The notes beneath the pieces were generated by a model that was not told where the DNA came from, searched no databases, and saw nothing but the letters and a program-made list of their open reading frames with translations. From the NCBI GenBank assembly GCA_028284445.1, contig JANQRS010000021.1, positions 1 through 64,000 on the forward strand: a stretch of 64,000 nucleotides of DNA, given 5' to 3'. The translations under genes were made by a program, and so were the position numbers. Source of the DNA: Calditrichia bacterium (GTDB lineage: Bacteria; Calditrichota; Calditrichia; RBG-13-44-9; J075). Positions 1-64,000 of the stretch are shown in pieces. How positions within the stretch are numbered: position 1 is the first letter of the stretch; each line of letters opens with the position of its first letter.

Positions 1-345
1 AGGCGGCAGCATTGGCAGCTGATTATTGGAAAGATCAAGATTTGTCAACTGGGTCAACTGGGTGATCTCAGGCGGCAGCATTGGCAGCTGATTACTAAAA
101 AGAACAAGATTTGTCAACTGGGTCAGCTTCCCGATCTCAGGCGGCAGCATTGGCAGCTGATTACTAAAAAGAACAAGATTTGTCAACCGGGTCAGCTTCC
201 CGATCTCAGGCGGTAAAGAGGTCAGTAGATTGTTATTAAGATCAAGATTTGTCAACTGGGTCAGCTTCCCGATCTCAGGCGGCAGCATTGGCAGCTGATT
301 ATTGGAAAGATCAAGATTTGTCAACTGGGTCAGCTGGGCGATCTC
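1..345. repeat. Five tandem 69-bp units encoding LRRs
   Basis: Units begin at 1, 70, 139, 208 and 277 with a constant 69-bp period. Units 70-138 and 139-207 differ by a single base; unit 208-276 is diverged in its first half. The period equals 23 codons, so gain or loss of a unit keeps the LRR gene in frame. The array is truncated by the window edge. Confidence 0.9.
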
Positions 346-456
346 ACTTGGGATTGACTCCAGGGCAAGCCCAGACAAGCTCAAAAATTCAGCACCACTC
401 GCTCTCGCATCCTCAATCCTCCCAAGCGCAATCTTATACCCTTGGCCCTGCGTCAT
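1..456 (-). CDS. Leucine-rich-repeat protein, N-terminal part (cut by window edge)
   Basis: The reverse strand reads from ATG at 456 (preceded by a strong AGGAGGAGG site) through the left edge without a stop, giving 152 codons. The first ~38 residues (MTQGQGYKIALGRIEDARAS...) resemble the capping segment that opens many bacterial ROCO/COR and other LRR proteins. It is followed by 23-residue repeats of the pattern LxxLTNLDLSNNQLPxLPPEI. The repeats correspond to exact 69-bp DNA units starting at 1, 70, 139, 208, 277. What follows the LRRs (GTPase, COR, TIR or nothing) lies outside the window. LRRs usually mediate protein binding; no enzymatic role can be assigned. The start is well supported by the ribosome site. 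Confidence 0.85.
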   Translation of the reverse strand, partial: MTQGQGYKIALGRIEDARASGAEFLSLSGLALESIPSEIAQLTQLTNLDLSNNQLPMLPPEIGKLTQLTNLDLNNNLLTSLPPEIGKLTRLTNLVLFSNQLPMLPPEIGKLTQLTNLVLFSNQLPMLPPEITQLTQLTNLDLSNNQLPMLPP

Positions 457-679
457 GTAACCCTCCTCCTATTTCGAAACAATCCAAGCGGTAAGCAATT
501 TAGCCTAATTTACTGTTTCATAGCATTCTACACAAAGGACTCTCAAAAACTCCTCAAACATCCAGGTTTTTATCAGTCGATGGAACCTCCATCCCTCACA
601 AACAGTAGATAATAGCAACGAAGATGCTGAATACACTTACCAGTCATCCAATTGAACCAACTACAGATGGGAGTTAAGC

Positions 680-895
680 ATGGCCACTCCAATTGTGAGC
701 TACCGAATGGCATGGAACACTGAAAGTAATCAGGGTAGAATCTTGATCAAACTACAAGGCGGCGAGGAACGAAGGTTGAATGTAAATAGCTCCGGGGAGT
801 TCGTAGCCCTTGCTACCATACTTCGGGAACAACCCGTTTTTTTGCATAGCAATGGTGCTGTCGTGCATACAGGTTGGGAGCCCCTAGAGGATTAA
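680..895 (+). CDS. Small conserved-looking hypothetical protein (71 aa)
   Basis: The ATG at 680 is preceded by TGGGAG at the right distance. The 71-residue product is soluble, has no signal peptide or cysteines, and shows a pattern of alternating strands (residues ~4-30 with AWNT and RILIKLQGGEE) followed by an EFVALATILR helix. This resembles small bacterial proteins of unknown function that I cannot name. It is followed by a strong hairpin at 929-958 and appears to be transcribed alone. Function unknown. Confidence 0.6.
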   Translation: MATPIVSYRMAWNTESNQGRILIKLQGGEERRLNVNSSGEFVALATILREQPVFLHSNGAVVHTGWEPLED

Positions 896-928
896 GAAGT
901 GTTCTGAAGCTTGCGAGCTCGATCAGTT

Positions 929-958
929 CAGGCAGGCGGTCTGAGGACCCCCTGCCTG
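929..958 (+). terminator. Hairpin after the 71-aa gene
   Basis: CAGGCAGG (929-936) pairs perfectly with CCTGCCTG (951-958), and an inner GGTC/GACC stem (938-941 with 946-949) closes a TGAG loop. Only a weak T-rich tract (TTAAT) follows, so it may be a terminator of moderate strength. It lies 34 bases after the stop codon. Confidence 0.55.
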
Positions 959-1042
959 TTAATACTGCTGGCCGTATAGCCGGATTATGCAGAGAACCAC
1001 GGATACAACCACAATCGCAAGTTCATCAAATTGTAAAATAGA

Positions 1043-1285
1043 TCAAAAGACGTCAAAACTATCGAATGCTTCTAGCATCCACGCGAGAATTTTTTGAAGA
1101 AAGTACAAACCTGCGAGCACAGCAACTATTGACAAGAGAGCGTTGTCAATATGCCAAACATCGCCACCTGGCCAAGGTACCTCAGGTTCCGTGAAATAGG
1201 CGACGGCAATCGCTGCCAAAAATGTTGAAACAAAGGCAATAAGGATCTTCTCCGCGATTTTTCGAAGCTTCTTAAAGTTCTTCAT
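1043..1285 (-). CDS. Small membrane protein with two predicted TM helices (80 aa)
   Basis: From ATG at 1285 the product starts MKNFKKLRKIAEK, a basic N-terminus. A hydrophobic segment follows (IAFVSTFLAAIAVAYF), then a short loop with charged and proline residues, and a second segment (LLSIVAVLAGLYFLQKILAWML). An in-frame TTG at 1327 would add 14 residues, but the ATG gives the more typical positive-inside N-terminus. Both options have only weak ribosome sites. It lies just downstream of the DUF1232 gene on the same strand, about 80 bases away, and could be co-transcribed with it. No family recognised. Confidence 0.5.
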   Translation of the reverse strand: MKNFKKLRKIAEKILIAFVSTFLAAIAVAYFTEPEVPWPGGDVWHIDNALLSIVAVLAGLYFLQKILAWMLEAFDSFDVF

Positions 1286-1364
1286 TGTCCGTGTTTTGAC
1301 TCCTCTATACAATCGAGCTATCTGCAACAGCTCAAAATGTCTTGTTCAAATTCATGAAATCGAA

Positions 1365-1961
1365 TTATGGAAATGGTGTAGAAACACCCCTTGTTGCAGG
1401 TTCGAACTTCTCCGCCCATTCCCTGAGTTTAAGATTTATAGCAAACTTTGAAACAAAGAGCCCCCATCTTATGGAGACTACAGCTACACCGATGTCATCA
1501 AGCCAGCCAATGACAGGAATGATATCTGGAAAAAGATCAATCGGGAAGATGAAATACAGAATCGCTATAGATACGCCAATAAGAAACCTTACCCCTCTAA
1601 GAGACAACCGAAGCAAGAAGTTGAGGGTCGTTTGAAGCACTATAAGAATACGCAGGCATAAAAATATCACAATAGCCAACTGGCATATTATTCGTTCCGC
1701 CACCGCTAAGAAGAACTGTTGCGGGCTACGATATAGTGAACAAAGACCGAATGAGGCTACCGCACTTATTACTGCCAATGCCATCAAATTTCCAGCAGTC
1801 GGAATTGCCTTGTTTAAGAGGGCATAAAGGATCACAGTTATTGCCGGGACAAAAGAATAAATAAAGGTTACTGCAGAAGATGACAGTTTTCGAGCCGGCC
1901 AATTAGGAGCTTGAGGACCCGCCTTGTCGCCATTAGTCTTTCCCAGGAGATATTCAGACAT
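1365..1961 (-). CDS. DUF1232 (YkvA-like) membrane protein
   Basis: The 198-residue product has hydrophobic segments around residues 30-50, 57-72, 85-110 and 120-140. It then carries the signature YFIFPIDLFPDIIPVIGWLDD, close to the DUF1232/YkvA consensus (SPIDLIPDFIPVIGYLDD). DUF1232 proteins are small membrane proteins of unknown function. Here the domain is near the C-terminus and is preceded by an unusually long hydrophobic N-terminal region. ATG 1961 has GAGG seven bases upstream. Strong match to the motif, no functional inference beyond it. Confidence 0.8.
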   Translation of the reverse strand: MSEYLLGKTNGDKAGPQAPNWPARKLSSSAVTFIYSFVPAITVILYALLNKAIPTAGNLMALAVISAVASFGLCSLYRSPQQFFLAVAERIICQLAIVIFLCLRILIVLQTTLNFLLRLSLRGVRFLIGVSIAILYFIFPIDLFPDIIPVIGWLDDIGVAVVSIRWGLFVSKFAINLKLREWAEKFEPATRGVSTPFP

Positions 1962-2413
1962 CCAATATCCTCATCATAGAGTTTAATTTGCGTCGACGAA
2001 CAGGCAATGCCAATACCTGCATTAAGATAAGACTGGAAAGGAATTGCAAAATCTAGATACTTTTTCACACATCCTGAAGTGACACGGGTCAAGATCACCA
2101 TCTCTCGTGCTTCTCATCATCCCAGGTAGCAACGCTCCCAACCACTTTGTACGGCGCCACCATATACAACTGGAAATAGTAGGGATGAGATCCCTCAATT
2201 TTCTCCATTTGTATTTATGTTTTTCAGTTTAAATGGGGATTTGACCTCATCGCAAAAAGATCAGGTACAGCCTTGGGAAGGAGTATCGAATATAGGTCTG
2301 TCATTCTCGAGGGCATCGCCTTATTGACCAAAACCATCCAGATATAATGCGACAGGATTTCTGCGGATCAATAGCGAATATGGGCGTTCGGACGGAGACT
2401 TAGAATCTGATCT
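1962..2413 (-). other. Mostly empty interval with a possible decayed gene (2095-2208)
   Basis: A 37-codon minus-strand reading frame at 2095-2208 gives a protein-like sequence (SHPYYFQLYMVAPYKVVGSV) ending in TGA. A +1 shift there continues into a 77-codon frame (2101-1868) that overlaps the DUF1232 start. Neither has a convincing ribosome site. The stretch could be the remains of a gene; the rest (2209-2413) shows no recognisable feature. Confidence 0.25.
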
Positions 2414-2746
2414 TTATCGCGTACATTTCATACAGCGATCAGCTTCGGGCATGAGATTGAGGCGCTGCGGAGAAATAGCTGAGTTGCAGGAAACGCAGCT
2501 ACCGAAGGTGCCGTTATCGATACGGCCGAGGGCCTTGTGCAGACGGGACAGCTTTAGCAAGGCGGCATCCAGCGCGGCCTCGTTGACGCTGCGATTATTG
2601 ATGGCATCCATGCGGGTCAGACGTCCAATGGCATTGTCCGGTGGAATCGGCGCGGTCAGTTCTTCGAGCCGCTCAACGTCTTTTTCAGTTTGCTCAAGTT
2701 CGGCGGTAATGCGCGTGCGAATTTGAGCAAGATCGACATCTGTCAT
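2414..2746 (-). CDS. DksA/TraR-family C4 zinc-finger protein
   Basis: This 110-residue protein has a helical, coiled-coil-like first half (residues 1-75). A C-terminal zinc finger is formed by Cys84, Cys87, Cys105 and Cys108 (CVSC...CMKC), and the 'GRIDNGTFGSC' lead-in is diagnostic of the DksA/TraR/YocK family. Members bind the RNA-polymerase secondary channel (DksA) or have unknown roles (YocK-type). The length is shorter than E. coli DksA (151), and the acidic DxxDxA tip motif is not obvious, so a ppGpp cofactor role should not be assumed. It starts 8 bases after the CotH gene stop and is probably co-transcribed with it. Confidence 0.85.
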   Translation of the reverse strand: MTDVDLAQIRTRITAELEQTEKDVERLEELTAPIPPDNAIGRLTRMDAINNRSVNEAALDAALLKLSRLHKALGRIDNGTFGSCVSCNSAISPQRLNLMPEADRCMKCTR

Positions 2747-2754
2747 AACTCATC

Positions 2755-4710
2755 CTACTTCGTGTAAAGCATTTTGCGCACTTCCGCGGTTTGGAAACCG
2801 GGGCGCTTCACCGTAAAGCGGTAAATATAGAAACCTGAACTGATCTGGTTGCCACCGGCATCACGTCCGTCAAATACAAAACGATGATAGCCTTGCCGCC
2901 TGGTGCCCAAATCCTCACTGTAAACAGCAACGCCACGCGTATCAAAAATTTCGACCCGTACATCGGATTGTAATTGCAATCCGTATTCAATCACGGTGGT
3001 ACCGTTAAAGGGGTTGGGATAATTTTGAGCAAGATCAATAGCAACCGGCAGCAGTGCCTCTTCGGGCTCCTCGACAGTAGCATTCACGTCTGTTTTCAGC
3101 AGATAGGCTGGCGAGAGAACCACATCGACGCCGTCTCGAATCCCATACGCCTTGAACATGAATGCGCCCTCAGCCGTTGCTTCAAGCCTCACCGTCACGC
3201 CGTCTGAGGTCACCAGTAAGTCATCATTGCCGGACACAAACTCCAGGGCATCCACATTTTCCGATTCCAGCTCAAAAAGCGTCACCGGAAGGGTAATGGC
3301 CTGGCCAACCGGACTGATCAGGTTAAGGTCATCGGGATCTGCCCAGGTGGTTTTTGAACAATCGTTACCAAGCGTCATGTCCATCCACAAAAAGCGATCT
3401 TCCGTCCAGTCCTTGAGAAACGTGATCTCTTCGGCATAGGTACTGCCAATAAACCAGTTTGGCCAGACATAATTGCCAAGAACCGGCCAGCGCTGAAAAT
3501 TTCTGACCTCGGCTTCCGCCAGCAGCGCCACCTGTTCGTCGATGTAGGCAAAAACAGAATCGGTATGTAAAACATCCTCGCGCAGCTCTAGCCAACGGCA
3601 TTCAAGTGCGTTCTTAAAGATTGGATCGGCAAAGAGAATTTCCCACCAAAAAGGAATCTGAAACCCATCGGTTTGCACCTGAAAATTCATTTGCCAGAGG
3701 CTGGTCAACCAACCTTCATAATAATCGGCATTGCCAAATGCGAGGTTAAAATCCCAAAGCGGCCCCATATTCAGTAAACCGCCCTCGCTATCGCGGTCTT
3801 TATAGAGGAAAGTGCTCAAGCGATATCCGTCTACGTTTCGGCCAATCTCGTTTACGATGAAGAAATCGACAAAGGATTCGATGTCAATCACTTCATGATA
3901 ACCGGTAAAAGGATCATCGTAAGTTGGACTATCCATCATATCTTCAAATTCGAAGATAAAATCCTCAATGTAGGCCTTTTGCGCAGTGGTAATATCGCCT
4001 TCATCGGGGATATGATATTGGTAACGAATCTCCTGAGAAGCCCCAGGATATGGCTCAAAAGGCGACGTCCAGCCCTCATCATTAACGCCGGTGGTTTTGT
4101 CGATCTTAATGATATAACCACCTGTGAGTTCGTCGCCGCTATTATCTTCCGGAGTCATCCGTCGGATGTCGACGCGATTGTCATCGCGCTTGATCTTTTC
4201 CATCATCACGTAGACACCCTGGTAATCGCCATTCAAGACGACCTCGCAAAGAACGGCGCGCGTGGCATAGCGGCCCATTTCGCGAGCAAGATCAAAGGTC
4301 AGCTTGTTGCGCAGCAGGGACTTATCGCTATAAGGCGCATATAGCACCCAATCATTCTCTTCCGGCATCCCAAGCAGCGGGATATTGTTGTTGCTGCCAT
4401 CAGCAAGGCGAGTTTCCAACGCATACTGCTTTTTAGGGAAGTTCGAAGATGAGGATCCGCGCCGCTCGATGCCAATAAATCCATCGTATTCATTAAACGG
4501 ACCATTAACTGAGTTTCGAACACCGGGACCATTATCGACCACACGCATCGTTGCGGTGATCTTCGGTTCATTAGGGATCTCCTGACCGTTTGTTTCCAAA
4601 ACAACGATCGGGAGATTTGAATCGGTGAATGTTACCTGGGCGCTGATTGAAAAGGTAAGGAAAAGCATTCCCAGCAACATATATTTTGCCTGGTGGGACA
4701 AATATCGCAT
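2755..4710 (-). CDS. Secreted CotH-kinase-family protein with T9SS-type C-terminal domain
   Basis: Residues 1-24 form a signal peptide (LLGMLFLTFSISAQ). Residues ~80-450 match CotH-type protein kinases: GVYVMMEKIKRD, GGYIIKIDK, the ESFVDFFIVNEIGRNVDGY block and GPLWDFNLAFGN. The CotH family has an atypical kinase fold first described for spore-coat phosphorylation and is frequent as secreted proteins in non-sporulating bacteria. The C-terminus (from LAQNYPNPFNGTTVIEYG) is a type-A T9SS sorting domain of the FlgD-Ig kind, so surface display or secretion is expected. Neighbours: the PQQ-propeller gene upstream (21-base gap) and the DksA-like gene downstream. Confidence 0.88.
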   Translation of the reverse strand: MRYLSHQAKYMLLGMLFLTFSISAQVTFTDSNLPIVVLETNGQEIPNEPKITATMRVVDNGPGVRNSVNGPFNEYDGFIGIERRGSSSSNFPKKQYALETRLADGSNNNIPLLGMPEENDWVLYAPYSDKSLLRNKLTFDLAREMGRYATRAVLCEVVLNGDYQGVYVMMEKIKRDDNRVDIRRMTPEDNSGDELTGGYIIKIDKTTGVNDEGWTSPFEPYPGASQEIRYQYHIPDEGDITTAQKAYIEDFIFEFEDMMDSPTYDDPFTGYHEVIDIESFVDFFIVNEIGRNVDGYRLSTFLYKDRDSEGGLLNMGPLWDFNLAFGNADYYEGWLTSLWQMNFQVQTDGFQIPFWWEILFADPIFKNALECRWLELREDVLHTDSVFAYIDEQVALLAEAEVRNFQRWPVLGNYVWPNWFIGSTYAEEITFLKDWTEDRFLWMDMTLGNDCSKTTWADPDDLNLISPVGQAITLPVTLFELESENVDALEFVSGNDDLLVTSDGVTVRLEATAEGAFMFKAYGIRDGVDVVLSPAYLLKTDVNATVEEPEEALLPVAIDLAQNYPNPFNGTTVIEYGLQLQSDVRVEIFDTRGVAVYSEDLGTRRQGYHRFVFDGRDAGGNQISSGFYIYRFTVKRPGFQTAEVRKMLYTK

Positions 4711-4731
4711 GTTGTTTCCTGAGTTGAGGAC

Positions 4732-6294
4732 TTACATAGTTGCAGCTACATCCTGGAGCTTGCGGGTTTTCAATTCATAACAAGCGGCTTCTTTATTGTT
4801 CCGCACTAACAGATAGGGATTAGCGAATGTTGGTATATTCCAGGTCTGGCCTTCCAGGCCGGGATCCCTGGCTAGTTCAGTAAATTTCTCCGGATCAGCC
4901 TTCACCAACACCAATTCCCCGTCCTCTGTCAAGATAAGCAGGATGTCGCCCACGAGCAACAATTGACCATGCCCGTAGCGCCCTTTTTTCCACTTTCGTT
5001 GGCCATCAGAAGGATCGACACAGGCCAATACACCGTCATCCAGACCAAAGAGATAGCCATCCTTATACACCGAGGTTGTAAATTTGTTCTTCATACGCGG
5101 CGTTTCATAGATTTTGGTGCTCTGAAAGGAGTCGCCGTTGCGGGTGATTTGATACAGTCCACAGCCATGGCCATATCCGCTGGAAATAAACACCTGATCA
5201 TCACCTAGGCGCAAGGGTTGGGCAACACAGGGATGGTCTTTGCCGCGCCAGGGCTGCTCCCAAAGCAAGGCGCCGCTATTGGCGTCATGGCCGCTCAATA
5301 TGCCTTGGTTAAAGATGAGAATTTGGTCGACGCCAGCCAGGGTCATCGGCTGTGGTGCGCTATAGCTCGCGCCACTGCTGCCGCCCGACCAGATCAAACG
5401 GCCATCCTCCTGGTGATAGGCAACCAGGGATCGGCCATTGGCGCCGCCGGCACTCATAATTACCAGGCTGTCCGCTAATAAAGGAGATCGACTAAACCCC
5501 CAGGTCAGGGCTTTTGAATCATTATCCGCCAAAACATTCTTGCTCCAGATCTTTTTGCCGGTATGAAGATCGAGGCAGTTAAGCAAACCGGTAGAACCTA
5601 CCGTAAAAACCCGGCCATTGGCAACGGATGCCGTGGCACGCGGGCCGCTTCCGGCTACCGTAGATTCATAGCGTTCAGCATCTGCATGCTGCCAGAGTGT
5701 TTTGCCGGTGAGCAATTCATAACACACCACCATTTCATTCTCACCACGCTGCTCCTGGGTTATTGCGTAATTGCCAGCAACGACAAAGGAAGACCATCCT
5801 TCCCCTATTGGCTGTCGCCAGAGGAGCTTCGGCGGTGCTTGCTGCCAATCGGATTCCAGCGCCACATTTCTGATGATGCCGTTGCGGTCAGGCCCGAGGA
5901 ACTGCAGAAAATCACGATCCGATACCCAATTGGAAGAATCAGCGGCCGCTAATGCATCAGCCCGGTCACCGGCGATTTCACTACCTGACCAGCGCCATTC
6001 GACAAGCGGTGTAAAATCCCCGTCAAATCCCTGGACCTTGAAGAGCCCGCTTGACAGTAGCAACATCCCAATGACGCCTCCCAGCCCCAGGAAACGTTTC
6101 TTCCAGGGCATTGCCGAGAGAAAGAGCAGCCAGAGAATGCTGGCGAGGGCGGCAATGATTACGGTAAACATAATGGCCATCACATCACCCTGACGATTCA
6201 ATGAGTCAGCAGTCAGCCGGTAGATAATATTGGCTGCAGCCAGGCCGAGAATGAGATACAGTGGCCACCAGCGAATTGGACGCGTATTTTCCAT
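4732..6294 (-). CDS. PQQ-like beta-propeller protein with N-terminal membrane helices
   Basis: Three hydrophobic segments (about residues 10-28, 38-62 and 69-85) anchor the N-terminus. The rest shows repeated PQQ/quinoprotein-type blades with motifs such as LLTGKTLWQHAD, LHTGKKIWSKN, HQEDGRLIWSG, NSGALLWEQPW and DPSDGQRKWKKG. Such propellers occur in PQQ alcohol dehydrogenases and in BamB-like scaffold proteins. No catalytic PQQ-binding residues can be identified here, so a scaffold or binding role at the outer face of the inner membrane is more likely. Upstream of the CotH gene and probably in the same transcript. Confidence 0.85.
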   Translation of the reverse strand: MENTRPIRWWPLYLILGLAAANIIYRLTADSLNRQGDVMAIMFTVIIAALASILWLLFLSAMPWKKRFLGLGGVIGMLLLSSGLFKVQGFDGDFTPLVEWRWSGSEIAGDRADALAAADSSNWVSDRDFLQFLGPDRNGIIRNVALESDWQQAPPKLLWRQPIGEGWSSFVVAGNYAITQEQRGENEMVVCYELLTGKTLWQHADAERYESTVAGSGPRATASVANGRVFTVGSTGLLNCLDLHTGKKIWSKNVLADNDSKALTWGFSRSPLLADSLVIMSAGGANGRSLVAYHQEDGRLIWSGGSSGASYSAPQPMTLAGVDQILIFNQGILSGHDANSGALLWEQPWRGKDHPCVAQPLRLGDDQVFISSGYGHGCGLYQITRNGDSFQSTKIYETPRMKNKFTTSVYKDGYLFGLDDGVLACVDPSDGQRKWKKGRYGHGQLLLVGDILLILTEDGELVLVKADPEKFTELARDPGLEGQTWNIPTFANPYLLVRNNKEAACYELKTRKLQDVAATM

Positions 6295-6531
6295 GATATA
6301 TCTGCCTCAACATTGGTTTATTCGATCAAGTTTTGGGTTACGGCAACGACAAACAATCCTATTCAGCCGCCGCATTTTTCACCCTCACATATTAGGGAAA
6401 GCAGGTGAAAGTATCAAGCATTACAACTATCTGCATCACTGGAACGAATTTTGTGATTTTACAGTGTATTTCAGTGGATTTACTGGTTATTTTGGCGCAG
6501 CATTTTATTACTCACGACAGGGGAACAGGAC

Positions 6532-7509
6532 GTGGACACCTTTAAGAAACTTCTTCCGGGACTGATATTGGTTAGCATCGTAGGGCTGCTTGGGAAACTG
6601 GCAACGGGTGTTATTCCGAACATCGGTGCGGTGGCTTTGGCAATAATCATCGGCATTATTGTTGGCAACCTGCTGCGCAAGGACGAGCCATTTGTCGCCG
6701 GTATTCAATACGCAGAAAAAAAGATCCTTCCGATCGCCATTATGTGTCTTGGCGTTCAGCTTCAATTACAAATGTTGCTTGATCTTGGATTGCCGATGAT
6801 CCTGCTGGTCATAACAGTTGTGTTCATCACGCTCGGCGTTGGTGTGTTGATTGGCCGAATGTTGGGCATGTCTAAAGAATACAGCCTGCTGATGGGCACA
6901 GGCAACGCAGTATGTGGGTCTTCAGCAATTGCCGCCGTCTCGCCAATTGTCAAAGGCAAAGAGACCGAAATTGGCCTGTCTATTGGGGTCGTGAACTTGC
7001 TGGGAACGCTTGGTATCTTTATTATGCCTTTTGTCGCTTCCAGCCTGAGCTTCGGTGACATCAAAAGCGGGGCCCTCATCGGCGGCACGCTGCAAGCTGT
7101 TGGGCAGGTGGTTGCAGCAGGATATGCCGTAAACGATTATGTCGGGAATATTGCGGTATTGGTAAAGATGGGCCGGGTGATGATGCTGGGTCCGGTTGTC
7201 TTGATTCTCTCTTACCTGATGCTGCGTGGTGAAGGGGGCAGCGGCGACCGCGTCAAAATCCCCTTCTTCATTTTTGGCTTTTTTGCCTTCAGCCTGATTG
7301 CTAGTTTTGAGCTGCTTCCGGCCAACATACTTGACTACATCAAGGATGTCGGCAAAGTCTTGCTGATTGTGGCCATGGCCGCCATTGGCATGAAGATCAA
7401 ATTTGCTTCCCTGCTGAAGTTTGGTCCTCAGGCGGTGCTATTTGGCAGCCTGATTGCCGTGGTGCAGATCATTTTTGCAATTCTATTTGTTCTCTTCGTA
7501 TTCCAATAG
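6532..7509 (+). CDS. YeiH/UPF0324-family inner-membrane transporter
   Basis: 325 residues with about ten hydrophobic segments. The family signature GNAVCGSSAIAAVSP follows LLMGTG at about residues 125-140, and GGTLQAVGQVVAAGYA follows later. YeiH-type proteins are annotated as putative sulfate exporters, but substrate evidence is thin. Start is GTG at 6532 with AGGGGAAC just upstream. The next gene (DUF423) begins 10 bases after the stop, so the two are likely an operon. The gene is divergent from the PQQ gene; the 237 bases between them are AT-rich and should hold both promoters. Confidence 0.85.
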   Translation: MDTFKKLLPGLILVSIVGLLGKLATGVIPNIGAVALAIIIGIIVGNLLRKDEPFVAGIQYAEKKILPIAIMCLGVQLQLQMLLDLGLPMILLVITVVFITLGVGVLIGRMLGMSKEYSLLMGTGNAVCGSSAIAAVSPIVKGKETEIGLSIGVVNLLGTLGIFIMPFVASSLSFGDIKSGALIGGTLQAVGQVVAAGYAVNDYVGNIAVLVKMGRVMMLGPVVLILSYLMLRGEGGSGDRVKIPFFIFGFFAFSLIASFELLPANILDYIKDVGKVLLIVAMAAIGMKIKFASLLKFGPQAVLFGSLIAVVQIIFAILFVLFVFQ

Positions 7510-7519
7510 GAAACAAGAC

Positions 7520-7897
7520 ATGAACTCTCCAAAAGGTATTGTCATCACCGGCGCCATCGTCATGGCGATTGCGGTGGCCCTGGGTGCATTTGGCGCCCAT
7601 GCCATGAAGGCGATTCTAACGCCGGCAAGGCTGGAAACCTGGCAGACAGCTGTCGATTACCACTTTTATCATGGACTGGGATTATTGCTTTGCGGCATTT
7701 TGTATCAGCAATATCCGCAAGCTAACGGCATCTCGACATCGGCAAAGCTCCTGCTAACCGGCATTTCCATCTTTTGCGGAAGTTTATACTTGCTCTGCCT
7801 CACCGAGCAAACCTGGCTGGGTGCCGTCACGCCATTGGGCGGCATTGCATTTATTGTCGGCTGGATATTGCTGGCTCGTGGTGTGCTCAAGAGCTAG
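7520..7897 (+). CDS. DUF423 (YgdD/SPC-like) membrane protein
   Basis: From ATG at 7520 (AGGAAAC overlaps the preceding stop) the 125-residue product has four hydrophobic segments. It carries the DUF423 signatures GAFGAHAMK (residues ~22-30) and ETWQTAVDYHFYHGLGLLL. DUF423 proteins are small four-helix inner-membrane proteins of unknown function. A longer in-frame start at 7454 would overlap the YeiH gene and lacks a ribosome site. Probably translated from the YeiH transcript. Confidence 0.85.
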   Translation: MNSPKGIVITGAIVMAIAVALGAFGAHAMKAILTPARLETWQTAVDYHFYHGLGLLLCGILYQQYPQANGISTSAKLLLTGISIFCGSLYLLCLTEQTWLGAVTPLGGIAFIVGWILLARGVLKS

Positions 7898-7913
7898 TAG
7901 CGGGGAAAACAAG

Positions 7914-7978
7914 AAAAATTCCAAAGTGGAATTCTATTCTCTGAGCCATTGGAATTTTTCCTGTTGGAATTTGGAATT
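7914..7978. repeat. AT-rich intergenic element with terminator-like hairpin (copy 1)
   Basis: An 11-bp inverted repeat (AAAAATTCCAA at 7914-7924, TTGGAATTTTT at 7949-7959) ends in a T run. The 30 bases 7949-7978 recur identically at 46640-46669 and, inverted with two changes, at 54840-54869. Here it sits between convergent genes (DUF423 and the Omp85 barrel) and could terminate both. Confidence 0.75.
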
Positions 7979-7984
7979 TATTTT

Positions 7985-9163
7985 TTAAAACAGATACCCT
8001 ATTCCAATATACAAGGCACTATCCACCTCATCACCGCGGGCAAGATCGACAGAGATAATAAAATTCTGATTCCACGCAAGCTTGCCACCCAGACCGTATC
8101 CTTGTTGTAATTCCTCCCAGACAAATGACTCCTTTTCTCCCCATCCGCTTCCGGCGTCATAGAACGCATTTATCCCTACTCCAAATTGCTGACCAAATAT
8201 GCCGAATTCGAAGAGGTCAAAACGCAATTCAGTGTTGCTAAACACCTGGGATTGTCCAATAGCGCGGTTTTTCAGCACCCCACGCACGCTCTTCGATCCG
8301 CCAACACCTTCCTCAATGCGGAAAGACCCGGCGAAAAAGGCCGTGGCAAAAAACGGCACATTCCCCCAGGCTCGGGAAGCAATTATTCGTTGAGCAAAGA
8401 CAACCCGCTGGCCAAGCGTCAGATAATGGCGATGTGAAGCAGTCAGGCGCGTAAATGCATAGTCACTACCCAGCAATTTATCATAGCGTTCAACAATCAT
8501 CTCAGACCAAAGGCCGCTGCGAGGCGCGGGTTCAAAATCGCGGCTATCATAAATCGCTCCAAGTCTAACACCGTTGGTAAAGCCACCCGCAAAGCCACGC
8601 GTTTGATCGCTGCTCGCATCCAGCAATGTATTCTCTTCCAGGAAACCGACGCTGGTATGGTTGATGTTCGCTCCGGCAAGCAGCCTCAGTCGGCGATATT
8701 GCTGTTGAAAATTGACCCATCCGGTAATGCGTTCTCGCTCAAAGCGATAATAATCCTCGCTAATAAAATCGTCTGCTGTCTCAAGACTGAGATTTTCATC
8801 AAATGCGCCACGGCCAAAGCCGTAAAAAGGAGCGTTGGTATTTTTCTCGTAGCGCATTTCACCGGTCAAACGCTGCCCATTGCCTAGTGCAAAGGGACTG
8901 TCGAAAAAAATAAACGCTTCCTTTTTTCCGCGAGTGGTAAGCGCAACCTGCAGATCAATAACGGCCCAATATGGATTATAGCCGCCCTTGCCATGCAGGA
9001 AAGTGCTGATGCGGGCGCCATAAGTAAAGCCGTCATCGGCATCGAATTTCAGGTTGGGAATACCGGCCAGTTTAATGCCGGTCTGTGAATTGGAGCTATC
9101 TTGGGAATAGCCCGGAAAGAAGAGCACACATAGTAGCGTGCAAATAATAGTGTAGATTTGCAT
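7985..9163 (-). CDS. Omp85/BamA-TamA-type outer-membrane barrel without POTRA domains
   Basis: Start is taken at ATG 9163, which has GAAAGG upstream and opens a clean signal peptide (MQIYTIICTLLCVLFFPGYSQ); the in-frame start at 9229 would bury it. The mature ~370 residues are alternating beta-strands. The Omp85 loop-6 signature is present (GGSKSVRGVLKNR), the last strands include NAFYDAGSGWGE, and the protein ends in an aromatic residue (IGIGYLF). It has the size of the barrel alone. Members without POTRA domains may be secretion or assembly barrels, or the surface-antigen type. Single gene. Confidence 0.8.
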   Translation of the reverse strand: MQIYTIICTLLCVLFFPGYSQDSSNSQTGIKLAGIPNLKFDADDGFTYGARISTFLHGKGGYNPYWAVIDLQVALTTRGKKEAFIFFDSPFALGNGQRLTGEMRYEKNTNAPFYGFGRGAFDENLSLETADDFISEDYYRFERERITGWVNFQQQYRRLRLLAGANINHTSVGFLEENTLLDASSDQTRGFAGGFTNGVRLGAIYDSRDFEPAPRSGLWSEMIVERYDKLLGSDYAFTRLTASHRHYLTLGQRVVFAQRIIASRAWGNVPFFATAFFAGSFRIEEGVGGSKSVRGVLKNRAIGQSQVFSNTELRFDLFEFGIFGQQFGVGINAFYDAGSGWGEKESFVWEELQQGYGLGGKLAWNQNFIISVDLARGDEVDSALYIGIGYLF

Positions 9164-9335
9164 GATATTGCCTTTCACAATTGAAAACATCCTGCCCTTC
9201 AATTTTTCTAAAGACATATCAAAGGCCATGCCGAAAGAGGTTTCACTAACCCAACAGATTGTTTATAAATGGCTTAGAAAATTCACACAAAAGCGAGATA
9301 CATTGCGAACTGCGTCTACTTTTTCAGACGCAGTA

Positions 9336-10343
9336 TTATTTTTTCGCTTCATAAATCTCGGTATTCGGAAATGTCAGGGAGAACCCATACCAACGTGTAA
9401 AAAGCTGCAGAGGTCGCTGCGGAATTCCAGGATCAGCATTTTCTTTTACGAGACGTCCAGCAGACAGCTGTTGACCATTGTCGAGGAGAATGGTCTCGCC
9501 ATCCATTGCCACCGTTTTGCTGTCGACAAAAATCGCTGCCGGGACATCTGATAGCGGATCGATATAAACCAGTAGTGTTCGCCCGTCAAGCCTGTCCAGC
9601 AAAGGGCCTTCATCGATTAAATCCAGCGGGTAGTAGCGACTGCCTTGATCATTCCAGATTCCCAGCCCCATTTCCATTTTTGGGCGACGCCCGTCGTGAT
9701 CCGCGATGGTGCCTTCAAACATATCGTTTAGCTTCTTACGCTTGCGCTTGCCCTTCTTTCGGCGCTTTTCCGCAGATTTATGCGTTGACATGGCAATTCG
9801 GGCTTCAGGATTCAAGGTTAGCAATTGCTCAACACTCATATGAAGCAGGTTGCCAACAGCCAGCTGTTTTCCCTTCATCGGGCCATGAAGCGCTTCGCCG
9901 GTAATATGATGCCAGAGTGATTCCGTTTCCAAATCGGCCATCAGAAACAAGCCATCATACAGAGCGCGTTCTTCAAACTTCAAGACTCTTCCATCAATCT
10001 CAGGCATCAAACTGACACCGCTATTGCAAACCACTCAGAAGGTCAGTAGCCAGGGCTCATTCTCGAGCGTTCCCTGGGCAACATGATGATAGGCCATATG
10101 CCGGGTTAAAATTGCCAGATGCTGATCGTTTTTTTCCAATACCAGGAGTTCTTCATCATTACCAACCTTGCCGGCGTCGACTAGTGCTTTCAACTCACTT
10201 GTTTCTTTGACGTAGAATGGATCAAAGTGGCGTTCCTCACCGATGATCGCGCGATCGATGTCAAATTCGGAGTTTTGAGCAAATACAGTCACGCTTAATA
10301 TTGTCAACACCAGTAATTGAATCATTACGCCAGTGAATTTCAT
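9336..10343 (-). CDS. DUF3179 protein with in-frame UGA: predicted selenoprotein (UxxC)
   Basis: Read through TGA at 10037-10035, the two open stretches (10343-10038 and 10034-9339) lie in one frame and give a 335-residue DUF3179 protein. It has a signal peptide (LLVLTILSVTVFAQ). The conserved block then reads LLTF-U-VVCNSGV...DGRVLKF, where family members normally have TYCPLCNSx...DGRVLTF, and it continues through DLETESLWHHITGEALHGPMKG. The UGA therefore stands exactly at the first Cys of the CxxC motif. A 6-bp stem with a 5-base AGUUU loop begins 15 bases after the UGA (see the SECIS entry), matching bacterial selenocysteine insertion signals. The second half alone would lack the signal peptide and the motif. 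DUF3179 function is unknown; a periplasmic redox role is inferred from UxxC. A basic KKGKRKRKK stretch near residues 195-200 is unusual. Confidence 0.85.
10003..10019 (-). promoter_or_regulatory. Predicted bacterial SECIS hairpin
   Basis: In the mRNA, GGUGUC pairs with GAUGCC (six pairs, two of them G-U) around the loop AGUUU. There is a G within the first two loop bases, and the loop lies 21 bases after the UGA. These three properties are the usual description of bacterial SECIS elements bound by SelB. The hairpin lies inside the coding frame, as expected in bacteria. Confidence 0.75.
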
Positions 10344-10429
10344 CGAGACTCCCGTTCTATTAAAGCATGAAGATTAAAAATTGAAGATGACGCCGCTGAA
10401 TCATGCAGTTTTCAATCTTCATTCTTCAT

Positions 10430-11320
10430 TTAAAACAGCGACAACTGTGCCGGTTCAGGTGGTGGTATCTCAGCCGGCCAGACAGGCACCTCGCCAATGA
10501 TTTCGGGACTGATACGTTCGCCGAGTAGGCGATGAAACTCGCGACAAAGATGCGGCGCAAAGGTATCATTCGGTGAGTGCATAAACACGTAAGGTGTTTT
10601 GCCGTCCTTGATCCAGTTGGCGACATGGTCGGCCAGCACTGCAAGTCTCGGCAGATTCGGCGCCACAACATTGTAACCAACGAAACGCAACATCGGTTTC
10701 GCACCGGTGGTTACAAATCGCGGCGGCATTTTTGGCTTCTTGCGCTGCGCCTCGAGAATTTCCGGTACATCCGATTCAATATCATGCAGGGTTTGGGTGT
10801 CAAAGAGCGCCCGATTCACTTTGTGGCGCGTCAACAGTTCGTTCAGGCTCTCTTCCCCTTCCCCTTCGTCAAAGAATTCACGATTGCGGACTTCTACCGC
10901 ATATGAGAAATCACCTGGCAAGTTCTCCAGGAATTGCCCGAGCGCCGGAAGCCAGGCTTTGCCGAAGGATGGCGGCAGCTGCAAGAAATACTGACCGATT
11001 TTTTCCTGTAGCGGCGCCATCAGATCAAAGAAGAAGCGCACATCCTCTTCGGAATTGACAAGCATCTGCATATGGGAAATCTTCTGCGGAAATTTGAAGC
11101 AGAAACGAAAGTGATCCGGGGTTTTATCACGCCAGCGCTCAACCGTTTTGGGCTTCGGCAGCCCGTAGAAGGTATTATTGCCCTCGACAGTAGTATATAC
11201 GCTGGCATACTGTGACAAGAATTGCGGCGTCTTTGCATCCGCGCTAAAGAACTCCCCTACCCAATCGCGATTGGACCAGACCGGACAGCCCAAATAATAG
11301 TTATCAATTTTGCCTGTCAT
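10430..11320 (-). CDS. DUF72 (YecE-like) protein
   Basis: 296 residues with the DUF72 landmarks: YLGCPVWSNRDWVGEFF at the N-terminus, FLSQYASVYTTVEGNNTFYGLP, FRFCFKFPQKISH, YFLQLPPSFG, FSYAVEVRNREFF and MHSPNDTFAPHLC. The C-terminal PAQLSLF is also common in this family. DUF72 proteins have a TIM-barrel-like fold and no established activity. The gene is on the same strand as the selenoprotein gene, 86 bases upstream of it. The gap contains an imperfect GAAGAT/ATCTTC inverted repeat. Confidence 0.9.
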   Translation of the reverse strand: MTGKIDNYYLGCPVWSNRDWVGEFFSADAKTPQFLSQYASVYTTVEGNNTFYGLPKPKTVERWRDKTPDHFRFCFKFPQKISHMQMLVNSEEDVRFFFDLMAPLQEKIGQYFLQLPPSFGKAWLPALGQFLENLPGDFSYAVEVRNREFFDEGEGEESLNELLTRHKVNRALFDTQTLHDIESDVPEILEAQRKKPKMPPRFVTTGAKPMLRFVGYNVVAPNLPRLAVLADHVANWIKDGKTPYVFMHSPNDTFAPHLCREFHRLLGERISPEIIGEVPVWPAEIPPPEPAQLSLF

Positions 11321-11416
11321 AATTCAATATAGCGGATGAAGCATTAGCAGGAAAACAAAAGTTGAATGGTTGGATGATACAATGATTGAAGCGCCTGGTT
11401 TGATTTCATAAAGTGC

Positions 11417-11459
11417 TATCCCCCCTCCATCTCAACCCGGGGTAGATGGAGGGGGGATA
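11417..11459. repeat. GC-rich palindrome (copy 1)
   Basis: 16-bp perfect arms (11417-11432 and 11444-11459) of the form TATCCCCCC-TCCATCT, separated by an 11-base CCCGGGG-containing centre. One of five related palindromes (others at 15851, 27791, 41818, 49034). It lies ahead of the pullulanase gene. Confidence 0.85.
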
Positions 11460-11543
11460 CTAGCCGACCTTTCGTTGCAAAACAATCTATTTCTGTGTAG
11501 TTTAGGAGTCTTAAATCAACATCATATAGAGAGAGTGCATACT

Positions 11544-13862
11544 ATGGTTTCCGCGCAATCAACAATACGAATACGGCGTATTATTTCAGAGGGCATCACC
11601 ATGCTTATTGGCCTGGCCGTGATCTCTTGCAGCGATTTCACACCAACCGCCGCAAGCATCGAATCCTTACATAAAATACACATTCAGTTTGAAGGCGACT
11701 CAAGCGGGCTGGACATTTCCGATTTCAGAACTGAGCCGGACTTACAAATCATGTCAATAAAGCCAACCGACACACATCTCGAGCTGTCGCTGGACCGCAA
11801 AACGCCGGTTCAACCGGATCAGCACTACTATCTTCATTATAAGGACAAAGCAGCGATATTCGCCCGTCCGCAAGGCTTGCTGGACTTGTTTTACTCAGAT
11901 AAGACACTGGGCCATTCGAAAGACGGCGAGCAGAACATCTTTCGTTTGTTTGCACCGCGAGCGAGTCAAGTAACCCTCGTCAGCTATCCAACGCATGATG
12001 CGACAACAGGCAAAGAACATCTCATGAAAAAAGATGTCGATGGCGTGTGGGAGATTTCACTGCCCGGCGACCTCAGCGGCACTTACTACGGATATCGAGT
12101 GAAGGGTCCAAGCGGTCCCGGGGAGATATTTGATGAATCACTGGTGCTGGCAGATCCATATAGCCGGGCGGTTTCTACACGAAATGAATACCAACATCCG
12201 GGACGGACGCTTATTCTGCCACCATCTGATTTTGACTGGGGCAATGACAAGTGGGTGAAAATCGAGGACCCGCGCGACCTGGTTATTTATGAAATGCACG
12301 TTCGGGACCTGACCATGCATCCCAGCGCAAAGACACCTGAAGCCCTGAAAGGCAGCTACACCGGCCTGGTAACAGAGCAACAGACCGGCGGCATTGCACA
12401 CCTCAAGCGCCTGGGAGTAAATGCCGTGGAACTCTTACCAATTCACGATTTCGGCAATATTGAAGTGCCTTTTAAAGATCGCGATGCACCTGTTTATAAT
12501 ACCTGGAACCCTTACGTCCGCAATCATTGGGGCTATATGACCAGCTACTTTTTCGCTCCGGAATCTTATTACGCCCAGGGCGGTAATATGGAGCCCGGTA
12601 AGTACAACGGTATCGACGGACGCCAGGTTGACGAGTTCAAGCAGCTTGTAAAAACATTCCACGACAATGACATAGCTGTGATTCTTGATGTAGTCTACAA
12701 TCATGTATCTCAATATGACCTCAACCCCTTTAAATTCATCGACAAGCACTATTACTTCCGCCTGAACGATGATCTCAGCTTTGCCAGCGTCAGTGGCTGT
12801 GGCAACGATTTCAAAACCGAGCGAAAAATGGCCAGACGGATGATTATCGAGAGCGTAAAATTCTGGATGACCGAATATCACATCGATGGCTTTCGTTTCG
12901 ATTTGGCAAAGTTAATCGACTGGGAAACCTGCGAGGAAGTGCTTCTGGAAGCGCGAAAGATCAACCCGGATGTGATCATCATTGCCGAGCCCTGGGGTGG
13001 CGGCTACGATCCTGCCGGATTTTCAGATCGCGGCTGGCCTTCATGGAACGATCAATTCCGCAATGGTATCAAGGGACAGAATCCATATGATGGCCTCGGA
13101 TTTATTTTTGGCGAATGGCAGGGTGAAAATGATCGCAAGTCGCTGGAACGATACGTAACCGGCTCCCTGCGTGAAGATAAGGGACAATATGTGGACGTGC
13201 GTCATTCCGTGAACTACCTCGAATCGCATGATGACCATACCTTGGGCGACTTTATTCGCCTCGGTCTGAAGATTGTTGCTGATCACGACGTCATCGAAGA
13301 TATTGATGAGCATGCAAAGCTCTCTGCTGCAGAGCTTAAACTCAACAAGCTTGCAGCAATCAGCCTCTTCACCAGCCAGGGCATTACCATGATACACTCC
13401 GGGCAGGAATGGGCCCGCAGTAAGATCATTGCTGCCAATACGGTTGGAGACAGTGCCGTCGGCAGAATTGACCACAACAGTTACGAAAAAGACAATGAGA
13501 CCAACTGGCTCAATTTTGACCATGAAAAGCTGAACTCAGAGCTGGTTGACTATTATCGCGGCCTCATCCGGCTGCGCAGACAGCATCCGGGCCTGCGGCG
13601 GGCAGACAAAAGCCAAATCGAGATTGCCGACAGCAATGATCCGCATTTTATATCGTGGCAAATCTCTTACCCCGGAGAAGAACTGCTGGTTGCACTCAAT
13701 GGCAATCCAACCGAGACACACAAGCTGGTATTGCCGGACGGTAACTGGCAGTTGCTGGCAAATGATAAGCAGAGTGACTTTAAACAGACGGTTAAGGGCA
13801 AACAGTTGATGGTGCCACCCACCAGCGGTCTACTCCTGCGCAAGGCAGGCAAGGGTGATTAA
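11544..13862 (+). CDS. GH13 pullulanase/debranching-type lipoprotein
   Basis: ATG 11544 is preceded by GAGAGAG; the TTG at 11475 lacks a site. A lipobox (LAVISC) makes this a lipoprotein. Order: an N-terminal beta domain, a CBM48-like domain (NIFRLFAPRASQVTLVSY...YYGYRVKGP), then the GH13 barrel. The four GH13 regions are visible: DVVYNH, GFRFDLAKL with nucleophile Asp453, IIAEPWG with acid/base Glu482, and ESHDDHT with Asp563. The YEMHVRDLT and NHWGYMTSYFFAPE motifs are typical of type I pullulanases and isoamylase relatives, so alpha-1,6 debranching of glucans is the likely activity. It overlaps the fluoride-channel gene by 8 bases. Confidence 0.9.
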   Translation: MVSAQSTIRIRRIISEGITMLIGLAVISCSDFTPTAASIESLHKIHIQFEGDSSGLDISDFRTEPDLQIMSIKPTDTHLELSLDRKTPVQPDQHYYLHYKDKAAIFARPQGLLDLFYSDKTLGHSKDGEQNIFRLFAPRASQVTLVSYPTHDATTGKEHLMKKDVDGVWEISLPGDLSGTYYGYRVKGPSGPGEIFDESLVLADPYSRAVSTRNEYQHPGRTLILPPSDFDWGNDKWVKIEDPRDLVIYEMHVRDLTMHPSAKTPEALKGSYTGLVTEQQTGGIAHLKRLGVNAVELLPIHDFGNIEVPFKDRDAPVYNTWNPYVRNHWGYMTSYFFAPESYYAQGGNMEPGKYNGIDGRQVDEFKQLVKTFHDNDIAVILDVVYNHVSQYDLNPFKFIDKHYYFRLNDDLSFASVSGCGNDFKTERKMARRMIIESVKFWMTEYHIDGFRFDLAKLIDWETCEEVLLEARKINPDVIIIAEPWGGGYDPAGFSDRGWPSWNDQFRNGIKGQNPYDGLGFIFGEWQGENDRKSLERYVTGSLREDKGQYVDVRHSVNYLESHDDHTLGDFIRLGLKIVADHDVIEDIDEHAKLSAAELKLNKLAAISLFTSQGITMIHSGQEWARSKIIAANTVGDSAVGRIDHNSYEKDNETNWLNFDHEKLNSELVDYYRGLIRLRRQHPGLRRADKSQIEIADSNDPHFISWQISYPGEELLVALNGNPTETHKLVLPDGNWQLLANDKQSDFKQTVKGKQLMVPPTSGLLLRKAGKGD

Positions 13863-14223
13863 GATCCTGATAGTTGGATTGGGCGGATTTGGCGGGGCGA
13901 TCGGTCGATATCTGATCACAGAATGGGCAAATCGCCTGCTACCCGGAAAATTCCCGTACGGGACGCTAATCGTAAACCTCGCCGGTTCCTTTGTGCTTGG
14001 ATATCTCGCTGCACTGGTATTACGCAGCGAAATGGCGCCGAATACCCGCCTTCTGGTTATGACCGGCTTCCTCGGGGCATTCACCACCTTCTCCACCTTT
14101 TCCGTCGAGAATCTGCAGCTATTCCAAAATGGACTTACCGGCCAGGCCGTGTTGAATATATTGATGAGCGTTGTAGGAGGATTGCTTTTGGCGTACGCAG
14201 GATATGAGATGGGAAAACATTAA
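13855..14223 (+). CDS. crcB: CrcB/Fluc-type fluoride ion channel
   Basis: 122 residues with four hydrophobic helices and the Fluc signatures GGFGGAIGRYL, GTLIVNLAGSFVLGYL and GFLGAFTTFSTFSVEN (the Phe-box and Na-site region). Two copies assemble as an antiparallel dimer that exports fluoride. The GTG start lies within the end of the pullulanase gene and reads GTGATTAA, overlapping its stop, so translation is coupled. I saw no fluoride riboswitch motif upstream of the pair. Its presence in a glucan operon is probably incidental. Confidence 0.93.
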   Translation: MIKILIVGLGGFGGAIGRYLITEWANRLLPGKFPYGTLIVNLAGSFVLGYLAALVLRSEMAPNTRLLVMTGFLGAFTTFSTFSVENLQLFQNGLTGQAVLNILMSVVGGLLLAYAGYEMGKH

Positions 14224-14308
14224 TGGATTGAAGATTGAAAGATTGAAGACTATAAAACCAATGATCGTCGATTGGGAGAACAGCTGAGACATTGCACGAC
14301 AGAATGCT
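14224..14308. repeat. Short repeat-rich interval
   Basis: Contains GATTGAAGATTGAAAGATTG direct repeats and the block AATGCTTCAATGTTTCAATG, which recurs near 54873-54900. It separates convergent genes. No coding capacity. Confidence 0.5.
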
Positions 14309-15832
14309 TCAATGTTTCAATGCTTCATTGTCCTTCCCCTTCCGTCCCCAATCAGGGTCAACAGTCGGATACGCGGGACGGTTTGTGCCGGAACGATACA
14401 TTTGTGTGCTGGCCCAGCGGGATTTACGGAAGTCGATCAGGCTGATGGTGTCGAGGACTGCTGTTTCAATCTTCACCGGATAACGATCGCGCAAATTTTT
14501 TGCGGCTGCTGCCATTTTCTCGACGCGCTCGACAGAATTCACCCTCTTTGATCCATTGATATCAATGCCCGCCGCCCGGTAAACCCATTTATCCCTCCAG
14601 CGCTTAAGCTCCGCTTGCAAATCCACATCTCGAATCAGATTTTGCCGGTTGGCTTCCTCGATCATAAAATGATTGCGGATTGTCACCGCAACGGCCTCAT
14701 CGAGGGCCACTTTAAAATCCTGCTGCTGCTCTTTTCCACGATTGATATTGCGAGGGTCGAAGTTGAGAAGGAATTCATCAATCGACAATTTGCCGCCATC
14801 AAAAGTAAGAAAATCCTGCCCACCATTTGTTTTCAGGTTCCAGAGATGTTTTTGGGCTTCGGTGGCCTGATCAACTGCTGCCTGAAAAGGCAAACGACCT
14901 TCTTCCGGTATGTCATTCCATTCCAGCAGCGCGTTTCCAAGCAAGGTGAAAGCGCGCGCTTTGGTGACAACATTTTTTGGCCCCACCAGCTCTCCAACAT
15001 ATGCAATAATACCCTCGTGGAGCTTTCGGTAATAGATGACCTGCTCAACGGAGGTCGCCTGGCGTTTATATTCATTTGTGGTAACGGCACTGCGCCTGAT
15101 GTCCAACACTTGATAGATATACCAGGTATCATTCATGAAAACCGGATCGGAAATTTCACCGTAAGGCAAATCCTTAATTGCATCCATCACGACCGGAGTT
15201 ACTTGCTGGTGTGTCAGATAATCGGTTGTTAGAAAAGAGGGCTTAATATTTCGTTCCGGATTGCTGCGCAATAAATCATCTACGACTGCCGCATAGCCTT
15301 CAATGCGCATGCGCTCAACAACGGCACGGGCCTTTTCTTCTGTAGGCTCAAACCAATAGCGGAACTTGAAACTTACTTTGTCACGATTGATTTCTTCTTC
15401 AATTTCTTTTTCGGATACCCTGATCTTGCTACGAATTTCCTTGCGAATCAGGGCGTCCAGCAGAAGCTCATTTGTCAGTTCCCGTTCGCGGGCTTGCACA
15501 TATTGGGTTTCATCCAGTCCAAGGCGATATCCCTCCAGAGACAGCGTTTTTTCCTTGATCATATACTCAAGGAAGGTCAGGCGGGGACTATCGCCGGTTT
15601 TGAGATGCGAAAAACCAGCCTCGTAGTTCCGTCGAAAGTCACCAACGGTGATGACCTCATCACCAACCTGCGCGACGACGACCTCTTCGCCATCAACAGG
15701 CTCCGGTGGCGATGTGTCGCAGCTTATAAGGAGAAAGGCCAGCAAAAGAAAAACGGCACTCCCGGGAAGGAACTGCCGCGTCATAAAAGCTTTTCGAACA
15801 ATAATGAAGAAGCAAAACATGAAAGTATTCAT
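14309..15832 (-). CDS. Parvulin-like peptidyl-prolyl isomerase lipoprotein (copy A)
   Basis: A lipobox (FLLISC) follows a hydrophobic stretch; ATG 15784 (MTRQFLPGSAV) may be the true start instead of 15832, since it gives a cleaner lipoprotein signal. The N-terminal SurA-like chaperone region includes VAQVGDEVITVGDFRR, and a PpiC-like segment lies around residues 150-265 (FKFRYWFEPTEEKARAVVERM...DLPYGEISDPVFMNDTWYIYQVLDIR). A long helical C-terminus follows. Such proteins help outer-membrane proteins fold in the periplasm. It is the last gene of the minus-strand receptor module and has a counterpart at 30067-31821. Confidence 0.8.
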   Translation of the reverse strand: MNTFMFCFFIIVRKAFMTRQFLPGSAVFLLLAFLLISCDTSPPEPVDGEEVVVAQVGDEVITVGDFRRNYEAGFSHLKTGDSPRLTFLEYMIKEKTLSLEGYRLGLDETQYVQARERELTNELLLDALIRKEIRSKIRVSEKEIEEEINRDKVSFKFRYWFEPTEEKARAVVERMRIEGYAAVVDDLLRSNPERNIKPSFLTTDYLTHQQVTPVVMDAIKDLPYGEISDPVFMNDTWYIYQVLDIRRSAVTTNEYKRQATSVEQVIYYRKLHEGIIAYVGELVGPKNVVTKARAFTLLGNALLEWNDIPEEGRLPFQAAVDQATEAQKHLWNLKTNGGQDFLTFDGGKLSIDEFLLNFDPRNINRGKEQQQDFKVALDEAVAVTIRNHFMIEEANRQNLIRDVDLQAELKRWRDKWVYRAAGIDINGSKRVNSVERVEKMAAAAKNLRDRYPVKIETAVLDTISLIDFRKSRWASTQMYRSGTNRPAYPTVDPDWGRKGKDNEALKH

Positions 15833-15850
15833 CGCACTCTAGCTAACAAA

Positions 15851-15894
15851 ACGTCCCCCCTTATGTCCCCCCGGGGGGACATAAGGGGGGACGT
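15851..15894. repeat. GC-rich perfect palindrome (copy 2)
   Basis: A 44-bp perfect palindrome with no loop: 22-bp arms 15851-15872 and 15873-15894, core CCCCCC/GGGGGG, outer ACGT. It lies between the PorV/PorQ-like gene and the parvulin gene of the same transcription unit, so it could act as an attenuator or RNA processing site rather than an operon end. Confidence 0.9.
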
Positions 15895-15916
15895 CAGAAA
15901 CAATACTATAAAGATC

Positions 15917-16954
15917 TCAATTCAAGATGATACCAACCGAGAAACGATGCGCGCTTTCGAGTATGCCCCAATCTGAAAAGGCATAATCAACACGGAAGCC
16001 CATCTTGCCCTTTTCATAATAATCGATGCCACCGCCAAAAGTTAAACCGTTGATCGCATTCTCCTCATAAGCGTTTTCATAACCGGCACGCAGGAAAAAG
16101 ATACCGGCATAACCATACTCGGCGCCGACGCTAATACTTTCAGTATTGTTGTTCGGGTGGAATACATCGGAAGTCACCGTCAGGCTACCAACCGGGCCCA
16201 TGCTCTGTGTGTAGGACATGCCTGCACGGAATATCAGCGGCAGTGGATAGGATGAGGTTATAAAAGATACTGGAATGTCTTCCACATTTTCATTGTCTTC
16301 ATCCGGATCTTTCACAGTATCGAGATCGCGACCGCTTAACTGCATCTCGCCGCCGAAGTTGCTGATGCTCATTCCCAGGCGCAAGCCTTCTACCGGCGTC
16401 GTATAGAAAATACCGAGGTCCATCGCCATGGTGCCAGCTGTTTCATTCCAGATTTTCTGATTGATATACTTGCCCGACAGTCCAAAGCTAAAATTGGTAG
16501 TAAGAGCCGCTGCATATGTCAAAGACACTGCGTAGTCACGCGCACCGTAATTCTGCCCATTTCCTTCCTGGAACTCTTCAGTGCGAACCGGCTGCTCACC
16601 GTAATCCAGAAGGATCAGGCTGGCACCAATCGATGAATTCCAGAATGGCAACGGTGTTACGGCCCCAATAAAGTCATAATTTGTGTCAACTAACCATTCA
16701 TTGTGCATGAACTCGACTTGAATATTGCCAAGGTTCGTAATTCCAGCCGGGTTATAGTAGAGCGCTGTCGGATCATTGGCGATCGCTACATAAGAGCCAC
16801 CCATCGCCATTGCACGGGCACCCACACCAATTTCCAAAAAGTTTGCTACTGTGGTTCCCACTCCGGAGACGTCGGTCTCAAACTGTTGTTGCGCACTCAA
16901 AGAGCTGCTCCAGAACAGTAATGAGATAAACAGGATTGCCACTAAACGCTTCAT
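15917..16954 (-). CDS. PorV/PorQ-family outer-membrane protein (copy A)
   Basis: Signal peptide of ~21 residues (LVAILFISLLFWSSSLSAQ), then the family signature VGTTVANFLEIGVGARAMAMGGSYVAIANDPTALYYNPAGI, then beta-barrel strands to the C-terminus (HRFSVGIILN). PorV/PorQ proteins are FadL-like barrels; in T9SS organisms PorV carries cargo to the attachment complex. Several copies per genome are usual in this kind of bacterium, often next to secreted proteins with C-terminal sorting domains. That is the case here: the 1160-residue secreted protein lies upstream. Paralogue at 38253-39284. Confidence 0.88.
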   Translation of the reverse strand: MKRLVAILFISLLFWSSSLSAQQQFETDVSGVGTTVANFLEIGVGARAMAMGGSYVAIANDPTALYYNPAGITNLGNIQVEFMHNEWLVDTNYDFIGAVTPLPFWNSSIGASLILLDYGEQPVRTEEFQEGNGQNYGARDYAVSLTYAAALTTNFSFGLSGKYINQKIWNETAGTMAMDLGIFYTTPVEGLRLGMSISNFGGEMQLSGRDLDTVKDPDEDNENVEDIPVSFITSSYPLPLIFRAGMSYTQSMGPVGSLTVTSDVFHPNNNTESISVGAEYGYAGIFFLRAGYENAYEENAINGLTFGGGIDYYEKGKMGFRVDYAFSDWGILESAHRFSVGIILN

Positions 16955-17027
16955 ATAGTCCTCTTTTCTTGAGAAGCCGGCAGTTTCACCGGCCCCTTCT
17001 ATCTACCTGGGTTCTTGAGTCGCTTTT

Positions 17028-20000
17028 CTATTTGATGATCGCAAATTTACCGGTCTTCTTGGCGCCGTTACCTGTTTCCACAACATAGAAGTATATGCCG
17101 TAGGCCACTTCCAGACCGTCTCTCGTGCGCAGATCCCAACTGGCCCGGCGATTGGCATCGGTTGCGGTATGGGAAATCTCGCGAACGATTTTTCCGGAGG
17201 ATGTAAAGATCGTAATCTTACAGTTCTCCGGCAGGTTAACGAAATCAATTTTGCGATCGCCGCGTCCTTCTTCCTGGTTAATTACCTGGCGTTCAAGACG
17301 GTTCACGGCAACGTATGGATCCGGCACAGTATAGATGCGATCGAGTTCATCTTCGATGCGATTATCATCAATGGCATTGCCGGCCATGGTAAATTCAAAT
17401 TGATCAAAGCGATCAAAGGTCTTTTTGGTGACGACCTTATAGACGTCCCCATTGTTCGCAGCGGTCCACTGGGTTGAATCCAGGCCATCCGGGTGCTTGA
17501 AGCGCCATTGATAAAGCACTTCACGCCCAGGCTCCCGCTTATTGTAAAGCAGAATGGCATCCAGGTGATCCAATTCTCCAATTGTGCTAACATCAAGATG
17601 GATATAAGGCATGCGGAATTGATCGGATGGATCGGTCACATCCCATACCTGGAAGTTTGTCGGACGATTGGTCAGCGATGTATCCGCACCGAAATCCATA
17701 ATTCGAACCTCAAAATCACGAGGCACCGGATTTCCGCTTGGGCCGGTGAAGTTGTCGAGAATTAGCGTTGAACTGCCACTCTCCCAGCTTGAAACTTCTT
17801 CATCCACATCTGTCTCATCGTTCTGTAGAACCACACGAATACCATCGAATATAAATTCTTCCGTGCGGCTGTTATTCGGCGGATCGTTGAGCACCTTGAC
17901 AGGCACATTGTCGCCAATCGAGGTAACTGTCATGCGATTGAGAACGCCGGTATAATAGTCAGGATTCAGATCTTCAAAAGAGCCGTCATCTCCAAATGAA
18001 ACGCGGTAGGATTCGCCTGTCTTGACAACCAGCGGATTATACACCTCAACCAGAATTGAACCGGTTCCGGTTCCGGCGATTTGCTTTACGCCGTCAGCAG
18101 TCACGTCAGGCGCGACCCAACCGGCAGAGGTTTCGGTGGGAATTACTTCCGCGGTATTGGGATCAAATGCAAAGGCACGACCCAAAGGATCTGTCTGAAT
18201 ATTGACTGGCGATTCCGTCGGAGATATGATTGACAGATTCTCTTTCTCAGAAATCTGCGGGAAGAAATCAGGGTGATAACCCTGATCAATACTCGCTATT
18301 GCATAGTAATAAGTGCGGCCATTGGTCACGGTTGTGTCGATAAAGAAATGTTCCAGACCGCTGTCCGTTCCCATATTGTAGGCAACACCAAGATCACTGC
18401 CGGAGCCGATTTCACTACCCAGGCGAACCGGGTGCAAGTCACGCAGACCATTGTCCAGGTCAAAAATTGCCATCGGCTTGAAGAGTAGCGGATTACCAAA
18501 ACCATCAGTAATGGTCTTGATTTCATTAAATGAGGCTTCAGTACTGCGATAAACGTAATATGCTTCAAAATCAAAGCCATAAATCGGATCACGAGAACGT
18601 TCGGCAATATCATCCCACTCCAGGAAAACCCGGCCATCTGCGCCGGTGGCCTGCAAGCGCGGCTGCCGTGGCGGACGGGCAAAGCTATAGTCGTTATCGT
18701 AAATCACCTGCATGGTTCGCTTGTTTCGGAGGATATCATCAAGGTCATTCCCGAAGAGCATCGCAATGGCATAGCGGTGTGTCGGCTCCTGCTCGTCGAA
18801 GCTGATAAAGCCGCTTCCGTAGGAGAATGCAATATCGCGCTGATAGTTGTCTTCCGTAAAGAAAGTACCGGGGAAGATCTCCATATTCCAGTAAAGCTCA
18901 TCGTTGGCAATTTCCTGACCGGTATCGCGAAGATAGAAGCTCGTCAGGCCAACCTGATCCGATTCATCATTGTCCGTGAACTCGAAGTTCGGCTCACCGT
19001 CATCAGGTATACCATTTGATTCAGTGCCATCAGCATCCGGTCCGGCATACTCAAAGAACTCCGGTCCAATACCGTCAGAGCCAACGTCATCGTTGACCGG
19101 CTCGATATCAAGGATCCCGTTTTCATTGATATCTTCACCAGGATCCAGCACGCCGTTAAAATTGGTATCTTCATTGTCAGGAACACCATTGCCGTTCAAA
19201 TCTTCCCATGCGGTCCAGTCGCCATCATCATCAATGCCATTGTTCTGACTTTCGTCTATAAGGCCATCCCCGTCATTATCGATGCCGTCATTGGGTAAAC
19301 CGGGACTCTCAAGGAAGGCAAATCCAAAGTATCCAAGTGGCAAACCGGTGTTAGAGATAAACGAGCGGTTCCAGGTAAAGGTGATGTCTTCATCCTGGCG
19401 GAAGGCAGCATCATCATTGCTAAAGGAGCCGCCCATATCCGGATCTACATACATACCGACAATTGCATTTTCAAGCGGCTTCGCCTGCGTGCCGTCATCA
19501 TACTTTGCGAGGCTAATATCGTAGATTCCGATCATGATATCCTCAGCAAGACGAGCATTCCATTGGTAAGCACGCGCTTCAGTGCTTATTCCCAGCCCAC
19601 GCCGGCCATCAGGCCATCCCCGCGTGTCGTTAGGAAAGGGGAAGTATTCAAATTCATCATTTTCGCGATCATCCATCGCGTAGTAAGATTCCTGGTCGGC
19701 GCGTGGGAAAGCGCCAAACTCGCCATTCCAACGTCCGGCGCGCGGTCCGGGCACCATATCACCTTCCATGCGGTTGTCACCAGGGTAAGTGCCAACAGGC
19801 CAATACTCCGGCCAGGTTTCGCGGCGATGACTAATCGCAAACCAGCCAACCGTATTCTGAATGCGTAAATCCAGTTCACCATTATCATTATAATCCTCGG
19901 CCGGCTGAAGAATACCGTCGCCTTCACCAAAATCATTGGTAGCTGCCAAACCGTCAACACCAACGTCTTCACTCACACCATATACCAGCGGCGTTTCCTG

Positions 20001-20510
20001 GGCATCCGGTTGATCGAGGTTGTAATAGGTAGGCAATGGCATCGTCGCATAATAGTGTGTGCCATCGGGGGCAAGCTCCTGGCCGATCCGGTAATAATCA
20101 GACACAATACGAATGGTATCGCCGGTGGATCCCAACACCTCGCTGGCAACCCAAAAATAGGAACCAAAGATATAGCTGGACAAATTAGCGCCCTTTGGCC
20201 AACCAATGCGCCGCCCCTGGGTATCATTTCCAATCTGACTATAGGAAAGCAGGCCGGCGTTTACGATGCTCCCTGCAACCAGGTTTCCATCGTGCTGCGT
20301 AAAGCGAATGTATTTGGCATGCCCTTCCTGTTGACTACTGCGCTTGTTGAAGCCCCGTGTCGTCTGCAAAGAGCCCTGAATTTCGGTATCATTGCCGAGC
20401 TTGTGGCTGGCCTGCGGATAAACAACAGTCAGGCTTAACGCCAACATCAGCAGAATACGCGGTAGTCGCTTCAAGCTATTTGAGATATCTAATGATATTG
20501 CTTTCGACAT
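17028..20510 (-). CDS. Large secreted protein with Ca-binding-like DxDxDG repeats, FN3 and C-terminal sorting-like domain (copy A)
   Basis: Start is taken at ATG 20510 (GAAGGA seven bases upstream), giving 1160 residues with a signal peptide (ILLMLALSLTVVYPQA). The middle holds an acidic stretch of EF-hand/thrombospondin-3-like repeats (DGIDNDGDGLIDE, NNGIDDDGDW, DLNGNGVPDNED, DTNFNGVLDPGED). A fibronectin-III-like domain follows (PRLQATGADGRVFLEWDD...AYYVYRS). The C-terminal domain is VPDPYVAVNRLE...CKITIFTSSGKIVREI...YGIYFYVVETGN, a variant of the FlgD-Ig/T9SS type. It sits between a TonB receptor and a PorV/PorQ gene, where a SusD would be in Bacteroides; no SusD-like sequence is seen. Ligand binding at the surface is inferred. 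Paralogue at 34556-38236. Confidence 0.75.
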   Translation of the reverse strand: MSKAISLDISNSLKRLPRILLMLALSLTVVYPQASHKLGNDTEIQGSLQTTRGFNKRSSQQEGHAKYIRFTQHDGNLVAGSIVNAGLLSYSQIGNDTQGRRIGWPKGANLSSYIFGSYFWVASEVLGSTGDTIRIVSDYYRIGQELAPDGTHYYATMPLPTYYNLDQPDAQETPLVYGVSEDVGVDGLAATNDFGEGDGILQPAEDYNDNGELDLRIQNTVGWFAISHRRETWPEYWPVGTYPGDNRMEGDMVPGPRAGRWNGEFGAFPRADQESYYAMDDRENDEFEYFPFPNDTRGWPDGRRGLGISTEARAYQWNARLAEDIMIGIYDISLAKYDDGTQAKPLENAIVGMYVDPDMGGSFSNDDAAFRQDEDITFTWNRSFISNTGLPLGYFGFAFLESPGLPNDGIDNDGDGLIDESQNNGIDDDGDWTAWEDLNGNGVPDNEDTNFNGVLDPGEDINENGILDIEPVNDDVGSDGIGPEFFEYAGPDADGTESNGIPDDGEPNFEFTDNDESDQVGLTSFYLRDTGQEIANDELYWNMEIFPGTFFTEDNYQRDIAFSYGSGFISFDEQEPTHRYAIAMLFGNDLDDILRNKRTMQVIYDNDYSFARPPRQPRLQATGADGRVFLEWDDIAERSRDPIYGFDFEAYYVYRSTEASFNEIKTITDGFGNPLLFKPMAIFDLDNGLRDLHPVRLGSEIGSGSDLGVAYNMGTDSGLEHFFIDTTVTNGRTYYYAIASIDQGYHPDFFPQISEKENLSIISPTESPVNIQTDPLGRAFAFDPNTAEVIPTETSAGWVAPDVTADGVKQIAGTGTGSILVEVYNPLVVKTGESYRVSFGDDGSFEDLNPDYYTGVLNRMTVTSIGDNVPVKVLNDPPNNSRTEEFIFDGIRVVLQNDETDVDEEVSSWESGSSTLILDNFTGPSGNPVPRDFEVRIMDFGADTSLTNRPTNFQVWDVTDPSDQFRMPYIHLDVSTIGELDHLDAILLYNKREPGREVLYQWRFKHPDGLDSTQWTAANNGDVYKVVTKKTFDRFDQFEFTMAGNAIDDNRIEDELDRIYTVPDPYVAVNRLERQVINQEEGRGDRKIDFVNLPENCKITIFTSSGKIVREISHTATDANRRASWDLRTRDGLEVAYGIYFYVVETGNGAKKTGKFAIIK

Positions 20511-20594
20511 TGCTAGTCCTTCTCTTTCTATAAGGTGGTGACAGAAGGTTCGATTCAAAGTTCAAACGGAACTGCCGGTCAACTATTTTTACAA

Positions 20595-23576
20595 CTAGAA
20601 CTTGAATTCAAGTCCCATTTGAATTCTCCGCGGCGGAGAAAAGTTGTCCGGATTCAAAATCGTTTCATCATAGTTGAACAGGCCTTCGTTTACCAAATCT
20701 TGAAGGATAAAGGCCAATTCAAAAGGCAATACCGCTACTTCATCTCCCTGACCGGTGCTCCGATAAACTTCTTCGTGGTTCAAATGATCGAAGAGATTAT
20801 CAACCTGCATGAACAGACTGGATTTCAAGCCAAAGAGATTGAGGTGTTTTTTTGCTTTCAGATCGACACTCCAGCGCGTTGGCTGGGTATCGGTATTGCG
20901 GTATTCACGTTCCGGAATTTCGAACTTGCCGACAAAGGTAGGTGAAAAAGGAACCCCGGAATTGAGGAATCCAACCAGACCGACGCTCCAGTTACCCCGC
21001 TTGGCGAAGTTGATATAAGCATTGCCGGTATGGCGCTGATCCCAGTTCAGGGCCCGTATTTGACGATCGACGAATACAACGTCTTCACCACTAATCTGGC
21101 TGGCTGTATTGATCAATAGAAGGGTGTTCGGATCGGAGTTACTGCCGTTGGCAAACGCCAGCGTGTAGTTCAAACCGCCGCTAATCAGTCCGCCGCTCTT
21201 CGTAAATCCAAAGGTGATACCTTTGGTGTTCCCATAGTCACGGTTCACATAGCGGTTATAGCTGACGTTGTCGATCGTGTTGATTCGCTCCAGTCCAAGC
21301 AGGTTGCGGAAATCCTTGTAATAGGCGGTGATATCAACGGCAATCGTCGAGGTAATTTCTTGCTGAAGACCAATCTCGTAAGCGATTGTTTTTTCAGGTT
21401 TAAGGTCTGCATTCCCCAAGGTCCGACCATCTAATTGAATCGGGGTCAACACAACCAGCGGCTCGTTATACATGAAGGCAAAACTGGGCATCTGGAAGAA
21501 ATGTCCGTATGAGCCATGGAAAGCGCCGGTAGCCGAAATCGGGAATGAAATTCCCAGACGGGGGCTTAGCTGATACTTGGTGCTTGCATCTTGCAGATTT
21601 GCTTCTCTGCCGAGATTAAAAGACTCCGTCCTGAAGTTAATCGGCACTGCGTTATTTGGGTCAAAAATATCCAATCTTAAGCCGGCATTAACGATAATGT
21701 CGTCGCCGAGTTCCAACTTGTCCTGGACATAAAACGCTGCTTCAATCGGCTTAATATCGTAATCACGATAAAGGGCAACTTCATCCAGACCGATTTCTTC
21801 AAAGCGCTGCGCCGGTGTAAAAGTGTTTGTTAACGGATCAAAGGTGCCATTGTTCAGCTCCCAATGACGCCAAAATCCCTGCATGGCATTCCAATAGTCA
21901 CCGAAATTCTCGTAGAAGGCCGGGATAATATTGACCAGTTCCCCGGTGTCAAAATTGAAATAAAATGGGGTGATTTCGCCGAATGAATTGTTGCGCCATT
22001 CATCGGAGAGACGCACGCCCCGGCCGTATACATTGATCCAGTGCTGCTTGGCAATAAATCCGGCCTTTATAAAGTTGTATTTGTTGATTTGCCAGTTCAA
22101 ATCTCCGCTAACGAGATATTGATCAACGAAATTCTTGCCATCCTGGTCGGCCCAATACCCACCAGTGCCGCCCAGCAAGAAGCCGTTGGAGCCAGCCGAG
22201 ATAGGCTGTATACCGGCGTCGCCCGGTGCATCTGCAAAGAGGTTATCCTTGCGGTAAAAGTTCTCGCCGTCATTGCGCTGATAGGAGAAGGCGAAATTGT
22301 AGAAGAAGTTATCCGTCGGGAAATGCTGAGCCCGGAAGAAATGTGAATGGGCAATTTGCCGCGTTGTTCCGGCCTCGTCCGGTGCATAGCGCCGGAAAGC
22401 GTCTGCGCCATTGTTCAGGGGATCAATCGCGCCTTCGGTCTCCCGCAAGGAACCGAACATCTGGTAACTGAAAGTCAGCTTCGGATGCGGAACAAAGAGC
22501 AATTTGGTGTTGATGGAACCGGAGAAGCCCGTGCGCAGGGGGCCGCGAGCCAGGTCGCCGGTGGACAGGGAGTCCGGAATAAAGATCACCCCATCGGGAT
22601 CAGTCGTGGGCTGATTATTCGCCCAGTATCGATAGGTTTGAATCCGCCAGCCGTCTATAGGATTAAAACGGCGCTCGAACCAATCCAGGCTCTGAAAATC
22701 GTTGTAGCGTCCGGAAACAGAGAAGCCCAGTTTTTCGCTGATAAGCGGTCCACTAAGGCTGAATTGATAATCTTTTTCGGAGAGAAAATCTATTTCATCA
22801 ACGCCCAGGTAGGTTTCTTCCTGACCGCTTATAAAATCGCCAATAAATGTTTGGAAGCTCCCTTTCCAGGTAGAAGCCGGGCGCTTGGTGACAATATTAA
22901 CGATTCCGGATTGCGCTGAACCGTATTCCGCATTGAAGGTACCACTGATCACTTCCAGCTCTTCAATCATGGAATTTTCGACGGTTACATTGTTACCACC
23001 AGATTGATCGAATGCATTGGTAACCGGAACACCATCTATAATGTAAGCAACTTCGCGGGCACGACCACCGCGGAAGTGCAATTCGCCGCCGGTGCTTACA
23101 ACGCCGGCCTGCAATTCCAGGACCTCTTCGATCTCGGTTACAGGCATCAGCTCAACTGTTTCCGCTGAGACAATTGAAGCACTGTGGGTGCGGTCCATCT
23201 CGACAGCCGGTCTACTGGCTTCAACAATGACCTCGGTGCCTTCTACCGCCTCTGAGGACAATTTTACATTTTGGGTCGTGGTGCGATCCACACTTACCCG
23301 AACGTTGCCAACCGAGTGAGATGCATAACCGATATACTCGACCGTCAATTTATAGGTGCCGGGCGGTACATTGATAATAGAGAAAAAACCATCTACATCG
23401 GTTGACCCACCAAGCGACGTGCCTTCAAGCACGACATTGGCGCCGATAAGCGGCTCTCCGGATCTGGAATCGGTTATTTGTCCAATGACCTTACCGGTAG
23501 TTCCTGCCAGAACGGTTTGGCTGATAAGAACGAGGAAAAACAGAACGGCGCACCAGCGCCCTAGAGATTGAAACAA
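20595..23576 (-). CDS. TonB-dependent receptor with carboxypeptidase-like N-domain (copy A)
   Basis: I chose TTG 23576 because GGGGGA stands just upstream and it opens a good signal peptide (FQSLGRWCAVLFFLVLISQTVLA); an ATG at 23633 in frame has no site and would add 19 residues. Next comes a CarboxypepD_reg-like domain (GKVIGQITDSRSGEPLIGANV...). The plug domain follows (VTEIEEVLELQAGV...HFRGGRAREVAYIIDGVPV...GTFNAEYGSAQSGIVNIVTKR), and then a ~750-residue barrel ending RIQMGLEFKF. It is a SusC-like outer-membrane importer driven by TonB. First gene of the minus-strand module; the substrate is probably an alpha-glucan from context. Confidence 0.9.
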   Translation of the reverse strand: MFQSLGRWCAVLFFLVLISQTVLAGTTGKVIGQITDSRSGEPLIGANVVLEGTSLGGSTDVDGFFSIINVPPGTYKLTVEYIGYASHSVGNVRVSVDRTTTQNVKLSSEAVEGTEVIVEASRPAVEMDRTHSASIVSAETVELMPVTEIEEVLELQAGVVSTGGELHFRGGRAREVAYIIDGVPVTNAFDQSGGNNVTVENSMIEELEVISGTFNAEYGSAQSGIVNIVTKRPASTWKGSFQTFIGDFISGQEETYLGVDEIDFLSEKDYQFSLSGPLISEKLGFSVSGRYNDFQSLDWFERRFNPIDGWRIQTYRYWANNQPTTDPDGVIFIPDSLSTGDLARGPLRTGFSGSINTKLLFVPHPKLTFSYQMFGSLRETEGAIDPLNNGADAFRRYAPDEAGTTRQIAHSHFFRAQHFPTDNFFYNFAFSYQRNDGENFYRKDNLFADAPGDAGIQPISAGSNGFLLGGTGGYWADQDGKNFVDQYLVSGDLNWQINKYNFIKAGFIAKQHWINVYGRGVRLSDEWRNNSFGEITPFYFNFDTGELVNIIPAFYENFGDYWNAMQGFWRHWELNNGTFDPLTNTFTPAQRFEEIGLDEVALYRDYDIKPIEAAFYVQDKLELGDDIIVNAGLRLDIFDPNNAVPINFRTESFNLGREANLQDASTKYQLSPRLGISFPISATGAFHGSYGHFFQMPSFAFMYNEPLVVLTPIQLDGRTLGNADLKPEKTIAYEIGLQQEITSTIAVDITAYYKDFRNLLGLERINTIDNVSYNRYVNRDYGNTKGITFGFTKSGGLISGGLNYTLAFANGSNSDPNTLLLINTASQISGEDVVFVDRQIRALNWDQRHTGNAYINFAKRGNWSVGLVGFLNSGVPFSPTFVGKFEIPEREYRNTDTQPTRWSVDLKAKKHLNLFGLKSSLFMQVDNLFDHLNHEEVYRSTGQGDEVAVLPFELAFILQDLVNEGLFNYDETILNPDNFSPPRRIQMGLEFKF

Positions 23577-23969
23577 GAAGTCCCCCTTTCTTTTGTCCCC
23601 CAACAATCGAAAGCACAATTGCAAAAGATCCATACAGTTAACAAGTATGAGGCTTCTAGATTTAGGACGCCTTCATAGCACTCTTAATTTACAATTATTT
23701 TATTTTAAGGCAACCGCAAACACATTTTGTGCAAAACTTCTCAAGGAGGGCATGAAAATCAACCCGTTTGAGAACAAATTCATGTGTTCTGCAACCAGAA
23801 TCGGCGCAAAAAATCAATTGTCATTCCCGCATAATGGGACATAAAATTTGAGTTGCCTATCAATTTCTACAGCCAGTGAGCAAAATACCATAATCCTGAT
23901 TACAAAATCGCAATCTTATGTCGAGAATTTCCGTTTTCAAATGATTTCGACATCGTTTATATTCGATTC
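23577..23969. other. Divergent promoter region between receptor A and the 604-aa amylase
   Basis: Nearly 400 bases between divergently transcribed genes with no supported coding frame. It should contain both promoters and any regulator site. It is locally AT-rich (about 23690-23740 and 23900-23970). I could not identify a clear -35/-10 pair or a perfect operator palindrome. Confidence 0.4.
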
Positions 23970-25784
23970 ATGAAAAATATCTCGATATTTATTGTCTTGC
24001 TGGCGACATGCTCACTATCTGCAGATGATGCCGCGAAATCTGCTACAGCGCCCCCCCATTCGCCGCCGGAATGGGCCAAATATGCGGTTTGGTATCAAAT
24101 CTTCCCGGAACGGTTTTTCAATGGCGACCGCAACAACGACCCGGGCCCTGCCGAGATGGCCAATGCCTGGCCCTATTTTGTGCCGGATGATTGGCAAATT
24201 CACCCCTGGACCTCCGATTGGTATCAGCTCCAACCCTGGGAAACAAATATTGCCTGGCACGAACGCTTTACCTATGCGGAAGAAGGCAAGCCGTCTTTTA
24301 ATCTCTCCGCCGGTCTGCGGCGCTATGGGGGCGACCTGCAAGGCATCCTGAACAAGCTCGACTATCTTCAGAATCTGGGCATAACGGCCATTTACCTCAA
24401 CCCGATATTTGAGTCACCCTCGCTACACAAATATGACACCGCCATTTATCGCCACGTAGATAACAATTTTGGCCCGGACCCCGCCGGAGATCGACAGATT
24501 TGGGAAACCGAAGACCCGCTTGATCCAACATCCTGGCAGTGGACAGCGGCAGACAAGCTATTTCTACGCCTTATTGAAGCTTGCCACGAACGTGGTATGA
24601 AAATCATCATCGATGGGGTCTTTAATCACACCGGTAACAACTTTTGGGCATTCCGGCATTTGCAGGAGCATCAAGCGAAGTCTCCGTATCAAGATTGGTA
24701 TACGATCAAGGCATGGGACGATCCGTCAACGCCAGAAAACGAGTTTCGCTATGTCAATTGGGGCGGCGCAGATGATTTGCCGGAAGTTCGCCAGGATGAG
24801 AATGGTCTGGTTGAACCGGTCGCCAACTATTTCCATCAGATCATCCGCCGCTGGATGGATCCCAACGGTGATGGTGATCCCTCGGACGGCGTCGACGGCT
24901 GGCGCCTCGATGTTGCCGAAAAAGTGCATATCAATTTCTGGAAGAAGTTTCGTGGTTGGGTTAAGGATATCAACCCGGATGCCTACCTCACCGGTGAGCT
25001 ATGGTGGGAAGACTGGCAGAACAACAAGATGGTCAACGCTGCCCCCTGGTTCGACGGGGCATTTGACGGGGTGATGAACTATCGGGTTGCACGTGCCCTG
25101 AAGAAATACGTCATCGATCAGAAACGGCAGATTTCAACAATGGCATTTATCGACAGCATCCGCACGATTCAAGAAAATTACGGCAGGGCCCACATGCTGG
25201 CTTCACAGAACCTGCTTGACAGCCACGATGTTGACAGAATTGCATCGCAGGTCGTGAATCCCGATGGCTTTTATGATCATAACGCCAGTGCCATATATAA
25301 TCCGGACTATAATGTTCGACGTCCAAACGAACAGGAATGGCAGCGCCTGAAATTGATCGTTGCCCTACAGATACTGCTTCCCGGGGCGCCAATGATTTAT
25401 TACGGTGGTGAAGCAGGTATGTGGGGTGGCGACGATCCATGTCCCCGCAAGCCCATGGTTTGGCCGGAATTGCAATATGACAATGAAGAGGCGCACCCCC
25501 TTTTTCATCAGCGCTCCTCAGACGCCGTGCAATTCAATGATGAATTGTTTGCTTATTATCAGCATTGGATTAAATTTCGGCGCGCAAATCCGGTTATCGT
25601 CGAAGGGGATCTGACGATGGAAGCAGTTGAAGAAATGCCAAGCCTACTTGTTATTCGCTATGATGACTCAAAACGACTCGTTAAGATTTTGGCAAACAAC
25701 AGCTCCAGGCATGTCCGCTATCGGGAACGAAAGAATGGCGATAACATCAATCTACCACCCTATGGCATCATAGCATTGAGATAA
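23970..25784 (+). CDS. GH13 alpha-amylase/neopullulanase-type enzyme, exported
   Basis: 604 residues with a short signal peptide (ISIFIVLLATCSLSA). The catalytic barrel begins WAKYAVWYQIFPERFFNGD, typical of the cyclomaltodextrinase/neopullulanase/alpha-amylase branch. Conserved regions: DGVFNH, GWRLDVAEKV (nucleophile Asp314), LTGELWWE (acid/base Glu343) and LLDSHDVDR (Asp420). A small C-terminal beta domain follows. It lacks a T9SS tail and the N-terminal module of cytoplasmic neopullulanases, so it is predicted to be a periplasmic maltodextrin hydrolase. The following SGNH gene starts 12 bases after its stop. Confidence 0.92.
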   Translation: MKNISIFIVLLATCSLSADDAAKSATAPPHSPPEWAKYAVWYQIFPERFFNGDRNNDPGPAEMANAWPYFVPDDWQIHPWTSDWYQLQPWETNIAWHERFTYAEEGKPSFNLSAGLRRYGGDLQGILNKLDYLQNLGITAIYLNPIFESPSLHKYDTAIYRHVDNNFGPDPAGDRQIWETEDPLDPTSWQWTAADKLFLRLIEACHERGMKIIIDGVFNHTGNNFWAFRHLQEHQAKSPYQDWYTIKAWDDPSTPENEFRYVNWGGADDLPEVRQDENGLVEPVANYFHQIIRRWMDPNGDGDPSDGVDGWRLDVAEKVHINFWKKFRGWVKDINPDAYLTGELWWEDWQNNKMVNAAPWFDGAFDGVMNYRVARALKKYVIDQKRQISTMAFIDSIRTIQENYGRAHMLASQNLLDSHDVDRIASQVVNPDGFYDHNASAIYNPDYNVRRPNEQEWQRLKLIVALQILLPGAPMIYYGGEAGMWGGDDPCPRKPMVWPELQYDNEEAHPLFHQRSSDAVQFNDELFAYYQHWIKFRRANPVIVEGDLTMEAVEEMPSLLVIRYDDSKRLVKILANNSSRHVRYRERKNGDNINLPPYGIIALR

Positions 25785-25795
25785 CATCCATCGAG

Positions 25796-27790
25796 ATGAC
25801 GAAGAAAACCAAATCCGCAGCGCCACTCAAAAATGAATGGTTGATTCGCCTTGCACTTGTCGCCGCTCCCCTGCTGCTGCTCCTATTGCTCGAAGGCGGA
25901 CTCCGCATGTTAGATTATGGCGAGTCTTTTGAGATATTGGTGCCTTTTCAAAGCGACACCAACTATCTAGCGGTCAACCCGGCACTGGGTCAACGCTATT
26001 TTCCAGCCGGCCAGGTGACTCCGGAAGTAGCCCTCACAGATGCTATCCTGAAAGAGAAACCGCAAGACAGCTATCGAATATTTGTGCTCGGCGGCTCCAC
26101 GGCAGCCGGATATCCGTATCAATACAACGGCAGCTTTCCTTCAATCCTGAAATTGATTCTGAAAGCATATTACCCTAATAAGCATATTGAGATTATGAAC
26201 CTGGCAATGCCGGCGGTGTCCAGCTATACGGTGCGCGAAATCGCGCTTAGCCTCGCCGAATATCAACCGGATGCCTACATTATATATGCTGGACACAACG
26301 AATTTTATGGCGGACTCGGAATCGCCTCGACTGAATCGCTCGGCCAGTCACGCTGGTTTGTCAACACCTATTTGAAGCTGCGTCATTATCGCAGCTTCCA
26401 GTTGTTTCGAGGTCTTTTCAATGGATTACGCGGCCTCATTTTCAGTGATAGCAAGCCGGCCGGTAATAATGGAGGCACTTTGATGGCGCGAATGGCCGGC
26501 AAGCGTTCAATCCCCTACAACGCCCCGGAGGTCAGACTAGCTGCCACCAATTTCCAGGGCAACCTGCAGGACATTGCCGAGTTTTGCCAGGCGAATAACA
26601 TTGAGCTATTTGCCGGATCAGTCGTCAGCAATCTGCGAGACCAGCCACCATTTGTAAACTCATTTGCCGAAGAGGTTGGAAAAGATGCATGGCATTCAAA
26701 GATACAAACTGCGGCATCAGCCATTAACGAACAGAATTATTCAGCAGCGCTTTCAGCGATTTCCGATGCTGTAAAACTGGATAGCTTGGCGGCGACGCAG
26801 TATTTTTTACGCGCCCGGGCTCAGTTGGCAATCGCAGATACCGCGGCAGCTTATCAGTCCTATCTACGCGCAAAGGACTATGACGGGCTGCGCTTTCGGG
26901 CCACTGAGCATATCAATCAAGCTGTACGAGCAATTGCCGAGTCCAGTGAGCTGCACTACGTGCCGGTGAAAGAGCGATTTCAGGCGGCATCTCCCGGCAA
27001 AATCCCCGGCAACAATCTTTTCCTGGAGCACCTGCATCCCAACCTGCCCGGTTATCGCTTAATGGCCGAAGCCTTTGCCGAGGCCATCGCCGAATCAGGG
27101 ATCATCGGACCGGCTCGTCGCGGTAGCGCAATTGATGCAAGCTGGCGGAAACAAATCGGAGTCACCCGCGTTGACCTGGAATTCGCCAAAATCCGTATCG
27201 ATTTTCTCAAGCGCGGCTGGCCCTTTACGGACAAGTCGCCCGGCGCAAAGAGTGATGTACAGATTCCCAATGCCAGCAAGGAGCAGGAACTGGCGCTGCG
27301 TTTTTGGCAGAATGAGTTAAGCTGGGAAAAAATGCACGTGGAAATGGCCCGGCACTATGAGAAAGCGAACAATTGGCCGGCAGCAGCGCGGGAATATCAG
27401 GCGCTGATTACTGCCACGCCAATGAATGCTTCACCATATACATTTATGGCGCGCGCCCTGATGCGCATGCAGCGCCCGGCTCAGGCCCTGGCGGCATTAA
27501 AGGCCGGTATGCAGCTGGAGAAGACGGCCTATGCCTCACAGCTTGCCGGCACCATTCACATGATGATGCAGCAAGCACCTGCGGCCATACCCTACTTTCG
27601 CGAATCGCTGCAGCTTAAGCCAGGCGACCTTGACGTCATGTTCAAGCTCGCTGAAGCGCACGTGTTCAATGGCGATTTGGACAGCGGAGAAAGCCTCTTA
27701 CGGGAAATCCTCAGCAATCGCCCGGATTATCCTCGCAGCAAGGAACTGGCGGCGTTTATCGAGAGCAAACGGCAAAGTCGTAAGAAATAA
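25796..27790 (+). CDS. Membrane-anchored SGNH/GDSL hydrolase-like protein with TPR repeats (copy 1)
   Basis: One N-terminal TM helix (residues ~16-36) is followed by an SGNH fold: block I FVLGGSTAAG (Ser101), block III YAGHNEFYGG (Asn168) and block V EHLHPN (His412/His414). These make the Ser-His catalytic set complete. After residue ~470 come TPR-like helical repeats (NNWPAAAREYQALITATPMNASPYTFMARALMRMQRPAQALAAL...). SGNH enzymes are esterases, often acting on O-acyl groups of polysaccharides. It is co-transcribed with the amylase and followed by a paralogue, so deacylation of a sugar polymer is possible but unproven. Confidence 0.85.
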   Translation: MTKKTKSAAPLKNEWLIRLALVAAPLLLLLLLEGGLRMLDYGESFEILVPFQSDTNYLAVNPALGQRYFPAGQVTPEVALTDAILKEKPQDSYRIFVLGGSTAAGYPYQYNGSFPSILKLILKAYYPNKHIEIMNLAMPAVSSYTVREIALSLAEYQPDAYIIYAGHNEFYGGLGIASTESLGQSRWFVNTYLKLRHYRSFQLFRGLFNGLRGLIFSDSKPAGNNGGTLMARMAGKRSIPYNAPEVRLAATNFQGNLQDIAEFCQANNIELFAGSVVSNLRDQPPFVNSFAEEVGKDAWHSKIQTAASAINEQNYSAALSAISDAVKLDSLAATQYFLRARAQLAIADTAAAYQSYLRAKDYDGLRFRATEHINQAVRAIAESSELHYVPVKERFQAASPGKIPGNNLFLEHLHPNLPGYRLMAEAFAEAIAESGIIGPARRGSAIDASWRKQIGVTRVDLEFAKIRIDFLKRGWPFTDKSPGAKSDVQIPNASKEQELALRFWQNELSWEKMHVEMARHYEKANNWPAAAREYQALITATPMNASPYTFMARALMRMQRPAQALAALKAGMQLEKTAYASQLAGTIHMMMQQAPAAIPYFRESLQLKPGDLDVMFKLAEAHVFNGDLDSGESLLREILSNRPDYPRSKELAAFIESKRQSRKK

Positions 27791-27835
27791 GTTATCCCCC
27801 CTAATGTCCCCCGGGGGGACATTAGGGGGGATAAC
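27791..27835. repeat. GC-rich palindrome (copy 3)
   Basis: 22-bp perfect arms (27791-27812 and 27814-27835) around a single G, core CCCCC/GGGGG, with outer GTTAT/ATAAC. Located immediately after the stop of the first SGNH-TPR gene, between two paralogues on the same strand. Confidence 0.9.
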
Positions 27836-27879
27836 AGATGCTGAAACGCAGAGAAAATCAACCACAAATCTAACGCAAT

Positions 27880-29895
27880 ATGGCAACATACAACACAAAA
27901 ACCTCCTGGCCGATGCGCATTGGCCTCTTGCTTGCACCGCTGATGTTCCTGTTTTTCCTGGAACTAACCCTGCGTTTTTTCGGCCTTGGCGAGGATATTC
28001 CGCTCTATACCCGTGAAGTCATAGACGGCAAGGAGATGCTCGTTCTAAACAGCCAGGTGACTCGCCGCTATTTTGACTTGCCCGACCATTTACGTCCCGA
28101 ACTGGAAGAACAGTTGATTCCCGCCAACAAAGCAGAGAATGAGCTTCGTGTGGTTTGTATCGGTGGATCAACGACAGCAGGATTCCCTTATGAGATCAAT
28201 GCAACTTTTCCATTTCAACTGGAATGGCGGCTGCGGCAAGCATTAATGGACAACAAAGTGGATGTCATCAATCTCGGCATCTCTGCCGTGAACAGCTATA
28301 CATTTTTGGACCTGATGCCGGAGATACTTCAGCTGCAACCAGATGCCCTGCTGATTTATATGGGTCATAATGAATTCTACGGCGCGCTGGGCGTGGCGTC
28401 GACTCAAAGCCCGGTTCGCAGCCGCTCCCTCAAGGTGTTGTATCTCAAAGCCCGGCAAATGTATGCATTCAAACTGCTGCGAAAGGCGCTTCGCGGCGCT
28501 ACCGGCTTTTTCGTATCAGAAAGCCAACCGGCAGACCCCAGCTTGATGCGCCTGATGACCAAAAGGCAGGCTATTCCCCTGGATAGTGAGCTTGTAAAAG
28601 CCGCCCGGACACAACTCCAGGAGAATCTTCGTGAAATCATTCGCACTGCCCGGAACGATAGTGTCTACGTGGTAGTCAGCAATCTTGTCGCCAACCTGAA
28701 GGATCATAAGCCCTTTGTTTCCGCGCACAGCTCATCGATTCAGCCGGAGGATTCTGCACGGGCAGCGGAACTGCTGAAGACTGCCATGACACAGATCAGT
28801 ATCGACCAGTCCGCAGCAGCCTTACAAAATCTCAATGAATTGGAGCACATTGATTCAACACTGGCAGATTTGGCTTACTATCGCGGCCGGGCCAGCCTTC
28901 AGCTGAATGACATTGCCGGTGCCGGCGCCCATTTTGAACGCGCCAACGATCTCGACATGCTGCGCTTTCGCGCACCGCTCAATTTTAACGAGGCCATACA
29001 TGCAGTTGCCCGTGATGAGAACGTTCCGTTTCTGGACATGGCTTCGATATTTGACGAAGCGGTGGGCGGCATCCCCGGAAAAGAGCTCTTTCACGAGCAT
29101 TTGCACCCGAACTTTGACGGATATCGTTTGATGGCTCAGGCGTTTTACGAAGCACTCTATACCATACAGTTCAACAATCCACTGGAGCCGGTCGTCTACC
29201 GCAATCCCCTACTTAAGCCCATTCAAGTTCGTAAGGTGCTGGATTTTTACCGCAAGGAGACAGGGGGTATCACGGATCTGGATCTCGCTTTGGGGCAACA
29301 GCGGGTCGGGCTGCTTATTCAGCGCTGGCCATTCACATCCGAGCATATCATGGAGGATACAAACACAGTTGACGATCCGGCTATCCTGGCCCTGGCCAGG
29401 CAGCATCTCGACGAACATTTGTTTTGGGACGCTGCGCACTATCGTCTGGCCGACCATTACCTCGAGCAAAATGATCTCGACGCCGCCATTCGTGAATATC
29501 GCGCCGTCAATAATGCCTTCCCGGACAATGCCATACCGATGATGAAGGTCGGTGATTTGAATATGACTAAAGGTCGCCATGAAATTGGCCGACGATGGTA
29601 TGTTAACGCATTGCAGGCAGAGCCCGACAATCCTGAGCTGCTTTTAAAGGCTGGTCATGCACACACCGTGCGCAATATGGTTGCTGACGCCGGGCGCTAC
29701 TTGCAGCAGGCAGTCCATCTGGATTCGCTCAACCGGCAATTATCTGAAGCCCAGCGCTCGTCAGCGTTTTACCTGTTGGCATTGAATTATGCCAACACCG
29801 GAAACTTCGCTGCCGCTCGAGAATCCATCGGGAAATCGCTACAGATTACACCCGGCTATGGCCCGGCTGCGGAGCTGCTTAAAAGCCTGCCTTAA
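27880..29895 (+). CDS. SGNH/GDSL hydrolase-like protein with TPR repeats (copy 2)
   Basis: 671 residues with the same architecture as its upstream neighbour. There is one TM helix (IGLLLAPLMFLFFLELTLRFF), then CIGGSTTAGFPY, YMGHNEFYGALGVAST and HEHLHPN (His405-His409), then a TPR-rich tail (LEQNDLDAAIREYRAVNNAFPDNAIPMMKVGDLNMTKG...). The N-terminal 300 residues align block by block with the first copy, so the pair arose by tandem duplication. The substrate may differ between copies. The start ATG 27880 has no strong ribosome site. Confidence 0.85.
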   Translation: MATYNTKTSWPMRIGLLLAPLMFLFFLELTLRFFGLGEDIPLYTREVIDGKEMLVLNSQVTRRYFDLPDHLRPELEEQLIPANKAENELRVVCIGGSTTAGFPYEINATFPFQLEWRLRQALMDNKVDVINLGISAVNSYTFLDLMPEILQLQPDALLIYMGHNEFYGALGVASTQSPVRSRSLKVLYLKARQMYAFKLLRKALRGATGFFVSESQPADPSLMRLMTKRQAIPLDSELVKAARTQLQENLREIIRTARNDSVYVVVSNLVANLKDHKPFVSAHSSSIQPEDSARAAELLKTAMTQISIDQSAAALQNLNELEHIDSTLADLAYYRGRASLQLNDIAGAGAHFERANDLDMLRFRAPLNFNEAIHAVARDENVPFLDMASIFDEAVGGIPGKELFHEHLHPNFDGYRLMAQAFYEALYTIQFNNPLEPVVYRNPLLKPIQVRKVLDFYRKETGGITDLDLALGQQRVGLLIQRWPFTSEHIMEDTNTVDDPAILALARQHLDEHLFWDAAHYRLADHYLEQNDLDAAIREYRAVNNAFPDNAIPMMKVGDLNMTKGRHEIGRRWYVNALQAEPDNPELLLKAGHAHTVRNMVADAGRYLQQAVHLDSLNRQLSEAQRSSAFYLLALNYANTGNFAAARESIGKSLQITPGYGPAAELLKSLP

Positions 29896-29919
29896 CGTTA
29901 TCATTTTTATAATTTCTGC

Positions 29920-29947
29920 TTGACAGATTGATGAATTTTTATAAATT
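29920..29947 (+). promoter_or_regulatory. Possible sigma-70-like promoter
   Basis: TTGACA at 29920-29925 is followed after 16 bases by TAAATT (29942-29947), in a very AT-rich 170-base gap ahead of the plus-strand receptor module. The -35 is perfect and the -10 weak. No experimental or comparative support. Confidence 0.4.
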
Positions 29948-30066
29948 GAGTTACTCATTTTAGAGTGTCGTATTTTTGAATAAAAAAGTAACATTCTAAG
30001 CATCTAATAAACAGCCACTTACTTTACTTCTTTATCATCATTTCATTTTCGACCCCATGTTGATTC

Positions 30067-31821
30067 ATGGACCAGAAGTGGCCTCCGTCTTCTTATTTTA
30101 AGAGTGTTATCGTAATGGTAATGCGATATTCCAACATCAAGCGCCGGGCACGATGCAGCGCTTATTTGATTGCTTGCGGCATATTTCTGCTGCTCGGATG
30201 TGAGCAAGATCCGGCGCCGATTGTCCTTGCGGAAGTCGCAAATCACCAGATTACCAGCACCGACTTTCTCCCCCGCTTTCGCGATTTTATTCTCACCAGC
30301 GGCAGCGATGACTCCCCACGCGTTCGCGATCAAGTGCTCAATAATATGATCAACGAGTATCTGCTTGCAGACTATACCGATCAATTAGGGCTGGCCAAGG
30401 GCAAACAATTCGATTTGCGCGCTGACCGCCGAAAGCGTCAGGCAATTCTTGCAGCATATAGACGACACATGATCGACAATCAAGTGACTTTGACTGAAGA
30501 AGAGCTGCGAAAGGGATTTGCGCAATTTAACGAGCGATTACGTGCCCGTCACCTCTACGCGGCAGACAGGGCGACTGCGGACAGCATTTATGCGCAGCTG
30601 GAAAAGGGCGAATCTTTCCACTCACTTGCCAGGACGACGTTTAGCGATCCGCTACTGGCATCAACCGGTGGAGATTTGGGCTTCTTCGGCATGGGCGACA
30701 TGGACCCGGCTTTCGAAGAGGCTGCCTTCACAACCCCGGCAGGCAGCTATAGCCAGCCTGTGGAAACCGATTATGGCTACAGCATTATCAAGGTCGAAGA
30801 TCGTCGCAGAATGCCGATGATAACCGAAACCCAATTTGCAGAACAAAAAAAGCACATACGCCGCTATCTCAAATGGAAAAAGACGGTTTTGCATGAGCGT
30901 GCCTTCCTGACGGGATTGATTGAATCCACCGACGTCGTTTACCATCCAGAGGGCCTGCAGCAGCTCGCCGACATCATCACCGGCGCGCTAGGCAGCGAAG
31001 ATGGCGACTCATTGATGTTTCGTCCCGGACAGGAGCTGCCGGAAAGCGTGTTACAAAAACCCTGTCTGACAACGGAGGATATCCGCTGGGACGTGGCCAC
31101 TACCCTCGAGCATCTCGGAGAATTACAGCTCGGCCAGGTTCGTCGCGGCCAAACCTCTGTGGGAGTAAAGAACATTTTGCGGGGTCTACTCGCTCGTGAA
31201 CTCATGCTTGCTGATGCACTGAAAAACGATTTTGATGAGCAGAAACAGGTTGTTCGCAGCGCCAGCGCCGCAATTCGCCTTGAGAAGCTCCATGTATTGC
31301 AAAACGCCCTGTATGACACTGTTACCGTCCCGCAAATAGCCATCCGCGATCATCACAGTCAGTTCCGCGACCAGTTCTATTTTCCGGATGAAGCAAATGT
31401 TCAGCTATTGATGGTGCGTGATTCGATACGAGCGCAAACGATTTCGGGACAATTAAGGAAAGGGGCAGATTTCACATCCCTGATCCTGAAATGGTCGCAA
31501 TGGCCGGACAGCGATAAGCATCAGGGCAAACTGGGTTGGGTACCGAGAGGCAAGTTTGGCGACTGGAGCGAGGCCATTTTTACTGCGAAAAAAGGCGAAG
31601 TCCTGGGCCCGAAAAAGATCGAAGACGGCTGGTTTTTTGTTCGTCTCCTCGACCTGAAGCCGCGGCGAAACATGAGCCTTGCAGAAGCAGCACCGCAAAT
31701 TACGGAGACCTTGCGGGCACTTCGCCAAAAAGAAGTGTTTAGAGACTTGATCAATGAGTTGCGCAGCCAAACTGAATGGACAATTCATACAGAGACAGTT
31801 AACGAACTTTCACTCATTTAA
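30067..31821 (+). CDS. Parvulin-like peptidyl-prolyl isomerase lipoprotein with two PpiC domains (copy B)
   Basis: The lipobox LLLGC lies after the hydrophobic segment CSAYLIACGIF; translation may begin at ATG 30115 or 30121, closer to that signal. A SurA-like N-region follows (LAEVANHQITSTDFLPRF...). The first parvulin domain reads ARHLYAADRATADSIYAQLEKGESFHSLARTTFSDPLLASTGGDLGFFGMGDMDPAFEEAAF. A second appears near residues 450-540 (LRKGADFTSLILKWSQWPDSDKHQGKLGWVPRGKF). It is a periplasmic folding factor for outer-membrane or secreted proteins. First gene of the plus-strand receptor module, 23 bases before the receptor. Confidence 0.88.
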   Translation: MDQKWPPSSYFKSVIVMVMRYSNIKRRARCSAYLIACGIFLLLGCEQDPAPIVLAEVANHQITSTDFLPRFRDFILTSGSDDSPRVRDQVLNNMINEYLLADYTDQLGLAKGKQFDLRADRRKRQAILAAYRRHMIDNQVTLTEEELRKGFAQFNERLRARHLYAADRATADSIYAQLEKGESFHSLARTTFSDPLLASTGGDLGFFGMGDMDPAFEEAAFTTPAGSYSQPVETDYGYSIIKVEDRRRMPMITETQFAEQKKHIRRYLKWKKTVLHERAFLTGLIESTDVVYHPEGLQQLADIITGALGSEDGDSLMFRPGQELPESVLQKPCLTTEDIRWDVATTLEHLGELQLGQVRRGQTSVGVKNILRGLLARELMLADALKNDFDEQKQVVRSASAAIRLEKLHVLQNALYDTVTVPQIAIRDHHSQFRDQFYFPDEANVQLLMVRDSIRAQTISGQLRKGADFTSLILKWSQWPDSDKHQGKLGWVPRGKFGDWSEAIFTAKKGEVLGPKKIEDGWFFVRLLDLKPRRNMSLAEAAPQITETLRALRQKEVFRDLINELRSQTEWTIHTETVNELSLI

Positions 31822-31844
31822 ATACATCTATCCGGGGAGAGATT

Positions 31845-34556
31845 ATGCGTTTGTCAACCTGTATCAGCGCCTTGTTCGCGGCCTTATTGCTGATCTCAAC
31901 AGCATACGGCGGGACAACCGGTAAAATCACCGGTATTGTCAAGGACAAGGATACCGGCGATCCACTGGTCGGTGCGAACGTCATTGTTGACGGGCAGCCA
32001 CTTGGCGCCTCAACGGACGTAGATGGCACCTACATCATCCTGAACGTGCCGCCCGGCGTCTATACCTTGACTGTCGAATATATTGGCTATCAGCCCCTGA
32101 AAACGGCCAATATCAGCGTGTCTGTTGACTTGACCACCAGGCAAAATTTTTCGCTAAGCACTGCCACCGTGGAGCTCGGTGAAGAAATCATCGTACAGGC
32201 AGACCGTGAGCTTGTGCAGAAGGACCTCACCTCTTCGGAAGCACGCGTCTCGGCTGAGAAAATCGAACAGCTCCCGGTCGTTAACCTGGAAGATGTAATT
32301 GGTATTCAGGCTGGCGTTACCCAGGGTGAAAACGGCGAATTTCACATTCGCGGCGGACGCACCTCGGAAATTGCCTACTGGGTCAATGGCGTGCCGGTAA
32401 CCGATAACTTCGACAATTCCCAAGGCATTGCCGTCGAGAACCAAAGCGTGCAGGAACTGCAGGTGATTAGCGGAACCTTTAACGCCGAGTACGGTAACGC
32501 TATGTCCGGCATCGTTAACATCGTTACCAAGGATGGCGGACAGGATTACAAAGCCAGTTTCGAAACTTTTTCAGCAGATTATGTTAGCAACAATGACGAT
32601 CTTTACTATAATATCGATGATGTCAACGCCAACGAAGACTACAACTTTGCCGGTACCGTTTCCGGACCAGTACCGTTGACCAACGGAAAAATGACGTTTG
32701 TGGCTTCCGCCCGCCATTTTTCTGAAGAAGGGTATAGATACGGCGCTAACGCTTTCTCAACCACCGGCGAACTTCTCGTCCCCTTCGAAGAACTTGATCC
32801 CGACGATCCAATTGCCTCTTTTGATGCGGTGCCAATGAATAGCCGCGAACGGACCACTGCTCAGGCCAAGTTAACCTGGTTTGCTGTGCCCACGCTGAAA
32901 TTTACGCTGGAAGGCCTCGGCAGCAGCGAAGAATTCCAGGATTACGACCACAGCTTCCGCTTGGTCCCCGAAGCAAACGTGTTCAAATTTAATGATGCTT
33001 ACAGCATCAGCTTTGGTATGAACCATACGCTGTCATCCCGCAGCTTCTACGATCTCAAATTCTCGTATTTTAATCGCGAGTTCAACGAGTATCTCTATGA
33101 AGACCCTTTTGATTCCCGCTATCAGGATCCGGCGCTGCAAGACGCTGGTGCATTTACATTCAAGACTGCCGGCACCAACCTGAAGCGCTTTAATCGCATC
33201 ACAGATACTTACATTGGCAAACTTGATTACACCACTCAGCTCACCAATGTGCATTTGATCAAGACCGGTATCGAAGTGCAGTATCACGAGCTATTTCTTG
33301 ATGATTACAACCTGATTCCGGCAGTAAACGAAAACGGCATCATAATCAGCCCTTTCCAACCGGCAATCCCGACGATTGATCAGTTTGATCGCAAAAGATA
33401 CAACGAATCGCCAGTGCAGTTTGCCGCCTATATCCAGGACAAGATCGAATACGAATCGGTGATCATCAATGCTGGTATTCGCTTTGACTACTTTGACTCC
33501 CGCGGCCAAGTGCCGGCAGACCCTCAGGATCCGGACATTTACAATCCGCTGCTGCCTGAAAACCAGGAATTAAGCTTCGCAGAGCGGGAAGCGATCTGGT
33601 ATAAAGACGCGACGTCGAAAACCCAGATTAGTCCGCGACTGGGTATTGCCTATCCGATTACGGCGAACGGAACAATTCACTTTAGTTTCGGGCACTTTTT
33701 GCAGATCCCGGCTTTCAACAACCTATATAAGAATCCCGGTTATAAGATCCGCACTATTGCCGGCACCTACGGGCCATTTGGCAACCCGGATTTGAAGCCG
33801 GAAGAAACTGTTCAGTATGAGCTTGGCTTGCAGCAGCAAATTGCCAGCGACTACAAAATTGACGTCACGGCTTTTTACCGCGATGTGCGCAATTGGGTGA
33901 CTACCAGCGGGGTGATTACCACCTACATTCCTGGTGCAACCTACGCCATGCACGTCAATCGCGACTATTCGAATGTCCGCGGCGTCACCTTATCTCTAGG
34001 TAAGCGCTTCCGCGACAATTATTCATTCGACATCGTCTATCAATACCAGGTAGCCGACGGCACCAATTCCGGTGAAGAAGAAGAATTTTTTCAGATCAAC
34101 AGCAATTTCGAGCCGACACTGCAACTGTCGCCGCTCGATTGGGATCAGACTCACAACGTCAATGCCTCCTTCTATGTAGGAGGACAAACTTGGGGGCTTA
34201 GCACAATCGGCCGCTTTAATACCGGTCTCCCCTACACCCCGGTTGTTCAACAGGCACAATTGGTTGGCCAAACCGCATCGCGCGACATTCGCAAGAACAG
34301 CCTGCGCAAGCCATACTTCTTCGTGGCAGATATGCGCCTGCACAAGAACTTCACCATGAACAACTTTCGTTTTCAGGCTTTTGCGCGCATTCTCAACCTT
34401 TTTGATCGCGCAAACGAAACAGAGGTCTATGGTTCAACCGGCCGCGCCACAAGCAACCTCGATGCACCGAGCGATACCCAGACCTTTTTTATCATTCGTC
34501 CGGACTACCTGTCTGCTCCGCGCCAAATTCAACTCGGCCTGAAGGTGGACATTTAA
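31845..34556 (+). CDS. TonB-dependent receptor with carboxypeptidase-like N-domain (copy B)
   Basis: GGGGAGAG precedes ATG 31845. Signal peptide to about residue 23 (CISALFAALLLISTAYG). CarboxypepD_reg-like domain: GKITGIVKDKDTGDPLVGANVIVDGQPLGASTDVDG. Plug: VVNLEDVIGIQAGVTQGENGEFHIRGGRTSEIAYWVNGVPV...GTFNAEYGNAMSGIVNIVTKDGG. Barrel to the C-terminus (RQIQLGLKVDI). It aligns along its length with copy A at 20595-23576 and is about 90 residues shorter. Its stop overlaps the next start (TAATG), so it is translationally coupled to the large secreted protein, which suggests a stoichiometric complex. Confidence 0.92.
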   Translation: MRLSTCISALFAALLLISTAYGGTTGKITGIVKDKDTGDPLVGANVIVDGQPLGASTDVDGTYIILNVPPGVYTLTVEYIGYQPLKTANISVSVDLTTRQNFSLSTATVELGEEIIVQADRELVQKDLTSSEARVSAEKIEQLPVVNLEDVIGIQAGVTQGENGEFHIRGGRTSEIAYWVNGVPVTDNFDNSQGIAVENQSVQELQVISGTFNAEYGNAMSGIVNIVTKDGGQDYKASFETFSADYVSNNDDLYYNIDDVNANEDYNFAGTVSGPVPLTNGKMTFVASARHFSEEGYRYGANAFSTTGELLVPFEELDPDDPIASFDAVPMNSRERTTAQAKLTWFAVPTLKFTLEGLGSSEEFQDYDHSFRLVPEANVFKFNDAYSISFGMNHTLSSRSFYDLKFSYFNREFNEYLYEDPFDSRYQDPALQDAGAFTFKTAGTNLKRFNRITDTYIGKLDYTTQLTNVHLIKTGIEVQYHELFLDDYNLIPAVNENGIIISPFQPAIPTIDQFDRKRYNESPVQFAAYIQDKIEYESVIINAGIRFDYFDSRGQVPADPQDPDIYNPLLPENQELSFAEREAIWYKDATSKTQISPRLGIAYPITANGTIHFSFGHFLQIPAFNNLYKNPGYKIRTIAGTYGPFGNPDLKPEETVQYELGLQQQIASDYKIDVTAFYRDVRNWVTTSGVITTYIPGATYAMHVNRDYSNVRGVTLSLGKRFRDNYSFDIVYQYQVADGTNSGEEEEFFQINSNFEPTLQLSPLDWDQTHNVNASFYVGGQTWGLSTIGRFNTGLPYTPVVQQAQLVGQTASRDIRKNSLRKPYFFVADMRLHKNFTMNNFRFQAFARILNLFDRANETEVYGSTGRATSNLDAPSDTQTFFIIRPDYLSAPRQIQLGLKVDI

Positions 34557-37500
34557 TGAAGAAACCAATACGTCTCGAAAACAGGAAACAGACTATGCCG
34601 CGCTTTACACTTTTTGTATGCGTGATCCTTGCCATCATGGTATCTCTACCGGCGCTTGCCCAGCATGTTCCCAGCAAGGAACGCGTCGACCCGACGCTAC
34701 GCCGCCAAACGGATATCGACGGCAACAACATCCGGGCCACTATTTTTAACTCCGGTCTCACCGGCAGAACCGGCTCGGTACCGAATGCCGTGCCTTACGA
34801 GTGGCCGAAGAACTCCAGCTGTACTTACATCGCGCTAACCGGGATGTTCTATGGCGCCCTGGTTGAGGACATTAACGGTGAGGAGCAGAAAATTGTCGAT
34901 ATCGTGCAATTCCGCTCCAGTCCGTCAGGTGAATCCTGGAGTCATGAACCAATTCCCGGCTACAACAACCCGGATTATCGCAACGCGATCCAGACCCTCG
35001 GTATCGCCAAGAGTACAGATCCGCAGAGCTGGCCGACGGATGGCTGGGCCGACAAATTCGGCGACGAGACGGACCCGGGCTGGGTTGGCTCGTGGAATGG
35101 CTTCTTCGGGAAAGATATTTTTAACGCCGACCAGGAACTCTTCTTCAAAATGGGCGACGACAACTATGATCGCTGGCTGGCAACCTTTCAGCCGGATGCC
35201 ACAGACCCGTCCCGCGGTGGCCTGGCGCTCGTCACAGAAATGCGCGTCATGGCCTGGTCGCAGATCCTGGTAAATGATGTAATCTACTTGATTCACAATA
35301 TTCAGAATGACGGTACAACCGATTATGAGCGTATGGCCTTCACAATTTGGCTGGCGGACCTGGTTGGTGGTGACGGCGACGCGCAGGATGACCTGATTGG
35401 CTTCAGCCTGACCAATGACATCGCCTTTTTCCGCGACTCCGATGGCATTGGCTGCGGTGGACGACAGATTGGCGCTGGTGGCGTTTCCTTCCTAGAGACG
35501 CCGGGCATTGCTATTGATCGAATCGACAACGATGGCGACGGAGAAGTCGGTCCGGTAATTACTGAGGAGCTGATTGCCGGTGAAGATCAGACAAACCTGA
35601 TCGACGACAACGGCAATGGATTGATCGACGAAAACTCCACCCATATACCTTTCATCGGACAAAGCGGCGTTGGCTATGCAGACCGTATCGACAACAGCGG
35701 TAACGGTGAACCAGGCAGCCCGGTTGTTAGCCAGGAAATGGTGAACGACGCTGTTGGTGATCAGTGGAATCGCTGGCCGCCGAATCCGGAAACTGACGAT
35801 CTGCAGGATGGCGATATTCACCTGATCATGGTCCAGAGCGACGACCTGCTCTCCGCATTTGCGGACAATATCGACAACGACGGCAATGGCGAAGACAGCA
35901 GCAGCGTGATCACCCAGGCAATTATAGATGCAGCCGCCGGCGACATCTACAGGCGCTATAGAGTTCCCGGCACCGATATCATCCTTTATGATGTTGGACC
36001 GGAAGATTTAGGCATGGCCTATGCCGACGGCATCGACAATGACGGTGATAACGCCATTGATGAAAACATCGATGAAGGCATCGACGAGATGATTGAAGAG
36101 AGCCGCGAAGACCATATTGACAACGATGGCGATTGGGATATCTTCAATGATGACGTTGGCCTCGATGGGGTTGCCAATACCGGCGACGAAGGCGAGAACG
36201 ACGGCGTCCCGACCTCCGGTGCAGGAACACCCTTTCCTGGCGAGCCGAATCTGGACAAAACCGACATTTCTGAATCGGATCAGCTTGGTATTACCAATGT
36301 CCAGTGGGAACCGGCTGGCAGCATCGATTTCAATGTCCGGCCGGACCTTTTCTTCTGGAATGCATTTATGGTCCCCGGGCAGTTTGTCTTGCCGACGACC
36401 ATTCCGGGATCTGACCGGGATCTCTTTGTTTCCTCCGGTCTCTTCCCCTTGAATTCCGGCAGCATCGGACGAATTTCCTATGCAGTCATAATGGGTGAAG
36501 ATACGCTGGACGTATTGCTCAACCGGGAACGTGCCCAGGAAACCTATAATGCCGACTACCAATTCGCAAAAGCGCCACTTGTGCCAACCCTGACAGCGGT
36601 TCCAGGCGACAATCAGGTAACGCTGTATTGGGATGCAGTGGCGGAAGAATCCTTTGACACTTTTATGGACAAGCTTGGACAGCCGGCAGAAGACTTTGAG
36701 GGGTATCGCCTATATCGCGCGCAAGACCCGGCATTTGAAGACATCTTCACCATCACAGATGGTGACGGTACGCGGACTTTTCTGGAACCTATCCGACAAT
36801 GGGATCTGGTTGATGAATGGGTGGGTTTTCATCCAATTGACGTCAACGGCATCAAGTTTAAGCTTGGTGACAATACCGGCATTGTGCACTCTTATGTAGA
36901 TCGCGATGTCACGAATGGTAAGACCTACTATTATGCCCTGACGTCCTTCGACTTCGGTAATCCCGGTTTTAACATTGCACCGTCAGAGTCACCGATCCTG
37001 ATTACCATTGACGCAGTTGGTAAGGCGGATCTAGGCAAGAACGTGCTGGAAGTGGTGCCGGCCGCACCGGTTGCCGGCTACCGCCCGCCGGAAATTGGCA
37101 ATCTCACCCAGCTCTCAGGTGGAGCCACCGGCGAATTGCGCTTCACAGTGGTTGATCCGCGCCTGATCCAGGACAATCATACATACCGGGTTACCTTTGA
37201 GGACACACTTATTGAAGCGCCGGAAGGATCGACCACCCAGCGAGACACCATCAAAACCAAGAATTTTTCGCTGGTAGATATCACCGACCAGCGCGTTTTG
37301 GTAGATCGCAATGAGCAGGTCGGCGCAGGCAGGGAAACACCGCTGACGGATGGCTTCCGCATCGAGTTCATCAACGAAGAGAATCTTGAACAGGATATCG
37401 AGAACAGTCAGTGGAGCGATACGTCTATTTACGACTATAGCTTCCGGGAATTTGCCTTCCTGAACCTCGAGGGCACACCAAATCCGGCAGACTATCGCAT

Positions 37501-38236
37501 TGAGTTTGGTAATCTCGGGATTGCACGCAGCGATAGCTTCCTGCTCAACCCATCGGCCTTTCCGCCAGCTCTATGGATTCAGCTGGAACCGAAGGATGTG
37601 AACTTTAAGATCACCAATATCACAGAGAACAAGGAAATCAAATTTGCCCTCTGGGAGTTAGATGGGGACGATGGCCGTTTTACCGGACGCCCGGCTGAAA
37701 CGGACATCATTATCTTCCTGGAAGAAAATCGCCAGGGAGACTTGATTCCAACCTGGCAATTCTCATATCAGACAACAACCCAGTTTGATGACCCAAGTCG
37801 TCGTTTCCCGGAGAGCGGGGAGTTTGTTGAACTGCGCCTTTTCAAGCCTTTCCTTGAGCTGGACGTCTATGAATTCACGACGACGGCTGAAGCCATCGAT
37901 CAACGGGCTGCAATCGAAGGCCTGGAAGATGTGCGGGTAGTTCCGAATCCATATGTCGCGGCATCAACATTTGAAACCCGAAACCCGTTTGAACGCGGAC
38001 GCGGACCACGGAGAATTCATTTCATCAATCTGCCGCAAGTCTGCACGATTCGAATTTTTACAGTGAGCGGTGAGTTGGTCGACATCATCGAGCACAATAG
38101 CTCCCTGCAGGACGGCAGCGCAGAATGGGACCTGCAGACGCGTGAGAATCTGTCCGTCTCATACGGCATCTATATTTACCATCTGGAAGCACCGGGTGTC
38201 GGCGAAAAAATTGACAAATTTGCAATCATCAAATAA
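34556..38236 (+). CDS. Large secreted protein with many DxDxDG repeats, FN3 and C-terminal sorting-like domain (copy B)
   Basis: 1226 residues; signal peptide FTLFVCVILAIMVSLPALAQ after a basic start. The central part is crowded with Ca-binding-like loops (IDRIDNDGDGEVG, NLIDDNGNGLIDE, YADRIDNSGNGEPG, FADNIDNDGNGED, YADGIDNDGDNAIDE, HIDNDGDWDIF). An FN3-like domain follows (LTAVPGDNQVTLYWDAVAEE...YRLYRAQDPAF), and the C-terminus is VRVVPNPYVAASTFE...CTIRIFTVSGELVDII...SYGIYIYHLEAPG. It has more acidic repeats than copy A, including PVIT/PVVS/SVITxE insertions between the loops. It is translationally coupled to receptor B and precedes PorV/PorQ B. Proposed to be a surface lipoprotein-like partner replacing SusD; inferred from position only. 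Confidence 0.75.
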   Translation: MKKPIRLENRKQTMPRFTLFVCVILAIMVSLPALAQHVPSKERVDPTLRRQTDIDGNNIRATIFNSGLTGRTGSVPNAVPYEWPKNSSCTYIALTGMFYGALVEDINGEEQKIVDIVQFRSSPSGESWSHEPIPGYNNPDYRNAIQTLGIAKSTDPQSWPTDGWADKFGDETDPGWVGSWNGFFGKDIFNADQELFFKMGDDNYDRWLATFQPDATDPSRGGLALVTEMRVMAWSQILVNDVIYLIHNIQNDGTTDYERMAFTIWLADLVGGDGDAQDDLIGFSLTNDIAFFRDSDGIGCGGRQIGAGGVSFLETPGIAIDRIDNDGDGEVGPVITEELIAGEDQTNLIDDNGNGLIDENSTHIPFIGQSGVGYADRIDNSGNGEPGSPVVSQEMVNDAVGDQWNRWPPNPETDDLQDGDIHLIMVQSDDLLSAFADNIDNDGNGEDSSSVITQAIIDAAAGDIYRRYRVPGTDIILYDVGPEDLGMAYADGIDNDGDNAIDENIDEGIDEMIEESREDHIDNDGDWDIFNDDVGLDGVANTGDEGENDGVPTSGAGTPFPGEPNLDKTDISESDQLGITNVQWEPAGSIDFNVRPDLFFWNAFMVPGQFVLPTTIPGSDRDLFVSSGLFPLNSGSIGRISYAVIMGEDTLDVLLNRERAQETYNADYQFAKAPLVPTLTAVPGDNQVTLYWDAVAEESFDTFMDKLGQPAEDFEGYRLYRAQDPAFEDIFTITDGDGTRTFLEPIRQWDLVDEWVGFHPIDVNGIKFKLGDNTGIVHSYVDRDVTNGKTYYYALTSFDFGNPGFNIAPSESPILITIDAVGKADLGKNVLEVVPAAPVAGYRPPEIGNLTQLSGGATGELRFTVVDPRLIQDNHTYRVTFEDTLIEAPEGSTTQRDTIKTKNFSLVDITDQRVLVDRNEQVGAGRETPLTDGFRIEFINEENLEQDIENSQWSDTSIYDYSFREFAFLNLEGTPNPADYRIEFGNLGIARSDSFLLNPSAFPPALWIQLEPKDVNFKITNITENKEIKFALWELDGDDGRFTGRPAETDIIIFLEENRQGDLIPTWQFSYQTTTQFDDPSRRFPESGEFVELRLFKPFLELDVYEFTTTAEAIDQRAAIEGLEDVRVVPNPYVAASTFETRNPFERGRGPRRIHFINLPQVCTIRIFTVSGELVDIIEHNSSLQDGSAEWDLQTRENLSVSYGIYIYHLEAPGVGEKIDKFAIIK

Positions 38237-38252
38237 GGACAAGAGGTAGATC

Positions 38253-39284
38253 GTGAAACGCATATTAATCTATTCTTTGCTCATCGGCATCATCTTGTCT
38301 GCTTTCAATATTCAAGCACAGGATGAAGATGTTTCGAAAGTTGGGACTACCGCGGCTAAATTCCTGAGCATACCGGTTGGGGCACGAGCCCTGGCGCTCG
38401 GTGGCGCATATGTTTCAATGGCAGATGATGCATCCGCAATGTATTGGAACCCCGGCGCGCTGGATTTCGTCGGCGAAAGGCAGCTCTTTTTTGTGCATAG
38501 CGAATGGCTGGCTGACATCAATTTTGAATACCTGGCCATTGCCTTTCCAACCACCGCTATGGGGACCTTCGGCTTAAGCGTCACCGCGATGGTTGTCGGC
38601 GAAATGGAAGTAACAACCGAGCAGAATCCAAACGGCACCGGACAGCTCTTTGACGCCTCCAGCTTTGCCTTTGGACTCACTTACGCCAAGAGATTAACCG
38701 ATGATTTCTCCATTGGCGGCAACATAAAGCTTATTAACGAACAGATTTGGAACAGCAGCGCTACCGGCGTTGCGCTGGACATTGGGACGCTCTTCACGAC
38801 CCCGTTTTACGGTATTCGTCTCGGCAGCAGCATCTCAAACTTTGGGACAAAAATGCAGATAAGCGGATCGGATTTGATTGTTCAGCAGGATATCGATCCT
38901 TCAACCATCGGTAATAACGAAAGCGTCAACGCGATTCTCAGCACCGATGATTTTGACCTGCCGCTGAATTTGAAGATTGGTCTCTCTCGCGATTTCGCCC
39001 TCGGCGCCGAAAACCGGGTAACGCTGGCAGTTGATGCGTTCTATCCAAACGACAACGAACAGAGCCTCAACTTTGGTGGCGAAGTGGCTTTGTTTGACGA
39101 GCGCATCTTTTTGCGCGGGGGCTATCGTTCACTCTATGAAAATCAGAGCGAACAGGAATACACACTTGGCGGCGGTTTAAAACAAAAAATCGGAAATGGC
39201 TTTGGAATCAATCTGGACTACGCCTATCAGTCTTATATTCACCTGAAGGAAATCCACAATTTTTCAATCAATTTATCATTTTAA
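38253..39284 (+). CDS. PorV/PorQ-family outer-membrane protein (copy B)
   Basis: GTG start with AGAGG upstream and a signal peptide (IYSLLIGIILSAFNIQAQ). The family block is VGTTAAKFLSIPVGARALALGGAYVSMADDASAMYWNPGALDFV, followed by barrel strands to IHNFSINLSF. It aligns throughout with copy A. 16 bases downstream of the large secreted protein and in the same operon. It could shuttle that protein's C-terminal domain to a T9SS-type exit, by analogy with PorV, or serve as a FadL-like channel. Confidence 0.88.
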   Translation: MKRILIYSLLIGIILSAFNIQAQDEDVSKVGTTAAKFLSIPVGARALALGGAYVSMADDASAMYWNPGALDFVGERQLFFVHSEWLADINFEYLAIAFPTTAMGTFGLSVTAMVVGEMEVTTEQNPNGTGQLFDASSFAFGLTYAKRLTDDFSIGGNIKLINEQIWNSSATGVALDIGTLFTTPFYGIRLGSSISNFGTKMQISGSDLIVQQDIDPSTIGNNESVNAILSTDDFDLPLNLKIGLSRDFALGAENRVTLAVDAFYPNDNEQSLNFGGEVALFDERIFLRGGYRSLYENQSEQEYTLGGGLKQKIGNGFGINLDYAYQSYIHLKEIHNFSINLSF

Positions 39285-39476
39285 GGAGGATCGAAGAAGA
39301 CGCCAAAACTGTGACGGAACTGTAAATCAAACTAATTCTAACTCACGCAGTTCGGCATAATTACTCATTTTTCGCAGACGTTTTATTCAGGAGAGAAGTT
39401 ATCAGAAAGCGAACACATTGGGTGGAGACATTTTGAGCCGACACGCGCAACGTTTAATCCTTTCGGAGGAAAAGAA

Positions 39477-41735
39477 ATGATTCAGGTTACGAATCGCATA
39501 TTTGCAATCCTGATTTCATTGCTGCTTACCGGTGCCGTTTTTGCACAAAACGATGTATCCTGGCAAGTAGACATGAGTCTGGCAATTGCAGATGAATTTT
39601 TCAAACCAGCTGACGGTGATACCGTTTCCATCAACGGTGCATTCAATGGCTGGGGCGGCGCCGGCACCAGCTGGTTCTTGACAGATGACGATGGGGACGA
39701 GGTATATACCGCAACATATAACGTTTGGAATGACAGTGTTGCAACCGCTCAGTTCAAGTACATCGTCCATAACCCGGACGGCACGCTGAACTGGGAAGGT
39801 GATCCGAATCGTGAATTCACCACCACCGGTAGCCCACTGGCGCTGGACCTGCATTATTGGAACAGAGTACCGGCAGTCAACGATGTGACTTTTCAGGTCG
39901 ACATGCAGATCCCGCTGTCTGAAGGCAGTTTTGATCCGGCCGCTGGTGATACAGTCGCAATTGCCGGCTCTTTCAACGGCTGGGGTGGTGCAGGAACGAG
40001 CAACTTCCTGACCGACGACGACGGAGACGAGGTATATGCAGGCACCTATACAGTTTTTGAAGACAGTGTTGGCGCGGCAGTGCAGTATAAGCACATCATC
40101 GTGAACCCCGACGGCACTATCAATTGGGAAGACGACCCGAACCGTGAATTTTCTACCACCGGTCTTCCACAAACCCTCGATGTAGAATTTTGGAACAGAA
40201 TCGAGCCGTCCGGAAATGACATCACCTGGCAGGTTAACATGAGCTTGCCTTTGGCTGATGGGGCATTTGTTCCGGAAAACGGCGATACCGTAGCAATTGC
40301 CGGTTCTTTTAATGGTTGGGGCGGTGCAGGCACCACCAACTTCCTCGAAGACAACAACGGCGACTTCATTTATGATGGCACTTATAATGTCAGTGGCGAC
40401 ACTGCAGACATCACTGTGCAGTTCAAATATATCATCGTCAACCCCGACGGTACCATCAATTGGGAAGGCGATCCGAACCGTGAATTCGTGACTACTGGTT
40501 TGCCGCAAACCCTTATGCGTGATGATGGAGATCCACACTGGTGGAATCGTTTGCCTGCCGGCACCGATACGGTCAGCATCCTTTTCCAGGTTGACATGAC
40601 GGTATTCGAAGACCTTGGCTTAATGGATCGCGTCAGTGGTGACGTCATGGAAGTGCGCGGTGGATTCAACGGCTGGTCCGGTGATGATCCGCTGAACGCT
40701 GCAATGGTGCGCTTACCGGGTACCGAAGTATATACCCTGAACGCAACCGTTTCTGCCGAACAAGGCAGCCAGGTGTTCTACAAGTATTTTGCCGATCTTG
40801 ATTCGACACGTCATCCGACCTTGGTTGGTCAAGGCTGGGAAGAACCACTGAGCACTGCTGGTGGTAACCGTAGCGTAGTCATGCCAACCGACGACATCAT
40901 TTTAGATGTCACCCCGTTCTGGGATCTGCCCTTCGGTGGCGTTATTGAGAATACCACAACGACGCTCAATTTTACGGTAGACATGAATCCGGCGCTGGAT
41001 TTTGACCAGCCTTTTGTTCCGGCTACCGATTCTGTATTCATCTCGCTGGAAGATCAGTTCCAGGGCGAACTGCAAGGCGGTCGCGAGCGTGGTGCACAGT
41101 CGGACTGGTATCTGTCAGATGCTGACGGCGACCTGATTTATGAAGGGTCGGTTGAATTCGACGGGCCTGCTCTCTACGGTCTGATTTACCGCTATTCCTA
41201 TGGCGCGACCTCCAGCACTGTTGTGAGTGAAGGTGGTGGTTTCGACTTCGGTAAAAACCGTGTTCGCTACGTGATTCCGAAAAATGCCGCCGGTGATTTC
41301 CCGATTGAATTCACCTTCGCTGTAGATGCAATCCAGGAAGATCCGCCTTTGGTTGTGGAAGATGCGCCGATTGACCCGATCACGAACGAAGTTCTCTTCT
41401 TCGAAGAAGACTCCAGCAGTGTGGTAGGCATTGGCACCTTGCCGGATGGAACGCCGGTGACATTTGCACTGGCTCAAAACTATCCGAACCCATTCAACCC
41501 GTCAACGACAATCAAGTTCACAACTGATAAAGTTGCGGCAGCCAACCTGACCATCTACAATATCCTTGGACAGAAAGTTCGGGTATTGTATAACGAGGTC
41601 GCGGCTCCGGGACAAACCAAATTGGTTTGGGATGCAACAAACGATCTTGGTCAACCGGTTAGCTCAGGCGTGTATTTCTACACACTGACTATCGGTGAGC
41701 GCAGCGAAAGCGCCAAGATGATTTTGATGCGCTAA
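39477..41735 (+). CDS. Secreted protein with five starch-binding-like modules and T9SS tail
   Basis: GGAGG precedes ATG 39477; signal peptide FAILISLLLTGAVFAQ. Modules 1-3 (residues ~22-125, 138-240, 245-360) are near repeats: WQVDMSL...GDTVxIxGxFNGWGGAGT...FLTDDDGD...YKxIxxNPDGTxNWE-DPNREF. Module 4 (~365-490) keeps FQVDMTVFE...GGFNGWSGDD. Module 5 (~495-620) keeps FTVDMNPALDF. FNGW with aromatic neighbours is typical of glycogen/starch-binding E-set domains. No catalytic domain is present. The end (ALAQNYPNPFNPSTTIKF...) is a T9SS type-A sorting domain. The layout is a functional analogue of SusE/SusF surface starch-binding proteins. It is followed by a strong terminator. Confidence 0.85.
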   Translation: MIQVTNRIFAILISLLLTGAVFAQNDVSWQVDMSLAIADEFFKPADGDTVSINGAFNGWGGAGTSWFLTDDDGDEVYTATYNVWNDSVATAQFKYIVHNPDGTLNWEGDPNREFTTTGSPLALDLHYWNRVPAVNDVTFQVDMQIPLSEGSFDPAAGDTVAIAGSFNGWGGAGTSNFLTDDDGDEVYAGTYTVFEDSVGAAVQYKHIIVNPDGTINWEDDPNREFSTTGLPQTLDVEFWNRIEPSGNDITWQVNMSLPLADGAFVPENGDTVAIAGSFNGWGGAGTTNFLEDNNGDFIYDGTYNVSGDTADITVQFKYIIVNPDGTINWEGDPNREFVTTGLPQTLMRDDGDPHWWNRLPAGTDTVSILFQVDMTVFEDLGLMDRVSGDVMEVRGGFNGWSGDDPLNAAMVRLPGTEVYTLNATVSAEQGSQVFYKYFADLDSTRHPTLVGQGWEEPLSTAGGNRSVVMPTDDIILDVTPFWDLPFGGVIENTTTTLNFTVDMNPALDFDQPFVPATDSVFISLEDQFQGELQGGRERGAQSDWYLSDADGDLIYEGSVEFDGPALYGLIYRYSYGATSSTVVSEGGGFDFGKNRVRYVIPKNAAGDFPIEFTFAVDAIQEDPPLVVEDAPIDPITNEVLFFEEDSSSVVGIGTLPDGTPVTFALAQNYPNPFNPSTTIKFTTDKVAAANLTIYNILGQKVRVLYNEVAAPGQTKLVWDATNDLGQPVSSGVYFYTLTIGERSESAKMILMR

Positions 41736-41756
41736 AGAGCGTTCTTCAGATGTTTG

Positions 41757-41790
41757 CCAGAAGGGCCGGCAATGCCGGCCCTTCTGGTTT
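41757..41790 (+). terminator. Rho-independent terminator
   Basis: A perfect 14-bp stem (41757-41770 with 41774-41787, CCAGAAGGGCCGGC) closes a 3-base loop AAT and is followed by TTT. It lies 22 bases after the stop of the starch-binding protein. Confidence 0.85.
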
Positions 41791-41817
41791 AAAGGTTATT
41801 TGGGATTCCAGCGATGG

Positions 41818-41861
41818 AATCCCCCCTCTATCTCCCCCCGCGGGGAGATAGAGGGGGGATT
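41818..41861. repeat. GC-rich palindrome (copy 4)
   Basis: 20-bp perfect arms (41818-41837 and 41842-41861) with loop CCGC and a T run after it (ATTTTT). It follows a conventional terminator by only 27 bases, so it is a second, distinct hairpin. Same family as the copies at 11417, 15851, 27791 and 49034. Confidence 0.9.
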
Positions 41862-41930
41862 TTTACCCAGAATATTTTATGGATGCTTCGCATCCTTGTT
41901 ATTCAACCCGCCAAAATATGAGGCACATAC

Positions 41931-44678
41931 ATGAAAGCAATTTGCCGCTTCACCGCAGCCATGATGATATATGTCCTTTGCGCAAGCACGGCATTTGCGC
42001 AGGATAGTGTTGATGTAACGTTTCGCTACAATATTGAAGGATTTCCAACCGGCTTGACCGTTCCTGGAGAATTTAACGGCTGGAACAATCAGGCCTGGCC
42101 CATGATTTATATGGGTGGAGATTTGTGGACCCATACGGCCAGAATTGCCATTCGTGATGACGGCACCGTTCCCGGGGCCTGGCAATATAAATTTTACTAC
42201 GATGGCGTGAGTCCCTGGCCAAACGATCCGCTTAATCACCATGTGAACGCCAGCGATAACGACAACACCTATATCTTCGTGAAAGATCCGACCATCTATC
42301 ATTTACTGCCAAACGATCGCAGTGGGCCAGTTGAAACCAGCACGCCGACAATTTCAGCGTACCTGTATCCGAAAGTCGGCAGTCAGGTTGACACCAGCCA
42401 ACTTTCATTGATCATCGATGATAGCACCTATAGCAATATTGGCAGTTCCTATGATTTCACTACACAGCAATTGGTCTTCCCGCTCAATGAGCCGCTGCCT
42501 GATGGCGTTCATACCGTCATTCTCGATGCCGGCACAAATGCAGATACGGTTTCCTTCATCACTGGCGACGTGACACCGGCAATCGCCGATCTTCCCACTT
42601 ACGCCGAACATGGCGTCACCCTCCCCAGCAGCGCTTCCGGCGACTCGACCACATTTCGATTGAGAGTGGGCAGCACCGGCTATGTTTTGCTACGGGTTGC
42701 GCCGCTGGGACAATCCGTTCTGGCTGCAGATCCGGTGGTCATGCGTAAAGATCCGAATACGGATGATTTTTGGGCCAATATCAGCCTGGCTGACGGCACC
42801 TACGAATACATCTACCAAACGGAAAACGGCACTCGCATCTCGGACCCCTGGGGACGCTGGAGTGGCACGGAAGGCACTCGCTTTGAGGTGGGTCCCGGCG
42901 GCTTGACAGCGGATGATTATGAATGGCAGTCAACTGACTATGTGCGTCCGCCGCTCAACAAGCTGATCATCTACGAATTACATGTTGCCGAATACGCCGG
43001 TGGTTTTTTCGGCCTTGGCGCTGCACAGGCTGGCTTCCTTGATATGATCGATGTTCTCCCCCACCTCGACAGCCTCGGCATCAACGCAATTGAACTGATG
43101 CCGGTAAACGATTATGGCCTGGTGGGCGCTTCAGGGCATTCATGGGGATACGACCTGAACCATTATTTTGCACTCGAACCGGAGTACGGCACGCCGGAAG
43201 AATTCAAGACCTTTGTTGATTCCGCCCATGCGCGCGGTATTGCCGTTATTTTGGACGTGGTTTTTAATCATCAAAATGACACCGGTCCGCTTTGGCAAAT
43301 GCAGCCGGACATCAACACCAACCCCTATTTCAAGGATGGCAACGATCTGCGTTTCAATGAGGACGGGCTGCTTTTCTTCCGCGATATGGATCATTGGACG
43401 GATGAAACCCAGGAAATAGTCTATGAATCCCTGAAAATGTTCATAGACGAATATCGCATTGATGGTTTTCGCTACGATTATACTCAGGGCGTTGGCTGGA
43501 ACACTGCCGAGCCGGATTATGGCATCCTTGGCTGGGCCAACAAAATCGACACCGAATACAATGGCGAAATTTACCAAATCGCCGAACATTTACCGGAAAG
43601 CCCGGCCCTCATTTTCAACAGCGGCCTCACCGGCGGCTGGCATGACAGCTTCCGCGACGAAGTATTTGACGAAGCGCGCTTTGCGAGCACTTCCTTGTTG
43701 GATTTTGAGAACCTGGTGTTAGACCTCGGTGCTTATTTCGGCAACGATACACCGTCTACACCCCGTGATTATGCAGACCGCACTGAACCGGTCAACTCAA
43801 CCGTTACGCATGACGAACAATCGCTTATCTATGAAATGACAGTTTACCAGGGTGTGTCGGAAAGTGATGCAATATTGCGTGACAAGCTCTATGCAACCTT
43901 TATGTTTACCTCTCTTGGCATCCCGATGCTCTGGCAAGGTATGGAATACGGTGAAGCGCGCGGCTGGCTGGATGACGATGAAAAACTCTCCTATCGCCCG
44001 GTCGACTTCACACTTGCCACTACTGCCGACGGCCAGGCGCATTATGATTATTACCGCCCGCTGATTCTGCAGCGCAAATACAATCCGGCCCTCCATAGCG
44101 GCGATCTGCGCAAGCTCTTCCGCTACAATGCAGAAAAAGTTTTGGTTTGGGGATTTGAGGACATTCCCAGCGATGAGCGAGTGATGATTGTTGCAAATCT
44201 GAGTTCAGCTGAACGGACCGTTGCGGATGTTCCCTGGCTGGGAGACGGCGAGTGGTATAATATTCATGACCAAAGCACCATGACGGTCAGCAATTCGACA
44301 GTGGCCAGCTATACAATTCCACGCTACACAGCCCATGTCTATGCCAGCTCCCCGGATAGCGTTATTCTTGGCATCGAAGATGAGCCATCTGGCCCGGTTA
44401 CCCATTTCGACTTATTCCAGAACTATCCTAACCCCTTTAACCCGGAAACAACCGTCGAATTCTCGGTGCCCAAGCTGGCCAAGGTCGATATTGTTGTCTA
44501 TAATATTCTTGGTCAGCCGGTTGCAACGCTTGCCAGTGAGAAGTATGCTGCAGGCGTCCACCGGGTTCGCTGGAATGGTCGATTAAGCAGTGGACAATCC
44601 GCCAGCAGCGGGATCTACCTGATCCGCATGCGCTCCGAGAATTTTGTGAAGACCATTCGGACGGTTTTGATGAAATAG
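41931..44678 (+). CDS. Secreted multidomain GH13 alpha-amylase with T9SS tail
   Basis: GAGG precedes ATG 41931; signal peptide to ~residue 24 (YVLCASTAFAQ). An N-terminal starch-binding-like E-set (VPGEFNGWNNQAWPM, ~27-130), a beta domain (~140-210) and a CBM48-like domain (~215-325) are followed by the GH13 barrel (KLIIYELHVAEYAGG...). Catalytic regions: DVVFNH, GFRYDYTQG (nucleophile Asp516), IAEHLPE (acid/base Glu552) and VTHDEQS (Asp628). The HDEQ variant recalls the branching/debranching side of GH13 rather than classical alpha-amylase, so alpha-1,6 action is possible. The C-terminus FQNYPNPFNPETTVEFS marks T9SS-type secretion. Confidence 0.9.
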   Translation: MKAICRFTAAMMIYVLCASTAFAQDSVDVTFRYNIEGFPTGLTVPGEFNGWNNQAWPMIYMGGDLWTHTARIAIRDDGTVPGAWQYKFYYDGVSPWPNDPLNHHVNASDNDNTYIFVKDPTIYHLLPNDRSGPVETSTPTISAYLYPKVGSQVDTSQLSLIIDDSTYSNIGSSYDFTTQQLVFPLNEPLPDGVHTVILDAGTNADTVSFITGDVTPAIADLPTYAEHGVTLPSSASGDSTTFRLRVGSTGYVLLRVAPLGQSVLAADPVVMRKDPNTDDFWANISLADGTYEYIYQTENGTRISDPWGRWSGTEGTRFEVGPGGLTADDYEWQSTDYVRPPLNKLIIYELHVAEYAGGFFGLGAAQAGFLDMIDVLPHLDSLGINAIELMPVNDYGLVGASGHSWGYDLNHYFALEPEYGTPEEFKTFVDSAHARGIAVILDVVFNHQNDTGPLWQMQPDINTNPYFKDGNDLRFNEDGLLFFRDMDHWTDETQEIVYESLKMFIDEYRIDGFRYDYTQGVGWNTAEPDYGILGWANKIDTEYNGEIYQIAEHLPESPALIFNSGLTGGWHDSFRDEVFDEARFASTSLLDFENLVLDLGAYFGNDTPSTPRDYADRTEPVNSTVTHDEQSLIYEMTVYQGVSESDAILRDKLYATFMFTSLGIPMLWQGMEYGEARGWLDDDEKLSYRPVDFTLATTADGQAHYDYYRPLILQRKYNPALHSGDLRKLFRYNAEKVLVWGFEDIPSDERVMIVANLSSAERTVADVPWLGDGEWYNIHDQSTMTVSNSTVASYTIPRYTAHVYASSPDSVILGIEDEPSGPVTHFDLFQNYPNPFNPETTVEFSVPKLAKVDIVVYNILGQPVATLASEKYAAGVHRVRWNGRLSSGQSASSGIYLIRMRSENFVKTIRTVLMK

Positions 44679-44685
44679 CTAACGC

Positions 44686-44782
44686 GAATAAACGCGAATT
44701 TACACGAAGCTTCGATGCGAATCTACGAGCCCGGATTTGTTATTTCATTCGCGCGAATTCGTGTAGATTCGTGTTGGGGTTT
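44686..44782. repeat. Inverted-repeat element (ACGCGAAT/ATTCGCG type)
   Basis: The left part carries the direct repeat AACGCGAATAAACGCGAATT followed by TACACGAA. The right part carries GCGCGAATTCGTGTAGATTC in the opposite sense. The two halves can fold back over about 80 bases. It fills the gap between the amylase and the VCBS gene and has no supported start codon. Confidence 0.65.
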
Positions 44783-44837
44783 GCTGTTGTTTATGGATAA
44801 AGATTGTAAAACGACATTTTATTCCACCGGACTCAAC

Positions 44838-46586
44838 ATGAAAACAATTTACATCTTGTTGCTATTGTCAGCAACGCTCTCCGCGCAAGTGCTGTTCACG
44901 GAGATCACAGCAGATGCCGGAATCACCCAGGAAGTCTCTGGTGAAGGGGCCACAGTGATTGATTTCAACAATGATGGCCTGGATGATATTTTTGTGCCCA
45001 ATCATAACGGCAATAACCTCTTGTATAAAAACCTTGGCGGCATGCAATTTGTTGAAGTGGGCGTGTCTGCCGGCATTGCAGAAGGCGGGCGAAGCCGCCT
45101 GGGACTAGCGGCAGATTACGACAATGACGGTGACCAGGACTTGTTTGTCGGCAACTTCAACGAAGCCTGCGTCCTTTATCTCAATAATGGCGATGAGACA
45201 TTTTCAGATGTGACCGCGGAAGCCGGGATCAGCAATAATGACGACGTCCGTAGCAGCGCCTGGTGCGATGTGAATAGCGACGGCTGGCTGGATCTTTATG
45301 TCACCAATTTTGGCAATCCCAATCAATTTTACATCAACAATGGTGACGGCACATTCAGCAACGAAGCTGCGACGATTAATGCCACCGGCCCAACCGGACT
45401 TGGCCTGGTGATGTCCTCGGTGTTCTTTGACTATGATCGCGACAACGACGCTGATCTCCTGATGACACAGGACGGATTTTTCGGAAACATCCTGCTCAAT
45501 CAGGCAACGGACGGCAATTTTCTCAATGCCACTGCCGGCTCCGGCGTCAATGTGCCTTCACAAGGGATGGGTATTGCTATCGGTGATTACGATCGCGACG
45601 GCTGGTTTGATTTCAATATCACCAACCTCAGTGAAAACACCTTTTTCCGCAACAATGGCGACGGCACGTTCGGCGAATCAGCGGCAAGCGTTGGTGTCAC
45701 CGACACGGTAAGCAGCATGGGTTGGGGCACCTTCTTCTTTGATGCCGATAACGACGGCTGGCTGGACCTCTACAACAACAACCAAACCGGCTTCGGCCAG
45801 CGCCCGAACACCTTCTATTACAACAATGGCGACGGCACTTTTTCCGACCTCAGCGCACCCAGCGGCCTGGAGAGTTGGAATGACGGCCTTGGCGCTGCTT
45901 ATGCAGACTTCGACAACGATGGAGATTTGGATATTTTCCTGGCGGGAAAACCAATCAGCTATACAACATCTCTCCTCTTGTTCAGGAACGATTCCGCTCC
46001 TGACAGCAATTGGATTCAATTTAAGCTTAGCGGTAGCACCAATAATGCAAATGGGGTCGGGGCGATTCTGGAGTTCTTTGCGCCCGATGGACAGCAACTT
46101 AGCTATGTTTCGGCCGGTAGCGGCTATTGCTCGCAAAACACACTGGTAAGGCATTTTGGTCTGGGGAATGAAGCCAGAGTTGACAGCTTGATCGTTACCT
46201 GGCCCAGTGGCGTACGCACCTTTATCGACGGTAGCTGGTTCTCGATTAACAATCGCTACACAGTTGGGGAAGATGGCGTAGCTACCAGCATCGAAACGAA
46301 CAGTGATGCTACACCAAAAGCGTTCTCTCTGCGGCCGAATTATCCAAACCCGTTTAATCCGCAAACAACCATTCAGTTTGATCTCAACCGCGGTTCTCAG
46401 GTCACGCTGGATATTTTTTCAATCACCGGACAGTTAATAACGCAACTGATCAACGAACGCCTCGCTGCAGGAACGCATGCATTCGCCTGGCAACCAGCAG
46501 CTTCCGTTAGCTCCGGGGTTTATCTGTATCGTCTCAGGACCGACGACGGCAGAAGCGCTACGCGTAAAATGATCTATATTCGTTAG
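44838..46586 (+). CDS. Secreted VCBS/FG-GAP protein with UnbV/ASPIC domain and T9SS tail
   Basis: ATG 44838 opens the signal peptide MKTIYILLLLSATLSAQ; an upstream in-frame start at 44715 would be inside the repeat element. The body consists of FG-GAP/VCBS-like propeller repeats, each with a Ca-binding DxDxDG loop (DFNNDGLDDIFVPN, DYDNDGDQDLFVGN, DVNSDGWLDLYVTN, DYDRDGWFDFNITN, DADNDGWLDLYNNN, DFDNDGDLDIFLAG). It then has an UnbV/ASPIC domain (NANGVGAILEFF...VRHFGLGNEARVDSLIVTWPSG). The C-terminus LRPNYPNPFNPQTTIQF is a T9SS sorting domain. Adhesion or carbohydrate binding at the surface is likely; no enzyme site is seen. Confidence 0.9.
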   Translation: MKTIYILLLLSATLSAQVLFTEITADAGITQEVSGEGATVIDFNNDGLDDIFVPNHNGNNLLYKNLGGMQFVEVGVSAGIAEGGRSRLGLAADYDNDGDQDLFVGNFNEACVLYLNNGDETFSDVTAEAGISNNDDVRSSAWCDVNSDGWLDLYVTNFGNPNQFYINNGDGTFSNEAATINATGPTGLGLVMSSVFFDYDRDNDADLLMTQDGFFGNILLNQATDGNFLNATAGSGVNVPSQGMGIAIGDYDRDGWFDFNITNLSENTFFRNNGDGTFGESAASVGVTDTVSSMGWGTFFFDADNDGWLDLYNNNQTGFGQRPNTFYYNNGDGTFSDLSAPSGLESWNDGLGAAYADFDNDGDLDIFLAGKPISYTTSLLLFRNDSAPDSNWIQFKLSGSTNNANGVGAILEFFAPDGQQLSYVSAGSGYCSQNTLVRHFGLGNEARVDSLIVTWPSGVRTFIDGSWFSINNRYTVGEDGVATSIETNSDATPKAFSLRPNYPNPFNPQTTIQFDLNRGSQVTLDIFSITGQLITQLINERLAAGTHAFAWQPAASVSSGVYLYRLRTDDGRSATRKMIYIR

Positions 46587-46600
46587 CCGATAAGACAGGA

Positions 46601-46669
46601 CAAAAAAAATTCCAACAAAAAAAATTCCAAAAAGTAATTTTGGAATTTTTCCTGTTGGAATTTGGAATT
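46601..46669. repeat. AT-rich intergenic element with hairpin (copy 2)
   Basis: AAAAATTCCAAAA-type arms fold onto TTTTGGAATTTTT (hairpin centred near 46634). The last 30 bases (46640-46669) are identical to 7949-7978. Lies between the convergent VCBS and TrmB genes. Confidence 0.75.
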
Positions 46670-46709
46670 CGCGACGTTATCTCGCCTTTGGAATTTGGAG
46701 TTCAGGATG

Positions 46710-47570
46710 TTACTTCCCGTTCGACACACCCTTCAAAGAATCCTCAAAGAAAGCCGGATTATCCGGGAAGCGCTGCCGTAGCAAACGGCCCAGTAGTTCC
46801 AGTTCACCTGGCTGCGTTTCAATAGCAACTTCAGACACATCCTGCTCCATGCGTAGACCGTAAAGCGTTACATCCAGCACAATGTGATTCAGTGCGATCA
46901 TTACTATCGCCTTGTTGTGGGTCCAGGCAGCTTTACGCGAAAAACGTTCATTGGCCTCCCCCATCACCAGTTCCTTCATGTCGCGCACCAGGATGATTTT
47001 GCGATTCAAGGCTGTACCCAACTCACTTTCATCAAGGTCATAACTGTAGATAGATCCCTTAAGCTGCGGCACGCGGGTGAGGGAAAAGAGGACCAGTTTA
47101 ATGCCGCGCTCAGCCGCCGCCTGAAGATCGTCCTGCAATTCAACGACCTCATTCCACCATGCAGACAGGTAGATTTGTTCACGCGCATTGCTAATCATTT
47201 CCTTGGCCTTTAGCAGCAGATTTTGATAACCGCTGATATTCCAGAGGTTTTCAGACTCAAGATTGGTTTCCAGATCTCCGAGACTCGCCTGGAAATCGTC
47301 AATGCGAGTTTTATAACGCTTTTCCAATAAAGCGGCGAATTGATCAGGCGGCAACGGCACATATTTCTTGGGATCATCGGAGATGGCGCTGACCGCCCCG
47401 CCATCCTCAAGACGTTTCATGACATCGTAAATTGCAGAGCGTGGCACAGAACTGTTCTTGCTGATCTCATAGCGCGTGGCCGGATAAGATCTCAGCAGAC
47501 AAATATATGCCCGTGCCTCATATAGTGTAAATCCCAGCTCCATCATTTTTTTTGCCATTTTATCAAACAC
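46710..47570 (-). CDS. TrmB-family sugar-responsive transcriptional regulator
   Basis: GTG 47570 has GGGGA seven bases upstream. Residues 1-75 are the TrmB winged helix (LGFTLYEARAYICLLRSYPATRYEISKNSSVPRSAIYDVMKRLEDGGAVS). They are followed by a coiled-coil linker and a C-terminal effector domain (LKAKEMISNAREQIYLSAWWNE...HNKAIVMI), the PLD-like sugar-sensing fold of TrmB. Archaeal TrmB controls maltose/trehalose ABC transporters and senses maltodextrins. Lying between the amylases and malEFG, this is the best candidate regulator of the locus. No binding site could be located. Confidence 0.85.
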   Translation of the reverse strand: MFDKMAKKMMELGFTLYEARAYICLLRSYPATRYEISKNSSVPRSAIYDVMKRLEDGGAVSAISDDPKKYVPLPPDQFAALLEKRYKTRIDDFQASLGDLETNLESENLWNISGYQNLLLKAKEMISNAREQIYLSAWWNEVVELQDDLQAAAERGIKLVLFSLTRVPQLKGSIYSYDLDESELGTALNRKIILVRDMKELVMGEANERFSRKAAWTHNKAIVMIALNHIVLDVTLYGLRMEQDVSEVAIETQPGELELLGRLLRQRFPDNPAFFEDSLKGVSNGK

Positions 47571-47609
47571 AATAAAATCCCCGCATTTAGATACGTTTCA
47601 CCCCTTTTA

Positions 47610-49007
47610 CTACAGGCCCTTCTCAGATCTCCAGGTCTCGATTTTACCGACAAATTCTTCGACCAGGGCCGGGTTCCCGGCAGCGAGATCATGATCCGTT
47701 CCCGGATCAGATTCTACGTCATAAAGGGCTTTGATGTTGTCCGTCAAATTCCACTTGAAGAACCATTGCTTTTCTCGCAGCCAAAATCCTTTTACATCGC
47801 GCCCCATCATGTCCTCTTCAGAGCGAAGTTTGTGCACATGCCCAACAATGGTCGTTCGAAACATCGATTTCTGCTCGTCGATAACAGGGCGGAACGACTG
47901 CCCGTCAACTGACGATGGTATATCCAGACCGGCATAGTCGAGAATCGTTGGGAGAATGTCAATACTGTGAATCAACGCGACGGTATTTCTGGCTGGTTTT
48001 ATTTGACCGGCAAGCGAAAAAATAACCGGCGTGCGAAAAGATTGATCAACCATCGACAATTTGCCTTTGTCGCCACCATTATGCCAACGCAACGAATCGT
48101 GCCTGAATTCCTGATGCGGATTCTGTTCCCAGCCATTGTCATTTACATAGACGAATAAGGTGTTATCAAATTCTCCCTTCTTTTTCAAATAGGCGACCAA
48201 TTCTCCGACGCCATCGTCGAACCAGGTGCAGTTCGCGTAGTATCGCTTGGCTGATTCGCTCATATCAGCATCACGATAGAGATCATAGTAGCGATCGGGC
48301 GCATCGAAGGGATAATGAGGCAACTCAGGTGCATACCAGATAAAGAATGGCTGTTCGCTATGCTTATCCACAAAATCATAAACCGGCTGCATGGTTGCCC
48401 GGGCAAGGGCCAGTCCATCGCCCCCCATAAATTCCTTGAACCAATTGGAATCCCGCTGATCGCTCTTCCAACCGGTGGTCATGCCTTCAGAGAAGCCACC
48501 GTTCTGATAGTTATATTCCCACCATTTTCCGCCCTGGAAAGAGACATAACCTGCTTCATTAAGCATGCGCGGCAGCGTGTTGAAGTGCTGCATCGCGTGA
48601 AAACCAAATTCGCGTTGATGCTCTGCCTGCTTTTCTGCAGGCAGAAGCTTGTATTCAGACGTTTCCTTTGAGGCTTCTAGCTTACGTGATACCTGCGCAG
48701 CGTAGTCAACCGGTAAGGTACCCGTCATCAGCGACTGCAGCGATGGCCGGCAGTGGTTGGCCGGCACATAAGCATTGGTGAAGACTGTGCCGGAAGCGGC
48801 AAGCACGTCCATATTTGGCGTCTTCACGTAATCGGCGCCCATGAAACCGAAGTAAGGATATCCTTGATCATCACCAACAATGAGAACGATATTGGGCTTT
48901 TTTGTGGTAGCTGTTTGCTGGCTTTCGGTCTGCTCACTGCTGCATGATGATAATGCAATGAAGCAAAGAATGGCAGATAGTAGACATGCTAGTTTCAAAT
49001 GACACAT
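47610..49007 (-). CDS. Sulfatase-family lipoprotein with atypical activation motif
   Basis: Lipobox at residues 19-22 (LSSC); then PNIVLIVGDDQGYPYFGFMGADY with metal-binding Asp46/Asp47, and the alkaline-phosphatase-superfamily core. The formylglycine position is Cys86 in HCRPSLQSLMTG, so the Arg of the usual CxPSR is Leu. Other family blocks are present (FIWYAPELPHYPFDAPDRY, FVYVNDNGWEQNP, RHDSLRWHNGGDKG, ILDYAGLDIPSSVDGQSFRP). It cleaves sulfate esters if Cys86 is converted. The gene lies between malG and the TrmB gene, same strand. A sulfated glucan or glycan substrate would be consistent with the location but is not shown. Confidence 0.85.
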   Translation of the reverse strand: MCHLKLACLLSAILCFIALSSCSSEQTESQQTATTKKPNIVLIVGDDQGYPYFGFMGADYVKTPNMDVLAASGTVFTNAYVPANHCRPSLQSLMTGTLPVDYAAQVSRKLEASKETSEYKLLPAEKQAEHQREFGFHAMQHFNTLPRMLNEAGYVSFQGGKWWEYNYQNGGFSEGMTTGWKSDQRDSNWFKEFMGGDGLALARATMQPVYDFVDKHSEQPFFIWYAPELPHYPFDAPDRYYDLYRDADMSESAKRYYANCTWFDDGVGELVAYLKKKGEFDNTLFVYVNDNGWEQNPHQEFRHDSLRWHNGGDKGKLSMVDQSFRTPVIFSLAGQIKPARNTVALIHSIDILPTILDYAGLDIPSSVDGQSFRPVIDEQKSMFRTTIVGHVHKLRSEEDMMGRDVKGFWLREKQWFFKWNLTDNIKALYDVESDPGTDHDLAAGNPALVEEFVGKIETWRSEKGL

Positions 49008-49033
49008 AATATTGCCTCGTTTAGCTTTCTTGG

Positions 49034-49074
49034 ACGCCCCCTATATGGCCCTTGGGGGGACATATAGGGGGCGT
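49034..49074. repeat. GC-rich palindrome (copy 5)
   Basis: 14-bp perfect arms (49034-49047 and 49061-49074, ACGCCCCCTATATG and its complement) around a 13-base centre rich in C and G. TTTTC follows on the plus strand. Between malG and the sulfatase. A second small palindrome (TCCCCTTTCGAAGGGGGA, imperfect) follows near 49086-49104. Confidence 0.8.
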
Positions 49075-49123
49075 TTTCTTTAACAAAATCCCCTTTCGAA
49101 GGGGGACGCACGGGGATGTCTTA

Positions 49124-49966
49124 CTACCCCTTCACGCTTCCAAGCGTCAGGCCGGATACCAGCCAGCGGCTGAGAAACATGAACAGCAATACAACCGGCA
49201 GGCTCACCATCACTGCACCAGCAGAGTATAGCCCCCAAGCGACTTCCATATTCGATTGAAACATCTTCAATCCGAGCGGCAGCGTGTAGAGAGAGGTATC
49301 CTGGATCAGCACGGCCGCCACCAGATATTCAGACCAGGCAGTCATGAAAGAGAAGAGCGCCGTAATTGCCAGTGCAGGTAGCGCCAAGGGCAAAACTATC
49401 TTGTAAAAGGCGTAGCCGGGCGATGCACCGTCTATTCTGGCGGCTTCCTCCAGGCTGGCGGGAATGGTGTCATAAAAGCCCTTCATCTGCCAGATGGTAA
49501 AGGGCAAGGCAGTCGTTGAATATGCGACAATCAGCCCCCAGTAGGAATCATACAAGCCTACTTTGATCAGAACAATAAACAATGGCAGCAGAAGCATGGT
49601 GACCGGAAACATTTGGGTGGTAATAATACTCAACAGCGAGGCATCTCTCCCCGGAAAACGAAAGCGGGAGAACGCATAGCCGGCAGTGGCTGCCAGGGCC
49701 ACCCCAACGATGGTAACAATTAGCGATACCAGCAGACTGTTGCCCATCCACAGGAGAAAGGGCTCATCGAAGAGCAAGCGACTATAGGAGGACAGGGTGG
49801 CATTATCCGGAACAATCGCCAAAGATTTACTCAACAGGCGATCACCGGGCCGAATCGAAATCGTAAAAACACGCAGCACCGGATAAACAGCAAAGAGTGT
49901 AAACAGCGTCAAAAGTGCATATGCGCCGATCTTGCCGGCGGTTGTTAGATCGCGTGGATTCTTCAT
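49124..49966 (-). CDS. malG: Maltodextrin-type ABC importer permease MalG
   Basis: 280 residues with six TM segments. The cytoplasmic EAA loop is EEAARIDGASPGYAFYKIVLPLALPAL, and the MalG-type C-terminus is LFMFLSRWLVSGLTLGSVKG. It is the second permease of a carbohydrate (CUT1) importer. Only one base separates it from the malF stop. Together with MalF it forms the channel; the ATPase (MalK/MsmK) is not encoded in this window and must come from elsewhere. The substrate, probably maltodextrin, is inferred from the locus. Confidence 0.92.
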   Translation of the reverse strand: MKNPRDLTTAGKIGAYALLTLFTLFAVYPVLRVFTISIRPGDRLLSKSLAIVPDNATLSSYSRLLFDEPFLLWMGNSLLVSLIVTIVGVALAATAGYAFSRFRFPGRDASLLSIITTQMFPVTMLLLPLFIVLIKVGLYDSYWGLIVAYSTTALPFTIWQMKGFYDTIPASLEEAARIDGASPGYAFYKIVLPLALPALAITALFSFMTAWSEYLVAAVLIQDTSLYTLPLGLKMFQSNMEVAWGLYSAGAVMVSLPVVLLFMFLSRWLVSGLTLGSVKG

Positions 49967-49967
49967 G

Positions 49968-50858
49968 TTACCCGTAAACGTTTTCAGTTACGCCAGTTCG
50001 TTTGATCGAGCGCCAGCTAAAAAGAAATAAAATCGCAAAAATGATCATCGAGAAAGCTGCGGCATATCCCATTCGGAAATAGCGGAAGGCCGCCTTGTAG
50101 ACCCAGCTAACCAGAATATGAGTGGTATCGGACGGTTCGCCGGAATTGCTCACCAGCCAAACCACGTTGAAATTGTTAAAGGTCCATACAATGCCAAGCA
50201 GAATGGCCGGCACCATTACCGGCTTTAACAGCGGGACGGTAATATTCCAGAACTTATACCAGGCGCCGGCGCCGTCAATTTCTGCCGCCTCATACAGCGA
50301 ATCCGGAATACTTTGTAAGCCCCCCAGAGCGATAATCATCATAAAAGGAAAGCCCAACCAGATATTGGTGATCAGGCAGGCAGCAAACGCTCCCCACTCC
50401 GTGGACAACCATGGAACAGTAAACCCGAACCATGAATCCAGCAGTAAATTGACTGCACCGTATTCGGCATTGAACATTCCGCGCCAGGTCAAGGCGGTAA
50501 TATACTGGGGCACTGCCCAGGGAAGAATGAGCAGCACTCTGAATATCGATTTCCCCTTCAAATTCTTATTCAGAATCATTGCCAGCATCACGCCGATACC
50601 AACATGAAAAATTAAATTTAGAGCTGTCCAAAGCACAGTTTTGAAGAGGAAATACCAAAAAACAGAGTCGGTGAGGACAGCTATATAATTGTCGATGCCG
50701 GTAATCTGCCAATCGCGAAAATGCGACAGGTTCATGTTCGAGAAAGAAATCACCACATTGTAAATGAAGGGATAGAGCACGACCAATCCCATGGCGATCA
50801 TTGCCGGGAGCACATACGAGTAGGCAAGTCGATTTGTCTGGTTGCGAGCACTTGCCAT
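49968..50858 (-). CDS. malF: Maltodextrin-type ABC importer permease MalF
   Basis: Start is ATG 50858, which overlaps the malE stop (TGATG), so translation is coupled; a longer frame to 50972 only reads through malE. The 296-residue product starts MASARNQTNRLAYSYVLPAM, has six TM helices and the EAA loop YEAAEIDGAGAWYKFWNITVPLLKPVMVP. It is shorter than E. coli MalF (514) because it lacks the large periplasmic P2 domain, which is normal for CUT1 permeases outside enterobacteria. Confidence 0.92.
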   Translation of the reverse strand: MASARNQTNRLAYSYVLPAMIAMGLVVLYPFIYNVVISFSNMNLSHFRDWQITGIDNYIAVLTDSVFWYFLFKTVLWTALNLIFHVGIGVMLAMILNKNLKGKSIFRVLLILPWAVPQYITALTWRGMFNAEYGAVNLLLDSWFGFTVPWLSTEWGAFAACLITNIWLGFPFMMIIALGGLQSIPDSLYEAAEIDGAGAWYKFWNITVPLLKPVMVPAILLGIVWTFNNFNVVWLVSNSGEPSDTTHILVSWVYKAAFRYFRMGYAAAFSMIIFAILFLFSWRSIKRTGVTENVYG

Positions 50859-52117
50859 CAGCGATTTGCCTCGATGAGTTTGACGGCTTCTTTTTGCATC
50901 TCGGCAGCAGCTTCTTTTGGCGAATATCGGCCGCTGAAAATCCCTTGGTAAGCCGGGCGCATTGCATCCCATATCCAGCGCATTTCGGTGATCACCGGCA
51001 TCGGTTTACCCACCATCAACTGATCCAATGCCATTTGAAAGGTTTCACTGCGTTGGAGGACTGAATCCGCCATCACGTCTTTGCGGGACGGGATGAGGTT
51101 GAATTTTTGTGAGAATTCCCGTTGCACCTCAGCCGAACTCAAGTAGCGCAGCAGTTCAAGGGTAATATCCAGCTTTTCCCCTTCGAGATTCACATTCACG
51201 TGATAGCCCATTGGTGAGACCATCGGCGCCGGCCAAAGTCCGGTTTCATCGATGAGGGGAATTTTTGCGAGGCCAATATTCATGCTGTTGAGATAGGTGC
51301 CCCAGGACCAGGGTCCATTGATGATCATTGCGGAGCGGCCGTCCAGGAAGAGTGCGTTAGCCGTCTCGTAGTCGCACTCAAGAGGGATCAGCTCGTGCTT
51401 GCGAGACAAATCATAAATCAATTGAGCCGCATTTACGACGCTTTCGGTATCCAGACTCGGGTCTCCGGCCTCATCAAATATCCAGCCGCCGTAGCCACCG
51501 ACGAAAGGAATGATGAAGAAGGGTTCGATATAATTCCAGGCCAGGGCATAGCGGTCAATCTTACCATCGCCGTCACTGTCACCCGCCAAATCTTTGCCCA
51601 TGGCAATCAATTCCGCCATCGTCTGCGGCGGTTGATCTATGATGTCTTTGTTGTAAACAAGGCAAAGATGATTGCCCACCCGGTCGGCAATCTGATACAG
51701 ATGTCCCTCATGCCAGGTATTGGCTGGAAAGGGTTCAATCAGGAAGCTGTCGAGAAAAGCCTGATCAAAAAAGGGCTCAAGGGGCTTAATGACTTCCAGT
51801 TCTTCCAGGGGACCGATATTATCGCTTGCACCATGAATTAAGGCCGGACCTTTGCCGGCCAATGCCGATATAATAAAGTTCGTGCGCAATTCTTCTACTT
51901 CATAGAACAATTGGGCAAATTCATATTCGGGATAGCGCTCGGCGAATGTGTCGATTTTCTCTTGGAGCAGCGCTCTCTCGATCGGTCGCATGCTGCTCCA
52001 GATCATGATTCGCTTATCGCGGGAATCAGAACAGGCCGGCAATACCAGGCATGCAAGCAGAAGCCACGCTATAGAGCGAATAGCGGTACGTCGGCGAGCC
52101 TTTAGCAACTGAATCAT
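50858..52117 (-). CDS. malE: Maltodextrin-type solute-binding lipoprotein MalE
   Basis: ATG 52117 has GGGAC upstream and gives a lipoprotein signal (SIAWLLLACLVLPAC). The mature protein has the family-1 extracellular solute-binding fold: IMIWSSMRPIERALLQEKIDTFAERYPEYEF, LAGKGPALIHGASDNIGPLEELEVIKPLEP, GHLYQIADRVGNHLCLVYNKDII, and the C-terminal WIWDAMRPAYQGIFSGRYSPKEAAAEMQKEA. A DSDGDGKIDRYA loop (about residues 170-181) looks Ca-binding, as in some maltose/maltodextrin-binding relatives. First gene of malEFG. Confidence 0.9.
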   Translation of the reverse strand: MIQLLKARRRTAIRSIAWLLLACLVLPACSDSRDKRIMIWSSMRPIERALLQEKIDTFAERYPEYEFAQLFYEVEELRTNFIISALAGKGPALIHGASDNIGPLEELEVIKPLEPFFDQAFLDSFLIEPFPANTWHEGHLYQIADRVGNHLCLVYNKDIIDQPPQTMAELIAMGKDLAGDSDGDGKIDRYALAWNYIEPFFIIPFVGGYGGWIFDEAGDPSLDTESVVNAAQLIYDLSRKHELIPLECDYETANALFLDGRSAMIINGPWSWGTYLNSMNIGLAKIPLIDETGLWPAPMVSPMGYHVNVNLEGEKLDITLELLRYLSSAEVQREFSQKFNLIPSRKDVMADSVLQRSETFQMALDQLMVGKPMPVITEMRWIWDAMRPAYQGIFSGRYSPKEAAAEMQKEAVKLIEANR

Positions 52118-52209
52118 ATCAGGTCCCAAATGACTGGAAACTATAAACATAGTTACTAATTTATGCGCTATTTTTTAGGAAACAAGGGCTTTTTGTGGTG
52201 GGACTATTT

Positions 52210-52449
52210 TTACTCTTCAGATATGTCGCGCATGACGACAAAACTGCTGCCGGGTTCGAAAATATTGATGGCTTTTTCGGCGGATAAATCTCCGGTACGG
52301 CGCGCTGCATCCCGGCGCTCCATAAGCTGATTGTAACGGGGATCATGAATGATCATTCGCCAACAGTGTTCTTCCGGCGTCAATTCCAGCGTGATCTCGT
52401 TCTTGATATAATCTTCGTAGCGTCTGCCAACTAAACGTCTTTGTTCCAT
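52210..52449 (-). CDS. Small hypothetical protein (79 aa)
   Basis: ATG 52449 has GGGGGCG eight bases upstream; a longer frame to 52503 lacks a site. The product is soluble and charged (MEQRRLVGRRYEDYIKNEITLELTPEEHCWRMIIHDPRYNQLMERRDAARRTGDLS...), with no signal peptide. It stands upstream of malE on the same strand, ~90 bases away, and downstream of the fad pair. No family recognised. Confidence 0.6.
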   Translation of the reverse strand: MEQRRLVGRRYEDYIKNEITLELTPEEHCWRMIIHDPRYNQLMERRDAARRTGDLSAEKAINIFEPGSSFVVMRDISEE

Positions 52450-52568
52450 TCGCCCCCTTTTCAGGGTTCGTTCTATTATCATGATTCCCCACACAATCGA
52501 CATATAATATTCGCAATCAAGAAAAACAAGTCAATAAATTGGAATTTGTCGCAGGTCAATTTGTCGAT

Positions 52569-54758
52569 TTATAAATTTTGCGGCACTTCACTGGGTTGTG
52601 GCATCTGCCGCGAATAAAAAAGCTTGCCGCTCTCGACCATACGAATCAAATAAGGTGACGGCAAGTATCGCTGCCTTTCATCGAGACTTTCGGCAAAAAT
52701 GCGCAAGCGTCCGGCAATTTTCTCAATCCCTTCGCTGTCAGCATAACCAAGAAGACCGCCGTGGAAAGGCGGAAACCCAATCGAAAAGATGCTCGCCAAA
52801 TCGACGTCTTCGGAATGCGGCACAATGCCTTCCTGCAAACAATAGGCGGCCTCATTAATCATTACATATAGCAGACGTTCCTGGATCTCCAGAACCGGCA
52901 TATGCTTATTGCTTTTGATCTGCAGCTCCTTGTATAATTTGCGGCGCACAGCGGGTTTCTTGTATGGATGGTATTCATAAAACCCTTTGCCGCTTTTCCT
53001 GCCGGCCCGCTGATAATTTAGCATCGCAAACAAGGTCTCATTTTCCGGAAACCTGGCCGGGTATTCTTTCTGCACCGCATTGAAAATCCGCATGGCAATA
53101 TCTAGTCCCATTTCATCCAGGAAGCGTAAAGGCCCTTGTTCAAACCCAAATTGCTGCATCGCCAGATCGATATGTTCAACCTGCACGCCTGAAGACAGGA
53201 TCGTCATCGCCTCCGACAAATAGGGCATCAGCAAACGATTTACCAGATATCCCGGTTTGTCCTTTACAACGATGGGAAACTTTTTCCAGTTCAAAGCCAG
53301 TTGGAAAAGTGTCGCTAATGTTTGCGGCGACGTATTCACGCCTTTAACAATTTCCACAATTGGATTGTTGTTCACCGGGGTTGGCAAATGTATTCCGGCG
53401 AACAGATGAGGCTGGCGAACATGTCTTGCAAGGGCATCGACGCCGTATGTTGACGAGGTGGTGGCGACAATGGTTTTTTCCGGTGTAAGTCTATCACCTG
53501 AATGCAGGGCATCTTCTTTAATCCCGGCATCTTCCTGGGTCGCCTCGATAAGCAGATCGACGCGTGAAAAACCGCTGTCATCGGTAGTCGGGCTAATACG
53601 ATCAGCTTTTAACTCCGCTTCACGCTCGCTCAATTTGCGACCGGCGATGCGTTCCTGAAAACGATCCCGGGCTCGCTCTATGGTTTTAGCCAGTGGATCA
53701 TGCTGCACGTCTTTCAAACGAACCGGAATGTCAGCCTCACCGCACATCACGGCAATGGCGCCACCGACAGTGCCGGCGCCGAATATGCCTACTTTTTCGA
53801 TTGGCGTCTTCGCTGCTTCGCGAACTTCATTGCCGACGCCACGCATTTTTCTCGAGCGATCAATGAGGAACCAGGTGCGTACGAGATTCCGCGACACTTT
53901 CGAGGCAGCAAGCACCGCGAATTTTCGGGCTTCATACATCAGGGCATCTTCGAGATCATTTTCCCGTCCAAATTTGACGGTCTTGATAGCTTCAAATGGG
54001 GCCGGGTATTCAAGGCGGGTGCGCTTAGAGACCTCCTTGTAGGCTCGACGCTGCACGAGGTTGCGGCCAATGATGCTGGTTTCCAGGAATCCGCGACGGC
54101 CTCGCACCTGCCGACGACGCTGCAGCACTTTTTTATCGCCGTTCTCCAGAATGTCACGAAGAAATCGAAGAGCACTGTCGTCGAGAATTGATGCAGGCAC
54201 CAGCTTGTCTACCAGTCCCATGCGATAGGCTTTTGGACCGGTTACCGCATCTCCAGTCAATATCATTTTCAGGGCGTTCCGCAGTCCAATCAGATTTGGC
54301 AATCGAACCGAGCCGCCCCAGCCAGGAATGACGCCCAATTTTATTTCCGGCAAACCGATGCCCACCTCGCGGCGATCGCCGCAAAAGCGAAACGTGCTGG
54401 CCAATGCCCATTCGGTCGCGCCCCCCATACACGATCCATCGATAACCAGCAGTGTCGGGAACGGCAACTGGCTCCAGCGCTGAAAAAGCTGCTGACCAAT
54501 TCGCGACTTTTTGAAAGCATCTTCCTGCGAGGAAATTTTGCGTATTTCAGCAACTTCCGCACCGGCACAAAAATTATCTGCTTTTCCACTCACAACGTAT
54601 GCAGCCCGTATCTCCGCGCTGTCGGCTAGCTCCGTTATCAAACCGTCCAATTCGGTCAATGTTGCCTCGTTCAGCAAGTTCACAGAGCGTTCCTGGTAAT
54701 CAAAAACAATCTTCAAAATACCTTTATCAGCAAACTCTGCCTGAAATGCAGCTGGCAT
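52569..54758 (-). CDS. Bifunctional enoyl-CoA hydratase / 3-hydroxyacyl-CoA dehydrogenase (FadB/FadJ-like)
   Basis: Residues ~1-190 are the crotonase domain. Both catalytic glutamates are present, in SCMGGATEWALAS and GIGLPEIKLGVIPGWGGSVRLP. Residues ~320-500 are the NAD domain: GIFGAGTVGGAIAVMCGEADIPV, and GIHLPTPVNNNPIVEIVKG with the catalytic His of the usual HFFNP block retained although FNP is changed. Two C-terminal dehydrogenase domains follow (KPGYLVNRLLMPYLSEAM, GRKSGKGFYEYHPYK, FPPFHGGLLGYADSEG). It carries out the middle two steps of fatty-acid beta-oxidation. It is downstream of the thiolase gene (144-base gap). Confidence 0.93.
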   Translation of the reverse strand: MPAAFQAEFADKGILKIVFDYQERSVNLLNEATLTELDGLITELADSAEIRAAYVVSGKADNFCAGAEVAEIRKISSQEDAFKKSRIGQQLFQRWSQLPFPTLLVIDGSCMGGATEWALASTFRFCGDRREVGIGLPEIKLGVIPGWGGSVRLPNLIGLRNALKMILTGDAVTGPKAYRMGLVDKLVPASILDDSALRFLRDILENGDKKVLQRRRQVRGRRGFLETSIIGRNLVQRRAYKEVSKRTRLEYPAPFEAIKTVKFGRENDLEDALMYEARKFAVLAASKVSRNLVRTWFLIDRSRKMRGVGNEVREAAKTPIEKVGIFGAGTVGGAIAVMCGEADIPVRLKDVQHDPLAKTIERARDRFQERIAGRKLSEREAELKADRISPTTDDSGFSRVDLLIEATQEDAGIKEDALHSGDRLTPEKTIVATTSSTYGVDALARHVRQPHLFAGIHLPTPVNNNPIVEIVKGVNTSPQTLATLFQLALNWKKFPIVVKDKPGYLVNRLLMPYLSEAMTILSSGVQVEHIDLAMQQFGFEQGPLRFLDEMGLDIAMRIFNAVQKEYPARFPENETLFAMLNYQRAGRKSGKGFYEYHPYKKPAVRRKLYKELQIKSNKHMPVLEIQERLLYVMINEAAYCLQEGIVPHSEDVDLASIFSIGFPPFHGGLLGYADSEGIEKIAGRLRIFAESLDERQRYLPSPYLIRMVESGKLFYSRQMPQPSEVPQNL

Positions 54759-54839
54759 ATGGGGCCTGTATCTAGTTGTGAGGTGTTAGTTGAGAGTTGT
54801 TCGTACTGAGTGTGAATTAGAAACTAGCAAAAATTGGTA

Positions 54840-54902
54840 AATCCCAAATTCCAACAGGAAACATTCCAAATCAATGTTTCAATGTTTCAATGCTTCAATG
54901 CA
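54840..54902. repeat. AT-rich intergenic element (copy 3, inverted) plus AATGTTTC repeats
   Basis: 54840-54869 is the reverse complement of the 30-base core at 7949-7978 with two changes. It is followed by tandem AATGTTTCAATGTTTCAATG units (54873-54902), which also occur near 14303-14330. Lies between the two fad genes. Confidence 0.7.
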
Positions 54903-56189
54903 TTACCTTCTTTCCAGCACGATGGCACCGGCCTGTCCACCGGCAATGGCCATCATCGCCAGGCCGGTCGAGCGATTGCGGCGGTCCATTTCACGCATCA
55001 GGCTCATGACCATTCGCACGCCAGAGGCACCGAATGAATGTCCCAGCGAGATAGCCCCGCCGTTGACGTTCAGGCGGTTGCGCGGGATGGCGCCAAGAAC
55101 ACTGGATTTGCCAAAAGTCGCTTCCACAAAGTCTTTGTTGGCAAATACCTGCTCATTTGCCAACACAACCGCCGAGGTCGATTCATGTAATTCGCAAAGC
55201 TGGATATCGGAAAAACTCATATTGGCATTTTCGAGGGCGCGAACGGCTGCGAACGCCGGGCCAATTGCCGTATCCGATGGCGCGACGCCGACATAGGCAA
55301 AACCGCGAATGGTTGCCAGCGGCGACATGCCCAAGGTGCGTGCCCGCGATGCGGTCATCAACAATAGCGAGGCGGCACCGTCGCAGAGTGGTGCGGAATT
55401 CCCGGCAGTTACCCGCCCAAAATCAGCATCAAACAGCGGAGGCATATCCTTAATAACATCGAAAGCCTGTCCGCGACGGATGGAATCGTCATTCAGGACA
55501 GCGGTCTTTTCCCCCTGAGGAAATACCGGCGCAACTTCATCAGCAATCAGTCCGCTCTCGACGGCCAAAACTGCGCGACGATGACTGAGTGCAGCATATT
55601 GGTCCTGTGCTTCCCGGTTAATATGATGCCTGTTTGCCCACACTTCGCTGCTTTCGCCGATACTCTTTCGGTCTACGTAGTCGAGCATTGTTGTTTCTAC
55701 TGCGGGAGCCGGCTTTAAGGCAGACAGGGAGAAGCGTGAAAGCTGTCGCATCCTACCAAGCCAACCGGGCGCCGCCTGATATTGTTCGTACCAGTCGCTA
55801 AAACGATCCTGAAATAATAACGGGTAATTGCTGATCGATTCCGCCCCAGCTGCAATAGCGGTGGCGATGTTTCCGTTGCGAATGGAAAGAAATGCGGAAG
55901 TGATGGCCTGCATGCCAGAGCCGCCGTAGCGCTGAACAGTGTAAGCCGGAATTTCCGGTGGGATGCCTGCCTTGCGGGCAATAGCACGGGCTACATTCGT
56001 CGCGTCGAGTGTCTGAAGAAAATTACCGACAACCAGTTCATCCACTTCCTGGGCCGGCAGTTCCGTGCGCTCCAACAGTTCACGGACAACGACTTTACCA
56101 AGGTTGTAAGCAGATACCCCCTTCAGGGCACCACCTATCTTACAAAACGGCGTACGTATCCCGTCAACGATGACAACCTCTTTCGACAC
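54903..56189 (-). CDS. FadI-type thiolase homologue lacking both catalytic cysteines
   Basis: GTG 56189 (GAGGG just upstream) gives MSKEVVIVDGIRTPFCKIGG, a standard thiolase opening; a TTG at 56210 is less likely. The whole 428-residue thiolase fold is recognisable and nearest in style to FadI. The nucleophile block, normally VNRxCxSGxQA, reads TVQRYGGSGMQAI, so the Cys is Gly89. The second catalytic Cys (CxxGG near the C-terminus) is Ala414 in MMAIAGGQAGA. The active-site His is retained (SLGHSFGASG, His384), as is the HE pair in CELHESTSA. Ordinary thiolysis should not be possible. It lies upstream of an intact FadB/FadJ-like gene, which suggests a structural or altered catalytic role. Confidence 0.85.
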   Translation of the reverse strand: MSKEVVIVDGIRTPFCKIGGALKGVSAYNLGKVVVRELLERTELPAQEVDELVVGNFLQTLDATNVARAIARKAGIPPEIPAYTVQRYGGSGMQAITSAFLSIRNGNIATAIAAGAESISNYPLLFQDRFSDWYEQYQAAPGWLGRMRQLSRFSLSALKPAPAVETTMLDYVDRKSIGESSEVWANRHHINREAQDQYAALSHRRAVLAVESGLIADEVAPVFPQGEKTAVLNDDSIRRGQAFDVIKDMPPLFDADFGRVTAGNSAPLCDGAASLLLMTASRARTLGMSPLATIRGFAYVGVAPSDTAIGPAFAAVRALENANMSFSDIQLCELHESTSAVVLANEQVFANKDFVEATFGKSSVLGAIPRNRLNVNGGAISLGHSFGASGVRMVMSLMREMDRRNRSTGLAMMAIAGGQAGAIVLERR

Positions 56190-56361
56190 ATTACCCTCTC
56201 TGTACAACAATCATCAATCCATTCCTGTTTACCATACTCAATAAACCGGAACGCCATTTGAAACAAATCACCCGGGAGTGATTTGATTTCAAATTCTCAT
56301 TTCTGTTTTACGAATGTGATGTAAAAGGTATGCTGACTAAATCGCTTTGCGATATCCGTTA

Positions 56362-56469
56362 TCAGGACGGTTTCTTGCGGGCGATGATTTCGCGGATTTT
56401 ACTGCGCATCCGTTTGATATAGCGCTTACGTCTCTTACGTTTTTCCCGTGCACGATATTGCTTACCCAT
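56362..56469 (-). CDS. 35-residue highly basic small protein
   Basis: GGAG precedes ATG 56469 at a good distance. The 35-residue product (MGKQYRAREKRKRRKRYI...) has about half its residues as Lys/Arg and ends KKPS before TGA. The MGKxYRxRxKRKRRxxYxKR pattern looks like small, highly basic proteins found as orphans in several bacterial phyla, possibly ribosome-associated like bTHX, but I cannot name the family. It is too short for normal gene calling. It is a separate transcription unit between the thiolase gene and the S41-like gene. Confidence 0.7.
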   Translation of the reverse strand: MGKQYRAREKRKRRKRYIKRMRSKIREIIARKKPS

Positions 56470-56536
56470 CTGATCGTCTCCGATTTGATTTGAATAGAGT
56501 GTCTTGTAAAGAAAGGTCTAAAAATACGACAATGTC

Positions 56537-56590
56537 GGCGCAGACACTAGGAAAATATTGAAAATTTACGTATGATAGTTCGTCTGCGCC
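56537..56590. promoter_or_regulatory. Inverted repeat GGCGCAGAC / GTCTGCGCC
   Basis: Perfect 9-bp arms at 56537-56545 and 56582-56590 with an AT-rich 36-base spacer, located between the basic small-protein gene and the S41-like gene, which are divergent. It could be a regulator site or the ends of a small insertion. No partner copies seen in the window. Confidence 0.4.
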
Positions 56591-56682
56591 GGAGGCAGTA
56601 TTTGTTGCATTTATAAGCACCTGTGGCCCCCTGACAGCCACTTAATTCAGGACTTTTCAGCATCCATCCGTACTGGCATCAT

Positions 56683-58614
56683 ATGGCTCGCATATCCTAT
56701 ACAGTAATCCTGCTCACGTTCATCGGACTTGTTGCCGGCGGCAGTTATTATTTGCAAACGCAGGTGTTCAATCCCGAACGTTCGCCCTTCACCGCTATCG
56801 ACTGGAAAGAGGGCAGGCCGCAAGTACGCCTCGACGAGAAATGGTATGCCTTGCAGTCCATCGCCGGAATTCCCGTCATGGAAATTATTGAACATGCACA
56901 CAGCACATATCGGCAAGACTGGCAAAGGCGCTTTGAAGATCGGCTTGCCGGCATCCTGACGGAACTTGGGCAACGTCCCTGGCGAACCGTAGATCTCGAA
57001 GTTACAATGGATGAAAAGATCAAGCGCTTTGTAAATAGACCAATCACTGTTGAAAATCAGCAGCGCGTGCGCAACTACCGCCTGGGCACCCGCGAAAGAA
57101 TCATCCGTGCGCGCCCTGCTGTCCAAGATTCCTTGCTGCCTCATATCACTCGTCGCTTTGACAGTCGATACAAGGTGCTACATACAGATAAGGCAAAAAC
57201 CGGCAATGGCAATGACACCGATCCGCCGACATGGCTTTCGCAGCAAGCGGCGACAGCCGACATTGAGAGACTGGAATATTTTCTGTTCCATCACTATAGC
57301 GCCCCGACGCGACATACTGTGCAGTTTCCTGCCCTTCTCGATGCCATTTACAACGATTTAGGTAATGGCATCAGTCGTCGCGACTTCGCTATCCAGATCC
57401 AGCGACTCCTGAGCTTGTTCGAAGATCCCGGTAACTTCGTTGATTTTACGGCAAACAACATCGACATGCCGGATCGCGAGCTGCCGCTTGCATTCCAACG
57501 CGTCGGGGACAATGTGGCGGTTTTGAATCGCGCGAACAAGCGTTTGCTGACTCCGGACTACCCCTTCTTGCGCCAGATCAATGGGAAGCCCTTGGAGGAA
57601 TGGCTGGAAGCCGGATCGCATCTCACCTCCGGCGGCGGCACTGATCAACAATCAATAGACTTGCTTAAATCGATTGAATTGCTCGGTCGCGAATTAAGCG
57701 GCCATATCAGCAGCAACGTCAGCCTGGGCCTGGAGTCTGCAGACGGCATGCGAAGTTTCATACGAAGCGTCAGGCTCGAAAAAATATCCGCTAAAGAGAA
57801 GCCTGGCGGACGTCTGCCCAATTCTGCAGGTTTGACAAGCACTCCCGGCTACCTGGCGATGACGAATAGCGAAGGTCAGCCAGTGGCCATCGACTCCCTG
57901 ATAGCAAGGGCGCTATCTCAGAGCGAAGCGGGCGGCCTCATTCTCGATATGCGCGGCTACGAGAATATCGAGAATGAGCTGACAAGTGATTTCCTTCCGC
58001 ACTTGATGCCCTCTTCCGCGGCGCCTCAGATCGTGCGCATGAGCGCGCTACGTATGAACAGGATGGTTAATCCTGGACATCCTGAAGGCTATATGGCAAA
58101 CCAGGGCCTGTATCCGGCCACTGCATCCATTTGGACTGAAATAGAACGGGATGTCATTAGCAAGACTGCTCAGCAATTTACGCCGGACGCTCTGTTCGAC
58201 ACCAGGCAATACAGCGACTGGCATTTTCAAATCGTTAAGCCAGTGGCAACACCCACTGCGCTGTCAGGCATACCGCTGGTTGTTTTGCATGACGGCGAAA
58301 GTTCTATCGACGAGCAGATGTTTCTCAGCACATTAAAGTCATTACCCAATGCGCAATTCATCGGCAAAGTGGCACGCTGCGGCGAGCGCAACACACCGAC
58401 TTTCACGCTGCAGAACAGTCAACTGAAGATTCATTTGTCGCGAACGCTCTCGCTGCATCCGGGCGGCGAACTTTTTTGTAAAAAAGTCGTACAGGCGGAT
58501 ATCCCTTATGACCCAACGCTTGCAGACCTTACCGGCAAAAGCGATGGTGCGCTGGCTCGGGCGAAAGATCTTCTGCATAACAACAGCGGCGGGCAGATAG
58601 CAGATGGAAGGTGA
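56683..58614 (+). CDS. Membrane-anchored S41-peptidase-like protein
   Basis: One N-terminal TM helix (ISYTVILLTFIGLVAGGSYYL), then ~600 extracytoplasmic residues. The C-terminal third has the S41 (C-terminal processing peptidase/tricorn) landmarks: AGGLILDMRGYENIENELTSDFL, and IPLVVLHDGESSIDEQMFLSTLKSLPNAQFIGK, the strand-loop that carries the nucleophile Ser in this fold. No PDZ domain is apparent. A divergent family member; proteolysis is likely but the catalytic set was not confirmed. A second helix-rich region at ~200-290 has no assignment. No ribosome site precedes the ATG. Confidence 0.65.
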   Translation: MARISYTVILLTFIGLVAGGSYYLQTQVFNPERSPFTAIDWKEGRPQVRLDEKWYALQSIAGIPVMEIIEHAHSTYRQDWQRRFEDRLAGILTELGQRPWRTVDLEVTMDEKIKRFVNRPITVENQQRVRNYRLGTRERIIRARPAVQDSLLPHITRRFDSRYKVLHTDKAKTGNGNDTDPPTWLSQQAATADIERLEYFLFHHYSAPTRHTVQFPALLDAIYNDLGNGISRRDFAIQIQRLLSLFEDPGNFVDFTANNIDMPDRELPLAFQRVGDNVAVLNRANKRLLTPDYPFLRQINGKPLEEWLEAGSHLTSGGGTDQQSIDLLKSIELLGRELSGHISSNVSLGLESADGMRSFIRSVRLEKISAKEKPGGRLPNSAGLTSTPGYLAMTNSEGQPVAIDSLIARALSQSEAGGLILDMRGYENIENELTSDFLPHLMPSSAAPQIVRMSALRMNRMVNPGHPEGYMANQGLYPATASIWTEIERDVISKTAQQFTPDALFDTRQYSDWHFQIVKPVATPTALSGIPLVVLHDGESSIDEQMFLSTLKSLPNAQFIGKVARCGERNTPTFTLQNSQLKIHLSRTLSLHPGGELFCKKVVQADIPYDPTLADLTGKSDGALARAKDLLHNNSGGQIADGR

Positions 58615-58730
58615 TGCTGGATATTCGATGCTGGATACTAGCCACGAGACGCAGAGCCTAAATGCCGCGTATCGAGCATCAAGAATCAAGCATTTTACTA
58701 CAAGAATGAATTCTAAACGGAAATCCACTT

Positions 58731-59462
58731 TTGGCCAATTTCAATACACATTTAATTGTCGCAGCAGCGGGAACAGGGTTGGTTGCCACCGGTTGCCTGG
58801 GCGCTGAAATCGCTTCCCCCCGGGAAGTTGTTTTGTATTTTTCACTTGGCACAGCCGGCGGTTTGCTGCCCGATGTAGACTCCGACAGCTCCATCATCTC
58901 GCGAATCATGTTCAATTGCATCGCCGTCTATGCTTCCTTCCTGCTAATGTTCACCCAGGCCAGCCGCTTTGCGGTCATTGAGTTAATCATGGTTTGGCTG
59001 CTGGCCTTTTTCCTCATCAATTCCGTGCTTGTTTCGCTCTTTGAAAACTTCACCGTGCACCGCGGCATGTTTCACTCGATTCCGGCGGCATTTGCCATTT
59101 GGTTTGCCACCAACACCATGGCTTTTTGGCTGGGGAAGGCAACCGATTTACAGGCATGGTTCTGCGGTCTATTCGTATTCCTTGGATACATTATACATCT
59201 TTGTCTGGACGAGATATTCAGCGTTGACCTGATGAATCGGCGAATAAAACGTTCTTTCGGCAGCGCCCTGAAAGCGCACAACCCCAAAGATGTTCCCAGC
59301 ACCGTCATCACCTTCGCGCTGATGACCTTTCTTTTCTTCATGAATCCGGCGCCCTGGGATTTTATCGAGACGCTTACCAGCGGCAACACCTATGCAACTT
59401 TGACCAATAACCTTTTTCCGGACGGGCCCTGGTTTGCAAGCATCAAGGAGCTGTTTCAGTAG
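58731..59462 (+). CDS. YdjM/DUF457-type membrane-bound metal-dependent hydrolase
   Basis: TTG start with GGAA upstream. 243 residues, several TM helices. The metal-site motifs of the family are NTHLIVAAA (His near residue 6), GGLLPDVDSDSS, VHRGMFHSIPAAF and IIHLCLDEIFSVDL, i.e. three His/Asp clusters facing a membrane-embedded site. E. coli YdjM belongs to the LexA regulon; the substrate is unknown. The gene is in a plus-strand group that includes the following envelope operon but is separated from it by 120 bases. Confidence 0.85.
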   Translation: MANFNTHLIVAAAGTGLVATGCLGAEIASPREVVLYFSLGTAGGLLPDVDSDSSIISRIMFNCIAVYASFLLMFTQASRFAVIELIMVWLLAFFLINSVLVSLFENFTVHRGMFHSIPAAFAIWFATNTMAFWLGKATDLQAWFCGLFVFLGYIIHLCLDEIFSVDLMNRRIKRSFGSALKAHNPKDVPSTVITFALMTFLFFMNPAPWDFIETLTSGNTYATLTNNLFPDGPWFASIKELFQ

Positions 59463-59582
59463 AAGTGTATCCATTGAACGAAGCAACAGCAAATCAAACT
59501 TTCTCATTGATTTAAGCATTCCTTTTCAGTAACCTTTTTCTACCTCACGCGTCAAAACTTTACGAACAAAGAGGATTCTCTG

Positions 59583-60929
59583 ATGCATGTAGCCCACCAG
59601 CCAAGCTGCCTGCCGCGAACGCTTCTGTGGCGACAACTACTTTGCTGCTTTAGTCTTATCCTGATTTTCTCCAGCACGATATTTGCGCAGAATACAGAAG
59701 CAACGCCCGCGCCGCAAAACACAGCTGCCAGCGATAGCATTGCTGCCTGGAAGCAGGCAAATCACAGCCGATCCACCTGGGAAACCCTGGTATCGTTACC
59801 CGGTGAAATTGCCTATCTCCCACTTCGTCTGCTTTTCCTGGGAATGGAAAATGGCATCTCTGCCGTTTATGAGCGGAAACTTATTGAGCGAATCAACAAC
59901 GCGCTGACTTCAGACGATGGTTTGACCGGCCTCAGACCGCAATACACCTCCGCCGGAGGGTTGGGATTAAAGCTATTCCAGAAGGACCTGTTTAATAAAG
60001 GGTCTCGCCTGAATATCGGTGCTTCCGGTGGCCTGCAGATGCGGCAGCGTTATTATCTTGAACTGAATCGGCTACGCCTTTTTGGTGGTAAAGCCAGCGG
60101 TGGCGCCTTGCTCCGCTACCAAAACCTGCCGTCGGAACGCTTCTACGGTATTGGTGCGGATTCAGACGAAGACAATCAATCCAATTTTGCGTTGGAGCAA
60201 TACAATGCAGAATTGAGGCTCGGCCCCTATCTCAGCCCCAAAACAGATATTGAGCTCGTCGTAGGATTTGAGCAGAACAATATTTTTCCCGGACGGGACA
60301 CCTCGCTGCCGCGCGTTCGCACACCATTTGTCGACGGCGATAGCCTTGATGGTTTTGAGACAGAAGTTCGTTTGCTCAGTTTTCAGGCCAATCTCGGATT
60401 TGATTTTACCGATCACCCGGGCAATCCAACGTCAGGTCTGCGCGGCGTCGTGGGCTCAGGGATTTATCAACAGCTGGGCGCTTCCGAGGAATACGGCTTC
60501 TCGAAAACGCGCTTCGACCTGCAGCAGCATGTGCACTTGCTTTATGGACGGTCACTGGCATTCCGACTGGCCGGGGAAGTCAACAAAGCATTTTCAGATA
60601 AACGCGTCCCCTTTTACTATTTGAGCGAATTGGGTCGCCTGGAAACGGTTCGTGGTTTCACGCGCGGGCGCTTTCGCGACAACGACATGCTTTTCGGCAG
60701 TGTTGAGTTCCGTTATCCGCTGCGCGTCAGAAGAGATGGCGGATTTAGCGCAGCGCTTTTTGTAGATGGCGGGCGAGTATACGAAGATTTGACCGGTGAT
60801 TTTGGCCTGGAAGATCTCGAGATCAGCTATGGCCTTGGCATCAACATTTGGAATAACAGCGGTATCATTACAAAAATTGAATTTGCGAAAAGCTCGGAGC
60901 GATTCCGGGTGAACTTTCAACTGAATTAA
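59583..60929 (+). CDS. Omp85/BamA-type outer-membrane barrel (surface-antigen domain)
   Basis: Signal peptide to ~residue 36 (LLCCFSLILIFSSTIFAQ). A helical linker follows, and then a ~340-residue barrel with the Omp85 loop-6 motif (RLETVRGFTRGRFRDND) and the final strands FRYPLRVRRDGGFSAALFVDGGRVYED...EFAKSSERFRVNFQLN. No POTRA domain is present. It is the first gene of a three-gene operon: the kinase-fold lipoprotein starts 9 bases after its stop. Possible roles are an assembly or translocation barrel serving those two lipoproteins. Confidence 0.85.
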   Translation: MHVAHQPSCLPRTLLWRQLLCCFSLILIFSSTIFAQNTEATPAPQNTAASDSIAAWKQANHSRSTWETLVSLPGEIAYLPLRLLFLGMENGISAVYERKLIERINNALTSDDGLTGLRPQYTSAGGLGLKLFQKDLFNKGSRLNIGASGGLQMRQRYYLELNRLRLFGGKASGGALLRYQNLPSERFYGIGADSDEDNQSNFALEQYNAELRLGPYLSPKTDIELVVGFEQNNIFPGRDTSLPRVRTPFVDGDSLDGFETEVRLLSFQANLGFDFTDHPGNPTSGLRGVVGSGIYQQLGASEEYGFSKTRFDLQQHVHLLYGRSLAFRLAGEVNKAFSDKRVPFYYLSELGRLETVRGFTRGRFRDNDMLFGSVEFRYPLRVRRDGGFSAALFVDGGRVYEDLTGDFGLEDLEISYGLGINIWNNSGIITKIEFAKSSERFRVNFQLN

Positions 60930-60938
60930 GGACAGGCA

Positions 60939-62630
60939 ATGATGACTTCTCGATTATATCGCTATCTTATGATGCTTATCGCGGTTTCGATGTTGATGGC
61001 CTGCGCCTCTGAAACCGCATTTCTGGAAAAAGATCGCATCCCACGGGACGACAACACCATTCCGCAGCCGGAAAGCCGCGAGATTAATCCTTTTGGCGAA
61101 TATTTCAAAAAACAAGTCTCGGACCAGGCCAGTCAGGCCGTTGACATCTCGCGAAACCTGCGCACCCTTTTCGGTAAGCGCAAAGAGGCAATGAACGTCA
61201 ATCGCTTCGATGAAGTGGAAAACTCCAGCTGGTTTACCAATCGCAATCATGTCACACCCATGTCCATTGCAGATCTTTCCAAAGGCCCGGATACCGGAGA
61301 TGGTCCGAATGTGCAGGGCAAGTGGAAGATTATCAGCGCCAAGAGCCAGGGCGTCACGCCCGGTTTTGCCATTGAAGATGGCGACGGCGATCGCTACCTG
61401 ATCAAATTTGATCCGCGCGGCTATTCAGAACTGGCTTCCGGGGCAGAAGTGGTTTCCACGAAGCTCTTCTACGCGATGGGATTTAATACGCCGGAAAACT
61501 ACATCGTCTATTTTGATCCGAAAATCCTGGAGCTCGGCGCCAATGTAAAATTCACCGATGAGAACGGTGAAAAACGCCTTATGGTCGAGTCGGACCTTGA
61601 AAAGATTTTCGAGAAAATTGTTTATGAAGAAGACGGCCGCATCCGTGCATTGGCCAGTAAGTTTATTTCCGGAAAACCGCTCGGCCCCTTCACATACAGA
61701 GGATTGCGCAAAGATGATCCCAATGATTTTGTCCCGCATCATCACCGCCGCGAACTACGCGGACTACGCGTGATATCTGCCTGGTTAAATCATTTCGACA
61801 CCAAGGATGGCAACACCCTGGACATGTTCGTGACTGAAAATGGCCGCAGCTTTGTGAAGCATTACCTGATAGACTTTGGTGCGACGCTCGGCAGCGCTTC
61901 CTGGGGGCCGAATCATGTCTGGCGTGGTCATGAGAACGACACGGACCCCAATGCTATTATGGTTAATTTGGTCAGCTTAGGGCTCTATGTCCGGCCCTGG
62001 GAAAAGCAGAGCCACGATATCAAATATCCGTCGATCGGCTACTTCGAAGCAGATCTCTTTGAGCCGCAGAACTATAAGCCGCAAGTGCCGAATCCGGCTT
62101 TCGAAAACATCACCGGCCGGGATGCATTCTGGGCCACCAAAATCATTCTATCATTTACGGATGAGCAACTTGCTGCCGCAGTTGAACAAGGGCGGTATAG
62201 CGATCCGGAAGCAGCTGCATACCTCCTCGATACTATAAAGAAGCGGCGCGATATTATCGGTCGATATTATCTTTCCCGCGTAAATCCCCTGGACTATTTT
62301 TCGATTGCTGCCAACGGCGTTGACAGGAAACAGGCATTGAGCTTTGTGGACATCGCTGTGCGCTCCGGACTGGAAGCTTCAGAATCGGCCAGCTATCGCT
62401 ATCGGACGTATCATGGCAACAAGCTTGTTTCCGATTGGCAGAACAACAGGAACGTGACAAGCATTGGGCTGCCGGATTCAGGCGGCGGATCCACAGGCGG
62501 CGCGACATACTGGAAGGTGGAACTGGAAGTGTCACGCGACGGTTCTACATGGAGTAAGCCGGTGGCGGTTTATCTTTCAAAAACGGACGATGGCCAATTT
62601 GAATTGGCAGGTGTAAAGAGGCAATCTTGA
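60939..62630 (+). CDS. Kinase-fold lipoprotein (HipA/PI3K-like motifs)
   Basis: Lipobox MLMAC with Cys22. From residue ~125 the sequence has the elements of a kinase fold: a Gly-rich turn (SQGVTPG, 136-142), Lys156 in RYLIKFDP, Glu170 in SGAEVVSTKLFYAMGF, a catalytic-loop-like NHFDTKDGN (Asp287, Asn292), and a metal-loop-like LIDFGATLGS with Asp312-Phe-Gly. Such spacing recalls HipA or PI3/4K-like and secreted Fam20/CotH-type kinases rather than classical Ser/Thr kinases. The lipoprotein signal would place it outside the cytoplasm, where ATP is normally absent, so the donor is unknown. Coupled with a phosphoesterase lipoprotein (its stop overlaps the next start) and an Omp85 barrel. Confidence 0.65.
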   Translation: MMTSRLYRYLMMLIAVSMLMACASETAFLEKDRIPRDDNTIPQPESREINPFGEYFKKQVSDQASQAVDISRNLRTLFGKRKEAMNVNRFDEVENSSWFTNRNHVTPMSIADLSKGPDTGDGPNVQGKWKIISAKSQGVTPGFAIEDGDGDRYLIKFDPRGYSELASGAEVVSTKLFYAMGFNTPENYIVYFDPKILELGANVKFTDENGEKRLMVESDLEKIFEKIVYEEDGRIRALASKFISGKPLGPFTYRGLRKDDPNDFVPHHHRRELRGLRVISAWLNHFDTKDGNTLDMFVTENGRSFVKHYLIDFGATLGSASWGPNHVWRGHENDTDPNAIMVNLVSLGLYVRPWEKQSHDIKYPSIGYFEADLFEPQNYKPQVPNPAFENITGRDAFWATKIILSFTDEQLAAAVEQGRYSDPEAAAYLLDTIKKRRDIIGRYYLSRVNPLDYFSIAANGVDRKQALSFVDIAVRSGLEASESASYRYRTYHGNKLVSDWQNNRNVTSIGLPDSGGGSTGGATYWKVELEVSRDGSTWSKPVAVYLSKTDDGQFELAGVKRQS

Positions 62631-63874
62631 TAATTCGACATAGATTGGCTGCGGTGCGAAGCATTGTGGCAGTACTTGTTTTTCTAATTTTCAGCGGATG
62701 TGCATCCAGGGGCAAACTCACCGATCATTACGGCCCTGATTATTATCAGGTCCCGAAGCTGCTGGATGAAGCAGAAATGAAGCACAAAAACCCGGTTTTT
62801 CTAGTATATGGCGACACCCAGGCGGGTTGGCGCATCTACGAAAAATTCCTGCGCGAAGAGAACTGGAAAACGCCCTGGATGCTGGCCTTTCCTTTCTACC
62901 AGATTTACTGGCTTGGCAACGGCATCTACGGGTTAATCAATTATCAGCGCACCATTGCAGATATTGGCGCTGATACCCGTCTGATGATGCGGGAAGTGAT
63001 GTATCAACAGGCAAAGCAGCTGCCGGCGGACTTCATCCTCAATCTCGGAGACATTTGCAGCAGCAAAGGCACACATCTACAGCACTGGGAAGTTTTCATC
63101 GACGAAAACAAAATAAACCATCCGCTGTTGCAGGAAATCCCATACGTGCCGGTTCCCGGCAATCATGACTATACCAATGACTCTACCGGGATCTCTAACT
63201 ATCAGGCAGTTTTTCAGCGACCTCGCAATTATACTGTGGAGTTCAAGGATGGCGTATTGATAGCTATGGATTCGAACCTGATGATCGACCAGCGCCAGCT
63301 GATTCCCGATGACCTGCAAGACCGATATTTTGAGGAATATTTTGTGTCCGCCGCCGGCGGCACATCGTCGTGGCTGGAAGAGCAATTGTTAAGATTCGGA
63401 AACAAGCCCCATAAAATTTTGGCAATGCACCATCCTTTGATTACATTTGCAAAACATCATAAGGATTGGCTGCGTAGTGACTATGGCCGCGACCTGCTCA
63501 CGAAGCGTGACAAGTTCATTGAGTTACTGAAGCAGCATCAGGTTGATGTTATATTTTCCGGTCACGAACATCTTTATCAACACGTGTCCATTCCATACGA
63601 GGATGAAATGGGTGCTGAAAAAGCGCTTCATTTTGTAACAAGCAGCAGCGGCGGGGTGCCACTTCGGCGTGTCGAAGACGAAGAGACGCTCAAGGAATTT
63701 GAGGACCACTTTTCTGAAAACAACCTAGCCGTCCAACGCCACGAGTTGGTCTCCGTCCACCACTACACCGAAGTGCGGATGGATGCAGAAGCCCTCTACC
63801 TCGAGACCTGGCAGGTTTCGAAAGAGACCGGAAAACAGGAAAGCGTCTTGGAGAAAATTGTCGTTCGGCGATAG
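62627..63874 (+). CDS. Calcineurin-like metallophosphoesterase lipoprotein
   Basis: TTG start overlaps the TGA of the kinase-like gene (TTGA), so the two are translationally coupled. Lipobox FSGC (Cys25). All metallophosphoesterase motifs are visible: YGDTQ (Asp63; the usual GDxH has Gln instead of His), NLGDICS (Asp142), PGNHDY (178-182), MHHP (267-270) and SGHEHLYQH (311-319). This is the purple-acid-phosphatase/calcineurin superfamily. A region with aromatic residues (~85-105) between motifs I and II is unusual and may reach the membrane. Likely a phosphatase counterpart of the kinase-like lipoprotein. Confidence 0.9.
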   Translation: MIIRHRLAAVRSIVAVLVFLIFSGCASRGKLTDHYGPDYYQVPKLLDEAEMKHKNPVFLVYGDTQAGWRIYEKFLREENWKTPWMLAFPFYQIYWLGNGIYGLINYQRTIADIGADTRLMMREVMYQQAKQLPADFILNLGDICSSKGTHLQHWEVFIDENKINHPLLQEIPYVPVPGNHDYTNDSTGISNYQAVFQRPRNYTVEFKDGVLIAMDSNLMIDQRQLIPDDLQDRYFEEYFVSAAGGTSSWLEEQLLRFGNKPHKILAMHHPLITFAKHHKDWLRSDYGRDLLTKRDKFIELLKQHQVDVIFSGHEHLYQHVSIPYEDEMGAEKALHFVTSSSGGVPLRRVEDEETLKEFEDHFSENNLAVQRHELVSVHHYTEVRMDAEALYLETWQVSKETGKQESVLEKIVVRR

Positions 63875-63936
63875 TGTTTTGAACGCTCGCCTATTCGATC
63901 TGATTCAATACCAAATCCCCCGACAAGGATAAGCCT

Positions 63937-64000
63937 ATGTTTGCCATGATGCAGCGCTGGTTTAAATCGATCATTGATGTGCGTAAGGAAGAAGTCGTAG
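63937..64000 (+). CDS. Start of an unidentified gene (cut by window edge)
   Basis: AAGGAT precedes ATG 63937. The 21 visible codons read MFAMMQRWFKSIIDVRKEEV... and run off the window. The short, basic amphipathic start is reminiscent of membrane-protein N-termini, but too little is present to identify it. Confidence 0.5.
   Translation, partial: MFAMMQRWFKSIIDVRKEEVV

Follow-up and report, generated by a model that had tools for sequence, protein, structure and literature searches.

A DUF3179 gene with an in-frame UGA codon in a Calditrichia bacterium and its relatives among probable selenoproteins

DUF3179 (pfam11376) is listed as a prokaryotic selenoprotein family with the motif UxxC/T, and the two reviews that list it both credit its selenoproteins to Zhang and Gladyshev (2007), from the Olavius algarvensis Delta 1 symbiont (PMC9312934, PMC13188914). 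In a full-text search, no more than three papers turned up that name DUF3179. The gene described here lies in a 64-kb stretch of DNA (‘the window’, meaning the whole stretch that was analysed). It belongs to the same Pfam family as the listed DUF3179 selenoproteins and has its UGA in the same kind of motif, but it forms part of a deep, separate subfamily (UVVCNSG), with the listed proteins compared by description only. The doubt about novelty voiced in the initial annotation was well founded, as the family is already on record. What is new here is the large number of UGA-containing DUF3179 genes in the phylum, including single-repeat proteins that have no second Cys (UPLV/I/E); for the UxxV/I/E single-unit proteins and for the expansion in the phylum, no earlier description was found in the part of the literature covered. 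The window gene adds a well-supported Sec member to its subfamily, and that many members have lost the second Cys provides a lead, namely that DUF3179 function needs a single Sec/Cys and not a UxxC pair.

A reading frame across a UGA codon

A single TGA at 10037–10035 (codon 103) parts two open reading frames that lie in the same frame on the reverse strand, 10035–10343 and 9336–10034. Translated with the TGA as U, the joined frame encodes 335 amino acids with the junction LLTF-U-VVCNSG (Table 1). The Pfam profile PF11376 matches residues 56–279 of the joined protein, on both sides of the UGA, with 81 bits (cut-off 27) and is the sole family match that Pfam gives; NCBIfam holds no model matching the joined protein, and an Rfam search at the locus returned nothing useful. 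The initial annotation had proposed one gene split by a TGA at the first Cys of the DUF3179 CxxC motif, and both parts of this proposal agree with the frame, the profile match and the homologues, in which the UGA column is Cys or Sec in 26 of 26 aligned full-length DUF3179 proteins. Read-through length alone proves little, since the window contains 14 long TGA read-through frames. Standard gene calling halves the protein, and the key residue is thereby lost.

Table 1. Features of the DUF3179 locus in window coordinates.
Feature	Position	Strand	Basis or remark
DUF3179 gene, probable selenoprotein, 335 codons + stop	9336..10343	-	PF11376 81 bits, residues 56-279; frame; homologues
Signal-peptide-like N-terminus, residues 1-22 (MKFTGVMIQLLVLTILSVTVFA)	10278..10343	-	Translation; hydrophobic helix 3-22 in AlphaFold model
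N-terminal repeat unit, about residues 61-191, holds Sec103	9771..10163	-	Homologous to C-terminal unit
His86 codon, invariant in full-length homologues	10086..10088	-	Alignment, model; replaced in 3/16 single-repeat proteins
UGA codon 103, very probably read as selenocysteine	10035..10037	-	Column Cys/TGA in 26/26 aligned full-length DUF3179; TGA in L029, L033, G186 orthologues
Cys106 codon, second residue of UxxC pair, invariant in window subfamily only	10026..10028	-	
Predicted SECIS hairpin GGUGUC-AGUUU-GAUGCC, loop 10009-10013	10003..10019	-	Folds; six pairs kept in UGA orthologues; three broken in Cys orthologues
Asp137 codon, invariant	9933..9935	-	Full-length and single-repeat alignments
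Trp144 codon, invariant	9912..9914	-	Full-length and single-repeat alignments
C-terminal repeat unit, about residues 215-334, without Sec/Cys	9342..9701	-	hhalign
9-bp hairpin just past stop codon (ACTGCGTCT ... AGACGCAGT), no clear T run; possible transcription end	9309..9334	-	Direct sequence inspection

The gene is flanked by a DUF72 gene on one side and an Omp85 gene on the other, and no redox gene adjoins it. Between the DUF72 gene and the DUF3179 start, positions 10360–10425 of the window are rich in A and T and contain an imperfect inverted repeat (AATGAAGATTGAAAA ... TTTTTAATCTTCATG), where the upstream transcript may end.

The Sec machinery named in the initial annotation is present throughout in the draft genome of the host (8.19 Mb, 83 contigs): it has a tRNA-Sec with a TCA anticodon, selA adjoining selB on contig C45, and selD (L044, G000:C63:27626-28549). 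The selD gene has its own in-frame TGA in the sequence CGUAAKI, at the usual Sec/Cys site of SelD, and selD is thus a second, well-understood selenoprotein gene of the host. The host and the genomes that carry a UGA orthologue of the window gene (G385, G386 and G186) all have a tRNA-Sec, whereas none was found in those with Cys orthologues (G387–G389). Across the phylum, it was detected in 10 of the 11 genomes with a UGA-containing DUF3179 gene, as against one of the seven whose DUF3179 genes all lack the UGA (one-sided Fisher p about 0.0025, calculated by hand and with relatedness ignored). The exception is G010, a draft of about 540 contigs, which has a UGA-containing DUF3179 gene (UPLCH; L091:6473-7534, G010:C256) but no detected tRNA-Sec; either the tRNA-Sec is missing from the assembly or the DUF3179 gene is newly stranded.

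The hairpin and the orthologues of the window gene

Downstream of the UGA lies a hairpin with a 6-bp stem and an AGUUU loop that starts 21 nt after the UGA, the whole spanning positions 19–35 counted from the U of the UGA. This structure, described in the initial annotation as a SECIS hairpin, folds as proposed there and is conserved in two other UGA lineages, but the discriminating power ascribed to it was not upheld. The same stem is formed by 31% of synonymous recodings of the window gene, and of the 2464 TGAs that the window contains, 7.3% are followed by a SECIS-like stem, so that the hairpin alone is weak evidence. Judged on the window alone the SECIS assignment would be weak; it draws its strength from comparison. 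Every UGA copy (the window gene, L029/L033 and G186) forms all six stem pairs with unchanged spacing, and the pair at 21–33 from the UGA is U-G, G-U or U-A among them, a compensatory change at one pair; the Cys orthologues have lost three of the six. When the partner strand was slid along the three distinct UGA sequences, pairing dropped from 100% to 33–50%. The shuffle control was weak, with 155 of 500 shuffles as high, there being only three distinct UGA sequences of the subfamily.

The closest relatives in the genome collection come from two gammaproteobacterial MAGs (L029, L033), which are 41–42% identical and have a TGA at the same codon. They share with the window gene the AGUUU loop, its distance from the UGA and a signal-like N-terminus, but have a TlpA/redoxin-like gene 15 bp downstream that is absent beside the window gene. 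A further UGA orthologue was found in G186, from a different bacterial family. The UGA is retained in all three at about 41% identity or less, on both sides of the codon, and both halves of the frame are conserved among the orthologues. Three Cys orthologues (L030–L032), from Candidatus Haliotispira prima (a Spirochaete), a Saprospiraceae MAG and a Chitinophagales MAG (both Bacteroidota), belong to the same subfamily with about 35% identity to the window protein and CV/IICNSG at the same place; they differ in having Cys for Sec, no SECIS stem and no detected tRNA-Sec in the genome. Throughout the window subfamily, Cys106 of the UxxC is invariant.

In the tree, the window gene and the CNSG proteins form a separate DUF3179 subfamily on a long branch (support 100/100), and four or more switches between Sec and non-Sec are needed to account for the well-supported branches of the tree. 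The rest of the host's class yielded no close orthologue of the window gene, so that acquisition from outside, or loss in all the other members, is likely. The called ORFs of the Cys orthologues (L030:4959, L031:4959, L032:4959) have no N-terminal signal, unlike the window and gammaproteobacterial proteins, and the same is true of the called ORF of the G186 UGA orthologue (L096 near 1475); protein location may therefore differ within the subfamily.

It could be argued that the TGA marks a pseudogene or a sequencing error, a Cys codon having turned into TGA in a gene that is dead or misread. Cys orthologues do exist, TGT and TGC are one base away from TGA, and the assembly is a draft; this explanation is nonetheless highly improbable, given that the same TGA occurs in L029, L033 and G186 at such low identity, that the stem covaries, that both frame halves are conserved and that the Sec machinery is present. 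There is as little likelihood that the UGA is a real stop between two proteins, or is read through with some residue other than Sec. Each piece is an ORF by itself and long TGA read-through frames are found elsewhere in the window, but the UGA falls inside the DUF3179 domain, other members have Cys or Sec in this column, and UGA use tracks tRNA-Sec across genomes. That the UGA is decoded as Sec is very highly probable, and it is highly probable that the DUF3179 protein so made is functional. Sequence evidence supports the gene itself, the assignment of Sec to its UGA, the covarying SECIS and the Sec machinery of the host.

Architecture and possible function

Profile comparison found the N and C units of DUF3179 to be homologous (hhalign probability 98.6%, E 8.7e-16), and on this evidence the domain is an internal duplication in which the Sec/Cys is confined to the N unit. 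In a group of proteins of roughly 230 residues the N unit stands by itself behind an N-terminal extension, and nearly all of these proteins have a lipobox-like Cys. Five columns are invariant among the 26 full-length proteins, namely His86, Cys/Sec103, Asp137, Trp144 and Gly154. In the AlphaFold model (mean pLDDT 85.6), Sec103 ends a strand (96–103) whose hairpin partner (87–93) begins after His86, and from this register His86 and Sec103 should face each other. Neither the window protein nor a single-unit member had a significant match in a PDB fold search with Foldseek, and a PDB sequence search with a profile gave no match. No thioredoxin-type fold or family was found, PF11376 being the only Pfam match and no PDB fold match being significant.

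The initial annotation had also described a UxxC redox-type protein. The UxxC holds for the window subfamily but not as a family motif, as the second Cys varies across DUF3179 (UPLA, UPLV, UPLI, UPLE and CPLT all occur). This makes a universal dithiol switch across DUF3179 unlikely, and chemistry on the Sec/Cys alone would fit better.

In the mechanism that we propose, the hairpin just behind the UGA would direct SelB and tRNA-Sec to read this codon as selenocysteine. Sec103 would replace the near-universal Cys of the family in the first of the two repeat units, opposite His86 and with Asp137 and Trp144 conserved. On the most likely reading, the protein would be exported and would act as a periplasmic selenol-based oxidoreductase, with Sec as the reacting atom. 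In the window subfamily Cys106 could pair with Sec103 as a selenenylsulfide. The TlpA/redoxin-like gene downstream in L029 and L033 suggests a periplasmic thiol reductant for the subfamily, and a TlpA-like thioredoxin would be a plausible candidate. A redox function remains a tentative assignment, for which we put the chance at somewhat below even.

A different role for the selenoprotein is possible, albeit rather unlikely, in which Sec103 would serve as a metal ligand or a non-redox nucleophile together with His86 and Asp137. Such a role would suit the conserved set, which comprises Cys/Sec, Asp, Trp and mostly His, and the dispensability of the second Cys in the family; against it stand the invariance of Cys106 in the window subfamily and the redoxin neighbour in two relatives. 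Moreover, redox enzymes make up most of the bacterial selenoproteins that have Cys homologues. Kinship with Rieske proteins was also considered, in which DUF3179 would be a degenerate Rieske-like domain with its Sec/Cys box derived from a cluster-binding box. The CPLC box resembles CPxH, the His-x16-Cys spacing is similar, and the top probabilities among the non-significant Foldseek matches belonged to Rieske proteins (0.13–0.16). Profile comparison led to its rejection, with hhalign probabilities of 2.2% and 0.4% against 30 Rieske domains; with no significant fold match, and with the C-x-H / C-x-x-H ligand set absent, a Rieske origin is very improbable.

DUF3179 genes across the phylum

DUF3179 genes were found in 18 of 33 genomes of the phylum, many of them with one TGA. 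Outside the window subfamily there are 24 UGA-containing genes (23 distinct sequences). All of them have the TGA in the same column and, behind it, a hairpin of the type GRCUG-YCGUGUA-CAGYC that covaries strongly. In this alignment 94% of cells are paired and 17 cells are changed on both sides; none of 500 shuffles scored as high, and only 20–44% were paired when the strand was slid. These UPL-type genes, which include copies on host contigs C58 and C6, share with the window gene the UGA column and a hairpin at almost the same distance, but the hairpin has another sequence and register, the second Cys is often missing, and in one group the N unit stands alone. An apparent TGA in a match from G031 is a frame-edge artefact that lies outside the Sec column.

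The host itself has six DUF3179 genes. Four have a UGA, namely the window gene, a copy on C58 and a pair on C6; the other two are a Cys copy on C68 and a copy on C6 that has lost the Sec/Cys (YSGFF). On C6 three single-repeat, lipoprotein-like genes form a cluster (L077:8641-11547, G000:C6:314640-317546), two being UPLVNL with a UGA and one SGFF, which looks as if it were a non-catalytic paralogue.

Taken as a whole, DUF3179 may be an exported Sec/Cys family built on a duplicated beta unit with no detectable PDB relatives, which would work through a single Sec, together with Asp and in many cases His, and not through a CxxC switch. It would have expanded in this phylum to several selenoprotein paralogues per genome, single-unit lipoproteins included, with the window copy belonging to a separate subfamily that was probably acquired from outside the phylum. 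As a combined account this is speculative, and we would give it roughly one chance in three.

Gene neighbourhoods were compared over 21 loci, and beyond the TlpA gene in the two gammaproteobacterial MAGs and an APMAGITN gene by three single-repeat copies no conserved operon was found. The APMAGITN gene, presumably a dihydrouridine synthase, lies beside single-repeat DUF3179 in three genomes (L077:7173-8405, L083:5194-6420, L094:6932-8122), mostly in opposite orientation, and the adjacency probably reflects shared ancestry of place and not an operon.
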